DNA of 36,620 bases, taken from a virus. The notes under the pieces were generated by a model, which saw only the letters and a program-made list of their open reading frames with translations, ran no database searches and was not told where the DNA came from. A program made the position numbers and the translations under genes. This document shows positions 1 to 36,620 of this stretch, piece after piece. The DNA lies in IMG/VR virus record IMGVR_UViG_3300037847_002688, positions 13,101-49,720 of that record, one strand, 5' to 3'. The stretch's first letter is position 1, and each line of letters starts with the position of its first letter.

Positions 1-2
1 CT

Positions 3-3000
3 ACAACAATTTCACAAGGTCAAACTGGTGTTTTTCTATTCGAGCCAGTATTAAGTGAATTTGGTGCCTCTGGTGATGATATAGTTAACGCAAAAGTTTC
101 AATTTTTGTTAATGAGTTTCTTCCGACTATGGGGACTTTCACCATAGAAAGTATGTCTATATCGTATGTTGAAAGTGTTTCAGGACTTACTGAAGCTTTT
201 TTACAGGATTTACAAAGTAATTTATCTAGCATTCAAGAAGATGTTGAGGCTGTAGATGAGACTGCGGAAATTGTTATAACAGATTTATCTTCTGGTCTTG
301 AGGTTGTTAGTGGGCAAATACAAGAGTATGAAGCTTTGTTGAATCAATTTAATACTTCCTCTTCCTTACTTCAAGCTCAAATACTGGAAGCTGTTGGTGA
401 GCTATCACAAACAAGCACTATAGATCAAGGTTATATTGATGGTGTAACACTTGCTTTTCAAAATAACCAAGCCAACCTTGATGATGATGTAGCTGCTTTA
501 ACTGATTTTACAAATTACATTCAAAATCAAATTGACAATGCAAGTAATTCTGACCCAGGAGAAGGTACGGGTGACACCGACCCAGCACAAGAAGGTGTTT
601 TATTTGAAATAGAGATAGACAGGGTAACTCCTATAATAACCACTAATTCAAGTGATACAACAAATGAGATTATGGAAGATGTTCTAGGCTACCCAAGCTA
701 CTCTTATAGATGGCATCTTTTTTTAACAAACGAAGATCTTTTTCCAGGTGAAAGACATAATTTTGGAGCTTACTGTGATAAAAATCATTTTATTGCTTCT
801 AATAGAACTCGACTTCAAGGTACTTTTGATTTTTGGAATGGTACCGTAGGACTTGATGGACCTCCATTTTTGAAAATTGTAAAAAATGCTATTAAGAGGA
901 GTTACCAGCAAGCTAATAATGTTTCCGAAGCAACTCTTGATCAGTATTTCTCAGGATCTGGAGATAGATATGATCCCGTTACGGGATACCTCTTGAATCC
1001 TGCTTCTTATAGTTTTACTTGTTATTTTTCAGGGGAAAATATACCAGTAATTGTCGACTTTCATAATGTAGATTACACTAATTATGCGACTGAAGTTACT
1101 CTTGATGGAAATCCTAATATATTTAATATTACTTGGGAGGATTTAGCATTAAGTAATTTTGGATTTAGTATTCGTGTTCTAGATAATAGAGGCGGGTGGG
1201 ACATTAAATCAGCAATAGTAATAAACAATGATTATACTGATGCAGTAAAAACTAGTCTATATGATTCAAGTTATAAATTGTTTGATATTGAGCAAATAAG
1301 TGAAGAAACTAGTATTGGTTGGGCAGACGCAACACACATTCGAAATACTTCTGACACAAATTCTGACTCATTAAACATTTCAGGTACAGTAACTAATTAC
1401 AATGCTCAAAGTCGCAGTATACCACAACCACAGCAGTCAGGTACTGTAGAAGGATTTGTTAGGGCAGCATCTTCTGATAACTATAACGCTTACAGCTTAG
1501 ATGTGCCATCAACGATGCCATCTTCAGATTCTGATATTATAGTAAATAAATCTATAGATGAAAAACCTACTATAACAAGGGGTGTTAGAAGATACATTTA
1601 TAACTCAATATTAAATACAGATAGGTCTGTTAGTTTAGCTAGTGAAGACTTTGTTTGTATTGGATCTTATGAAGATAAACCTTTAAGTAGGATATATTAC
1701 TTTGTTCATGACACCTCTGTGGATAATTTTGATTGTATACTAGAGTATGACCTAGCACTAGACAGTATTAAGACTGTATATCAAGATGGTAGAATAGGTT
1801 ATAATGGAGACGTAGAAGCTGTCCTTAACTTTAGTAGATCTAACTTAATTACAGGTGTTAATAAGGTTGACGATATTTTATATTTTACAGACAACCTTAA
1901 CAGACCTAGAAAAATTAATGTTGAGTTAGGTAAAAAGAACGAGGAAAATATACAAAATGCTGTTAGGGTTGAAGATGTATTCTTTCCTGGTGGATTTAAT
2001 AATTCAGCATTTTTATCTTTTGAAGATGAAAAGGTTAGGTCGTTTAAAGTCGGTGATAACGTGTTTTCACAGATTTTTGACGAAAATCAAATTCAATTTA
2101 ATGGTTGGTCTGAAGTTATTGGTATTGTTAGAAGAATATCAAATGATCCTATAACTGGATTTACCTTTAATGTTACTAGTGGTAGTAATACGATTACTGC
2201 TAGTCAATCAATACTTAGTGACAATACTTTGGCTCCAGGAGAGTTTATTGGGATTATGGATAATGATAACTTTCCTAGGTTCTTTAAAGTTATAGATAGA
2301 TCTGGACCTACAATAACAGTTGAATCACCACCTAACTTTACAGCAGCAGAAGCAAAGCCTTTAAATATATTAGTTGGTGAAGGTGAAGATAGTATAGAAA
2401 CATCTATAGGAGGACTACTAACTAACTGTCCTTTTGAGTCTGGTGCTGTAGCTTCAGGTATTTTAATGCAGGCAGATCCTGATGACGCCTACTCACCTTT
2501 AATTAGCTTTGGTAAATATGACGACAAAGTAAAATATTTAGACGCTGTTAAACATCAACCTGAGTTAAGACCTCAGACTGATTTAAGTCTTGACACTTCA
2601 TCTAAAAAGAATAATATATTAGATAATTTGTTTCAGTTTAAATACAGGTACACTCATTACGATAATGAAAACACCTCATACAGTGGAATATCTGACATAA
2701 AACCAGATATGGTATTTTCAAGAAATGTTCCTATAAAAGTTGATGATTATTCTAATATAAAAAACGTTATTGATGTAGAGTATTTTGACACCATATCAGA
2801 TGTTAAAAAAATAGAAATAGTAGCTAGAACAGGAAATGATGGTGAGTTTGTTTTAGTAGATACTGTTCAAAATAACTTTATTACTTATTTGAAGAACATT
2901 AAGAATAGTGTTATATCGGAGCCTGCTTTTTACTTTGACGTACCTAAGTCTATAATTAAGTTTAAGAATAATGGTGTCTATCCTTTTGTAGATAGAGCTG

Positions 3001-6000
3001 ATTCTAACAAACTATTTGACTCTGTTCCTAAGCTTGCTAAAGCACAAACAATGTTATCTAACAATAGAATTGCTTATGGTAACATAGTTGAAGGATTTGA
3101 TAATACACCTATAGTGGTTGAGAGTGAGTTTTTAAATGAAGATAATTCTGTTGTTGAGTCTTTTACTTCAGAAGTGGGTGTGTTTTTTGATACTTCTTCT
3201 GCTTCTGCGGTAACTGATCTAACTGCTGGAAGTGGTAACAATCCTAACAGTGATGCTGACGCAAGTCCTTTAGCTGATGCTATTCAAGGTTCTTCTGGAG
3301 ACTCATCATGGAGTGCTAGTAGTAACGCTTCTTGTGTAGTTAGTTTCTTTATAGACTTATCTGGGATTAGCTTTAATGATTCAAGCTCTCAATTTATAGA
3401 TATAAATTTAGGGTGGGGGATAAAAAGAAGTCCAGAACAATTTGCAAGCCCAATGAAAAGATCTGGTAAGCTTTTAATGAGTGTTGACCTAACAGGTGCG
3501 TCAACAATAAATCAGGTTAGAGAAAGAATTATAGAGGAATTTGATGGTGGTCAGTTTCAAGGAGGAGCTAGTTTAACATCTTCTAATATTGATCAAGCAA
3601 ATCAGTCAGGTTTACTGGATCTTAAACTTACAATATCTGGTGTCAACATGATAAAAGTTAAGTGGATATGTAAACCAAATGATTCTGTTGGAGAAGGGCA
3701 AGGACTTACTTTTGGATGGGAAAATTCTTTTGATGGATTTATTTTAACTAGAACTAAAAATAACGTTGTTTTTACTAGTGGATCTGCTTCATCTAACTCT
3801 TTTAAGAAGGGTGCTTTTCATGATTTTGGTATAGCTTATTTTGACGAGACAAACAGATGTTCTTTTGTAAATGTAGCTCCTAATTTTGGATCTAATATTG
3901 AGCTAAAAGAAGGTTTTGGCGAACCTTCTATTAATGTTAATTTAAATGGTACTAGGTGTTATAATCCTTTTGTTACTGAAGGTGATGTTCTACCTGGTCA
4001 GGTTTCTAGTGTTAGCTTTAATATATACAATAAACCTCCTAAATGGGCAACTCATTATCAAATGCTTTATGCTGGTAACACTTCTGTTGCAGAGTTTGTT
4101 CAAATTACAATAAATGATGTTGTTGCTGGAGGTGGTAACGATACTCAGATGTATTTATCTATAAACTCTTTAAAGGCAGAAAACTTAGGGTACGTAGATT
4201 CTTCTGGTGCTCTTATAGATTTTGATGCTACTAAGGGTGATAGAATTAGATTTATTAGTTGCAAGGTTGGTGATGATAGAAAGTTATTTAAAGATTATTT
4301 AGATTTTGAAATTACAGGATTTGATTTTCACGATGCAGATAACCCAATATCAGACACAGTTAACGGAAGTGGATTTTATATAAGAATTGCAAATCCAGAA
4401 AGTACCTCTATAAATATTGAAGGTGGAGGGCTTGTTGACATAGCCCACTCAGGATCATTTGTTTTAGCTAATACTGGTTATAATGGACTTATAGCTGAGA
4501 TATACAGACCTAGATTAAATCAAGAACAAGAAAACTTGGTTTATTACGAGATTGGTGATAAAATAGAAATTGGAAAACATGGTGAGGTAGATAGATACCA
4601 TAGTGGTCAGGTAAATCAAGTTGCTGAATATTTTTACGACAAAGATGTAAACACAGAGGTTTCTTTAAGTCCTGCTACAGTAACTTTAGATGGTGGAGAT
4701 GTTTATATTAAATTTAGAAGAATGGTTACAAATACATCTGGAGGTAGTGGTACTGGTTTAGGATCAACTATAGAGGCTTTTACTTGTGAAGACTATTTCT
4801 TAAATGATTTTCATAGAACTAACCACTACGACAAAGGTCGTATAAACGTAGTTAACAACAACTCAGAAGAAAGAAGACTTAAAGCTTCTGTATTCTTCTC
4901 TGAGCCTTATGTAAGCACAGGTGCTATAAACGGTTTAAGTAACTTTAACTTAGCAAACACACCTTACTTTGATTATAATAAAGACTTTGGGTCTATTCAA
5001 TATTTAAGTAATCAAAATAACGACTTAATTATATTTCACGAGAGTAAGGTTGGTAGAGTTTTAGTAGGTAAAGATATACTTAACACAGCTTCAGGAGAAG
5101 GTTTAGTTTCTTTATCTAACAAGATTATAGGTGATTATGCTATAGTTTATTCAGGTCAGTATGGTTGTAGTTTAAATCCTGAATCTGTAATAAAACAAGG
5201 TAACGTATTCTATTTTACAGATATACAAAGAGGATCTGTTCTTAGACTATCTAATGATGGTATTACAGTTATATCTGATAATGGTATGAAGGATTACTTT
5301 AGAGACCTGGGTGAAATGTTCTTAAAGTATAATCCAGAGTACAATGACGATTTAGAGTTTACTCCTTCTATTGTTGGTGGTTATGATCCTAAATATAATG
5401 AGTATATAGTTACATTCCCTTCAATAATTAGCAATCCAGACTCTGGTTACACAAGTGAAACTTATGTTTGGAGTGATAGCATCGCTACTTGGGATGAGAT
5501 AACAACTAAACCTGAAAACGCTTTTGATGATAAGGTTGTTATATTTAACCCTGTTACTGTAGCATTTAGTGAAGAGTCAAATAGATGGACATCTTTCTAC
5601 TCTTATATTCCTGAGTATTACTCTAAAGTTAATAGACAGTTTGTTACCTTCAAGCAAGGTAGATTATACAGACATAACGATTCAGATAAATACTCTAGAA
5701 GTACTCAATCGTATAATAAGTTTTATGGTAATAACAACCTATCATATATTGACTTTGTATTTAACGCAGAACCTTCATCTATTAAGACTTATAACGCTTT
5801 AGCTTTAGAGAGTGATACAAAATTTATTACAGGTTTATTCTCTAATATGGGTCAGCACTATGGTGGTTATGATGAAGTTATAACTACAAACATTGCTTTC
5901 AAAAAAGTTAGAGGTAAGTGTAGTAATGTTTCGGTTGCTTCTGCTTTTGAAATACAAGGTATAGACACTAAATTTTATGAAGACGTATCTCCAGGTGATT

Positions 6001-6809
6001 TAATTAAAGTTATTGGAAACTCATCTGAAGAACAACACATAGTATCTAAAGTAATATCAAATACCTTAATAGAGGTTGAAGAGGAGGTAAGTCTGACTTT
6101 AAATAATAACACCATGTTAGTTATTGATTATAAAACCAAGGAGGGTATACAATATGCTGATATTCCGTTCTGCACATCTGATATAGAGTCTAGGGAAGAT
6201 AACCTTAATTTTGGTGACGGATCAGATATACAGGGTGTTGGTGTAGTTTCAGGTTTAGATGATGATGGAGAAAACTTGTCTATACTTACAAAACTAACAA
6301 CACTTGCAAATCTTAACAAACAGATACCACCAAGTGATATGGTTAATGGAGCAAGATATGTTGTAACATACATAGCTGAAGGGGAAGAAGATTTAATTGG
6401 TGCTTCTGACTCATCTTACGATCCTGATGAATCATCTATAGGTAACATTATAATACATAATGGTGTATCTTCAGCTACAGATAGTTTAGTTATGAGTGCC
6501 GATCTTAGATTGTACATTAAAAAACTTGATGGAACAACTGAATTTTTAGGATACCCATACTCGATAACTTCTGGTACTTTTAATGAAGAAAGTGCAACTA
6601 AAATACGTATTGCTGGAAGTTATGCTTATGACTCTAGTTTTGATGGAGGCTTTTTATTCATGACTAAAACGGGTTCTATAGAGGGTGAGAGAATGAAGGG
6701 TAGCTATATGAGGGCTATATTAGCCACTAACTCTAATCAGTCTAAAAAGAAGTTTAATCTTTACGCTGCAAACGCAGACGTAGACAAGAGTGAGCTTAGT
6801 AATAAATAA
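3..6809 (+). CDS. Giant virion protein, tail/stabilisation-like (5' end outside window)
   Basis: The frame is open from base 3, so the gene starts upstream of the window; the first in-window ATG at 129 is internal. At least 2268 residues remain. The N-terminal part (about 180-540) is a long heptad-like stretch rich in Gln, Leu and Asp that reads as coiled coil. The middle (about 1600-1950) has alternating beta-type blocks such as YYFVHD, LITGVNKVDD and YFTDNLNRPRKINV. Further on come NNRIAYGNIVEGFDN (about 3060-3105), YGCSLNPESV (about 5160), FYFTDIQRGSVLRLS (about 5209-5253) and FYGNNNLSYIDFVFN (about 5720-5765). I associate this pattern with the very large gp10-like or stabilisation proteins of crAss-like and other Bacteroidota phages, which form part of the tail hub. 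It is first in a co-directional block with three other virion genes. The virion role is well supported; the exact position in the tail is inference. Confidence 0.72.
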   Translation, partial: TTISQGQTGVFLFEPVLSEFGASGDDIVNAKVSIFVNEFLPTMGTFTIESMSISYVESVSGLTEAFLQDLQSNLSSIQEDVEAVDETAEIVITDLSSGLEVVSGQIQEYEALLNQFNTSSSLLQAQILEAVGELSQTSTIDQGYIDGVTLAFQNNQANLDDDVAALTDFTNYIQNQIDNASNSDPGEGTGDTDPAQEGVLFEIEIDRVTPIITTNSSDTTNEIMEDVLGYPSYSYRWHLFLTNEDLFPGERHNFGAYCDKNHFIASNRTRLQGTFDFWNGTVGLDGPPFLKIVKNAIKRSYQQANNVSEATLDQYFSGSGDRYDPVTGYLLNPASYSFTCYFSGENIPVIVDFHNVDYTNYATEVTLDGNPNIFNITWEDLALSNFGFSIRVLDNRGGWDIKSAIVINNDYTDAVKTSLYDSSYKLFDIEQISEETSIGWADATHIRNTSDTNSDSLNISGTVTNYNAQSRSIPQPQQSGTVEGFVRAASSDNYNAYSLDVPSTMPSSDSDIIVNKSIDEKPTITRGVRRYIYNSILNTDRSVSLASEDFVCIGSYEDKPLSRIYYFVHDTSVDNFDCILEYDLALDSIKTVYQDGRIGYNGDVEAVLNFSRSNLITGVNKVDDILYFTDNLNRPRKINVELGKKNEENIQNAVRVEDVFFPGGFNNSAFLSFEDEKVRSFKVGDNVFSQIFDENQIQFNGWSEVIGIVRRISNDPITGFTFNVTSGSNTITASQSILSDNTLAPGEFIGIMDNDNFPRFFKVIDRSGPTITVESPPNFTAAEAKPLNILVGEGEDSIETSIGGLLTNCPFESGAVASGILMQADPDDAYSPLISFGKYDDKVKYLDAVKHQPELRPQTDLSLDTSSKKNNILDNLFQFKYRYTHYDNENTSYSGISDIKPDMVFSRNVPIKVDDYSNIKNVIDVEYFDTISDVKKIEIVARTGNDGEFVLVDTVQNNFITYLKNIKNSVISEPAFYFDVPKSIIKFKNNGVYPFVDRADSNKLFDSVPKLAKAQTMLSNNRIAYGNIVEGFDNTPIVVESEFLNEDNSVVESFTSEVGVFFDTSSASAVTDLTAGSGNNPNSDADASPLADAIQGSSGDSSWSASSNASCVVSFFIDLSGISFNDSSSQFIDINLGWGIKRSPEQFASPMKRSGKLLMSVDLTGASTINQVRERIIEEFDGGQFQGGASLTSSNIDQANQSGLLDLKLTISGVNMIKVKWICKPNDSVGEGQGLTFGWENSFDGFILTRTKNNVVFTSGSASSNSFKKGAFHDFGIAYFDETNRCSFVNVAPNFGSNIELKEGFGEPSINVNLNGTRCYNPFVTEGDVLPGQVSSVSFNIYNKPPKWATHYQMLYAGNTSVAEFVQITINDVVAGGGNDTQMYLSINSLKAENLGYVDSSGALIDFDATKGDRIRFISCKVGDDRKLFKDYLDFEITGFDFHDADNPISDTVNGSGFYIRIANPESTSINIEGGGLVDIAHSGSFVLANTGYNGLIAEIYRPRLNQEQENLVYYEIGDKIEIGKHGEVDRYHSGQVNQVAEYFYDKDVNTEVSLSPATVTLDGGDVYIKFRRMVTNTSGGSGTGLGSTIEAFTCEDYFLNDFHRTNHYDKGRINVVNNNSEERRLKASVFFSEPYVSTGAINGLSNFNLANTPYFDYNKDFGSIQYLSNQNNDLIIFHESKVGRVLVGKDILNTASGEGLVSLSNKIIGDYAIVYSGQYGCSLNPESVIKQGNVFYFTDIQRGSVLRLSNDGITVISDNGMKDYFRDLGEMFLKYNPEYNDDLEFTPSIVGGYDPKYNEYIVTFPSIISNPDSGYTSETYVWSDSIATWDEITTKPENAFDDKVVIFNPVTVAFSEESNRWTSFYSYIPEYYSKVNRQFVTFKQGRLYRHNDSDKYSRSTQSYNKFYGNNNLSYIDFVFNAEPSSIKTYNALALESDTKFITGLFSNMGQHYGGYDEVITTNIAFKKVRGKCSNVSVASAFEIQGIDTKFYEDVSPGDLIKVIGNSSEEQHIVSKVISNTLIEVEEEVSLTLNNNTMLVIDYKTKEGIQYADIPFCTSDIESREDNLNFGDGSDIQGVGVVSGLDDDGENLSILTKLTTLANLNKQIPPSDMVNGARYVVTYIAEGEEDLIGASDSSYDPDESSIGNIIIHNGVSSATDSLVMSADLRLYIKKLDGTTEFLGYPYSITSGTFNEESATKIRIAGSYAYDSSFDGGFLFMTKTGSIEGERMKGSYMRAILATNSNQSKKKFNLYAANADVDKSELSNK

Positions 6810-6823
6810 TAAAAAAAAATTAG

Positions 6824-6831
6824 TACATTTG
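6824..6831 (+). promoter_or_regulatory. Possible -7 box (TACATTTG) before the 422-residue virion gene
   Basis: TACATTTG matches the Bacteroidota -7 consensus TAnnTTTG and lies 15 nt before the ATG at 6847, in the only sizeable gap of the late block. No TTTG is seen 19-21 nt upstream, so this is a weak call. The gene may simply be read through from upstream. Confidence 0.3.
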
Positions 6832-6846
6832 TAAAAATTCAAATTA

Positions 6847-8115
6847 ATGGCACGTAGAGTAAAACCAAAGATAAAATATAACAAGAAAAAGAAATCACCT
6901 AAAGCATTCGTTGGAGCTGCAACAGCAGCTATTGGTTTAGGAAAATCTATATACGGAGCTGTTCAAGCTAGTAGAGCTAGAAAGGCAGAGAGAGCTTTTG
7001 ATAAGAGTAGGTTAGAGAGAGGAGTTAGCTCTGCAACACAAAAGATGGCTGATCAACCTATAGATCAAAGTTATATAAATCAACTTCAACAACAGCAGGC
7101 TGCTGATAGAGCATCTGCTATGGGTGCTTTAGCTAAGGATCCTAGAAATGTTTTAGCAGGGGTTCAGGCTTTAGAAGGGCAAGCTGCAAAACAAAGAACA
7201 GATCTTTTAGGTATGCAGCAGGATGCTAAAACTAGAGCTATGGAAAACCTAGCTAGAGAACAGCAAATGGCTGAAACTCAAAGACTAGGTGTTGCTGAAG
7301 CAGAACTTAAAGGTATACAAGCTGAAAAAGCTGCAGGTACTCAAAACATATTTGGTGGTATTGAAGATATAACTAGTGGTATTGGTGCTATGAATTTTGG
7401 CAGTCGTCAAAGAGCTGTAACTTTAGATCCTGTGGATCAAGTATCTAGTATAGATTATGATCAACCAGAAGCAAAGCTTAGAGGTGGGAAAATAACAGTG
7501 GAAAAAGGTGGTAAAATTGATTCTGAAGAGGGTGGAGTAACTCCTGGTAAATTTGATCATAGCACTAATAAAATAGACATGGTTCAAGATGGTGAGAAGA
7601 TTGGTGAGGCTACAGGTGGAGAGCTTATACTACCTCCTGATGATGTGAAAGAAATTAGAATGGCTTTAGATAAAGGAGATAAAGAATCTGCTTTTGAACT
7701 TATGGAAAGACTAGTTGCTAAATACGATAGTAACGTTATAGGTGATGATGATGATAGTGAAGCACAGGAAGGTGCTAAAGTTCAACAACCTACTGTACCA
7801 CCTTTAAATCAAGATAGAGCTCAGGAAATAACAAGGGTAATGAAAAGTAATGCTGATCAGGTTAGAAACGTTGGAGAGCTTCCTTTTGACCAGGATCCAA
7901 CAAACCCTGCAGGACTTGTTAAGTATGTTGGTGACAAGCTTTCTTTTGATATAGATTCAACTAATAAAGCTGAGATTGAGTTCATTAAAAACTACAGAGA
8001 CTTTCTTATTCAAGAAAAAGGAAGAGCTGACGCACCTAAGAAAGAGATGATGGGTGGTGGATATTTAGCTAAAGTAAAAGCTAGAATGGGCTCTTACATA
8101 AAATCAAAAATGTAA
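6847..8115 (+). CDS. Probable internal virion protein (TGGE motif)
   Basis: 422 residues. The N-terminus is very basic (residues 1-20), followed by a small-residue hydrophobic stretch (20-42). A long Ala/Gln/Lys-rich helical region (45-165) with likely coiled coil comes next. A Gly-rich part carries GGKITVEKGGKI (213-224), and GEATGGELILPPDDV (253-267) follows with a helix after it. The GG-K and GE-TGGE-P elements recur in internal or ejected proteins beside giant polyvalent proteins in Bacteroidota phages. The next gene starts 3 nt after the stop, so the two are translationally linked. An ejection or inner-core role is inference from neighbourhood and composition; no enzyme motif is visible. 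Confidence 0.6.
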   Translation: MARRVKPKIKYNKKKKSPKAFVGAATAAIGLGKSIYGAVQASRARKAERAFDKSRLERGVSSATQKMADQPIDQSYINQLQQQQAADRASAMGALAKDPRNVLAGVQALEGQAAKQRTDLLGMQQDAKTRAMENLAREQQMAETQRLGVAEAELKGIQAEKAAGTQNIFGGIEDITSGIGAMNFGSRQRAVTLDPVDQVSSIDYDQPEAKLRGGKITVEKGGKIDSEEGGVTPGKFDHSTNKIDMVQDGEKIGEATGGELILPPDDVKEIRMALDKGDKESAFELMERLVAKYDSNVIGDDDDSEAQEGAKVQQPTVPPLNQDRAQEITRVMKSNADQVRNVGELPFDQDPTNPAGLVKYVGDKLSFDIDSTNKAEIEFIKNYRDFLIQEKGRADAPKKEMMGGGYLAKVKARMGSYIKSKM

Positions 8116-8118
8116 AAC

Positions 8119-9588
8119 ATGGCTGGAGAAGGTTTATTTTTCACAGGGGTTGTTTTAAAAAATAATCGTGATTTAATTCAGGAGGAAGCTGTTAGAGAGC
8201 AACTAAGGCTTAGAAGGGAAGAGCTTGACCTTCAAAAGCAAGCTATAGCTGATGAAAGAGCAAAAGCTAGAAGGGAAAGACAAAAACCAGAGAGCTACAG
8301 TCTTGAATCTATAGATAGTAGGTTTATACCTAAATTTTCTGAAAACGTTGGATCTTATAAAAATTCAGTAGCTGAAAATCCAGATGACGAAGTTTCAAGG
8401 TCTAAAAATGAAACATCTCTTGGTAATGATCAGCAAATTTTAAAAAACATAACATCTGATTATCAAAATCTTGTTGAGTTATCAAAAGAAGGAAAGGATA
8501 AAAAGTTTTATAGAGATAGTCAAGGTGGGTACTTGTATGAGTACAACATGAATGAAATAGTTAAAGGGTATAATAATGGGGAAGATTTAGTTCAACTTTT
8601 AAATAAATTCCCCTTAAATTATGATGATATATCTGATGTAACTAAATTTGAAAATCCTGTAGGTGCAAAGACAAGCGACTTTATTGAAAATCAAAAAGCT
8701 GTCGAAGAAATAGATGGCGTTCAGTATCCTTTCTCTAAAGGTGTTCAAGAAAAAACAAGAAACTTTATAATACAAAATTCTACTCCTAATCCTGATGGTT
8801 CATTTGATGATCCTAATTTTGAGATGATGATGGTGGGGGGTCAAAATATTGACTTTGTTAATTCAGGTCCTGCAGATCCAAGATTTATGTTTGGTCTTAG
8901 TAAAGGCTACTCAGATGTTGGGGAATCTTTTTACAAAAAAATAAACCCTAAGTCTGGAGAAGGAGTTTTTGATCCTAATCTTTACAAAGAATTTCAAGAG
9001 TTTCTTGTTAATGAAATGATTAAACTTGAGAAATCTAAAAATCCACCAGTTCGTGTTTTCAGAAAAACCACTGGAGAGGGTGGTGAACAAGGTGATACCC
9101 TTACTGAAAAAGATTTATCTTTAATAACTGCTGAGCCAAAAAACGTTGACCAAGTTAACGGTTTAGAATTAAAGCTTGATGCTAATCAAGTTTCTACAGT
9201 TACAATTCCAAATGTTGAAGTAACCCTTAATGATCTTAAAGCTGTGCCAGGTCAGAATTTAGGTAGTGAAACAGAAGAAGAATCTGTTATAGCTAACTTA
9301 GAATATTTTGATCCTGGAGCTGAATCTTTTAGAGCTGACGTTAAAAGAATAACTGTGCTTAATGACGCAAACTCTACCCCTGTAGCTGAGGTAGATCATA
9401 ATGGTAAGAGAATGTTAGTTCCTTTATATTTAGTACATTCAGAGGTTGAAAAGAAATTTAAAACAGGATCTGAGGGTGCTAAGTTAATACAGTACTCTAG
9501 AGAGTTTTATAAGAATGAGATTCTAGAGAGACAAGATGCTGAGAAAGGTAAATCACCTGCAGAGGGAGATGCTTTATTCAATCAATAA
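8119..9588 (+). CDS. Virion-associated protein of unknown function
   Basis: 489 residues. The N-terminal 60 residues are a charged helix rich in Arg, Glu and Gln (coiled coil likely). The rest is mixed and acidic, without a motif I recognise. It lies between the TGGE protein and the giant polyvalent protein, with gaps of 3 and 15 nt, so it probably belongs to the same internal-virion or ejection set. There is no signal peptide or membrane segment. Function is inferred from position only. Confidence 0.5.
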   Translation: MAGEGLFFTGVVLKNNRDLIQEEAVREQLRLRREELDLQKQAIADERAKARRERQKPESYSLESIDSRFIPKFSENVGSYKNSVAENPDDEVSRSKNETSLGNDQQILKNITSDYQNLVELSKEGKDKKFYRDSQGGYLYEYNMNEIVKGYNNGEDLVQLLNKFPLNYDDISDVTKFENPVGAKTSDFIENQKAVEEIDGVQYPFSKGVQEKTRNFIIQNSTPNPDGSFDDPNFEMMMVGGQNIDFVNSGPADPRFMFGLSKGYSDVGESFYKKINPKSGEGVFDPNLYKEFQEFLVNEMIKLEKSKNPPVRVFRKTTGEGGEQGDTLTEKDLSLITAEPKNVDQVNGLELKLDANQVSTVTIPNVEVTLNDLKAVPGQNLGSETEEESVIANLEYFDPGAESFRADVKRITVLNDANSTPVAEVDHNGKRMLVPLYLVHSEVEKKFKTGSEGAKLIQYSREFYKNEILERQDAEKGKSPAEGDALFNQ

Positions 9589-9603
9589 TAAAATTTACAT
9601 CTA

Positions 9604-12600
9604 ATGGATAAGTTAGAACAACTTTACAACCTTTATGTAGACAAAGGTATATTAACATCACAAACAACTTTAGACCAGTTTAAGGATTCTGATGTTGACA
9701 TACAAAGTAAGCTTTACGACTTAGGAAAAAATAAAGGTTTGTTCAATACAACAGACCTTAATACTTTTCAGTCAGCTTGGGGTGATGTAAAAAAAAAAGA
9801 TTCTTCAGCATTTCAAAACGCAATTTCTCAAAAGACTACAGAGGATTCTGTATTGGAATCGGAGCCTTCAACTTCTTCTTCGGAGTACATAGAGTCTCTA
9901 AATGAAAGCATAAGAAAAAGACGACTATCTTCAGAGCAAGGTCAAGACGCATTAGATTTAGAGAGAGAATCAAAAAGACCTTTTTACGAAGGTCAAGGTG
10001 TTGACATAAATAAGGTTCTTGATGCTGAGTTTGTTAAAAGTCAAGATGCAGAAAAAAAAGAACAAGAGCTTGAACAAGAAAAAGATCTTGGATTTTTTAG
10101 TAAGCTTTACAAAAGAATAACAGACACCTCAGATCTAGAGAAAGATTACTTTACCACAGACGAAGATGTAGCTGATGAATTTTTAGCTAAAAACTCAGAC
10201 AAAATATTTGAGGCTGAAAAGCAATTTCATAACGCACAAATAAAAGACGTTATGGATAACATTGCTCCAGAATCTAGAATGGAGCAGATAGAAGCTAGAG
10301 GTATTGATTTATCTTACATGCCCGTAGATAATATAAAAGTTAATAACGAAAGTGTAAGTGTTAACGAACTTCAAAAAAACTTATTTAACACAGACTTTGT
10401 AAACGATGTTATTGACGGTAAAACTAATGTTACTATTGATAATCCTGATAATGACGAAGGACTAAAAACTCTTCAAGATTTACTTGAAAGACAAGTCGAG
10501 TCTGGTGGGTTTATTGGTGATTGGGCAGAAGGTTTTGCTGCTGGTGCTTTAGATTTGTTAGTAGCAGGTCCTCTTGAAATAGCTGAGGGATTACTGATAG
10601 GTGGTGCTAACAGTAATTACGAACAAATAATGTACAACACCAGAGGTGGTAAGTTTGCAAGTAAAGTTAAAAAAGCTGCAGATAAAATAAGAGAGAGAAC
10701 TAGATTGTATCAGGAAGATGGTATGACAAGCTCAATACTAAAAGGAAACTTTCTTGATGCTTTTAAACAAGGTGGTAGTGCTATAGCAGAGACAATGCCT
10801 TTAATATTTAGTATGTACGCATCTAGTCCTGCTTTAGCTACAAAGTTTGGACCAAAGGCTGCTCAAAATATATCTTTAGGGGCTATAGGTTTGTCAACTG
10901 CTGGGGTTCAATCTTTAAGCTTGAAAGAGCAAAGAATGAAGGGTGAAATAGATGTTAACAATTTTGCATTATATGCTAACGCTGCTTTAACTGGTGCTGC
11001 TGAAGCTGTCTTTGAAAAAACCACGTTAGATTTAGTTAATGATGCCAGAGCACTAATCGGTAGAGGAAAAGTAAAACAAAGTGCTAAAGAAATAGCGGAT
11101 AACATTACAGATGGTTTCTTTGCTAAAGGTATACAAGAGGGTGGTGCTGAATTTAAAACTGAGGTATCTAACACCATAACAAATATGATAACTGGTGTAG
11201 ATAAAAACCCAGAGGATGTATTGGTTAGACTATCTGACTCTTTCCTTATTGGTTTTGCTATGGGTGGTGGTATACATAGTGCAGGATATTTAGCTAAAGC
11301 TTTTACAGATGCAGATTATAAAAAGCTTAACGACAATATAGTTGTTAACTTTATAATGGAGGATAAGTCTACTAAACAAATGAATAGAGCTGAAGCCTTA
11401 AGGTTTGTAAAGACTGAAGGTGTGGGTCAACAGATTAGAGATGGTAAGATAAAGATGGATGCTTCTATGAATGCTGAGGCTCAATCTTTACTAGATGAAC
11501 TTGTATTTGGATTCTACGCACCTGATGCTGCTGAGGCTAGAGGATTAATGCAGGAGAAAGAGAAGGTTGTTAATGATATGTTAAACGTCTTAGATTCAAA
11601 GAAAAAGTCAGACATATCTATAGATGAAATATCAGCTTTAAATGATGCTGTTAGTCAGATGGAGGCTGAGGGTAAGAAGTCTAAATACAACGTCACAGAT
11701 AGAACTGAAAGTGTAAGAGTAAGACTTAAATCTATATTAAATGATAAGGGTATTCAGGTTATAGATCCTATGACTAGTCAAGATACTAGTGGATCTAATA
11801 TAACTGAATCAGTAGAAGCTACAGAGATAACTACTGAGGAACAGTATAATAGCGTTAAGGATCAAATATCAAAAGACAGAAAGAAACCTGTTATAGTAAC
11901 TTCACAGGATAAATCTGGCATTATATTTAATAACAATAAAGCTGAAACTTCTAATATAACCACTGCTAAGTTTAATAACGTATCTGATGCTAGAAACGCA
12001 TTGAAAGATTACGAAGCTAAAATGTCTGAGGGTGTAAGTAAAGAGGATTTATTCAAAGCTAATAATAAATTATTTATAAAGACACCTAAAGATAATCTTG
12101 ATCAGATACCTCAAGATGTTATTGATAGTAATGATTATCATATATTAACTTCAGAAAGAGAGGGCGTAACTGATGGTGAAAAGGCAGCTAGGATGGAAAA
12201 CCTTAAAGCTGTATTGGATGAAGCTGGTGCTACATACTACACAGTTCAGGGTGTTTATAATAACGTTTCAGAGGAAAGTCTTTTGGTTACAGGTTTAAAT
12301 GATGCCTCAGCTTTAAATATAGGTAACCAGTTTCAACAAGAATCTGTTTTTTCCTCTAAGACTGGTCTCATGTATAATGATGGTAGAGTTGTGCCTTTAG
12401 ATCCTAAAAAAGATACAAAAGGTCCTGATGCTAGAAAGCAAGATACTTTAACAATTATAAATGTAAACGGAAGAAAAGCATCAATACATTCAGGGTTGAA
12501 CTTTGAAAAAACTAGTTATGGTAAAAACTTCAATTCAGATAATGTACATAAACTTGATGAGAGTAATCCTAAATATGATTCAGATTTATTTGAAGGTGTT

Positions 12601-15600
12601 AGTGAGGCAAGAAAAGAAGCTTTAGGCTTTGCACTTAAGCTACTTAACTCTATAGGTAATCTTAATGTTACTATTGTTAAAAATAGTAACGCAATGGCTG
12701 AACAATTAAAGTCTATAGGTCAAGATCCATCTAAGAGTAGATCATCTTTCTTTAGAGGTGCTGACAAGACTATATATGTAAACCTTGAAACTGTTCGTGG
12801 AAATACTTTATTTCATGAGATTATTCACCCTATGGTTGACTTCATTAAGAAGACTGACCCTTCCTTATACAAAAGAATAGAATCTGAAGTTAAGGAAAGT
12901 AACATGAAAAGACGTGTTATAAAGGATGGTCGTAGAGTGAAGGGTTCTTACCTTGATTGGGCTAAATCAAACTATGAAGGCCTTTCTGAGGAGGCACTAA
13001 TAGAAGAAGCTTTTGCTGAGATGATGGGTGACGCTGCCTATGGTCACTTTGTAAACAAACAGTCTAAGCTAACAAAGATTAGAGAAGTTATAAGAGCTAT
13101 ACTAGAGAGACTAAATATAGTATCTCCAGTAGAAAATGTTGAGTCTATAGATTTACAACAAATGTCTCTAAAAGACTTGGCTGATAACTTATCTGGTGCT
13201 TTAGTAAATGGTAGAAAAATTAATGTTGGTGGAGTTCAATTTGAAGTAGGTGAAACTGAAATAAAAGAAGGAGATGAAACTATAAGAGAGCAATCAATTC
13301 AGCCTTCTAAAAAAACTGGAAAAGCTTTTGAGCAGTTTTTCTCTGACGTTACTGCTGGTAGATATGGTTTCTCTAACGTTAAGTACGAACCTTATATAGA
13401 TATAAAAAGAGAAGATAGAATAGAATTTATAGAGGAATACGTCAAGCACAGAGGTAACTTCGATGATCACATAGCTAAGAGTATACCTGGACATAAAGAG
13501 ATACAAGTAATAACTGGTACTGCTATAACAAATTTATTTAAAAACAAAAAAGCTTCTGTTTTAGATATTGGTGGATCTGAAAACTCATGGGCTAAAGCTA
13601 TTTCTGGAGTTAGTGAGGGTAAAATAAAAACAACAACGTTAGATCCTAATCCAGAGATGAAAAAATTCTCTGACAATAAGAGTTCCGTTGATGGAAATGA
13701 ATATATACCAGAGGCTTTTATGGAGGGTTACGATAATATTAAGGCTTACGATCCTGATAAAAAGTTTGACGTTGTACATGAATCAATGGTGTTCCAGTTT
13801 ATAAACGACAATAGAGCACCTCAAATAAAATATATTAAAGATAATCTTTTAGGTAAGGATGGTTTATTAATTGTTGAGGAAAAGTTTTTTACAGAAAATT
13901 ACGAAAGTAATGAAGAGGTAAAAGACAGATATAAAGAGAAGTATTTTACAAAAGAAGAATTAGCCAATAAAAAGAAAAGGGTTTTAAATAAAGAAGGTGA
14001 TGCTGCTGAGGGTATGGAGTCTAACATGATTAAAGAGTCTAGTATGATAAAAATACTAAAAGACAACTTTAAAAATGTTAAAGAGTATTGGAGCTCTGGC
14101 AACTTTAAAGGCTATGTTGCATCAAATAATAGTAATTTAGTAAACGATTTTGTAGAAGACTCAAGTTATTCTTTAAGAGAACAGGTTGCGAAACCAGAAG
14201 ATGAGACTGTTGTATACACTTCAGGATTAGGTAATTTAATATTTGATGTGTCTCAATCTGTTATAGATTTAGATTATAAACTTGGAGAATGGCTTCAAAA
14301 TGTTCCTGGATACACAAGATTGACAGGGGAAAAAGAAATAGACGCTAGGCTATCTACACTACTATTAAAACCTAAAGGAACTCACACCAATAAAGAAATA
14401 AAAGAGTTGATGACTCTTAGAAAGGGTGATGTAGCTTTAGAGCTTCACAGGGCTAACGAGATAATGAAAAGGTTTGCTGATATTAATAAAGAATATCAGA
14501 TGTCTGACGCTGAATTAAATGATATTCTTGGTGACGTAAATAAAATAAAAGCCATGGAGTCTGATAAAAGCGACATGAAGGGTATACTAATGGAGATGAG
14601 AAGACATATTGACTCACTTAGTAGAACACTTATAGATGAGGGGTTAATAAGAGGTCAAGCATCTTTTGCTGTAGAAGCTAATGGAGGTTTTTATATAACC
14701 AGATCTTACAAGCAGTTTGAAAACAAGAGCTGGAAACAAACAGATACTGATATACAACAAAGAGCTAAAGATTTTTTGTATCAGGAAGTTAAAAAAGAAA
14801 ATCCTGATTTATCAGAATCTGAAATAAAATCTAAATCACTTAAAATTTATAATAGGTTAATAAAAAAGGGAGACTTTTCTAAATACTCATCTGCTAATGT
14901 ATCTTTTGATGGATTAACTAGAGTCAACTCAATATTTAAAAAGAGAAAAATTGTTCCTCAAGAGATAAGAGATTTATGGGGTGAGATAGATAATCCTGTG
15001 TTTAACTATAATAACACAATATCTAAAATATCAAGAACGGTGGCCGCTGAAAGAATGTATAAAGATCTTTTAGATATTGGTCAAGGTAAATTTATATTTG
15101 ACGATATTGTTGAGGGTGTAGCTGAGAACGAGTTAACTGAAAGTAAGTTTGGTTTATTGGAGGGTAAGTTTGTAGATAACGAAATGTTTAACGTTCTAAA
15201 CAGATTTGAAGAGAAGGTGAGCTATCCTTGGTGGTTAAGCATTTACATGGAGTCTATACTTCTTAACAAGAAAGCTAAAACAGTTTGGAACTTACCTACT
15301 CACTTTATTAATTTGATAGGTAACACTTCTTTTGCTTTAATGAATGGTCATGTTAGCTTTAAAAACTCTAAGTATTTTGCTACAGAAGCCATAAAGTCTG
15401 TAAGTAATATGACTGATCCTCAAGTGAAAGAGTTTAGAGAAAAGCTAATAAAGCTTAGAGTTATAGATAACTCAGCAACACTTAGTGAGATACAATCCAT
15501 AACTGAGCAGGTTAAAAATAGCAACTTCAGTATATCAGAGTATATTAAAAACAAAGACTTTACAAAAAAAGGAGCTATAGGTTATTTAAGTAAGATAGGT

Positions 15601-16866
15601 AAAAAACTTGACAACTGGGCTACAGATGCTTATCAAGCTGAGGATAACGTATGGAAAGCTTACGGCTTCTTGTCTGAAAGAGCTAGATACTTAGAGGCTG
15701 GATTTTCTGTTGAAGATGCTGAGGCTACTGCAGCTAAGAATGTAAGAAACTTATACCCAAACTATAACGAGATACCTAGAATAATAAGAACAATAGGTAG
15801 ATCTCCTGTGGTTGGTTCTTTTGTTGCTTTTCAGGCTGAGTCTGTTCGTAACGCTAAAAATGCAATAATGCTTGGGTTTGAAGAAATATCTAGTGATAAT
15901 CCAGTACTTAAAAAGTCAGGTGTGGCAAGACTATCTGGAACTTTAGCAACGTTTACTCTTCTTCAAAGCATGCAGTTGTATACAGCTAAATTCTTCATGG
16001 AGTCTTTCTTTGGAGAGGACGAGGATGACGAGCAATTTGAAACTAGAAAGATAAGAACTGTTTTACCAAGCTGGGATGCTAAAGGATTATTATCCTATAC
16101 TGAAAAAGGTGAGTTAGAATCTAGATATTCTAAAGGTCAAAAATACAAGGACAGATATATAGATTACATAAACTTCTCTAGAGTGTCTGGTGTGGGTTAT
16201 ATAAAAGACTTATTTAGATTAGCCTTTACAGATATTAAAACGGAACCTGGAAAGGAAAGCTTTATGAGAATTTTGGAGGCTGTTTTTGAGCCATTTTTAA
16301 GTGAAGAAATGACTTTAACTTTATTTCAAGATGCTTATAATAATAAGGGAGGAAAAGTTTATAATGAAACTGATGACAGACTAACGAAGATTTTCAAAAG
16401 TATAGAGTTTGTAGGTAAGGGAATTGCTCCAGGAACACTTAGAACTGGTGTTAGAATACGTGAATCATTATTTGAAGAGGACTCTGAACTCGTCCCAGCT
16501 TATGAAATATTAGCAATATTTGGATTAAGAGTAAATAGAATAAACGTAAACAAGAGTATTTACTTTAGATCTAGATACGCTAATAAAAAACTTATCGATA
16601 TAGTAGGTAAAGATGTTATGAAAGATGAGAGTAAGTTAAGAGGATTCATAACCAAAGGATCTGAAGATTACGACTCAAGAGCAGATGAAGTATTAAATAA
16701 GTTTGCTGATATAATTAGTGCCGCTAGATTAAATAATATAGCAGGTGAAGACATAAGACAAATACTAATAAAAGCTGGAATGAGTAATCTTTTAATATCT
16801 ATAGCTGAGAAAAGAGGTATTGATAGATACCATCAAGACAACATAAATATATTAAAAGACGAATAA
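9604..16866 (+). CDS. Giant polyvalent virion protein with metallopeptidase motif and methyltransferase-like domain
   Basis: 2420 residues. The N-terminus (1-75) has two short helical repeats of the type LYNLYVDKGILT. Hydrophobic helical stretches lie at about 303-335 and 390-445. A small domain at about 860-925 ends FQQESVF and resembles the DUF3293-like module seen in such proteins. HEIIH at 1071-1075, with a helix containing EEAFAE at 1134-1139, fits a zincin metallopeptidase. LDIGGSE (1320-1326), TLDPN (1345-1349) and FDVVHESMVFQF (1388-1399) fit motifs I, II and IV of a Rossmann-fold SAM-dependent methyltransferase. The C-terminal part has KKAKTVWNLPTHFINLIGN (about 1890) and a block from AYQAEDNVWKAYGF to PVVGSFVAFQAESVRNAKN (about 2008-2086). 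This block is typical of large polyvalent or ejected phage proteins. The protein is probably packaged and injected with the DNA. Catalytic activity is inferred from motifs; substrates are unknown. Confidence 0.78.
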   Translation: MDKLEQLYNLYVDKGILTSQTTLDQFKDSDVDIQSKLYDLGKNKGLFNTTDLNTFQSAWGDVKKKDSSAFQNAISQKTTEDSVLESEPSTSSSEYIESLNESIRKRRLSSEQGQDALDLERESKRPFYEGQGVDINKVLDAEFVKSQDAEKKEQELEQEKDLGFFSKLYKRITDTSDLEKDYFTTDEDVADEFLAKNSDKIFEAEKQFHNAQIKDVMDNIAPESRMEQIEARGIDLSYMPVDNIKVNNESVSVNELQKNLFNTDFVNDVIDGKTNVTIDNPDNDEGLKTLQDLLERQVESGGFIGDWAEGFAAGALDLLVAGPLEIAEGLLIGGANSNYEQIMYNTRGGKFASKVKKAADKIRERTRLYQEDGMTSSILKGNFLDAFKQGGSAIAETMPLIFSMYASSPALATKFGPKAAQNISLGAIGLSTAGVQSLSLKEQRMKGEIDVNNFALYANAALTGAAEAVFEKTTLDLVNDARALIGRGKVKQSAKEIADNITDGFFAKGIQEGGAEFKTEVSNTITNMITGVDKNPEDVLVRLSDSFLIGFAMGGGIHSAGYLAKAFTDADYKKLNDNIVVNFIMEDKSTKQMNRAEALRFVKTEGVGQQIRDGKIKMDASMNAEAQSLLDELVFGFYAPDAAEARGLMQEKEKVVNDMLNVLDSKKKSDISIDEISALNDAVSQMEAEGKKSKYNVTDRTESVRVRLKSILNDKGIQVIDPMTSQDTSGSNITESVEATEITTEEQYNSVKDQISKDRKKPVIVTSQDKSGIIFNNNKAETSNITTAKFNNVSDARNALKDYEAKMSEGVSKEDLFKANNKLFIKTPKDNLDQIPQDVIDSNDYHILTSEREGVTDGEKAARMENLKAVLDEAGATYYTVQGVYNNVSEESLLVTGLNDASALNIGNQFQQESVFSSKTGLMYNDGRVVPLDPKKDTKGPDARKQDTLTIINVNGRKASIHSGLNFEKTSYGKNFNSDNVHKLDESNPKYDSDLFEGVSEARKEALGFALKLLNSIGNLNVTIVKNSNAMAEQLKSIGQDPSKSRSSFFRGADKTIYVNLETVRGNTLFHEIIHPMVDFIKKTDPSLYKRIESEVKESNMKRRVIKDGRRVKGSYLDWAKSNYEGLSEEALIEEAFAEMMGDAAYGHFVNKQSKLTKIREVIRAILERLNIVSPVENVESIDLQQMSLKDLADNLSGALVNGRKINVGGVQFEVGETEIKEGDETIREQSIQPSKKTGKAFEQFFSDVTAGRYGFSNVKYEPYIDIKREDRIEFIEEYVKHRGNFDDHIAKSIPGHKEIQVITGTAITNLFKNKKASVLDIGGSENSWAKAISGVSEGKIKTTTLDPNPEMKKFSDNKSSVDGNEYIPEAFMEGYDNIKAYDPDKKFDVVHESMVFQFINDNRAPQIKYIKDNLLGKDGLLIVEEKFFTENYESNEEVKDRYKEKYFTKEELANKKKRVLNKEGDAAEGMESNMIKESSMIKILKDNFKNVKEYWSSGNFKGYVASNNSNLVNDFVEDSSYSLREQVAKPEDETVVYTSGLGNLIFDVSQSVIDLDYKLGEWLQNVPGYTRLTGEKEIDARLSTLLLKPKGTHTNKEIKELMTLRKGDVALELHRANEIMKRFADINKEYQMSDAELNDILGDVNKIKAMESDKSDMKGILMEMRRHIDSLSRTLIDEGLIRGQASFAVEANGGFYITRSYKQFENKSWKQTDTDIQQRAKDFLYQEVKKENPDLSESEIKSKSLKIYNRLIKKGDFSKYSSANVSFDGLTRVNSIFKKRKIVPQEIRDLWGEIDNPVFNYNNTISKISRTVAAERMYKDLLDIGQGKFIFDDIVEGVAENELTESKFGLLEGKFVDNEMFNVLNRFEEKVSYPWWLSIYMESILLNKKAKTVWNLPTHFINLIGNTSFALMNGHVSFKNSKYFATEAIKSVSNMTDPQVKEFREKLIKLRVIDNSATLSEIQSITEQVKNSNFSISEYIKNKDFTKKGAIGYLSKIGKKLDNWATDAYQAEDNVWKAYGFLSERARYLEAGFSVEDAEATAAKNVRNLYPNYNEIPRIIRTIGRSPVVGSFVAFQAESVRNAKNAIMLGFEEISSDNPVLKKSGVARLSGTLATFTLLQSMQLYTAKFFMESFFGEDEDDEQFETRKIRTVLPSWDAKGLLSYTEKGELESRYSKGQKYKDRYIDYINFSRVSGVGYIKDLFRLAFTDIKTEPGKESFMRILEAVFEPFLSEEMTLTLFQDAYNNKGGKVYNETDDRLTKIFKSIEFVGKGIAPGTLRTGVRIRESLFEEDSELVPAYEILAIFGLRVNRINVNKSIYFRSRYANKKLIDIVGKDVMKDESKLRGFITKGSEDYDSRADEVLNKFADIISAARLNNIAGEDIRQILIKAGMSNLLISIAEKRGIDRYHQDNINILKDE

Positions 16867-16902
16867 AATATACAAACACTATATAATTAATTATTTAATT
16901 AT

Positions 16903-17018
16903 TAAATTTGTATTACTTCTCTAAGGTTCCATTCTGGAACAGTTTGCTTTTTTGTTCGCATTCATAGATTAGTTTTTTGGTTGTTTAAGGAGGAGGGGTA
17001 GTTCCCTCCTTTTTTTTT
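16903..17018 (+). ncRNA. Candidate ~100-nt small RNA or late-operon 3' UTR
   Basis: TAAATTTG (16903-16910) matches a Bacteroidota -7 box. A start about 7 nt later would give a transcript of roughly 100 nt. It would begin with a GTTCC-ATTCT-GGAAC hairpin near 16926-16940, contain a T-rich linker, and end at the strong terminator 16991-17018. No -33 TTTG is visible, so it may just be the 3' UTR of the late operon. Confidence 0.3.
16991..17018 (+). terminator. Strong intrinsic terminator after the late virion block
   Basis: AGGAGGG (16991-16997) pairs perfectly with CCCTCCT (17004-17010) around the loop GTAGTT. Eight T follow at 17011-17018. It lies about 125 nt after the stop of the giant polyvalent gene and should end the rightward transcript. 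Confidence 0.85.
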
Positions 17019-17032
17019 ACTATATTAGCTCT

Positions 17033-17164
17033 ATGGAAATAGGTATACAATTAGTTAATGGAGTGGTGTTTGGATTTAGATTATTTGCTCCAACAGAATC
17101 TATGCCATACAACGAACTCCAGCTGTTTGCTGGAGTTATATGCTTCTATGTTATTTGGGATTAG
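17033..17164 (+). CDS. Small hydrophobic protein, 43 residues
   Basis: 43 codons from ATG 17033. The product starts MEIGIQLVNGVVFGF and ends with a hydrophobic run LFAGVICFYVIWD, so it may be membrane-associated. It lies just after the strong terminator, so expression needs read-through or a promoter in the short T-rich gap; TATATTAG just upstream is only a poor match. Its stop TAG shares TTAG with the stop of the opposing small gene, which gives it some credibility as a real gene. Function unknown. Confidence 0.45.
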   Translation: MEIGIQLVNGVVFGFRLFAPTESMPYNELQLFAGVICFYVIWD

Positions 17165-17238
17165 TCCTCGCAAGGGACACAATCAATTTTATACTTACTA
17201 GCGAATCGGTCTAACAAGTTTAGTTCATTTTCAGTCAT
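17161..17238 (-). CDS. Small protein, 25 residues, end of the leftward operon
   Basis: ATG at 17238 lies 9 nt after the stop of the PAPS-reductase-like gene. It reads 25 codons, beginning MTENELNLLDRFASKYK and ending CVPCED, to a TAA at 17161-17163. This stop overlaps that of the opposing gene at 17162-17164. The Cys-x-x-Cys tail could bind metal. Spacing and natural composition support a real gene; function unknown. Confidence 0.45.
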   Translation of the reverse strand: MTENELNLLDRFASKYKIDCVPCED

Positions 17239-17247
17239 ATCTATTTT

Positions 17248-18105
17248 TTAAAGTCCACAATAACCTGAATCACATTCATTAAAGTCATCGAAGGATAATT
17301 CAGTTTGAGTTTTAAAGTTTTTTATATCTAAATAAGTTAATGATGTCGATTTAAGTGTGTCGTTTGGATATTTTCGATTTTTTTCTAAATCACTAAAAAC
17401 TTGCATTTTATTAGTGTGAGTTTTCCATAATTTATTTAATAGTATTTCGTTTCTATGAAAACATCCTACACAATTATTTATTTGAGCAAATCTAACAGGT
17501 TTATCAGTCCAATATTTTTCAACATCATCCTTAAATATACCATCATCAATTAATGGAAACTCTTGTCTTTGCCATTCAGTTGTTTTCCATTTATTTCTAC
17601 CTCCCTTATGTTTACCTACAATATGTTTAAACTCTAATAAACCATTATCGTTATATTTAGATGTTGTGTTTTTTGCTCTACGCATTTCGTTAGCTCTAAA
17701 TCCTATTCTAAACAACGCAGGTGTTTTTACCTTATCTAACCACCATTCAAATATTGGCTTCATCTTTAATTGATTTGTACAATATCTTCTTAATGGAGAA
17801 GGTAACATATTATTTTCAGGTCTTTTAATTAAAGATTCCATTGTGTCTTTTGAACTAAGCCAAGTAATCTCTCTACCTATATATTGCTCTAAATCAAATA
17901 TAGTATAAATAATTTCATCCATTTCTAGCGTACCTATAAACTCAACACCTATTCTATCTGAAACCATTTGCCTTAGTTTAGCATCAGGAAACAAACAAGA
18001 CTTATCGTTAGTCCTAACTAAACTAAATACATCGTAATCAGCAGGATAATTAGCTGCTATATAAGCTGATGTCTTACCACCTGATACTGAATTAACTGTT
18101 TTCAC
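17248..18105 (-). CDS. PAPS-reductase-like ATP pyrophosphatase (PP-loop family)
   Basis: 285 residues. The PP-loop SGGKTS is at 8-13. RRYCT is at 106-110, followed by LKMKP, which is typical of the PAPS reductase/adenine nucleotide alpha hydrolase group in phages. RIGFRANE is at 133-140. NNCVGC (211-216) and Cys278/Cys283 near the C-terminus (DSGYCGL) could bind a metal or iron-sulfur cluster with Cys109. Family members activate a substrate by adenylation or reduce sulfur compounds. In phages their role is mostly unproven and may concern nucleotide, tRNA or DNA sulfur chemistry. Start: MKTVNSVSGG puts the P-loop at the usual distance. The start overlaps the preceding 56-residue gene by 14 nt. 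Fold assignment is firm, substrate unknown. Confidence 0.82.
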   Translation of the reverse strand: MKTVNSVSGGKTSAYIAANYPADYDVFSLVRTNDKSCLFPDAKLRQMVSDRIGVEFIGTLEMDEIIYTIFDLEQYIGREITWLSSKDTMESLIKRPENNMLPSPLRRYCTNQLKMKPIFEWWLDKVKTPALFRIGFRANEMRRAKNTTSKYNDNGLLEFKHIVGKHKGGRNKWKTTEWQRQEFPLIDDGIFKDDVEKYWTDKPVRFAQINNCVGCFHRNEILLNKLWKTHTNKMQVFSDLEKNRKYPNDTLKSTSLTYLDIKNFKTQTELSFDDFNECDSGYCGL

Positions 18106-18262
18106 TTTTATTTAATTTATTTAATATATCTAAATCTTGATTGAGTTCTCCACAGCAATCTTCATCTTCAGGGTCAACTACCCAAGATTCAAATAATTTT
18201 TCTTTAGATTCATCTGATCTTTTTAACGCTTCTCGTAAAGCTTCGTCTCTGTCGTGTAACAT
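18092..18262 (-). CDS. Small acidic protein, 56 residues
   Basis: ATG at 18262 opens 56 codons (MLHDRDEALREALKRSDES...), highly charged and helical, with a Cys-Cys pair in EDCCGEL. It overlaps the start of the PAPS-reductase-like gene by 14 nt, the typical tight packing of this operon, so coupled translation is likely. No recognised family. Confidence 0.6.
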   Translation of the reverse strand: MLHDRDEALREALKRSDESKEKLFESWVVDPEDEDCCGELNQDLDILNKLNKSENS

Positions 18263-18273
18263 CACTATATTAT

Positions 18274-18319
18274 TTTAAAAAAGTATTGGGGGCGCAGACG
18301 ACAAAATCTTTAACCCCCA
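18274..18319 (-). terminator. Probable leftward terminator after the endonuclease gene
   Basis: Read leftward, TGGGGG (rc of 18314-18319) pairs with CCCCCA (rc of 18287-18292) across a long loop of 21 nt. ATAC and a run of T follow. It sits between the stop of the endonuclease gene (18351) and the next start (18262). The long loop makes it weaker than the terminators at 17.0 and 22.7 kb. Confidence 0.5.
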
Positions 18320-18350
18320 TACAAGAACAAATATGCAGCACTCACGCAGC

Positions 18351-18815
18351 TTACTCTCGTTTTTTAGAACCCCGACCTAAGATGGTATCGACTGCAATAT
18401 CGACCTCCTTTTGATTTGATGGGACATATACGTCTAATTTTTGATCGGTATCATGAAGATACTTTAAAAACAGCTTGAATCGCATCTTAAACTCAGGGGT
18501 TCTTATTCCTTTTGTTTCTATGATAAAACCCTTCTCTAAATTAATAAAGTCTGGCGTATAAGATATATTTCTTATATTACCAGGCTTCTTTTTAAAGGTA
18601 GTTTTACCTTTTGTTTTACCCTTATCCATAAGGAGTCCTTCAAACTTGAATTTCTCTACAAGCTCAAAAGTTTTTCCTTCGTATTGATTTGGGATCTTTG
18701 CTTTTTTAAGGGCTCTGTAGCAGTAAAGCTCTAGTCCTGAGGCAAATGTGATTCCATCTGCGTTGTGTTTCTTAGCTTTAGTTATCTGCTTTCCTTTTCT
18801 TCTCTTGAATCGCAT
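18351..18815 (-). CDS. Endonuclease I/DUF1064-like PD-(D/E)XK nuclease
   Basis: 154 residues, basic. The fold signature is visible: Glu29 in FASGLELYC, Asp89 in SYTPDF, and Glu100-Thr-Lys102 in FIIETKG, followed by FKMRFKLFLKYL. This order matches the phage endonuclease I and DUF1064 groups, which resolve branched DNA or cut junctions during replication and packaging. It lies in the replication operon, consistent with junction processing. The N-terminal 18 residues are Lys/Arg-rich and could bind DNA. Precise specificity cannot be read from sequence. Confidence 0.75.
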   Translation of the reverse strand: MRFKRRKGKQITKAKKHNADGITFASGLELYCYRALKKAKIPNQYEGKTFELVEKFKFEGLLMDKGKTKGKTTFKKKPGNIRNISYTPDFINLEKGFIIETKGIRTPEFKMRFKLFLKYLHDTDQKLDVYVPSNQKEVDIAVDTILGRGSKKRE

Positions 18816-18835
18816 TAAGCTAAGATATGAAATAA

Positions 18836-19075
18836 TTACTTCTTACCTCTATTCCTAGCCCTATTTTTAGATTGACTTTCTAAAACAAGCTTACCAGATT
18901 TAGTATGCGAAGCATCCTTTCCGTCACCTTTCTTGCCATTTTTTCTATTAAAAAGGTTTAGTTTAACACGATACTTCTTTCTCTGTTCAGAGGAAGAATA
19001 TTCGGAGTCGTACTTTTTTTTCTTATTATACGACTCCTTATTCTTTTTATAATGTTTAGTGCTTTTACTTGCCAT
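18836..19075 (-). CDS. Lys-rich conserved phage protein, 79 residues
   Basis: Extremely basic and hydrophilic, with poly-Lys runs at the N-terminus. A conserved-looking core reads EQRKKYRVKLNLFNRK, then DGKDASH, then SKNRARNRGKK. I have an impression of this KYR-LN-NRK-DGKDASH-NRAR pattern in other Bacteroidota phages, but know of no assigned function. A nucleic-acid-binding or small structural role is plausible from charge alone. Confidence 0.6.
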   Translation of the reverse strand: MASKSTKHYKKNKESYNKKKKYDSEYSSSEQRKKYRVKLNLFNRKNGKKGDGKDASHTKSGKLVLESQSKNRARNRGKK

Positions 19076-19105
19076 GCTATATTATTGTAGCCTGCAAGAT
19101 ACGAA

Positions 19106-19297
19106 TTATTTCTTTTCTTTTGGAGGAGTTGGTATACCAAAAACGTATTTAGCAAGTTTATCTGCATTCTCTAAAAGAGATTTAGCATTCTTACTTGTTG
19201 ATAGTCCTGAGGCTATTTCTAATACTCTAGCTCTCATCTCGCAGTCAAACTTTAAGTATTTGTACTGCTGCTCTTGATCTTTTTGTTGCTTGTTCAT
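19106..19297 (-). CDS. Small hypothetical protein, 63 residues
   Basis: Helical and charged, with an N-terminal Gln/Lys-rich segment and a C-terminal PTPPKEKK tail. No motif recognised. It follows the nuclease-like gene by 2 nt (start 19297, neighbour stop 19300), so it belongs to the same operon. Confidence 0.55.
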   Translation of the reverse strand: MNKQQKDQEQQYKYLKFDCEMRARVLEIASGLSTSKNAKSLLENADKLAKYVFGIPTPPKEKK

Positions 19298-19299
19298 GT

Positions 19300-19752
19300 C
19301 TAAAATTTAATTATTGTTAGTAAATCTAAGTCTATATAGAATAATAATTCTCTATCCCATATAGATCCTGGTCGTGGGTTTTTCATGCCACCCCACTCAA
19401 CTGTGGCTTTTGTTATTTCGTGCATCCAAATATAGCCAATTCCGTCAAGAAATCTCCAAGCTATACATAAAGGTAGTTGCTTTTGAAGTGCTTCCTTTTG
19501 ACAATGCTGTATCTTTCTAACTGAAGTTCTGACCCTTTCAATATCCTTCATGTCAAGGCTCATAGTTTTAACCTCACAAAGAGACACAACCTTCATAGTT
19601 TTGTTGTCTATAATTTCAGCATCTACTGGAGCATATCTATCTAGTTGCTCAAAGGTTAAGTCTTTACCCTCTAGGAGTATACGAAGAGTCTCAGCCTCCC
19701 TCTCTCTATCCTCTTTGCTTTCAAATCGGGGTTCCAGTCTCATTCTCTTCAT
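19300..19752 (-). CDS. Possible PD-(D/E)XK nuclease-like protein
   Basis: 150 residues. Asp44 in YAPVDAEII and Glu60-Val-Lys62 in SLCEVKTMS have the spacing and strand context of a PD-(D/E)XK core, as in small phage proteins that carry the D...ExK signature. The C-terminal half has an aromatic, strand-rich part (FLDGIGYIWMHEI). The start overlaps the end of the NMAD1-like gene by 32 nt; an alternative start at Met4 (19743) shortens this. Nuclease activity is only inferred from the motif. Confidence 0.55.
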   Translation of the reverse strand: MKRMRLEPRFESKEDREREAETLRILLEGKDLTFEQLDRYAPVDAEIIDNKTMKVVSLCEVKTMSLDMKDIERVRTSVRKIQHCQKEALQKQLPLCIAWRFLDGIGYIWMHEITKATVEWGGMKNPRPGSIWDRELLFYIDLDLLTIIKF

Positions 19753-20080
19753 TGCCTACCCAATCATAATTGAATGGAGTTTCGTTTTCTTCGTACTTTT
19801 CTGCAGACTTAATAGTCTCACTCATTCTTCTATCAACCTCATCCATATAAACCTGAAGAAGTATAAGGTAGCCAGTGAGATCCATTAGATCATTATCACT
19901 CATATAAGTTTCCTTGCTTTTTATACGGTTAAGCTTGTCGTTTATACGAGCTTGAATAGCATACATGGGGTCAACATTAAACAAAACTCCTTTGTCGAAT
20001 ACTGAGTTGCCATAAGATTTATTTTTCTCTACAAGAAGATCTCTGATCTCATTACACTTTTTTCTTATTTCTTCCTGCAT
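19721..20080 (-). CDS. NMAD1/DUF1599-like nucleotide-modification-associated protein
   Basis: 119 residues. KNKSYGNSVF (19-28), QARINDKLNRIKS (43-55) and DLMDLTGYLILL (64-75) match the all-alpha family called nucleotide modification associated domain 1 (DUF1599). That family is related in appearance to MazG/dUTPase-like all-alpha proteins and is often encoded by phages near nucleotide enzymes. The role is thought to concern nucleotide handling or base modification; activity is not established for this protein. It overlaps the upstream membrane protein gene by 29 nt. Confidence 0.7.
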   Translation of the reverse strand: MQEEIRKKCNEIRDLLVEKNKSYGNSVFDKGVLFNVDPMYAIQARINDKLNRIKSKETYMSDNDLMDLTGYLILLQVYMDEVDRRMSETIKSAEKYEENETPFNYDWVGNEENETGTPI

Positions 20081-20312
20081 TTTTCTTTACTTTAGATTCG
20101 ACAGCCTTTTTCTTAGCACTTCTATACTTACGTTTATTCGATACTTGATCTTCAGAAACCTTTGTACTACGCTTAGTCTTAGATTTTTCTTTCTTGAGAT
20201 CTTCAAGAACTCTGTTATTATGTCTTTCACTTTCTTTAATTTTTTGAGAATACTTTACCATGTTCCACGCTATAAGAATAAATATAACGCAGATTACTGC
20301 TAGTGAGATCAT
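20052..20312 (-). CDS. Single-pass membrane protein with basic tail, 86 residues
   Basis: An N-terminal membrane segment (ISLAVICVIFILIAW, residues 2-16) is followed by a 65-residue hydrophilic tail very rich in Lys, Ser and Arg. The composition suggests an inner-membrane-anchored peptide with a cytoplasmic nucleic-acid-binding tail. There is no family assignment. A Bacteroidota-phage accessory or lysis-associated role would be speculation. Confidence 0.55.
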   Translation of the reverse strand: MISLAVICVIFILIAWNMVKYSQKIKESERHNNRVLEDLKKEKSKTKRSTKVSEDQVSNKRKYRSAKKKAVESKVKKNAGRNKKKV

Positions 20313-20323
20313 TTTAATTTAAT

Positions 20324-20512
20324 TTAACTGTTTAACTTATTTGATTCTTCTTTTAATAATGCTCTGTTTAACTGAGCCATTGTTGTTACGTGTTCTGATT
20401 CAGGCTTACCTTCGTTATACCTTTTAAGTAGAAAAGCTATATGATCTTCGCTTCTCATACCCATTGGAGATTGTTTTTCCCAACCCCATTGAATTGCATC
20501 TAAATCTTTCAT
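20324..20512 (-). CDS. Small hypothetical protein, 62 residues
   Basis: Soluble and helical, with WGWEKQ and a short C-terminal Ser/Asn tail. No recognised motif. The 58-nt AT-rich gap upstream (20513-20570) contains TAACTTTA, a one-mismatch -7 box read leftward, but no clear -33 element. Confidence 0.5.
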   Translation of the reverse strand: MKDLDAIQWGWEKQSPMGMRSEDHIAFLLKRYNEGKPESEHVTTMAQLNRALLKEESNKLNS

Positions 20513-20570
20513 AATTTTAAAATTTAATTAACAATTTTATTGTAAAGTTAATAAATTTATATTTATAACT

Positions 20571-20834
20571 TTAATACACATCATGAGACATACATAAAAA
20601 CTCGTAGTCAGTTACCCTATCTATCTTTATTTGTATGTCGTTAGTTGACTTATGTTTTATCTCTAAACCCCTTACGAAATACTTAACATTTTGTAATTTC
20701 TCAGGATCAAGCTCCCTAACACAAGTCCTATGAGTGGCTTCTTTCCACTTCTTAGCGGGCTTCTCCACTCCTTTCACAAATCTTACTGTTCTCCATCTGT
20801 AATGAACTGTAGCGTGATATATTTCTTTTCTCAT
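20571..20834 (-). CDS. Hypothetical protein, 87 residues
   Basis: Basic, probably beta-rich (YHATVHYRWRTVRFVKG), ending CMSHDVY. Its ATG overlaps the TGA of the upstream 29-residue gene as ATGA, a typical translational coupling signal that supports this start. Function unknown. Confidence 0.6.
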   Translation of the reverse strand: MRKEIYHATVHYRWRTVRFVKGVEKPAKKWKEATHRTCVRELDPEKLQNVKYFVRGLEIKHKSTNDIQIKIDRVTDYEFLCMSHDVY

Positions 20835-20920
20835 AATCTATCTACGCATCTTTTTATCATGGTTAATATAAATATTAAACCTATCGTAAAATTAATAATT
20901 GACTCTACATCCCACTCCAT
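20831..20920 (-). CDS. 29-residue membrane peptide between helicase and next gene
   Basis: ATG at 20920 is 2 nt after the DnaB stop, and its TGA overlaps the next ATG (ATGA). The product, MEWDVESIINFTIGLIFIL followed by TMIKRCVDRL, is a single short membrane helix with a basic end. The exact fit between two genes with coupling on both sides is the main evidence. Function unknown. Confidence 0.5.
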   Translation of the reverse strand: MEWDVESIINFTIGLIFILTMIKRCVDRL

Positions 20921-20922
20921 GA

Positions 20923-22269
20923 CTAAAAAGATTCTGATGGTTGAGCAGATATAAACTTCTCAGTATAATCCTGAGGGTCTATAAACTTAGTATATTCCTT
21001 TTTAAACTTAAGAGGTAGCGTACCAGTTCCTATATTCCTACCTTTAGCAAAGATTAAATCTACAAGACCTTCGGTAGACTTTCCACTATCATCAGCCATG
21101 ATGCCATAATATTCAGGTCTGTATACAAGCATAACAATATCAGATGCCTGCTCTATCTCGCCACTCTCACGAAGATCGGACAAACTAGGTCTGCAACCAT
21201 CCCTTCTTTCTACACCCCTACTAAGTTGAGATAAGGCAACAATTGTTATGTTAAGCTCTTTGGCTAGATTCTTTAGCTCACGAGCCACCATAGCAACCTC
21301 TTGCTCTCTAGATGTACCGCTACCCTTAACAAGTTGTAAGTAGTCTACAAGAACAAACTTAACCTCTTTAGTTATGACGTATTGCCTAACCTTATTTAAA
21401 AGGTATCTAAGAGATGAATCTTTACACTCATCTATAAATAAGTTAACACCTTCTAGCTTTCCTATAGCTTCATCAACTCTATTAAGCTCAGTACTTTCTA
21501 AAGCACCCTTCATTATGTACCTGTTATTAACCTCACTCTCTAAGGAAACTAATCTTTGTAGCAACTGAGTATCCCCCATCTCGTAAGAGAATACTGCAGA
21601 TGGAATACCTACCTTAGCACAATTGTAGCAGAAGGCTAAACCAAGTGATGTCTTACCCATAGATGAGGCACCACCAATTACAATAAAGTCTGTCTCTTGC
21701 CATCCACCAGTAAACTTGTCTACTGATTGAAAGCCCGTAGGTAGACCAACCATGTTTTCAGAGTCCATTCTCCTTCTTATATCATCATGCAGTATCTTTA
21801 ACTGCTTTTTAATATCAGGTATGTCACTACCCCTGACCTCAGAGATAGACTTCATTTGCTCTTCAACGAACTCTATAACGTTAAACAAGTCATCACCATT
21901 ATCAATCTTCTTTGTAGTGAGTTCCGCTAACTTTTTAAGTCTTATTTTTTTATCTTCTTGAGATAAGTATAAAACCATGTTCTTTGTTATGTAGGCATAA
22001 TGATCTAAGTTCATACACTCAGCTACCCTGAGATCTACAAGAGGATCTTTAATAGCAGATGATATTATAATCATATCAACTTTATCACCTTTATCTAACC
22101 TTTCAGATACAACTTTATATATCTTCCTATTTAAGGGATCGGTAAATATCTCCTCAGATATAAGGCTGTGACAATCGTAATAGTCTCGTGGATTCGACAT
22201 AATCTTACCAATAAGCCTCATCTCCATATCCATGTTATCTTTCATCTGTGATGTATTTAGGTTTAACAT
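20923..22269 (-). CDS. dnaB: Replicative DNA helicase, DnaB family
   Basis: 448 residues, the normal length for phage DnaB/gp41-like helicases. The N-terminal DnaB domain covers about 12-105. The RecA-type ATPase has LPTGFQSVDKFTGGW (176-190), Walker A GASSMGKT (200-207), FSYEM (227-231), Walker B VLVDYLQL (306-313), LSQLSRGVERR (348-358) and DLRESGEIEQASD (365-377). The hexamer unwinds DNA at the fork. The start is uncertain: ATG 22269 overlaps the upstream gene by 35 nt, and Met9 (22245) would shorten the overlap. The upstream gene is a primosomal-type protein that may load it. Confidence 0.95.
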   Translation of the reverse strand: MLNLNTSQMKDNMDMEMRLIGKIMSNPRDYYDCHSLISEEIFTDPLNRKIYKVVSERLDKGDKVDMIIISSAIKDPLVDLRVAECMNLDHYAYITKNMVLYLSQEDKKIRLKKLAELTTKKIDNGDDLFNVIEFVEEQMKSISEVRGSDIPDIKKQLKILHDDIRRRMDSENMVGLPTGFQSVDKFTGGWQETDFIVIGGASSMGKTSLGLAFCYNCAKVGIPSAVFSYEMGDTQLLQRLVSLESEVNNRYIMKGALESTELNRVDEAIGKLEGVNLFIDECKDSSLRYLLNKVRQYVITKEVKFVLVDYLQLVKGSGTSREQEVAMVARELKNLAKELNITIVALSQLSRGVERRDGCRPSLSDLRESGEIEQASDIVMLVYRPEYYGIMADDSGKSTEGLVDLIFAKGRNIGTGTLPLKFKKEYTKFIDPQDYTEKFISAQPSESF

Positions 22270-22729
22270 ATCGGTTAGTTTTCTTTTTATCTATATGTAC
22301 CTCGTTCTCCCAACCCCTAGCATTTAACCAAGTTCTAGGATTTTTTCTGTACTTTTTATCTGGTGTTGAATCAATATAACCTTTAACTCCTTTTATGGCT
22401 TCACCCATTTCGTTGAGTGTTAAATTCATAAATGTTGTTCTAGCATTAGGTCTGTCTATCTTTTTATCGTATAGATTCCAAAACATTTTAAATGCTTTTT
22501 CTTTTCTTTCAGATTCAGTTTCAGCTTTTTTAGTACCACTAAACCTAAGATCTATAGTAGAAAAATGGCTAACAATATTATTGAAAACACAATTAGATTC
22601 CATCTCATTATTATATATAGATCGGTGCGTATTTGTTGAGGTATGAAAGTTTATGCAACTACCATCAACTTCAATAAACTCTACCTTATCTATACTGATA
22701 ATGTCTGTGTCTGATATTCTGTACTTCAT
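22235..22729 (-). CDS. Primosomal/replication-initiation-type protein
   Basis: 164 residues from ATG 22729. A longer frame to 22765 would translate through the terminator hairpin, and the conserved leader sits just before 22729, so I prefer the shorter start. The C-terminal half (FWNLYDKK, then KYRKNPRTWLNARGWENEV) matches the tail of phage replication O-like and DnaA/DnaT-type proteins, which ends in a YxxNPRTWLN element. The N-terminal 55 residues (IISIDKVEFIEVDGSCINFHT) faintly resemble a LytTR-type beta domain. Placed directly before DnaB, it may act in origin recognition or helicase loading. Confidence 0.65.
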   Translation of the reverse strand: MKYRISDTDIISIDKVEFIEVDGSCINFHTSTNTHRSIYNNEMESNCVFNNIVSHFSTIDLRFSGTKKAETESERKEKAFKMFWNLYDKKIDRPNARTTFMNLTLNEMGEAIKGVKGYIDSTPDKKYRKNPRTWLNARGWENEVHIDKKKTNRYVKPKYITDER

Positions 22730-22747
22730 GGTTTTTTTTGGTTGTTT

Positions 22748-22773
22748 AAAAAAGGGAGGGGACAAGCCCCTCC
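22748..22773 (-). terminator. Strong leftward terminator between SSB and replication genes
   Basis: Read leftward, GGAGGGG pairs with CCCCTCC (22755-22761 with 22767-22773 on the plus strand) around a 5-nt loop, followed by CTTTTTT. It lies 5 nt past the SSB stop and splits recombination from replication genes, probably as a partial terminator. Confidence 0.85.
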
Positions 22774-22777
22774 ATTT

Positions 22778-23050
22778 TTAGAATGGTAAATCATCAGCTA
22801 CCTTTTCTTTTTTAGCTTCAGGCTTCCAAGTGTCTACCTCAACGTAATGAGTCTTACCATACTCATCAGCACCATTACGTTTCTTTACAACCTTTAAGGT
22901 TATAAATTTATCACCTGTTTTCCCATCGAAGATATAATCTCCAGCCTCTTGTTTTAACTTAGTTAAGTTCAAAGAGAATTGAACTAAGTCTCCATCAAAT
23001 TTTTCTACCCCGTTTCCAACGTAGATTTTGTCAGTTGTTTTGTTACTCAT
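22778..23050 (-). CDS. Probable single-stranded-DNA-binding protein
   Basis: 90 residues. Strand-rich body (KIYVGNGVEKF, FSLNLTKL, FITLKVVKKRNG, KTHYVEVDTW) consistent with a small OB fold. A short linker and an acidic hydrophobic tail ADDLPF follow, the hallmark C-terminus with which SSBs recruit partners. It sits in the ERF-exonuclease-HTH cluster, the expected place for an SSB. The start overlaps the HTH gene by 8 nt. Sequence is too short to name a subfamily. Confidence 0.72.
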   Translation of the reverse strand: MSNKTTDKIYVGNGVEKFDGDLVQFSLNLTKLKQEAGDYIFDGKTGDKFITLKVVKKRNGADEYGKTHYVEVDTWKPEAKKEKVADDLPF

Positions 23051-23252
23051 AGCTTTCAGCTTTTATAAAATAATTAACTAGTGCCTTCCTTTCTGTTGTT
23101 TTTATATACTTAGCAATCCTTCTAAGGTGTTTGACTTTAAACTCATCAGGTTTATCTAAGTACTTGTCTAGGGTAGGTCGGCTTAACCCTAATCTTTCTG
23201 CAAGCCAAGGCTTGTATATTTTACTTTCTTTTAACTTTTCTTTTAGTGTCAT
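23043..23252 (-). CDS. Small helix-turn-helix DNA-binding protein
   Basis: 69 residues. KPWLAERLGLSRPTLDKYL (14-32) is a Cro/C1-type helix-turn-helix, followed by two helices. It is flanked by RecE-like exonuclease (ATGA overlap at 23249-23252) and SSB genes. It may repress or time the early promoters, which share a palindromic element, but binding is untested. Confidence 0.72.
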   Translation of the reverse strand: MTLKEKLKESKIYKPWLAERLGLSRPTLDKYLDKPDEFKVKHLRRIAKYIKTTERKALVNYFIKAESYE

Positions 23253-24016
23253 AGTGTTTCCATTATTAAATGTTGTTCAACGATCTCCTCGTTATCTATG
23301 AAGAATCTTCTGTAAACATCTAGTAGATACTTGTACTCTTGTCTACCCCTCTCTACAAACTCATCTCCAGCATAAAATATAGAAACATTATAAGGTCTCT
23401 CTTTCTCCTGAGTTATAAATACAAACTCATCACAACCAAAACCATCCATATAAAAGGCTGATTGTCTATCGTATCCATACTTTTTACAAGAGTTAGAGAA
23501 TCCATAGAAGCTACCATCTGCAGTAGTCTTTAAATCTACTAATAACTTTCCATTACGATAATCTGCTTTACCCTTACAGAAAACATTTGTATCATCATCC
23601 TTCCAAGCGTTAGCTATCTCCCTCTCTCCTTCTGATTGAAGTAAATCCCTAACCTCAGAATGACCGAATAAAACATCTTGCATGTACATAATCTTATCGT
23701 ATTCTTTCTGTAAGATTATTGTAGATGCTTTAGGGTTGTTTTCTTTGAACTCCTTGAAACCTTTAGTAGTCCTTGTAGCAGAGTTAAATACTAAAACTTT
23801 ATTATTAAACTCATTAGGCTCTAGCATAGCTACATGATATGCTCTACCAAAGATCATAGGCATAGTTTCCTTGTTGAGTTCAGGATTATCCCTCATCATC
23901 TTGTAAGTTCTAACATCCTTCTTTATTAACCCTAACTGCGAGTTCGTTACAAACTCGTAGTCAGAGTAATAAAAGGAGTCATCGACTAGTTTCTTTATAA
24001 ACTTATCTAAACTCAT
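23249..24016 (-). CDS. RecE-like PD-(D/E)XK exonuclease
   Basis: 255 residues. The family pattern is clear: FGRAYHVAMLEP with His61 (57-68), FCKGKADYRNG with Asp152, LLVDLKTTADGS with Asp161 and Lys163, and YGYDRQSAFYMDGF (180-193). This is the exodeoxyribonuclease VIII / PDDEXK_8 group, which digests duplex ends 5' to 3' and feeds single strands to an annealing protein. The start shares one base with the ERF stop (TAATG). With the ERF gene upstream it forms a phage recombination pair. Confidence 0.9.
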   Translation of the reverse strand: MSLDKFIKKLVDDSFYYSDYEFVTNSQLGLIKKDVRTYKMMRDNPELNKETMPMIFGRAYHVAMLEPNEFNNKVLVFNSATRTTKGFKEFKENNPKASTIILQKEYDKIMYMQDVLFGHSEVRDLLQSEGEREIANAWKDDDTNVFCKGKADYRNGKLLVDLKTTADGSFYGFSNSCKKYGYDRQSAFYMDGFGCDEFVFITQEKERPYNVSIFYAGDEFVERGRQEYKYLLDVYRRFFIDNEEIVEQHLIMETL

Positions 24017-24588
24017 TACACTAAAGTCTTAGCTATTTTAAGAACTTTATTAAGGTTGTCTTGTTGAGTCTTAGTCATAGTGTATCCAGCCATCTTTTGC
24101 TCTACCACACTACCTTTACCATCCTCAATAGCCTTCATCATAGACTTATACTGAGAGTCTGTTAGTTTAGGCTTAGATGTAGTTTTTTTATTTGAACTCA
24201 TACGAGTACCTTTAACAGCCATGTTACCATCATCATCATCTCCTGTAACTACACCTACAAATGATGCAAGAGCATATCTTCTTGCGTAAGATATTGCAGA
24301 GCCTACACCATGTGCATCTTCTTTTGCTGGTATGTAGCAAGTTGATGCTAGGTATTCTCCACTAGAATGTGATAAGATTGTTGTTACACCACCTACATCA
24401 GTAGGCATTTGGATGATTGCTAACTCGTTATCTGCTAGTAGTTTACGAACAGAGTCCCATACTGACCCAAGATCGGCATAACTTGACTTGAAGAAAGGAT
24501 TTTTTGAGTTTTCTTTTGCAGGTCTTAATTGAGACTGCACTTTCGATAAGGCAAGGGTCAGCTTGCCAATTGTTTCTGACTTTTCCAT
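24016..24588 (-). CDS. erf: ERF-family single-strand annealing protein
   Basis: 190 residues. NPFFKSSYADLGSVWDSVR (30-48), LAIIQMPTD (56-64), LSHSSGEYL (72-80), GSAISYARRYALASFVGV (96-113) and GDDDDGN (116-122) match the ERF superfamily. Members anneal complementary strands in phage recombination and genome circularisation. A linker and a helical C-terminus (135-190) follow. It is the first gene of the recombination set, preceded by a conserved leader and a candidate promoter at 24624-24645. Confidence 0.93.
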   Translation of the reverse strand: MEKSETIGKLTLALSKVQSQLRPAKENSKNPFFKSSYADLGSVWDSVRKLLADNELAIIQMPTDVGGVTTILSHSSGEYLASTCYIPAKEDAHGVGSAISYARRYALASFVGVVTGDDDDGNMAVKGTRMSSNKKTTSKPKLTDSQYKSMMKAIEDGKGSVVEQKMAGYTMTKTQQDNLNKVLKIAKTLV

Positions 24589-24623
24589 AGTTTTTGGTTT
24601 TTAAATTTAATTAACTTCTGATG

Positions 24624-24645
24624 CAAATATAGTAAATTATTTTAC
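24624..24645 (-). promoter_or_regulatory. Leftward early promoter with palindromic operator, before the ERF gene
   Basis: Read leftward, TATATTTG (rc of 24624-24631) is a perfect TAnnTTTG -7 box 36 nt before the ATG. Directly upstream is the inverted repeat GTAAA-TTAT-TTTAC (plus strand 24632-24645). No exact -33 TTTG is present. The same element occurs at the 27.7-kb promoter, and its core at 31.6 kb. Confidence 0.6.
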
Positions 24646-24651
24646 ATATTA

Positions 24652-25014
24652 CTATATTATTCCTAAAATATTATAAGATATATCTTCAGGCATTATTCTC
24701 TCTAGGCTTTGTGTTATACCTTCCATAACTAGCTCTAAATCAATATCATTGTTTACTACCATTAAAACACTTATGCCATTTTCTGAAGGCATCATAAGTG
24801 TGTGACACAAGGCATTATGTTTTCCTATATCCACTTGTGTTACTGCTAGACTATCTGTCTGATGAAAGTACATATAGTTTACCCCATGCTCTTTCAAAGC
24901 TACCTCTAAACGCTTCATGTTTGGGTGCTTGTTAGGTCTTATTCGGTTGTCTAGTCTGTGTTCAATCCCAGACTCTTTAAGTAAGTTCTCCAGCATTTCT
25001 TTTTCGTATTGCAT
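24652..25014 (-). CDS. Hypothetical protein, 120 residues
   Basis: Soluble protein with a helical N-terminus (MLENLLKESGIEH) and a strand-rich middle (SLAVTQVDIG, GISVLMVVNND). No recognised family. It overlaps the upstream gene by 38 nt; Met7 (24996) is an alternative start. Its stop TAG lies inside the promoter region for the ERF gene. Confidence 0.6.
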   Translation of the reverse strand: MQYEKEMLENLLKESGIEHRLDNRIRPNKHPNMKRLEVALKEHGVNYMYFHQTDSLAVTQVDIGKHNALCHTLMMPSENGISVLMVVNNDIDLELVMEGITQSLERIMPEDISYNILGII

Positions 25015-25315
25015 AGACTTTGTAGATAAATTCTACTAAAGATAACTCTTTTTCTAGTAATTCTTCAAGATCATTGTTGTTAAAAGATCTGTCTACTGCG
25101 TCTATTATGTTATATATTTTGGCTTTATTGTTTGATGTGTCTAACTTAAACAATCTTTTACCTTTTAAAAGAGATTGTATACTATCTATATCATTTATTA
25201 TAGGGTTGATATATTTTCTCTGTACTTTAGCGTATAGAACATACTTAGTACAAGGGTCTTTCTCTCCTCTCATCCAAACTTGGTCTACATCAATTGTCCT
25301 TACTTGGTTGTTCAT
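24977..25315 (-). CDS. Hypothetical protein, 112 residues
   Basis: The N-terminus VDQVWMRGEKDPCTKYVLYA is followed by a mostly helical, Lys/Asn-rich body and an acidic helix (LEELLEKELSLVEFIY). No recognised motif. It overlaps both neighbours by 26-38 nt, typical of this cluster. Confidence 0.55.
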   Translation of the reverse strand: MNNQVRTIDVDQVWMRGEKDPCTKYVLYAKVQRKYINPIINDIDSIQSLLKGKRLFKLDTSNNKAKIYNIIDAVDRSFNNNDLEELLEKELSLVEFIYKVYAIRKRNAGELT

Positions 25316-25529
25316 CTTCTCTAAATTTATCTAGTTCTACTTCTAATTCAGTTATAATACCTCTGTACCTTTCTCTATCTAAGGTTAGAGTATCTTTAAG
25401 TTCTTTAATCTTATTCTCCATAGCCTCTATTCTTATTCTTTGAAATTCTTCTACGTCCATGATTAGTTTTTTTACTTTGTTTATATTTCCTTTATGTACC
25501 CATGTGTGTTTATTGAAATCCACTATCAT
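25290..25529 (-). CDS. Coiled-coil protein, 79 residues
   Basis: From about residue 24 the sequence is a continuous charged helix with leucine spacing (KIKELKDTL, IITELEVELDKF), a probable dimeric coiled coil. The ATG overlaps the upstream TGA as ATGA, which supports this start rather than Met24. Function unknown. Confidence 0.58.
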   Translation of the reverse strand: MIVDFNKHTWVHKGNINKVKKLIMDVEEFQRIRIEAMENKIKELKDTLTLDRERYRGIITELEVELDKFREDEQPSKDN

Positions 25530-25801
25530 TCTAGTTTTCTAATTATGTCGTTAATTTTAATCTCTAATTTTATAGATGTGTCTTTCATTGTTTTTTTAAA
25601 GTACTTTGATTTTCTATTATCCAAAGACTCTAAATAAATAAAATTAGATATAATGCTTTTAATATTTTTTATAAGTTTTACATCCCTCATTTTTAGTTCT
25701 AACTCTAACATAGGTAATGATTCGAGTGTGTTAAATTTAGATGATTCTATTTCTCTTACCATCCACATCATTCTATTTATAAATTCTTTTCTACTTTCCA
25801 T
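25526..25801 (-). CDS. Helical protein, 91 residues
   Basis: Almost entirely helical and charged (MMWMVREIES, LPMLELELKMRDVKLIKNI, KLEIKINDIIRKLE), likely a coiled coil. It lies 3 nt after the upstream stop and is coupled to the next gene by ATGA. It may pair with the adjacent coiled-coil protein, which is inference. Confidence 0.55.
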   Translation of the reverse strand: MESRKEFINRMMWMVREIESSKFNTLESLPMLELELKMRDVKLIKNIKSIISNFIYLESLDNRKSKYFKKTMKDTSIKLEIKINDIIRKLE

Positions 25802-25804
25802 AGC

Positions 25805-25996
25805 TTATAATTTTGTATAAGATAATACTTGAAACTCTCCTATCGGATCTTCAAGGGTAAAAGATTCTATCTCATCCTCGTTTTCAAATGTGTAGAATAT
25901 AGTATCATCATCTACGGATGCTGGGTTTGTAGATACAATCTTTGTTTCAACACAAAGGTCATCCCACCATTTTATTTCTACTTCGTATAGTGCCAT
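25805..25996 (-). CDS. Small acidic protein, 63 residues
   Basis: Compact, beta-rich and acidic (MALYEVEIKWWDDLCVETKIVS..., then TFENEDEIESF). Start and upstream stop share base 25996 (TAATG-type coupling). It resembles other short acidic early phage proteins in composition only. Confidence 0.6.
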   Translation of the reverse strand: MALYEVEIKWWDDLCVETKIVSTNPASVDDDTIFYTFENEDEIESFTLEDPIGEFQVLSYTKL

Positions 25997-26268
25997 TATA
26001 AATGTCCCCCATATATTTTTTTACCCTTAACAACAACATCATACCTCATTTCTTTTTCAGTATTTTCACACATACCTTTGTATTTATCCAAACCATCTCC
26101 GAATATAGCCTCTTTATTTTTCATTTCTTTATCAATCATATAATCAATATCTTCATTGAGCCAAAGCCAATTTTCTATATCTTCTATTTCTACACCTTTA
26201 GGTACTTTAACTTCGACTTCTACATATTTGTGAAAGACTCTCCTTTCACTTACTATTACTTTTCTCAT
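25996..26268 (-). CDS. Hypothetical protein, 90 residues
   Basis: I place the start at 26268 (MRKVIVSERRVFHKYVEVEVKVP) because the leader AAACTAAAAGAC directly precedes it. A longer frame to 26325 reads through the coding region of the upstream gene. Strand-rich N-terminus, then VEIEDIENWLWLNEDIDY, then a C-terminal strand ending KIYGGHL. No family recognised. Confidence 0.55.
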   Translation of the reverse strand: MRKVIVSERRVFHKYVEVEVKVPKGVEIEDIENWLWLNEDIDYMIDKEMKNKEAIFGDGLDKYKGMCENTEKEMRYDVVVKGKKIYGGHL

Positions 26269-26416
26269 GTCTTTTAGTTTTTTTGTTTCTATTCTTTTTA
26301 TATATAGTGTACTGATACTCATCATCAGCCATTCTACCTCTTAACTCTCTCTCTATGTTTATACCATCCATAAAGCCTTGAGCCATTTCCATAAATAAAT
26401 CTTTAGTTTTTCCCAT
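26246..26416 (-). CDS. Small protein with basic tail, 56 residues
   Basis: ATG 26416 overlaps the end of the upstream gene by 14 nt. The N-terminus is amphipathic (MGKTKDLFMEMAQGFMDGI), and the C-terminal third is strongly basic (KKNRNKKTKRHEKSNSK). It overlaps the next gene by 23 nt. Nested overlaps on both sides support expression; function unknown. Confidence 0.5.
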   Translation of the reverse strand: MGKTKDLFMEMAQGFMDGINIERELRGRMADDEYQYTIYKKNRNKKTKRHEKSNSK

Positions 26417-26693
26417 TGTTATATTCTTTAATAAATTCTACTACTATAAAATAAACTGATTTAATATCTACACACAATAAAGCATGTTTTAATTCATCTA
26501 ATTCTTGAGGTTCTTCGCATAATTCTGTAATCTTTTCAATTACTGGCATAAGCCAATCCCAAGATACATTGTAAGATAGTTCGTGAGGTAGATTTTCATA
26601 TACTCTAATTCCGTTTGAATCTTCCATAAAGAATCTATCATCTTCGTATGTGTAACCCATAAATTCTGCTATAAGTTTATTGTTTTCTTCCAT
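26403..26693 (-). CDS. Conserved phage protein with SWDWLMPV motif, 96 residues
   Basis: NKLIAEFMGY (5-14), YNVSWDWLMPVIEKI (41-55) and a helical C-terminus ending IVVEFIKEYNNGKN. I have seen this AEFMG...SWDWLMPVVEKI pattern in many small proteins of Bacteroidota phages and mobile elements, without known function. Start is 4 nt after the upstream stop. Confidence 0.68.
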   Translation of the reverse strand: MEENNKLIAEFMGYTYEDDRFFMEDSNGIRVYENLPHELSYNVSWDWLMPVIEKITELCEEPQELDELKHALLCVDIKSVYFIVVEFIKEYNNGKN

Positions 26694-26697
26694 AGTG

Positions 26698-26910
26698 TTA
26701 GTCGTTTGAGTTGTTAATAATTCTTTGGTCTAAATCGTTGATACAATCTACACTAAGGTAGTCGTATAGAAAGTCTGTAATATCTACTGCACTCATTGTC
26801 TTTCTACAATGGTACATAATACTATTGACTTCTAAATCTTCGTTGGTAACATAGGCATCTACTACCACCTCGTAGTCTTTACCCTCTTGTAATGTTGTCT
26901 GTGTATTCAT
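26698..26910 (-). CDS. Small acidic protein, 70 residues
   Basis: Acidic, mixed alpha/beta (YEVVVDAYVTNEDLEVNS, then AVDITDFLYDYLSVDCIND). Preceded by the longer leader form containing TTAACAACCAATAAAC and AAAAACT before ATG. No family recognised. Confidence 0.55.
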   Translation of the reverse strand: MNTQTTLQEGKDYEVVVDAYVTNEDLEVNSIMYHCRKTMSAVDITDFLYDYLSVDCINDLDQRIINNSND

Positions 26911-26940
26911 AGTTTTTAGTTTATTGGTTGTTAATTAAAA

Positions 26941-27076
26941 AACCTTTGGTATCACGCAATCCCCAATGTTGGACAATACCTTTCACGCAGTTGGTTAGAC
27001 TGGGCGTTATCACGTTCCCGTATAGCTCTGAAGGAGTTACCCTACTTCTCATCATTCGAGCCAAACTAGTAGTAAA
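26941..27076 (-). ncRNA. Structured non-coding island 1 (~135 nt)
   Basis: No ORF on either strand fits the local coding style, and the stretch is visibly richer in GC than its neighbours. Stems visible on the plus strand are GGTAT (26948-26952) with ATACC (26976-26980), a GGG/CCC hairpin with inner CGT/ACG closing GATA (read leftward), and GTAGT (27069-27073) with ACTAC (27081-27085), which includes the stop of the upstream gene. Read leftward the last hairpin is followed by AAAGG and six T, so it may act as a weak terminator or processed 3' end. Confidence 0.4.
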
Positions 27077-27316
27077 CTAAACTACACGTTTCTTTTGATA
27101 ATCTATACTTCTTTTCATTATCTCTAAACCTCTTTGAGTATCTTCTATTTGAAACTGTATCTTTGTCTTGATAACATTAAAGTCTACCAGTAAATCTACA
27201 TACTCTTTTTTATAGCCATTCTCTTTAATTAAATCGTTTATATCTAATATTCTAGCATCACACTCTTGCATCTTGTCAAGATGATTCATTAATTTTTTAG
27301 TCAATTCATTTTTCAT
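27077..27316 (-). CDS. Small helical protein, 79 residues
   Basis: Three predicted charged helices (LTKKLMNHLDKMQECD, VDLLVDFNVIKTKIQFQIED, GLEIMKRSIDYQKKRVV), likely coiled coil. It sits between structured islands 1 and 2. No family. Confidence 0.5.
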   Translation of the reverse strand: MKNELTKKLMNHLDKMQECDARILDINDLIKENGYKKEYVDLLVDFNVIKTKIQFQIEDTQRGLEIMKRSIDYQKKRVV

Positions 27317-27340
27317 AATAAAAATTATTTAAGGTTAAAT

Positions 27341-27470
27341 AATAATAAAAGCTATGTTACTCGTCAGTAACTCCACTCCAGCGGAAGTTTCGTGGTTCCT
27401 AGTTGCACTTAGTTCCATCAGGGATTAACAAGATGGTTCCAGACCTGCAAGTGTTTTAGCTTTTATTATT
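27341..27470 (-). ncRNA. Structured non-coding island 2 (~130 nt) closed by a perfect 14-bp stem
   Basis: AATAATAAAAGCTA (27341-27354) is the exact reverse complement of TAGCTTTTATTATT (27457-27470). The 102 nt inside hold further stems: GTTAC (27356-27360) with GTAAC (27367-27371), a GGAA/TTCC hairpin near 27382-27398, and a two-part stem CACTT/AAGTG plus CCATC/GATGG between about 27406 and 27454. It is GC-richer than its surroundings and has no ORF. It lies between two small genes on the leftward transcript. The closed, nested architecture suggests a discrete RNA element. Confidence 0.5.
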
Positions 27471-27481
27471 AAATAAAATTT

Positions 27482-27628
27482 TTAATAACACTCTCCGTAA
27501 TTATCATCAAAATTAAACTCATTCCTTACTTCATATCCACAAGCACTAATAAGATTAGTATCTAATAGAGAGAACAACCCTCCATTTTTCTTGCAGTAAT
27601 GTATAATTGAATAGTATCTTATATTCAT
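27482..27628 (-). CDS. Small protein, 48 residues
   Basis: ATG 27628 opens 48 codons (MNIRYYSIIHYCKKNGG...NYGECY). It is preceded by the long leader form and, about 45 nt upstream, by the best-formed leftward promoter. Two Cys near the ends and one in the middle. Function unknown. Confidence 0.55.
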   Translation of the reverse strand: MNIRYYSIIHYCKKNGGLFSLLDTNLISACGYEVRNEFNFDDNYGECY

Positions 27629-27671
27629 AGCAAATAGTTTTTAGTTTATTGGTTGTTAACATTTGACTTTG

Positions 27672-27703
27672 CAAATATAGTAAAAATATTTTACATGTGC
27701 AAA
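27672..27703 (-). promoter_or_regulatory. Leftward early promoter (TTTG, 20 nt, TATATTTG) with palindrome in the spacer
   Basis: Read leftward: TTTG (rc of 27700-27703), a 20-nt spacer, then TATATTTG (rc of 27672-27679). This is a full match to the Bacteroidota consensus. The spacer carries a perfect inverted repeat, GTAAAA-TAT-TTTTAC (minus strand, rc of 27680-27694), well placed as an operator. It lies between the stop of the 59-residue gene and the start of the 48-residue gene. Confidence 0.75.
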
Positions 27704-27704
27704 T

Positions 27705-27884
27705 TTAATTTACATTAGCGTTATCAAAGTCCCTTACAATTTTGATTGGCACTCTATATACAAGATTTGTTTTTCTATCTATCCATAGTTCAAATTCTAC
27801 CCCATCACCACCTTCCCAAAATTCTAATCTCTCAATAATTTCTGGCGTAATATCGTAACTATCTGTTTTTTTATCTGTTCCCAT
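27705..27884 (-). CDS. Small acidic protein, 59 residues
   Basis: ATG 27884 opens 59 codons (MGTDKKTDSYDITPEIIERL, then VEFELWIDRKTNLVYRVPIK). An alpha/beta profile with an acidic centre. Conserved short leader before ATG. Ends at the promoter for the next gene. No family recognised. Confidence 0.55.
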   Translation of the reverse strand: MGTDKKTDSYDITPEIIERLEFWEGGDGVEFELWIDRKTNLVYRVPIKIVRDFDNANVN

Positions 27885-27929
27885 AGTTTTATTCTTTAAT
27901 TGTTAATTTTTTTAAATTCCTTGACTTTA

Positions 27930-28120
27930 TAAAATATTTCTTGTAACTTCGTTTCCCTAAAGTAAGGGTGGTAGGTATGATATAACTTTTCAAATTTGTG
28001 AAATATCACACTCTTTTGGTAGCAATGTCCGACCTAAGTGAGATCACATCTGGTATCGGGAGGAATGTCTACCAAAACTAAAGGGACAACCCCACTCATT
28101 ACGTTTGTGTATAAGCCCAT
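27930..28120 (-). ncRNA. Structured non-coding island 3 (~190 nt)
   Basis: There is no gene in the 244 nt between 27885 and 28128. TTTTGGTAG (28014-28022) pairs perfectly with CTACCAAAA (28069-28077). Inside this stem are CCGA/TCGG and GTGA/TCAC elements (read leftward). Outside are TGTGA/TCACA with a TATT loop near 27997-28010 and CCCT/AGGG near 27956-27969 (minus-strand reading). The composition is GC-richer than neighbouring genes. Confidence 0.42.
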
Positions 28121-28128
28121 ACTATATC

Positions 28129-28377
28129 CTATTGGTAATTATAGTATATATCATTAAATTCTAACTTTAATATTCTACCTGACCTTGTATTAAACCCATA
28201 GTTATGTGTATACATACTTGATATAGGTTTATCTTCCACCATAAAGAAGAATACTTCTTCTGTTGTTATATCGTGTCCTTTAGCTACTTCGTTACAAGCG
28301 TACTCCATAGCTTCCATATTATGTACTACCTTTCCATAGGTTTCAAGAAGATAGTTTTCCATTTGTTTTGCTTTCAT
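28129..28377 (-). CDS. Hypothetical protein, 82 residues
   Basis: Helical N-terminus (MENYLLETYGKVVHNMEAMEYAC), then a strand-rich C-terminus with GRILKLEFNDIYYNYQ. Conserved short leader with AAAACT before ATG. No family recognised. Confidence 0.58.
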   Translation of the reverse strand: MKAKQMENYLLETYGKVVHNMEAMEYACNEVAKGHDITTEEVFFFMVEDKPISSMYTHNYGFNTRSGRILKLEFNDIYYNYQ

Positions 28378-28381
28378 AGTT

Positions 28382-28693
28382 TTAGTTGTTTATTTCAATT
28401 AGTTTTCCGTTCACTTCTTCATACTGCAAATCATCTTCACACTCCCATTCTGTCCAGTAGTAGTAGTCTGCTTCGTAGTAGTCATTTAACAGAAAGTCAT
28501 CTGTTAGTCTACCTTCTGATACATCTTTATCGTACTCAAGATTACCCTCTTTCTCTACCTCTCTGATATGCTTAATCATATCCTTCTCGTACTTGATATA
28601 CATTAGTCCATCTTGTATGCAGTAGCCTTCGTTCATTCCCTCTCCTGTAATATCGCATTTTCTTGCGTATAGTATTCTGTCTTTTGTTTTCAT
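28382..28693 (-). CDS. Conserved acidic phage protein with CDITGEGMNEGYC motif
   Basis: 103 residues. CDITGEGMNEGYC (13-25) and an acidic aromatic region with YYYWTEWECEDDLQYEE near the C-terminus. The C-x2-TG-x-GM-x2-GY plus TEWE pattern recurs in small proteins of Bacteroidota phages; function unknown. The Cys residues could bind metal. Confidence 0.65.
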   Translation of the reverse strand: MKTKDRILYARKCDITGEGMNEGYCIQDGLMYIKYEKDMIKHIREVEKEGNLEYDKDVSEGRLTDDFLLNDYYEADYYYWTEWECEDDLQYEEVNGKLIEINN

Positions 28694-28836
28694 AGTTTTA
28701 TTTTGTTAAAGTCGATAAACCCATTCTTATCTTTAGGTATATCTGTTGATTGAAATGTTTTTTTATCTGAAAGGTTATTGTCTTGAATAAACTTTCTCAT
28801 CTTTTTAATCCTGTCTTTTAAAGGAATATCTTTCAT
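28690..28836 (-). CDS. Small basic protein, 48 residues
   Basis: I take ATG 28836 (MKDIPLKDRIKKMRKFIQDN) because the conserved leader AAAACT directly precedes it. The longer frame to 28917 would run 71 nt into the preceding gene. It overlaps the next gene by 4 nt (ATGA). C-terminus is NGFIDFNKIKL. No family. Confidence 0.55.
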   Translation of the reverse strand: MKDIPLKDRIKKMRKFIQDNNLSDKKTFQSTDIPKDKNGFIDFNKIKL

Positions 28837-28846
28837 AGTTTTAGTT

Positions 28847-29116
28847 TTATAGTCCGTATATATCTGTAAATTCAAGGGAATCCTCGTTAGTTTGCACCAC
28901 GAATATGTCTTCTCCATTGTATTGCACTACACAATGTGTTGGTGCGTCTTCTTCTTCATCATCTTCATACACACCCATAGTTTCATAGTTCTGGTCGTAC
29001 TTGTACATTGAGACTTCTTCAGATAGTTTTAATGTCTCCCCATCTGAAAGGTTATCGTAATGCTCTCTTGTAATATTTTCCATTACGCTGAATAGTTTTT
29101 CTTCGTTTATTTCCAT
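28847..29116 (-). CDS. Strongly acidic protein, 89 residues
   Basis: Very rich in Asp and Glu, including VYEDDEEEDAP near residue 50, with few basic residues. Strand-rich C-terminal half (HCVVQYNGEDIFVVQTNED). Such composition occurs in DNA-mimic inhibitors, but also in many other small early phage proteins, so function is left open. Confidence 0.58.
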   Translation of the reverse strand: MEINEEKLFSVMENITREHYDNLSDGETLKLSEEVSMYKYDQNYETMGVYEDDEEEDAPTHCVVQYNGEDIFVVQTNEDSLEFTDIYGL

Positions 29117-29120
29117 AGTC

Positions 29121-29342
29121 TTAATCGTTTAATAGGTTATCTGTATTGTTTAGTTTCTCCATTTGTTTGATAGCGTGGAGTAATCGCCAATGCTCATCTG
29201 TTGTACCATTGTTATCAATATAGTTTATAATCTCTTGGACAGATGATAGTGAATTGATGTCTGCGTTCCAATTCGTGTTTAGGTTTAAGGGTGTGCGTAT
29301 CATCTTAGACTGCAAGTACCCTATTGTTGTGTAACTTCCCAT
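29121..29342 (-). CDS. Hypothetical protein, 73 residues
   Basis: N-terminal GSYTTIGYLQSKMIRTP, then a helical segment SSVQEIINYIDNN and HWRLLHAIKQMEKLNN. No family recognised. Starts 5 nt after the upstream stop, with the conserved leader. Confidence 0.55.
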   Translation of the reverse strand: MGSYTTIGYLQSKMIRTPLNLNTNWNADINSLSSVQEIINYIDNNGTTDEHWRLLHAIKQMEKLNNTDNLLND

Positions 29343-29347
29343 AGTTT

Positions 29348-29503
29348 CTATTTTTTTTCGTTAATTACTTCAATTACTACATCATCATAGCCCTCATCTT
29401 CCCATTCTTTTTTATGTACTTGGGCATCTAATAAGTTGTCAAAGTTATTAGGTATACCACCTACCCAAACTATGTATTTTGATTTTTTGTTAGTTGTTTC
29501 CAT
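29348..29503 (-). CDS. Small protein with YIVWVGG motif, 51 residues
   Basis: Start at 29503 (METTNKKSKYIVWVGGIPN) because the leader ACAATTAGAAACT is immediately upstream; a longer frame to 29542 would translate the leader. The pattern KYIVWVGG...AQ...EWEDEGYDDVVIEV looks like a compact conserved family of phage proteins; function unknown. Confidence 0.6.
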   Translation of the reverse strand: METTNKKSKYIVWVGGIPNNFDNLLDAQVHKKEWEDEGYDDVVIEVINEKK

Positions 29504-29508
29504 AGTTT

Positions 29509-29715
29509 CTAATTGTTTAAGGAATAATAGTTTAAGTTCCAATTATTAGCTCTAAATACATCTGATTCTTTTCTAGGAAGCTCACTATAAGCTCCTATAA
29601 TAAAAAAACCTTGCTCACATAAAATGCGTCCAATCGTACTTAACCAATTTTCTTCTGTATAACATTGAATTTGTGTTAAGCGTTCTTTACACTCTAGTAT
29701 ATATTTCTTATCCAT
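29509..29715 (-). CDS. Hypothetical protein, 68 residues
   Basis: Mixed composition with EENWLSTIGRILCEQGFFIIG in the middle and an Asn/Tyr-rich end. Preceded by the leader ACAATTAGAAACT. No family recognised. Confidence 0.52.
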   Translation of the reverse strand: MDKKYILECKERLTQIQCYTEENWLSTIGRILCEQGFFIIGAYSELPRKESDVFRANNWNLNYYSLNN

Positions 29716-29728
29716 AGTTTCTAATTGT

Positions 29729-29923
29729 TTAGCTTATTGATATGCGATTAACAAATATTTCATTTTTTAGTTCTTCCCTCATCTCATCATCAGGAATATC
29801 TAATCCGTCAAGTTGGTCTGCAATGGATTCTAAAGCTCCATTACAAGCACTATCTAATACCCTACTAATATTAACTTCATCTATTAGTTGGTCAAATAAG
29901 TCATCTCTTTCTTCTTGTGTCAT
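29729..29923 (-). CDS. Small acidic helical protein, 64 residues
   Basis: Rich in Asp, Glu and Leu (DDLFDQLIDEVNIS, then LDGLDIPDDEMREELKNE). It reads as a helical acidic protein. Conserved leader before ATG. No family. Confidence 0.55.
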   Translation of the reverse strand: MTQEERDDLFDQLIDEVNISRVLDSACNGALESIADQLDGLDIPDDEMREELKNEIFVNRISIS

Positions 29924-29928
29924 AGTTT

Positions 29929-30090
29929 CTATTTATTTTGGTTTATCTTATTTAATAATTCTCTTAAGTCATTTTCAGTCTTATACATCATCTCTCCAAT
30001 AGTTCTATTGTATAATAATTCTACTGCTTTAGATAGTAAGTTCATTTCTTCGGTATTGAACTCCATTGTTACGATTTCTTTCTTGTTCAT
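29929..30090 (-). CDS. Small protein, 53 residues
   Basis: ATG 30090 opens 53 codons (MNKKEIVTMEFNTEEMNLLS..., ending LLNKINQNK), helical and charged. Conserved leader before ATG; the stop is 5 nt before the next ATG. Function unknown. Confidence 0.52.
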   Translation of the reverse strand: MNKKEIVTMEFNTEEMNLLSKAVELLYNRTIGEMMYKTENDLRELLNKINQNK

Positions 30091-30103
30091 AGTTTCTAAT
30101 TTT

Positions 30104-30238
30104 TTAGTTAGTGTAAGGGAATATCATTTGAGTATCTGTACTATAATTACAATCTAAATAGAATAGCACGAATCTAAATGCAATGGCTGATATAAATAGT
30201 ATTGCTATTAATACTTGAAATAAATCTTTTTTGTTCAT
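30104..30238 (-). CDS. Small membrane protein, 44 residues
   Basis: ATG 30238 opens 44 codons: a short basic start (MNKKDLFQ), a single hydrophobic helix (VLIAILFISAIAFRFVLFYL) and a polar tail. Likely an inner-membrane peptide. Conserved leader before ATG. Function unknown. Confidence 0.52.
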   Translation of the reverse strand: MNKKDLFQVLIAILFISAIAFRFVLFYLDCNYSTDTQMIFPYTN

Positions 30239-30256
30239 AGTTTCTAGTTGTTTAGG

Positions 30257-30529
30257 TTATCTTATGTTTGATTCAAATAAGTCTATTACTGCTTCATCTA
30301 TAAGTGTTTCTTCATTACTCTTATCATACTCTACACTTACTACTTCAAGCCATATACTTCCACCTTGTAAACCTCTAACTTCAGCAGTTATTAGGTACTC
30401 GTTTACCTTACCATTCTTTTTATGTGTAAGAGAATAGTCTGCAAGTAAAGACATACGATATAGTGTTTGCTCTGCATAACTTTTAAGGTGTTCTATTGTT
30501 ACTTCTTCTGTAAGGATTGTTGTTTTCAT
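30257..30529 (-). CDS. Hypothetical protein, 90 residues
   Basis: Alpha/beta profile: helical IEHLKSYAEQTLYRMSLLA, then strands VNEYLITAEVRG and SIWLEVVSVEYD, then an acidic helix. Conserved leader before ATG. No family recognised. Confidence 0.58.
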   Translation of the reverse strand: MKTTILTEEVTIEHLKSYAEQTLYRMSLLADYSLTHKKNGKVNEYLITAEVRGLQGGSIWLEVVSVEYDKSNEETLIDEAVIDLFESNIR

Positions 30530-30550
30530 AGTTTCTAATTGTTTAGGTTA

Positions 30551-30569
30551 AAGAGGCATTACGCCTCTT
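30551..30569 (-). other. GC-rich hairpin over a stop codon
   Basis: AAGAGGC (30551-30557) pairs perfectly with GCCTCTT (30563-30569) around ATTAC. The hairpin spans the stop codon of the 61-residue gene and is followed leftward by TTTAA only, so it is a weak terminator, pause or processing site. Confidence 0.5.
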
Positions 30570-30744
30570 GTTTATTATATTCTTTATATAACATTTCTTG
30601 TTCCTCTATTGCTTGTATAACAATGTCAAGTCCATCTTGTATAATTAAGTTTCCTAAATCGGTGGATTCGCCACTATCAAAACTTGCTGTCATTAAAGTT
30701 TTAGCTTTCTTACAAGCTCTTTTTGCTTTCTGTAGATTTGTCAT
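30559..30744 (-). CDS. Small helical protein, 61 residues
   Basis: Basic N-terminus (MTNLQKAKRACKKAKTLM), acidic centre and a helical end. No family. Conserved leader before ATG. Its stop lies in the hairpin at 30551-30569. Confidence 0.52.
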   Translation of the reverse strand: MTNLQKAKRACKKAKTLMTASFDSGESTDLGNLIIQDGLDIVIQAIEEQEMLYKEYNKQEA

Positions 30745-30749
30745 AGTTT

Positions 30750-30905
30750 CTATTTGTTTAAATTTTCTAATTGTTTTATTGCTAAAGATACTTTTTGAAT
30801 TTTATCAAAATCGCCACTCATTTGATAATGTATTTTAATGTTTCTTAAAGATGCAATTTGTTCTTTTACGACTGCATCAACATTTGTGAATAAACATTCT
30901 TTCAT
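30750..30905 (-). CDS. Small helical protein, 51 residues
   Basis: ATG 30905 opens 51 codons (MKECLFTNVDAVVKEQIASL...LAIKQLENLNK), helical. It is the first gene after the large non-coding island and carries the conserved leader (ACAATAGAAACT). Function unknown. Confidence 0.52.
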   Translation of the reverse strand: MKECLFTNVDAVVKEQIASLRNIKIHYQMSGDFDKIQKVSLAIKQLENLNK

Positions 30906-30982
30906 AGTTTCTATTGTTTAGGTTATTGATTTGTTTCTTCTACTCAGCTTTTATGCAGACTTGTAACTGCCTTAGGTAGCTT

Positions 30983-31580
30983 TAAAAGATGGGGGAAACT
31001 TCCCCCACCAAATCAAAAGGAGTTTGTGTGTTGTCATTAATCACGCCTTAACACACAAAGGCGTGGTGTCTATCTTGCTTCAGACTAACTGCCACTTAGT
31101 CTCACACCTATCAACACACTGCTACATTACTCAGTGCGTATCATCGGTGTCCCCTCTGATAGACTTCCCATATTAATCGGTACGGACTTTTTACGTCCCC
31201 TATGGTGCTTTACCTAACTTGTAGTGATAGCCTATTGGTCTATCCAAGCCCACTTGGTTATCGGCAGTGGTTTCCGTTCAGTTGATTCGATACTGACAAA
31301 CGCTGATTGAATTATTGCTCTAATACACTTGGGTAGGCAATGCTACTGCTATGTATCGTTACTAAGACTTACAACCTTAAATCAAGCTAAAGGTCTATTA
31401 CTGATGTGCTACCTCAACAACCCTTTGATGCTATCTCTCGTGGGAACTTGGTAGTCAAACTCTTGCTTACTAACCTATTGATACTTGAGAGGATATGCTC
31501 AACTGCTCTTGTATCGGCTTCCTGCGTTATAGCGAGTTTGAATCAGTATGTAAAGAACGGCAACGATTATGAATCATTGT
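30983..31580 (-). ncRNA. Large structured non-coding RNA candidate (~600 nt)
   Basis: No convincing ORF lies between 30906 and 31600. GC is about 42% by hand count (31021-31560) against about 30% in sampled neighbouring lines. Leftward transcription would start about 7 nt after the -7 box at 31586. Visible stems include CACTG/CAGTG inside CTATCA/TGATAG (31108-31162), AGACTAA (31082-31088) with TTAGTCT (31096-31102), CCAAG/CTTGG near 31244-31257, TTGAG/CTCAA near 31485-31502, ATTGC/GCAAT near 31314-31341, and the pseudoknot listed below. A GC hairpin TGGGGGA/TCCCCCA (30990-31007) followed by TCTTTT ends it. It may be a free RNA or a long leader of the early operon. Confidence 0.6.
31023..31065 (-). 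other. H-type pseudoknot in the large RNA candidate
   Basis: CACGCCTT (31042-31049) and AAGGCGTG (31058-31065) form a perfect 8-bp stem. The loop between them, AACACACA (31050-31057), is exactly complementary to TGTGTGTT (31025-31032); the match extends to TTTGTGTGTT with AACACACAAA. Both pairings can coexist, with at most a two-base trade at the junction, as in a classical pseudoknot. Confidence 0.7.
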
Positions 31581-31585
31581 TGGCA

Positions 31586-31618
31586 CAAATATACGAATAA
31601 AAAACAATACATGTCAAA
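31586..31618 (-). promoter_or_regulatory. Leftward early promoter (TTTG, 21 nt, TATATTTG)
   Basis: Read leftward: TTTG (rc of 31615-31618), 21 nt, TATATTTG (rc of 31586-31593). It drives the large RNA candidate and probably the small-gene cluster. AAATTATTTTACAT at 31616-31629 overlaps the -33 element and is identical to 14 nt at the 24.6-kb promoter. Confidence 0.72.
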
Positions 31619-31629
31619 TTATTTTACAT

Positions 31630-32043
31630 CAAATATTAGAACAAATATTATAAATGTACTGGTAGCAAGGGGTTGAGAGGGTAAACTTTTTTTTGTGTTG
31701 TTTGTATATCTTGGGGTTGGTGTGTTTATTGGGGAGATTACACCACCTCTCTCCACTGCTTTCTATATAATAGTAACTGCGATGCACTCCATTTAAGGTA
31801 TCTTAGGGACGATGTAAAGCAAAGTTTCGGCATCTTATTATATATATGTAGGATAGTTAGAGATAGTTAGTGCGATGAACTGAAAATAGAAACGACATTT
31901 GTATTATGTACGCACGATTTTAGTTTGAGTACCCCGTTTGCGGATTTTGGTTTCGGTGTGCGCGTGTCGGGTCGTATATACATATATAACCCCCAACCTT
32001 TTCCTTTCTCAAAAAATTTTGTACATTGCAAAAAATTTATATT
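31630..32043. other. Divergent control region, ~410 nt, no gene seen
   Basis: It separates the leftward early block from the rightward small-gene set. It holds a GGGGAGA/TCTCTCC hairpin near 31731-31754, a direct repeat GATAGTTAG/AGATAGTTAG (31852-31870), a GC-rich alternating patch (GGTGTGCGCGTGTCGGGTCG, about 31955-31974), then an AT-rich palindromic tract TATATACATATATA. This could hold promoters or an origin. A candidate rightward promoter is TTTG (31898-31901), 19 nt, TAGTTTG (31921-31927), one base short of consensus. No iterons were found. Confidence 0.45.
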
Positions 32044-32217
32044 ATGGCTAGATCGGTAAGAAAAACAAAAAGTATTCGTGCACCTCAGGGTTTTCATTGG
32101 ATGCGTAAGGGTGTAAATCAATATAAGTTGATGAGACATAAAGGTGCTTTTGTACCTCACCCTGGTGCTAGCCTTACAGCCAAGTTTGAAATACAAGAAC
32201 AGCACAAGAATGCCTAG
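32044..32217 (+). CDS. Conserved small basic protein, 57 residues
   Basis: Start at 32044 (MARSVRKTKSIRAPQGFHWM). The pattern GFHWMRKG...YKLMRHKGAFVPHPGAS...AKFEIQEQH looks like a conserved short family in Bacteroidota phages; function unknown, possibly virion-associated. It overlaps the next gene by 8 nt (ATGCCTAG). Confidence 0.62.
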   Translation: MARSVRKTKSIRAPQGFHWMRKGVNQYKLMRHKGAFVPHPGASLTAKFEIQEQHKNA

Positions 32218-32503
32218 AGCTGTTAAACGAGATCCAAAAGTCGGTACTGGTAAAAAGCCAAAAGGTTCTGGTAGACGACTATATACAGACGAGAATCCTA
32301 AAGACACTGTTAGTATTAAGTTTGCTACTCCTTCAGACGCAAGATCGACTGTTGCAAAAGTAAAACGTATTAGTAAACCATATGCTAGAAAGATACAGAT
32401 ATTGACTGTAGGTGAGCAGCGTGCTAAGGTCATGGGTAAAAATGAAGTTGCTGGTATATTTAAGCGTGGTAAAGAATCTATAAGAAGAAGTAGAAATGCC
32501 TAA
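32210..32503 (+). CDS. Conserved basic protein, 97 residues
   Basis: Start at 32210 (MPRAVKRDPKVGTGKKPKGS), overlapping the upstream stop by 8 nt; a longer frame to 32144 would run inside the upstream gene. KKPKGSGRRLYTDENPKDT and a Lys/Arg-rich C-terminus (VAGIFKRGKESIRRSRN) stand out. I recall similar GSGRRLYTDENPKDT proteins in marine phages, without function. It may bind nucleic acid. Confidence 0.62.
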   Translation: MPRAVKRDPKVGTGKKPKGSGRRLYTDENPKDTVSIKFATPSDARSTVAKVKRISKPYARKIQILTVGEQRAKVMGKNEVAGIFKRGKESIRRSRNA

Positions 32504-32609
32504 GGCTTTAAAAAAAAAGTTATACAAAAGAGCAAAGAAGAAGTTCCCTAAAGACAAGAAGCTTCAGGACAGGTATGTATATGGAACTTTAAATAAAATC
32601 AAGAAATAA
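32496..32609 (+). CDS. Very basic small protein, 37 residues
   Basis: Begins MPKALKKKLYKRAKKKFPKD and ends GTLNKIKK; Lys makes up a large share. It overlaps the upstream gene by 8 nt (ATGCCTAA) and shares TAATG with the next one. Function unknown; nucleic-acid binding plausible from charge. Confidence 0.58.
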   Translation: MPKALKKKLYKRAKKKFPKDKKLQDRYVYGTLNKIKK

Positions 32610-32731
32610 TGTTTGGAAGTATTTACAGTATGATATACAATGTGTTTTGGATTGACGATGAGTTATGTGTTGTTGTGTGTCAAGATACTTTTGGTAACGT
32701 AATTAGTATATCATCTAGCGATGAGTATTAA
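32609..32731 (+). CDS. Small acidic protein, 40 residues
   Basis: ATG shares one base with the upstream TAA. The product (MFGSIYSMIYNVFWIDDELC...GNVISISSSDEY) is strand-like with hydrophobic and acidic parts. It overlaps the HNH gene by 11 nt. Placement supports a real gene; function unknown. Confidence 0.5.
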   Translation: MFGSIYSMIYNVFWIDDELCVVVCQDTFGNVISISSSDEY

Positions 32732-33101
32732 AGATACAAAAACAAAGCAGTTGGGGATGAATCCTGGCACTGCTTCAAATAGACTTAAGAAAAACTTATT
32801 ATTTGAGTTTGCAAAGAGATTAGATATGCACTGGTGTTATCAGTGTGGTGCAGAGATAGAAGATTGTGATGATTTTACTATAGAACACAAAACCCCTTGG
32901 CTTCATTCAGAAGATCCCAGGGGTTTATTTTTTAATATTGACAACATTGCTTTCTCTCACAAGAGCTGCAACTATAAAGCAGCTAGGAATAGGCAGGGTA
33001 AGCCTTGCCCTTCAACGACAGCTTATAGAAATGGCTGCCGATGTGAAGGATGTTTAAAGATTCAAAGTGAAGCTAGAAAAAGATGGAGTAAGAAGTCTTA
33101 G
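32721..33101 (+). CDS. HNH endonuclease
   Basis: 126 residues. CYQCG and DFTIEHKTPWLHS, then IDNIAFSHKSCNYKAARN, give the zinc-bound HNH fold (His in IEHKTPW, Asn/His in NIAFSHKSCN). A C-terminal extension, CPSTTAYRNGCRCEGC, carries more Cys and a short Arg-rich end. HNH proteins near packaging genes often act with terminase at cos sites; others are homing enzymes. No terminase is in the window, so its role is open. Its stop overlaps the opposing gene's stop. Confidence 0.85.
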   Translation: MSIKDTKTKQLGMNPGTASNRLKKNLLFEFAKRLDMHWCYQCGAEIEDCDDFTIEHKTPWLHSEDPRGLFFNIDNIAFSHKSCNYKAARNRQGKPCPSTTAYRNGCRCEGCLKIQSEARKRWSKKS

Positions 33102-33496
33102 GCTTCTGTACCAAATACCATAAACTCAACTATAGTTCCACTAGTTACAGCGTAAGCTTTTAAATCTATAGAGTTATTAGCTGGTAAAAAAGCAAACTCA
33201 CCACCTCTTAAAAGAAGAAGAATTGGATTACCAGATGTGGTAGCATCATAAACTATTACGTGATCTGTAGTAGTAGTATCTGTATTTTTTATATATACAT
33301 AAGCAGGAGCTGTAAAGTCTGCTGCTGTGTGTATTGTAACCTGACCAGATGCTGTACCTTTAGCTGTAGATGTTATTGCTTTACGAGCTAAACCTGTAGT
33401 TGCTGTTGCAGATATAGATTTGTTTAAACTTAGGCTTAAAGACTGAGATGTTAAGTCTGAGCTTGATATTGTTAATTTTGTTGTTACTGTTGCCAT
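33098..33496 (-). CDS. Ser/Thr-rich virion protein, 132 residues
   Basis: Beta-rich, full of Ser, Thr and Ala (MATVTTKLTISSSDLTSQSL...), with GGEFAFLPANNSIDLKAYA and a C-terminal strand EFMVFGTEA. Composition and position next to fibre genes suggest a capsid-decoration or tail-associated protein. No enzyme motif. It is convergent with the HNH gene and shares TTAG stops with it. Confidence 0.55.
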   Translation of the reverse strand: MATVTTKLTISSSDLTSQSLSLSLNKSISATATTGLARKAITSTAKGTASGQVTIHTAADFTAPAYVYIKNTDTTTTDHVIVYDATTSGNPILLLLRGGEFAFLPANNSIDLKAYAVTSGTIVEFMVFGTEA

Positions 33497-33520
33497 TTTA
33501 TTTTAAATTATGTGTGTTTG

Positions 33521-33528
33521 CAAATATA
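33521..33528 (-). promoter_or_regulatory. Leftward -7 box (TATATTTG) before the virion gene
   Basis: Read leftward TATATTTG is a full -7 match 25 nt before ATG 33496, preceded by AATAATTTT, similar to the motif at other leftward promoters. No clear TTTG at -33. Confidence 0.5.
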
Positions 33529-33543
33529 TAAAATTATTTTTAT

Positions 33544-33834
33544 TTAACTGACTTTTACTATACCTCTATCACTATATAACAAACCACTTGTTGAAGGAGC
33601 TCGAGTTGGAAGATTACTGCAGTCTATCTCTGTTGCTATTTCGTTACTAGCAATATATCTTCTAAGCTCGTCAATATCTTCTTTTAATAATTGTATTTGA
33701 TATATAAGAGCAGCCTCTCCTTCAAAAGCTTCAAGCTCTGTGTGTTTATTATTATCATATTTAGCTTTTAAGTTAGCTAAATCACTTCCTGTTTTGCTGT
33801 GTATTGTTCCCGCTTTTCTTGATGCTAGTGCCAT
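33544..33834 (-). CDS. Small coiled-coil virion-associated protein, 96 residues
   Basis: Helical centre (LIYQIQLLKEDIDELRRYIASN) with coiled-coil spacing, polar ends. It follows the fibre gene by 1 nt (33834 against 33836), so it is translationally linked. Probably a fibre partner or assembly factor; this is inference. Confidence 0.5.
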   Translation of the reverse strand: MALASRKAGTIHSKTGSDLANLKAKYDNNKHTELEAFEGEAALIYQIQLLKEDIDELRRYIASNEIATEIDCSNLPTRAPSTSGLLYSDRGIVKVS

Positions 33835-33835
33835 G

Positions 33836-35473
33836 TTATATTTTTGCTATAGTTAATTTTCCTCCGTATACCTCTTCACTAGATGTCTGCGCTAACTCTA
33901 TTAATATATAATTAGTAGCATCAGAGTTTACGTCAGTTATATTTATTTGTGTTCCAATATTACCAGTTCCTTTACTTGTCACTGTTTTGCTATTAACATC
34001 AGCTTCATAAACAGTAACAGCAGATGTTCCGCTACCATAAATATCTACATGTGTAGCTTTAAATCCAGGAGGTATATCTACATAAGCAAAAAGCTTTGCT
34101 GTACTAAAAGACTCTAGCCATCTATCACTACCAGTATCATCAATCATTGCAGGCCTACCAATATCATCTGGCATAAAGTCACTTGGTAGTATCTTTACGT
34201 ATGTTATACCAGGTAAAACATTACCAGTTACATCTAAGTCTTGAGATATAGTTACTTTATCATCCTCAACTGTAACAACAGTTACTTCTCCACCACCACC
34301 TGCTGATGATGTGTTAGCTCTAATTTGAACTGTACCGTTTGCAGCTCTATTAGATAATATTACTACATCGCTATTAGCGGCTAACATAATTCTATTTGTG
34401 CCACCAGCATCAAGATATTGTACAGAAGAGGATCCGCTACCTCCAGCATTATCAGCCTCAAGAACAAGATCTGATCCAGAGTTTAATTCTACGTTAGAGT
34501 TACTACCATCAATATTTATAGTCCCTCCTGCCATGTTTACTATTCCGTCCTCTTGAACAGAAAAAACTACTGAATTTGCATTATTTAGTATTTTAAACTT
34601 TTGATTGCTCTCATCATTATCAGAGTCAAGCTTTACTGCTACCTCACCATCAGAAGTTATAGTTACATCTGCATCAGTAGCTCCTGCTATTCCTTGTGCG
34701 TTAGTGGCTAGTGTTGCTGTAGCAGCATTACCAGTTGTGCTTTGATTTAGTGTAGGTACATTGTTAGCGTGTATAGTTCCTGCACCATCTGACGTTAAAT
34801 CTACAGGTATAGCATCTACGACTAGGTCTATAGTACCATCAGCATCTTCATACGTTGCAGATATTCTTGTTTCTGTATTCCCAGAAAACATTGCACCAAC
34901 AATATCCTGAACCTCTTCATTTGTAAGCTGAGTGTTTGTATCCGCTGTCATGTCATCTACCACAAGATCAATAGTACCATCACTGTCTTCATAAGTTGCA
35001 CTTATTCTAGTCTCAGTATTAGATGTAAACATAGCACCTACTATGTCTTGAACTTCTTCAGTGGTAAGTTGTGTATTTGTGTCTGTAGCTACAAGATCTA
35101 TTGTACCATCAGCATCTTGATAAGTAACGGTAATGTTGGTTTCAGTATTGCTGCTAAACATTGCACCAACAATATCTTGTACTTGCTCTGAAGTTAATAC
35201 TGTATCAGAGGCACTAAGTTCAACTTCTGAAACCTCGTTACTTTTAAAGTATAGCTTTCCGTCTGCAGATTTAATATAGACTACACCACCATCTCCATCT
35301 GCTGGAGTTGATGGTACTGATGATGATTCTTTTATCTTTACAGAGTCAGCTTTAATATCCCCGTAAAAATCAAAAAGGCTACGTTGTAGTAGCCCTTTCT
35401 TAAAAATCCTCATCACTCTTCGACCATAGTCGGTGACTACCTCACCTATACCATTTTTCTTTGGTGATTTCAT
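33836..35473 (-). CDS. Tail-fibre-like protein with triplicated repeat, 545 residues
   Basis: N-terminus with a GEVVTDYGRRVMRIFKKG segment, then GVVYIKSADGKLYFKS, typical of fibre stalks. A repeat of about 42 residues occurs three times (94-131, 136-173, 183-221) with the core EVQDIVGAMF..NTET.I..TYEDADGTIDLVV, well known from marine phage fibres. The central part is beta-rich and Gly/Ser/Asn-rich, and the C-terminal part (about 420-545) may form the distal adhesin. Likely binds the host surface. Very short gaps to both neighbours. Confidence 0.78.
   Translation of the reverse strand: MKSPKKNGIGEVVTDYGRRVMRIFKKGLLQRSLFDFYGDIKADSVKIKESSSVPSTPADGDGGVVYIKSADGKLYFKSNEVSEVELSASDTVLTSEQVQDIVGAMFSSNTETNITVTYQDADGTIDLVATDTNTQLTTEEVQDIVGAMFTSNTETRISATYEDSDGTIDLVVDDMTADTNTQLTNEEVQDIVGAMFSGNTETRISATYEDADGTIDLVVDAIPVDLTSDGAGTIHANNVPTLNQSTTGNAATATLATNAQGIAGATDADVTITSDGEVAVKLDSDNDESNQKFKILNNANSVVFSVQEDGIVNMAGGTINIDGSNSNVELNSGSDLVLEADNAGGSGSSSVQYLDAGGTNRIMLAANSDVVILSNRAANGTVQIRANTSSAGGGGEVTVVTVEDDKVTISQDLDVTGNVLPGITYVKILPSDFMPDDIGRPAMIDDTGSDRWLESFSTAKLFAYVDIPPGFKATHVDIYGSGTSAVTVYEADVNSKTVTSKGTGNIGTQINITDVNSDATNYILIELAQTSSEEVYGGKLTIAKI
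34811..35194 (-). repeat. Three tandem coding repeats in the fibre gene
   Basis: Three units of roughly 126 nt each encode the VQDIVGAMF/DGTIDLV modules. They differ mainly at synonymous sites, suggesting old duplication with selection on protein rather than recent slippage. Confidence 0.75.
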
Positions 35474-35479
35474 TTAGAT

Positions 35480-36265
35480 TTACTTTTTCATTTTCGCACC
35501 GTACATTGCTTTCTTCTTCATCTTAGCACCATACATAGCTTTTTTCTTCATCTTAGCACCATACATAGCTTTCTTCATAGAACCACCGTACATCATTTTG
35601 TCTTTAACTTTACCTCCATGCTTTAGCATTTTGTCGTCTTTCTTCATACTCTCCATCATCTCTTTACTTCCCATACGACCACCTATTTTCATGTAACCCA
35701 TTTTATTTCGTACACTTGTTGGTAGCTTAGATAAGCCTTTAGCTTCTGAAGGAACTGGTTTTAATTTACCACCTTTCTTCATCATTTTCATTTTACCCAT
35801 TGCTGCACCGCCTGGTGCTTTTTTTACTGCTTTCATTTTTTTTGTTTTTACGGGTGCAATCATTATAGCTAGAGCACCACCATGTTTAGCTTTATCTTCT
35901 CCTGTTTTACGTTTAATCATTTTTTTTGTAGTACCATCAGCCATCATTCTTTCGTATACCTCTCCAAATCCAACACTTGCTCTAGACTTTTTATTAGCCA
36001 TAGCTCTCTTAGTTGCATCTTGATCTTTTTTCTGCTGCTCTCTAAACTTTTTCATTTCAACAGATTTCTTAGCGGACTCCCCTGCAGAAGCTAATCCAGA
36101 CATTCCAGGACTCATAGCTTTTTTAGCTTTAGCAGCTTCTCTTCTAGCTTTTAAGTCTGCCTCTCTTTTAGCTCTATTTTTAGCTCTTAACTCTTGTAAA
36201 GCAGTTTTTTTAGCTAACTCCTCCGCTTGTTTTTTTGCTCTTCTTTTTTTTAAAAGTTTCACCAT
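35480..36265 (-). CDS. Very basic Lys/Met-rich repeat protein, 261 residues
   Basis: Start at 36265 (MVKLLKKRRAKKQAEELAKK), 1 nt after the upstream stop; an earlier ATG at 36289 would overlap the upstream gene by 23 nt. N-terminal half: charged helix of Lys/Arg/Ala/Glu. C-terminal half: Lys-Met-Gly-rich with KHGG, KKGG and KIGG elements and three perfect AMYGAKMKK units at the end. Strong positive charge suggests contact with the packaged DNA or RNA; no family-based function is known to me. Confidence 0.62.
   Translation of the reverse strand: MVKLLKKRRAKKQAEELAKKTALQELRAKNRAKREADLKARREAAKAKKAMSPGMSGLASAGESAKKSVEMKKFREQQKKDQDATKRAMANKKSRASVGFGEVYERMMADGTTKKMIKRKTGEDKAKHGGALAIMIAPVKTKKMKAVKKAPGGAAMGKMKMMKKGGKLKPVPSEAKGLSKLPTSVRNKMGYMKIGGRMGSKEMMESMKKDDKMLKHGGKVKDKMMYGGSMKKAMYGAKMKKKAMYGAKMKKKAMYGAKMKK
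35483..35575 (-). repeat. 30-nt tandem coding repeat (AMYGAKMKK)
   Basis: Three adjacent 30-nt units encode AMYGAKMKKK. A more degenerate unit (MMYGGSMKK) precedes them. The units are nearly identical in DNA, so copy number may vary by slippage. Confidence 0.8.
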
Positions 36266-36266
36266 T

Positions 36267-36590
36267 TTATATTTCTTCTGTCCCTTCAAGGACGTTGTAA
36301 AATTTATTAATCAACCTATGTGTTTTACTTGTTACACGATATTGGTTCGGTTGATTTGAGTTCCAAGCTCGTTTTTCAAAAACAAATATGTAGTCACGTT
36401 TAACCAACTCAGGAAACATCCTATCGTTAAAGTTTTTACTAACGTACATGTTTTCTCGTATAAACCTTTTGGTAAAAGATCCTTTCTCATCATTTATAAA
36501 AAGAAGGAACCTCATCTGGTTATCCGTAAGGTCGTACTTTCTTTGAAAGGAGTACAAGGTATCACTGAGATACTTCAGGTAATTCCTCAT
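36267..36590 (-). CDS. MarR-like winged-helix protein, 107 residues
   Basis: LTDNQMRFLLFINDEKGSFTKRFIRENMYVSKNFNDRMFPELVKRDYIFVFEKR (21-74) has the helix-helix-wing pattern of MarR-type domains, followed by YRVTSKTHRLINKFYNVL. It lacks extra ligand-binding parts. Probably a phage transcription regulator, though similar wHTH proteins sit in virion gene blocks of Bacteroidota phages. Its promoter lies just upstream. Confidence 0.65.
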   Translation of the reverse strand: MRNYLKYLSDTLYSFQRKYDLTDNQMRFLLFINDEKGSFTKRFIRENMYVSKNFNDRMFPELVKRDYIFVFEKRAWNSNQPNQYRVTSKTHRLINKFYNVLEGTEEI

Positions 36591-36610
36591 TGTCTTAGAT
36601 TAAATTAGGT

Positions 36611-36618
36611 CAAAGATA
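36611..36618 (-). promoter_or_regulatory. Leftward -7 box (TATCTTTG) at the window edge
   Basis: Read leftward TATCTTTG matches TAnnTTTG and lies 20 nt before ATG 36590. The -33 region falls outside the window. It would drive the whole leftward virion block. Confidence 0.5.
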
Positions 36619-36620
36619 AT

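Follow-up and report, generated by a model that had tools for sequence, protein, structure and literature searches.

A boxA-bearing structured RNA with a predicted twister ribozyme appears to head the early transcript of marine Bacteroidota phages

The early operon and its gene-free head

The analyzed window of 36,620 nucleotides corresponds to bases 13101-49720 of a 49,720-bp IMG/VR virus record. Its early genes form a long run on the minus strand (Table 1), which encodes a DnaB helicase, an Erf annealing protein and an exonuclease. A gap of more than 1.1 kb separates the first early ORF from the first gene on the plus strand (at about 32044). In this gap the original prediction had placed a gene-free and GC-rich structured RNA at 30983-31580, coordinates which agree with the RNA described here to about 6 nt at both ends. 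The absence of genes was borne out, as the RNA strand carries no listed ORF of at least 40 aa between 30984 and 31586. The raised GC content was found as well, with 41-42% at 30901-31500 compared to 28% just downstream and approximately 33-36% elsewhere. A protein frame under conservation was searched for in the homologues. No conserved reading frame was found across the alignment of A-type RNAs (see below), and a protein-coding explanation was therefore rejected. The locus seems to encode a structured non-coding RNA which is about 600 nt long and opens the early mRNA in marine Bacteroidota phages, apparently a new class of large phage RNA.

The consensus promoter noted earlier at the upstream end is real in form. 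TTTG-N21-TATATTTG represents the Bacteroidota -33/-7 pattern, for which the window contains 5 sites with 1.2 expected by chance. A sigma-70 match of 11/12 is located at the same place, and the promoter is kept in most homologues. Judging from this pattern, transcription is expected to start near 31580.

Several other features of the window were recorded. Two giant virion proteins of 2226 and 2420 aa are encoded on the plus strand (129-6809 and 9604-16866) and have PHROG matches in the category “head and packaging”. The 2226-aa protein contains a crAssvirus muzzle C-terminal domain (PF25729, E 5e-7), so that the phage may be distantly crAss-like. The 2420-aa protein contains a weak methyltransferase-like stretch. 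Three small Lys/Arg-rich proteins are encoded in a row at 32044-32610 (+) and are also present in L099 and L004.

Table 1. Features of the predicted RNA and its surroundings (window positions, unless a locus is named)
Feature	Position	Strand	Basis
Early genes (many, small)	~30.9 kb down to 17.2 kb	-	ORF list and protein matches
First early ORF, 51 aa	30750..30905	-	ORF list; ATG at 30905
Predicted non-coding RNA	31586-30984	-	under Bacteroidota promoter, heading early operon
Bacteroidota-type early promoter, TTTG (31618-31615), 21 nt, TATATTTG (31593-31586)	31586..31618	-	pattern search
5' hairpin CAACAAUGAUUCAUAAUCGUUG, boxB-like position	31561..31582	-	kept while sequence changes
boxA antitermination element CGUUCUUUACAUACUG	31544..31559	-	match to host rRNA boxA; directly after 5' hairpin
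Domain D1, swappable module closed by UACUGAU/AUCAGUA	31399..31548	-	compensatory changes in closing and inner helices
Domain D2 (A-type), multi-helix, two pseudoknots (one proposed)	31009..31398	-	covariation; covariance model
H-type pseudoknot, stem CACGCC/GGCGUG, loop UUGUGUGUU pairing with AACACACAA	31024..31065	-	covaries
3' hairpin directly 5' of predicted cut	30991..31006	-	hairpin kept with unrelated sequences, short or long form
Predicted twister ribozyme, type P1	30988-30937	-	Rfam RF03160 match; covariation; predicted cut at U30984/A30983 junction
Likely tRNA-like element, T-arm AGUGGUUCGAUUCCACU, acceptor GGGAAU/AUUCCC, ~110 nt between	L099:3391-3541		by inspection

Fold, covariation and module exchange of the RNA body

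Relatives were identified in IMG/VR by the Erf protein and by DNA patterns taken from the RNA. The A-type alignment consists of 11 distinct RNAs (window, L088, L089, L011, L007, L087, L091, L084, L086, L092 and L099), and over the aligned columns the window shares 70-87% identity with the ten other RNAs. Pattern hits in L095, L096 and L097 (190 kb, 45 kb and 268 kb) were rejected as chance matches without the RNA. Among INPHARED phages no relative of the region was found at the DNA level.

Folding of the single sequence gave z = -2.3 for the minus strand and -2.0 for the plus strand, which is only moderately better than shuffles, and the claim of a fold is therefore based on comparison. For the A-type alignment, RNAalifold yielded -203.9 kcal/mol compared to -133.8 ± 6.0 after column shuffling (z = -11.8), and 53 compensatory pairs compared to 14.8 ± 4.1 in shuffled alignments. 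This control refolds every null and is thus without selection by eye. The RNA strand of the alignment also folds better than the antisense strand. In addition, a structure with 122 pairs was named by hand; it contains two pseudoknots, and its pairs are 93.9% canonical. Double-sided changes occur in 40 of these pairs and in 4-9 when the partners are slid, a control which somewhat favours the structure because it was partly picked by eye from the same alignment; 40 was reached in 0 of 500 shuffles. A second alignment gave a like result. Examples of such helix changes are CCACU/AGUGG to CCAUC/GAUGG, UCAGU/ACUGA to CAAGU/ACUUG, and the series CUAUC/GAUAG to CUAAC/GUUAG to CUACC/GGUAG. The proposed check for compensatory changes thus succeeded at the level of the whole structure but not for individual pairs, as an R-scape-like test with tree-simulated nulls revealed no single significant pair. 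With 11 sequences this test is underpowered, and therefore the structure-level tests were used. The nested stems seen originally, for which single-sequence evidence is weak alone, are confirmed by the comparison, and as comparative sequence evidence we regard the covariation of the fold as decisive.

The RNA body is divided into two domains. The closing helix of D1 is compensated in L007 to UACUU/AAGUA. D2 contains a highly conserved core (31165-31312) in which about 100 of 146 positions are invariant, many of them unpaired. By analogy, this is as in partner-binding RNAs or in RNAs with defined tertiary folds. A covariance model of D2 (R1) matches RNA-bearing phage loci only, and under stricter filters it gave no match in 399 Flavobacteriaceae genomes, a set without a positive control. 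One pseudoknot, as had been suspected, was confirmed by covariation. Its stem changes from CACGCC/GGCGUG to CACGCA/UGCGUG and its loop from GUGUG to GUAUG with matching partners, and the pair UUGUGUGUU/AACACACAA becomes UUGUAUGUU/AACAUACAA across the relatives. A second pseudoknot (GGUA/UACC with CCAUA/UAUGG) is invariant across the alignment; it is proposed but not supported.

Five relatives (L083, L085, L090, L094 and L040) carry B-type RNAs, which share both ends with the A-type RNAs and have a different second domain. D1 is present alongside this domain in L083, L085 and L040 and absent from L090. L040 and L090 have the 5' hairpin, the B core and the twister in common and are distinguished by D1, which is cleanly inserted at boxA. 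L083 represents D1 of L084 joined to a B core. A further B-type leader was found in L100 and L101, phages which share just a few early proteins with 31-64% identity. As far as these sequences tell, the RNA body is modular, with central domains exchanged between fixed ends. For L101 (733-881), the DUF2693 RNA motif (Rfam RF02956) could be weakly aligned to the B-type leader. The first 20 nt of the motif (GAUCUUUGACAUACUUGAUA) resemble the boxA start of the leader (E 0.96) and the overall match is without significance; the motif may contain a Bacteroidota boxA.

For comparison with known families, the 1.25-kb region 30850-32100 was searched with the covariance models of Rfam, including GOLLD and ROOL, and neither was found up to E 10. 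In six relatives, searched up to E 1, the hits were the twister and two chance matches to mir-924, again without GOLLD or ROOL. Further hits to GNAS-AS1_3, snoRNAs and SNORD73 were rejected as chance matches, and no Rfam family matches the RNA body, so that GOLLD, ROOL and the others were rejected as its identity. GOLLD and ROOL are often, but not obligatorily, located near a phage tRNA island; no tRNA genes were found in the window or in 25 related loci. A further feature of the two families is assembly into a symmetric RNA multimer, or nanocage. ROOL and GOLLD are 600-800 nt long, encoded by phages or prophages, ornate with pseudoknots, non-essential where tested and of unknown function, and in GOLLD the 3' part is conserved and the 5' part variable (PMC12286853). 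The resemblance to the RNA described here is loose, as that between large, ornate and accessory phage RNAs with pseudoknots. Unlike ROOL and GOLLD, this RNA is located at the head of the early transcript, has boxA at its start and a predicted ribozyme at its end, and exchanges whole central domains. Despite the similar size, a divergent GOLLD or ROOL RNA, one branch of the original prediction, is thus extremely improbable in view of the missing model match, the lack of nearby tRNA genes and the different anatomy. The other branch, a new class in Bacteroidota, is supported by the strong covariation, the lack of a coding frame and the conservation across related phages.

The two ends: boxA and the predicted ribozyme

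The stem of the 5' hairpin is CAAC/GUUG in the window and AGCAGU..ACUGCU in L087, L091 and L086. In nearly every RNA-bearing phage boxA lies immediately 3' of this hairpin. It reads CGUUCAUUGACAUAUUG in the B-type relatives. The reference string CGTTCNTTGACATATTG was scanned against GTDB genomes and occurs in at least 119 stretches, the great majority of them from Bacteroidota. In at least 30 of the 80 loci that were fetched, the 3' end of 16S lies within 3 kb upstream, which places these loci in the 16S-23S spacer, and some of them show a 23S start motif 66-209 nt downstream. By its genomic position, CGTTCNTTGACATATTG is a Bacteroidota 16S-23S spacer element, namely the host rRNA boxA. The window copy CGUUCUUUACAUACUG departs from it in a small number of positions; exact matches are found in the B-type copies of L040, L090 and L100. 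The B module comes with a separate boxA in L040, L083, L085 and L094, so that boxA occurs twice in these RNAs (for L083 and L094 as judged by eye). At eight GTDB loci from Bacteroidales (L112, L113, L114, L122, L127, L167, L168 and L169) the string CGTTCTTTGACATATTGGTTTACACG was observed and no 16S was found upstream, a recurring boxA-like context in this order.

BoxA is the NusB-S10 site which protects rRNA (PMC10250234), and in the form GTTCTTTAAAA it helps long untranslated CRISPR arrays (PMC7862264). Here, too, a host-type boxA string precedes a long untranslated RNA (compare PMC10250234, PMC7862264), and the hairpin in front of it resembles the order boxB-boxA of rRNA. In contrast to the rRNA and CRISPR examples, the element is located within a phage early transcript and before an RNA unrelated to rRNA. 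One conceivable role is a decoy, in which the freed RNA would bind NusB-S10 in trans and lower host rRNA antitermination during takeover. It would fit a host-type boxA on an RNA predicted to be released and the two boxA copies in some relatives. The double boxA, however, follows simply from module insertion at boxA, and the ornate and highly conserved D2 is left unexplained; we consider this role very improbable.

At the other end, Rfam model RF03160 (twister-P1) matched at a permissive threshold with 44.3 bits (E 9.4e-7 over the whole window; gathering score 67.2), over the full model length and with no broken pair. The same model matches L040, L088, L094 and L092. P1, P2, P4 and the T2 pseudoknot are 100% canonical in 11 distinct sequences, with a compensatory change in every helix. 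Two haplotypes differ by A-U to U-A in P2, CA/UG to UC/GA in P4 and UAC/GUA to UGC/GCA in T2. Besides these elements, the candidate shares with type P1 twisters the UAA at the cut site and the core motifs CAAG and AUAAA(A)GC.GAG. It differs from RF03160 by the missing P3 hairpin and by a score below the gathering threshold, and its T1 is short with about two pairs by eye. Our own covariance model of the twister (R2) detected 18 loci on 16 contigs at E < 1e-18, and in 16 phage contigs the twister follows the RNA body. L100 has a divergent twister after the B core with all pairs formed (16 bits, E 0.0013 when 1 kb was searched without filters); in the first scan it reached E 0.98 over 764 kb, and Rfam's own best match there is weak. 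The twister pattern is absent from GTDB contigs, where host or prophage copies were looked for. Self-cleavage by this element is likely. According to the known twister mechanism, the cut would separate the RNA from the early mRNA, whose first ORF begins 31 nt past the ribozyme. Unlike a stand-alone twister, it would serve to release a large non-coding RNA at the 3' end. Together with boxA and the fold, this gives the anatomy of a cassette, in which we have high confidence.

The 3' hairpin in front of the predicted cut is always present in the relatives, with a length between 16 nt and about 65-75 nt and unrelated sequence. In the window, 31006-30984 reads as the GC hairpin GGGGGAAGUUUCCCCC followed by AUCUUUU, whereas most homologues have just CCCUUUAA or CCUUUAA at the U-run site. 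The GC hairpin with TCTTTT described earlier is therefore present, but its reading as a terminator is doubtful, since the run is just four Us long and makes up the 5' strand of ribozyme P1. An ordinary terminated leader or sRNA, stopping at this hairpin with the twister as a relic, would be in line with the terminator-like hairpin called at 31006-30992. It is improbable, because the U-run is no longer than UUUU in the window and UUU in most relatives, all ribozyme pairs are kept with compensatory changes, and the early genes would need a promoter past the terminator, where none is evident.

L099, on a contig shared with L015, has the same RNA body and 3' hairpin and no twister. Directly after CUCUUUAC, it continues with GGGAAU...AGUGGUUCGAUUCCACU-AAUUCCCA, which corresponds to a canonical T-arm and acceptor stem. 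The T-arm gave a partial match to the tmRNA profile (E 0.46), the acceptor stem was derived from folding, and ARAGORN called no tRNA or tmRNA on L099. The element is likely tRNA-like with a putative RNase P site. Cleavage by RNase P would be expected at the 5' end of this element, almost at the same place as that by the ribozyme. Since a tRNA-like element replaces the twister at this place, processing of the 3' end seems to be selected, with differing means. If this reading is right, maturation of the RNA 3' end is what selection keeps.

Cassette-free relatives and proposed role of the RNA

The relatives L004 and L005, whose Erf protein is 98% identical, have the same upstream region leading straight to the first gene, with neither RNA nor boxA. 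L034 and L078 likewise lack the cassette and show nothing more than short gaps at the head of the operon. The RNA therefore appears to be accessory, and early transcription seems to be independent of the cassette. The cassette-free relatives argue against a purely cis-acting antitermination and for a boxA which serves the RNA itself.

We infer from the comparisons that the RNA is expressed, cleaved and active in trans in the following way. RNA polymerase would start near 31580 on the minus strand, and the 5' hairpin and boxA would recruit the host NusB-S10 antitermination machinery. As in rRNA, antitermination would keep Rho from stopping the polymerase on its way through the long stretch, which is structured and untranslated. 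D1 and D2 would fold during transcription, and the twister would then cut at U30984|A30983. The 5' product would be a free RNA of about 597 nt with the hairpin at its 3' end and an expected 2',3'-cyclic phosphate. The 3' product would be the early mRNA with the ribozyme as 5' UTR and an expected 5'-OH, and would contain the first early ORF. During early infection the freed RNA would most likely act in trans, either by binding a host factor or as a scaffold, and would be useful but dispensable. We consider this boxA-protected, ribozyme-released and probably trans-acting RNA to be fairly probable as a whole. The action in trans is slightly favoured, as cleavage by the ribozyme would detach the RNA from the mRNA and as relatives without the RNA lack boxA as well. 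The constant position at the head of the early operon also suits a role in cis and speaks against it. No complementarity of the RNA to host rRNA or phage genes above that of shuffles was found.

Structured RNAs with antitermination signals are known to head phage early transcripts, as in the put RNA of HK022 and the nut sites of lambda. The RNA described here resembles them in carrying antitermination-type signals at the same position. A cis-acting leader for processive antitermination, nut-like or HK022 put-like, is a rather unlikely alternative. Its boxA-anchored domains would modify the polymerase for the 13-kb early operon, and the ribozyme would merely trim the mRNA. It agrees with boxA and hairpin at the very start, with the position always at the head of a long early operon and with a boxA at the beginning of every B-type module. 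However, L004, L005 and L034 have an early operon without boxA or RNA, the 600-nt body with its large conserved core exceeds the needs of boxA, and the ribozyme would detach the leader. In contrast to put and nut, the RNA is much longer, is predicted to be cut from the mRNA, is missing in some relatives, and no phage antiterminator gene was identified. The long structured leader considered in the original prediction is thus right in that the RNA heads the early transcript, but the prediction missed the 5' boxA and the twister predicted to detach the RNA.

If boxA served readthrough only, an own boxA on each central B-type module would be odd. A more specific reading of the trans-acting RNA is that the boxA front and the ribozyme back act as a release cassette for swapped, unrelated structured domains of a modular large phage RNA. 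We propose it tentatively, as a nearly even possibility. If true, phages would exchange RNA “effectors” like accessory genes. To our knowledge, little has been established about what twister ribozymes do naturally in bacteria and phages, and the same holds for ROOL, GOLLD and other large phage RNAs. Here the twister has an evident job, the predicted release of a large RNA from the early mRNA, and its pairing with boxA suggests a way for a phage to produce a long RNA that is not translated. In a literature search covering few subscription journals, no description of such a boxA-RNA-ribozyme cassette was found. The module swaps and the RNA-less relatives provide ready natural controls. Upstream of the RNA promoter, between the divergent operons, the stretch 31640-32040 is conserved even in the RNA-less L004 and L005 (85% over 89 nt).
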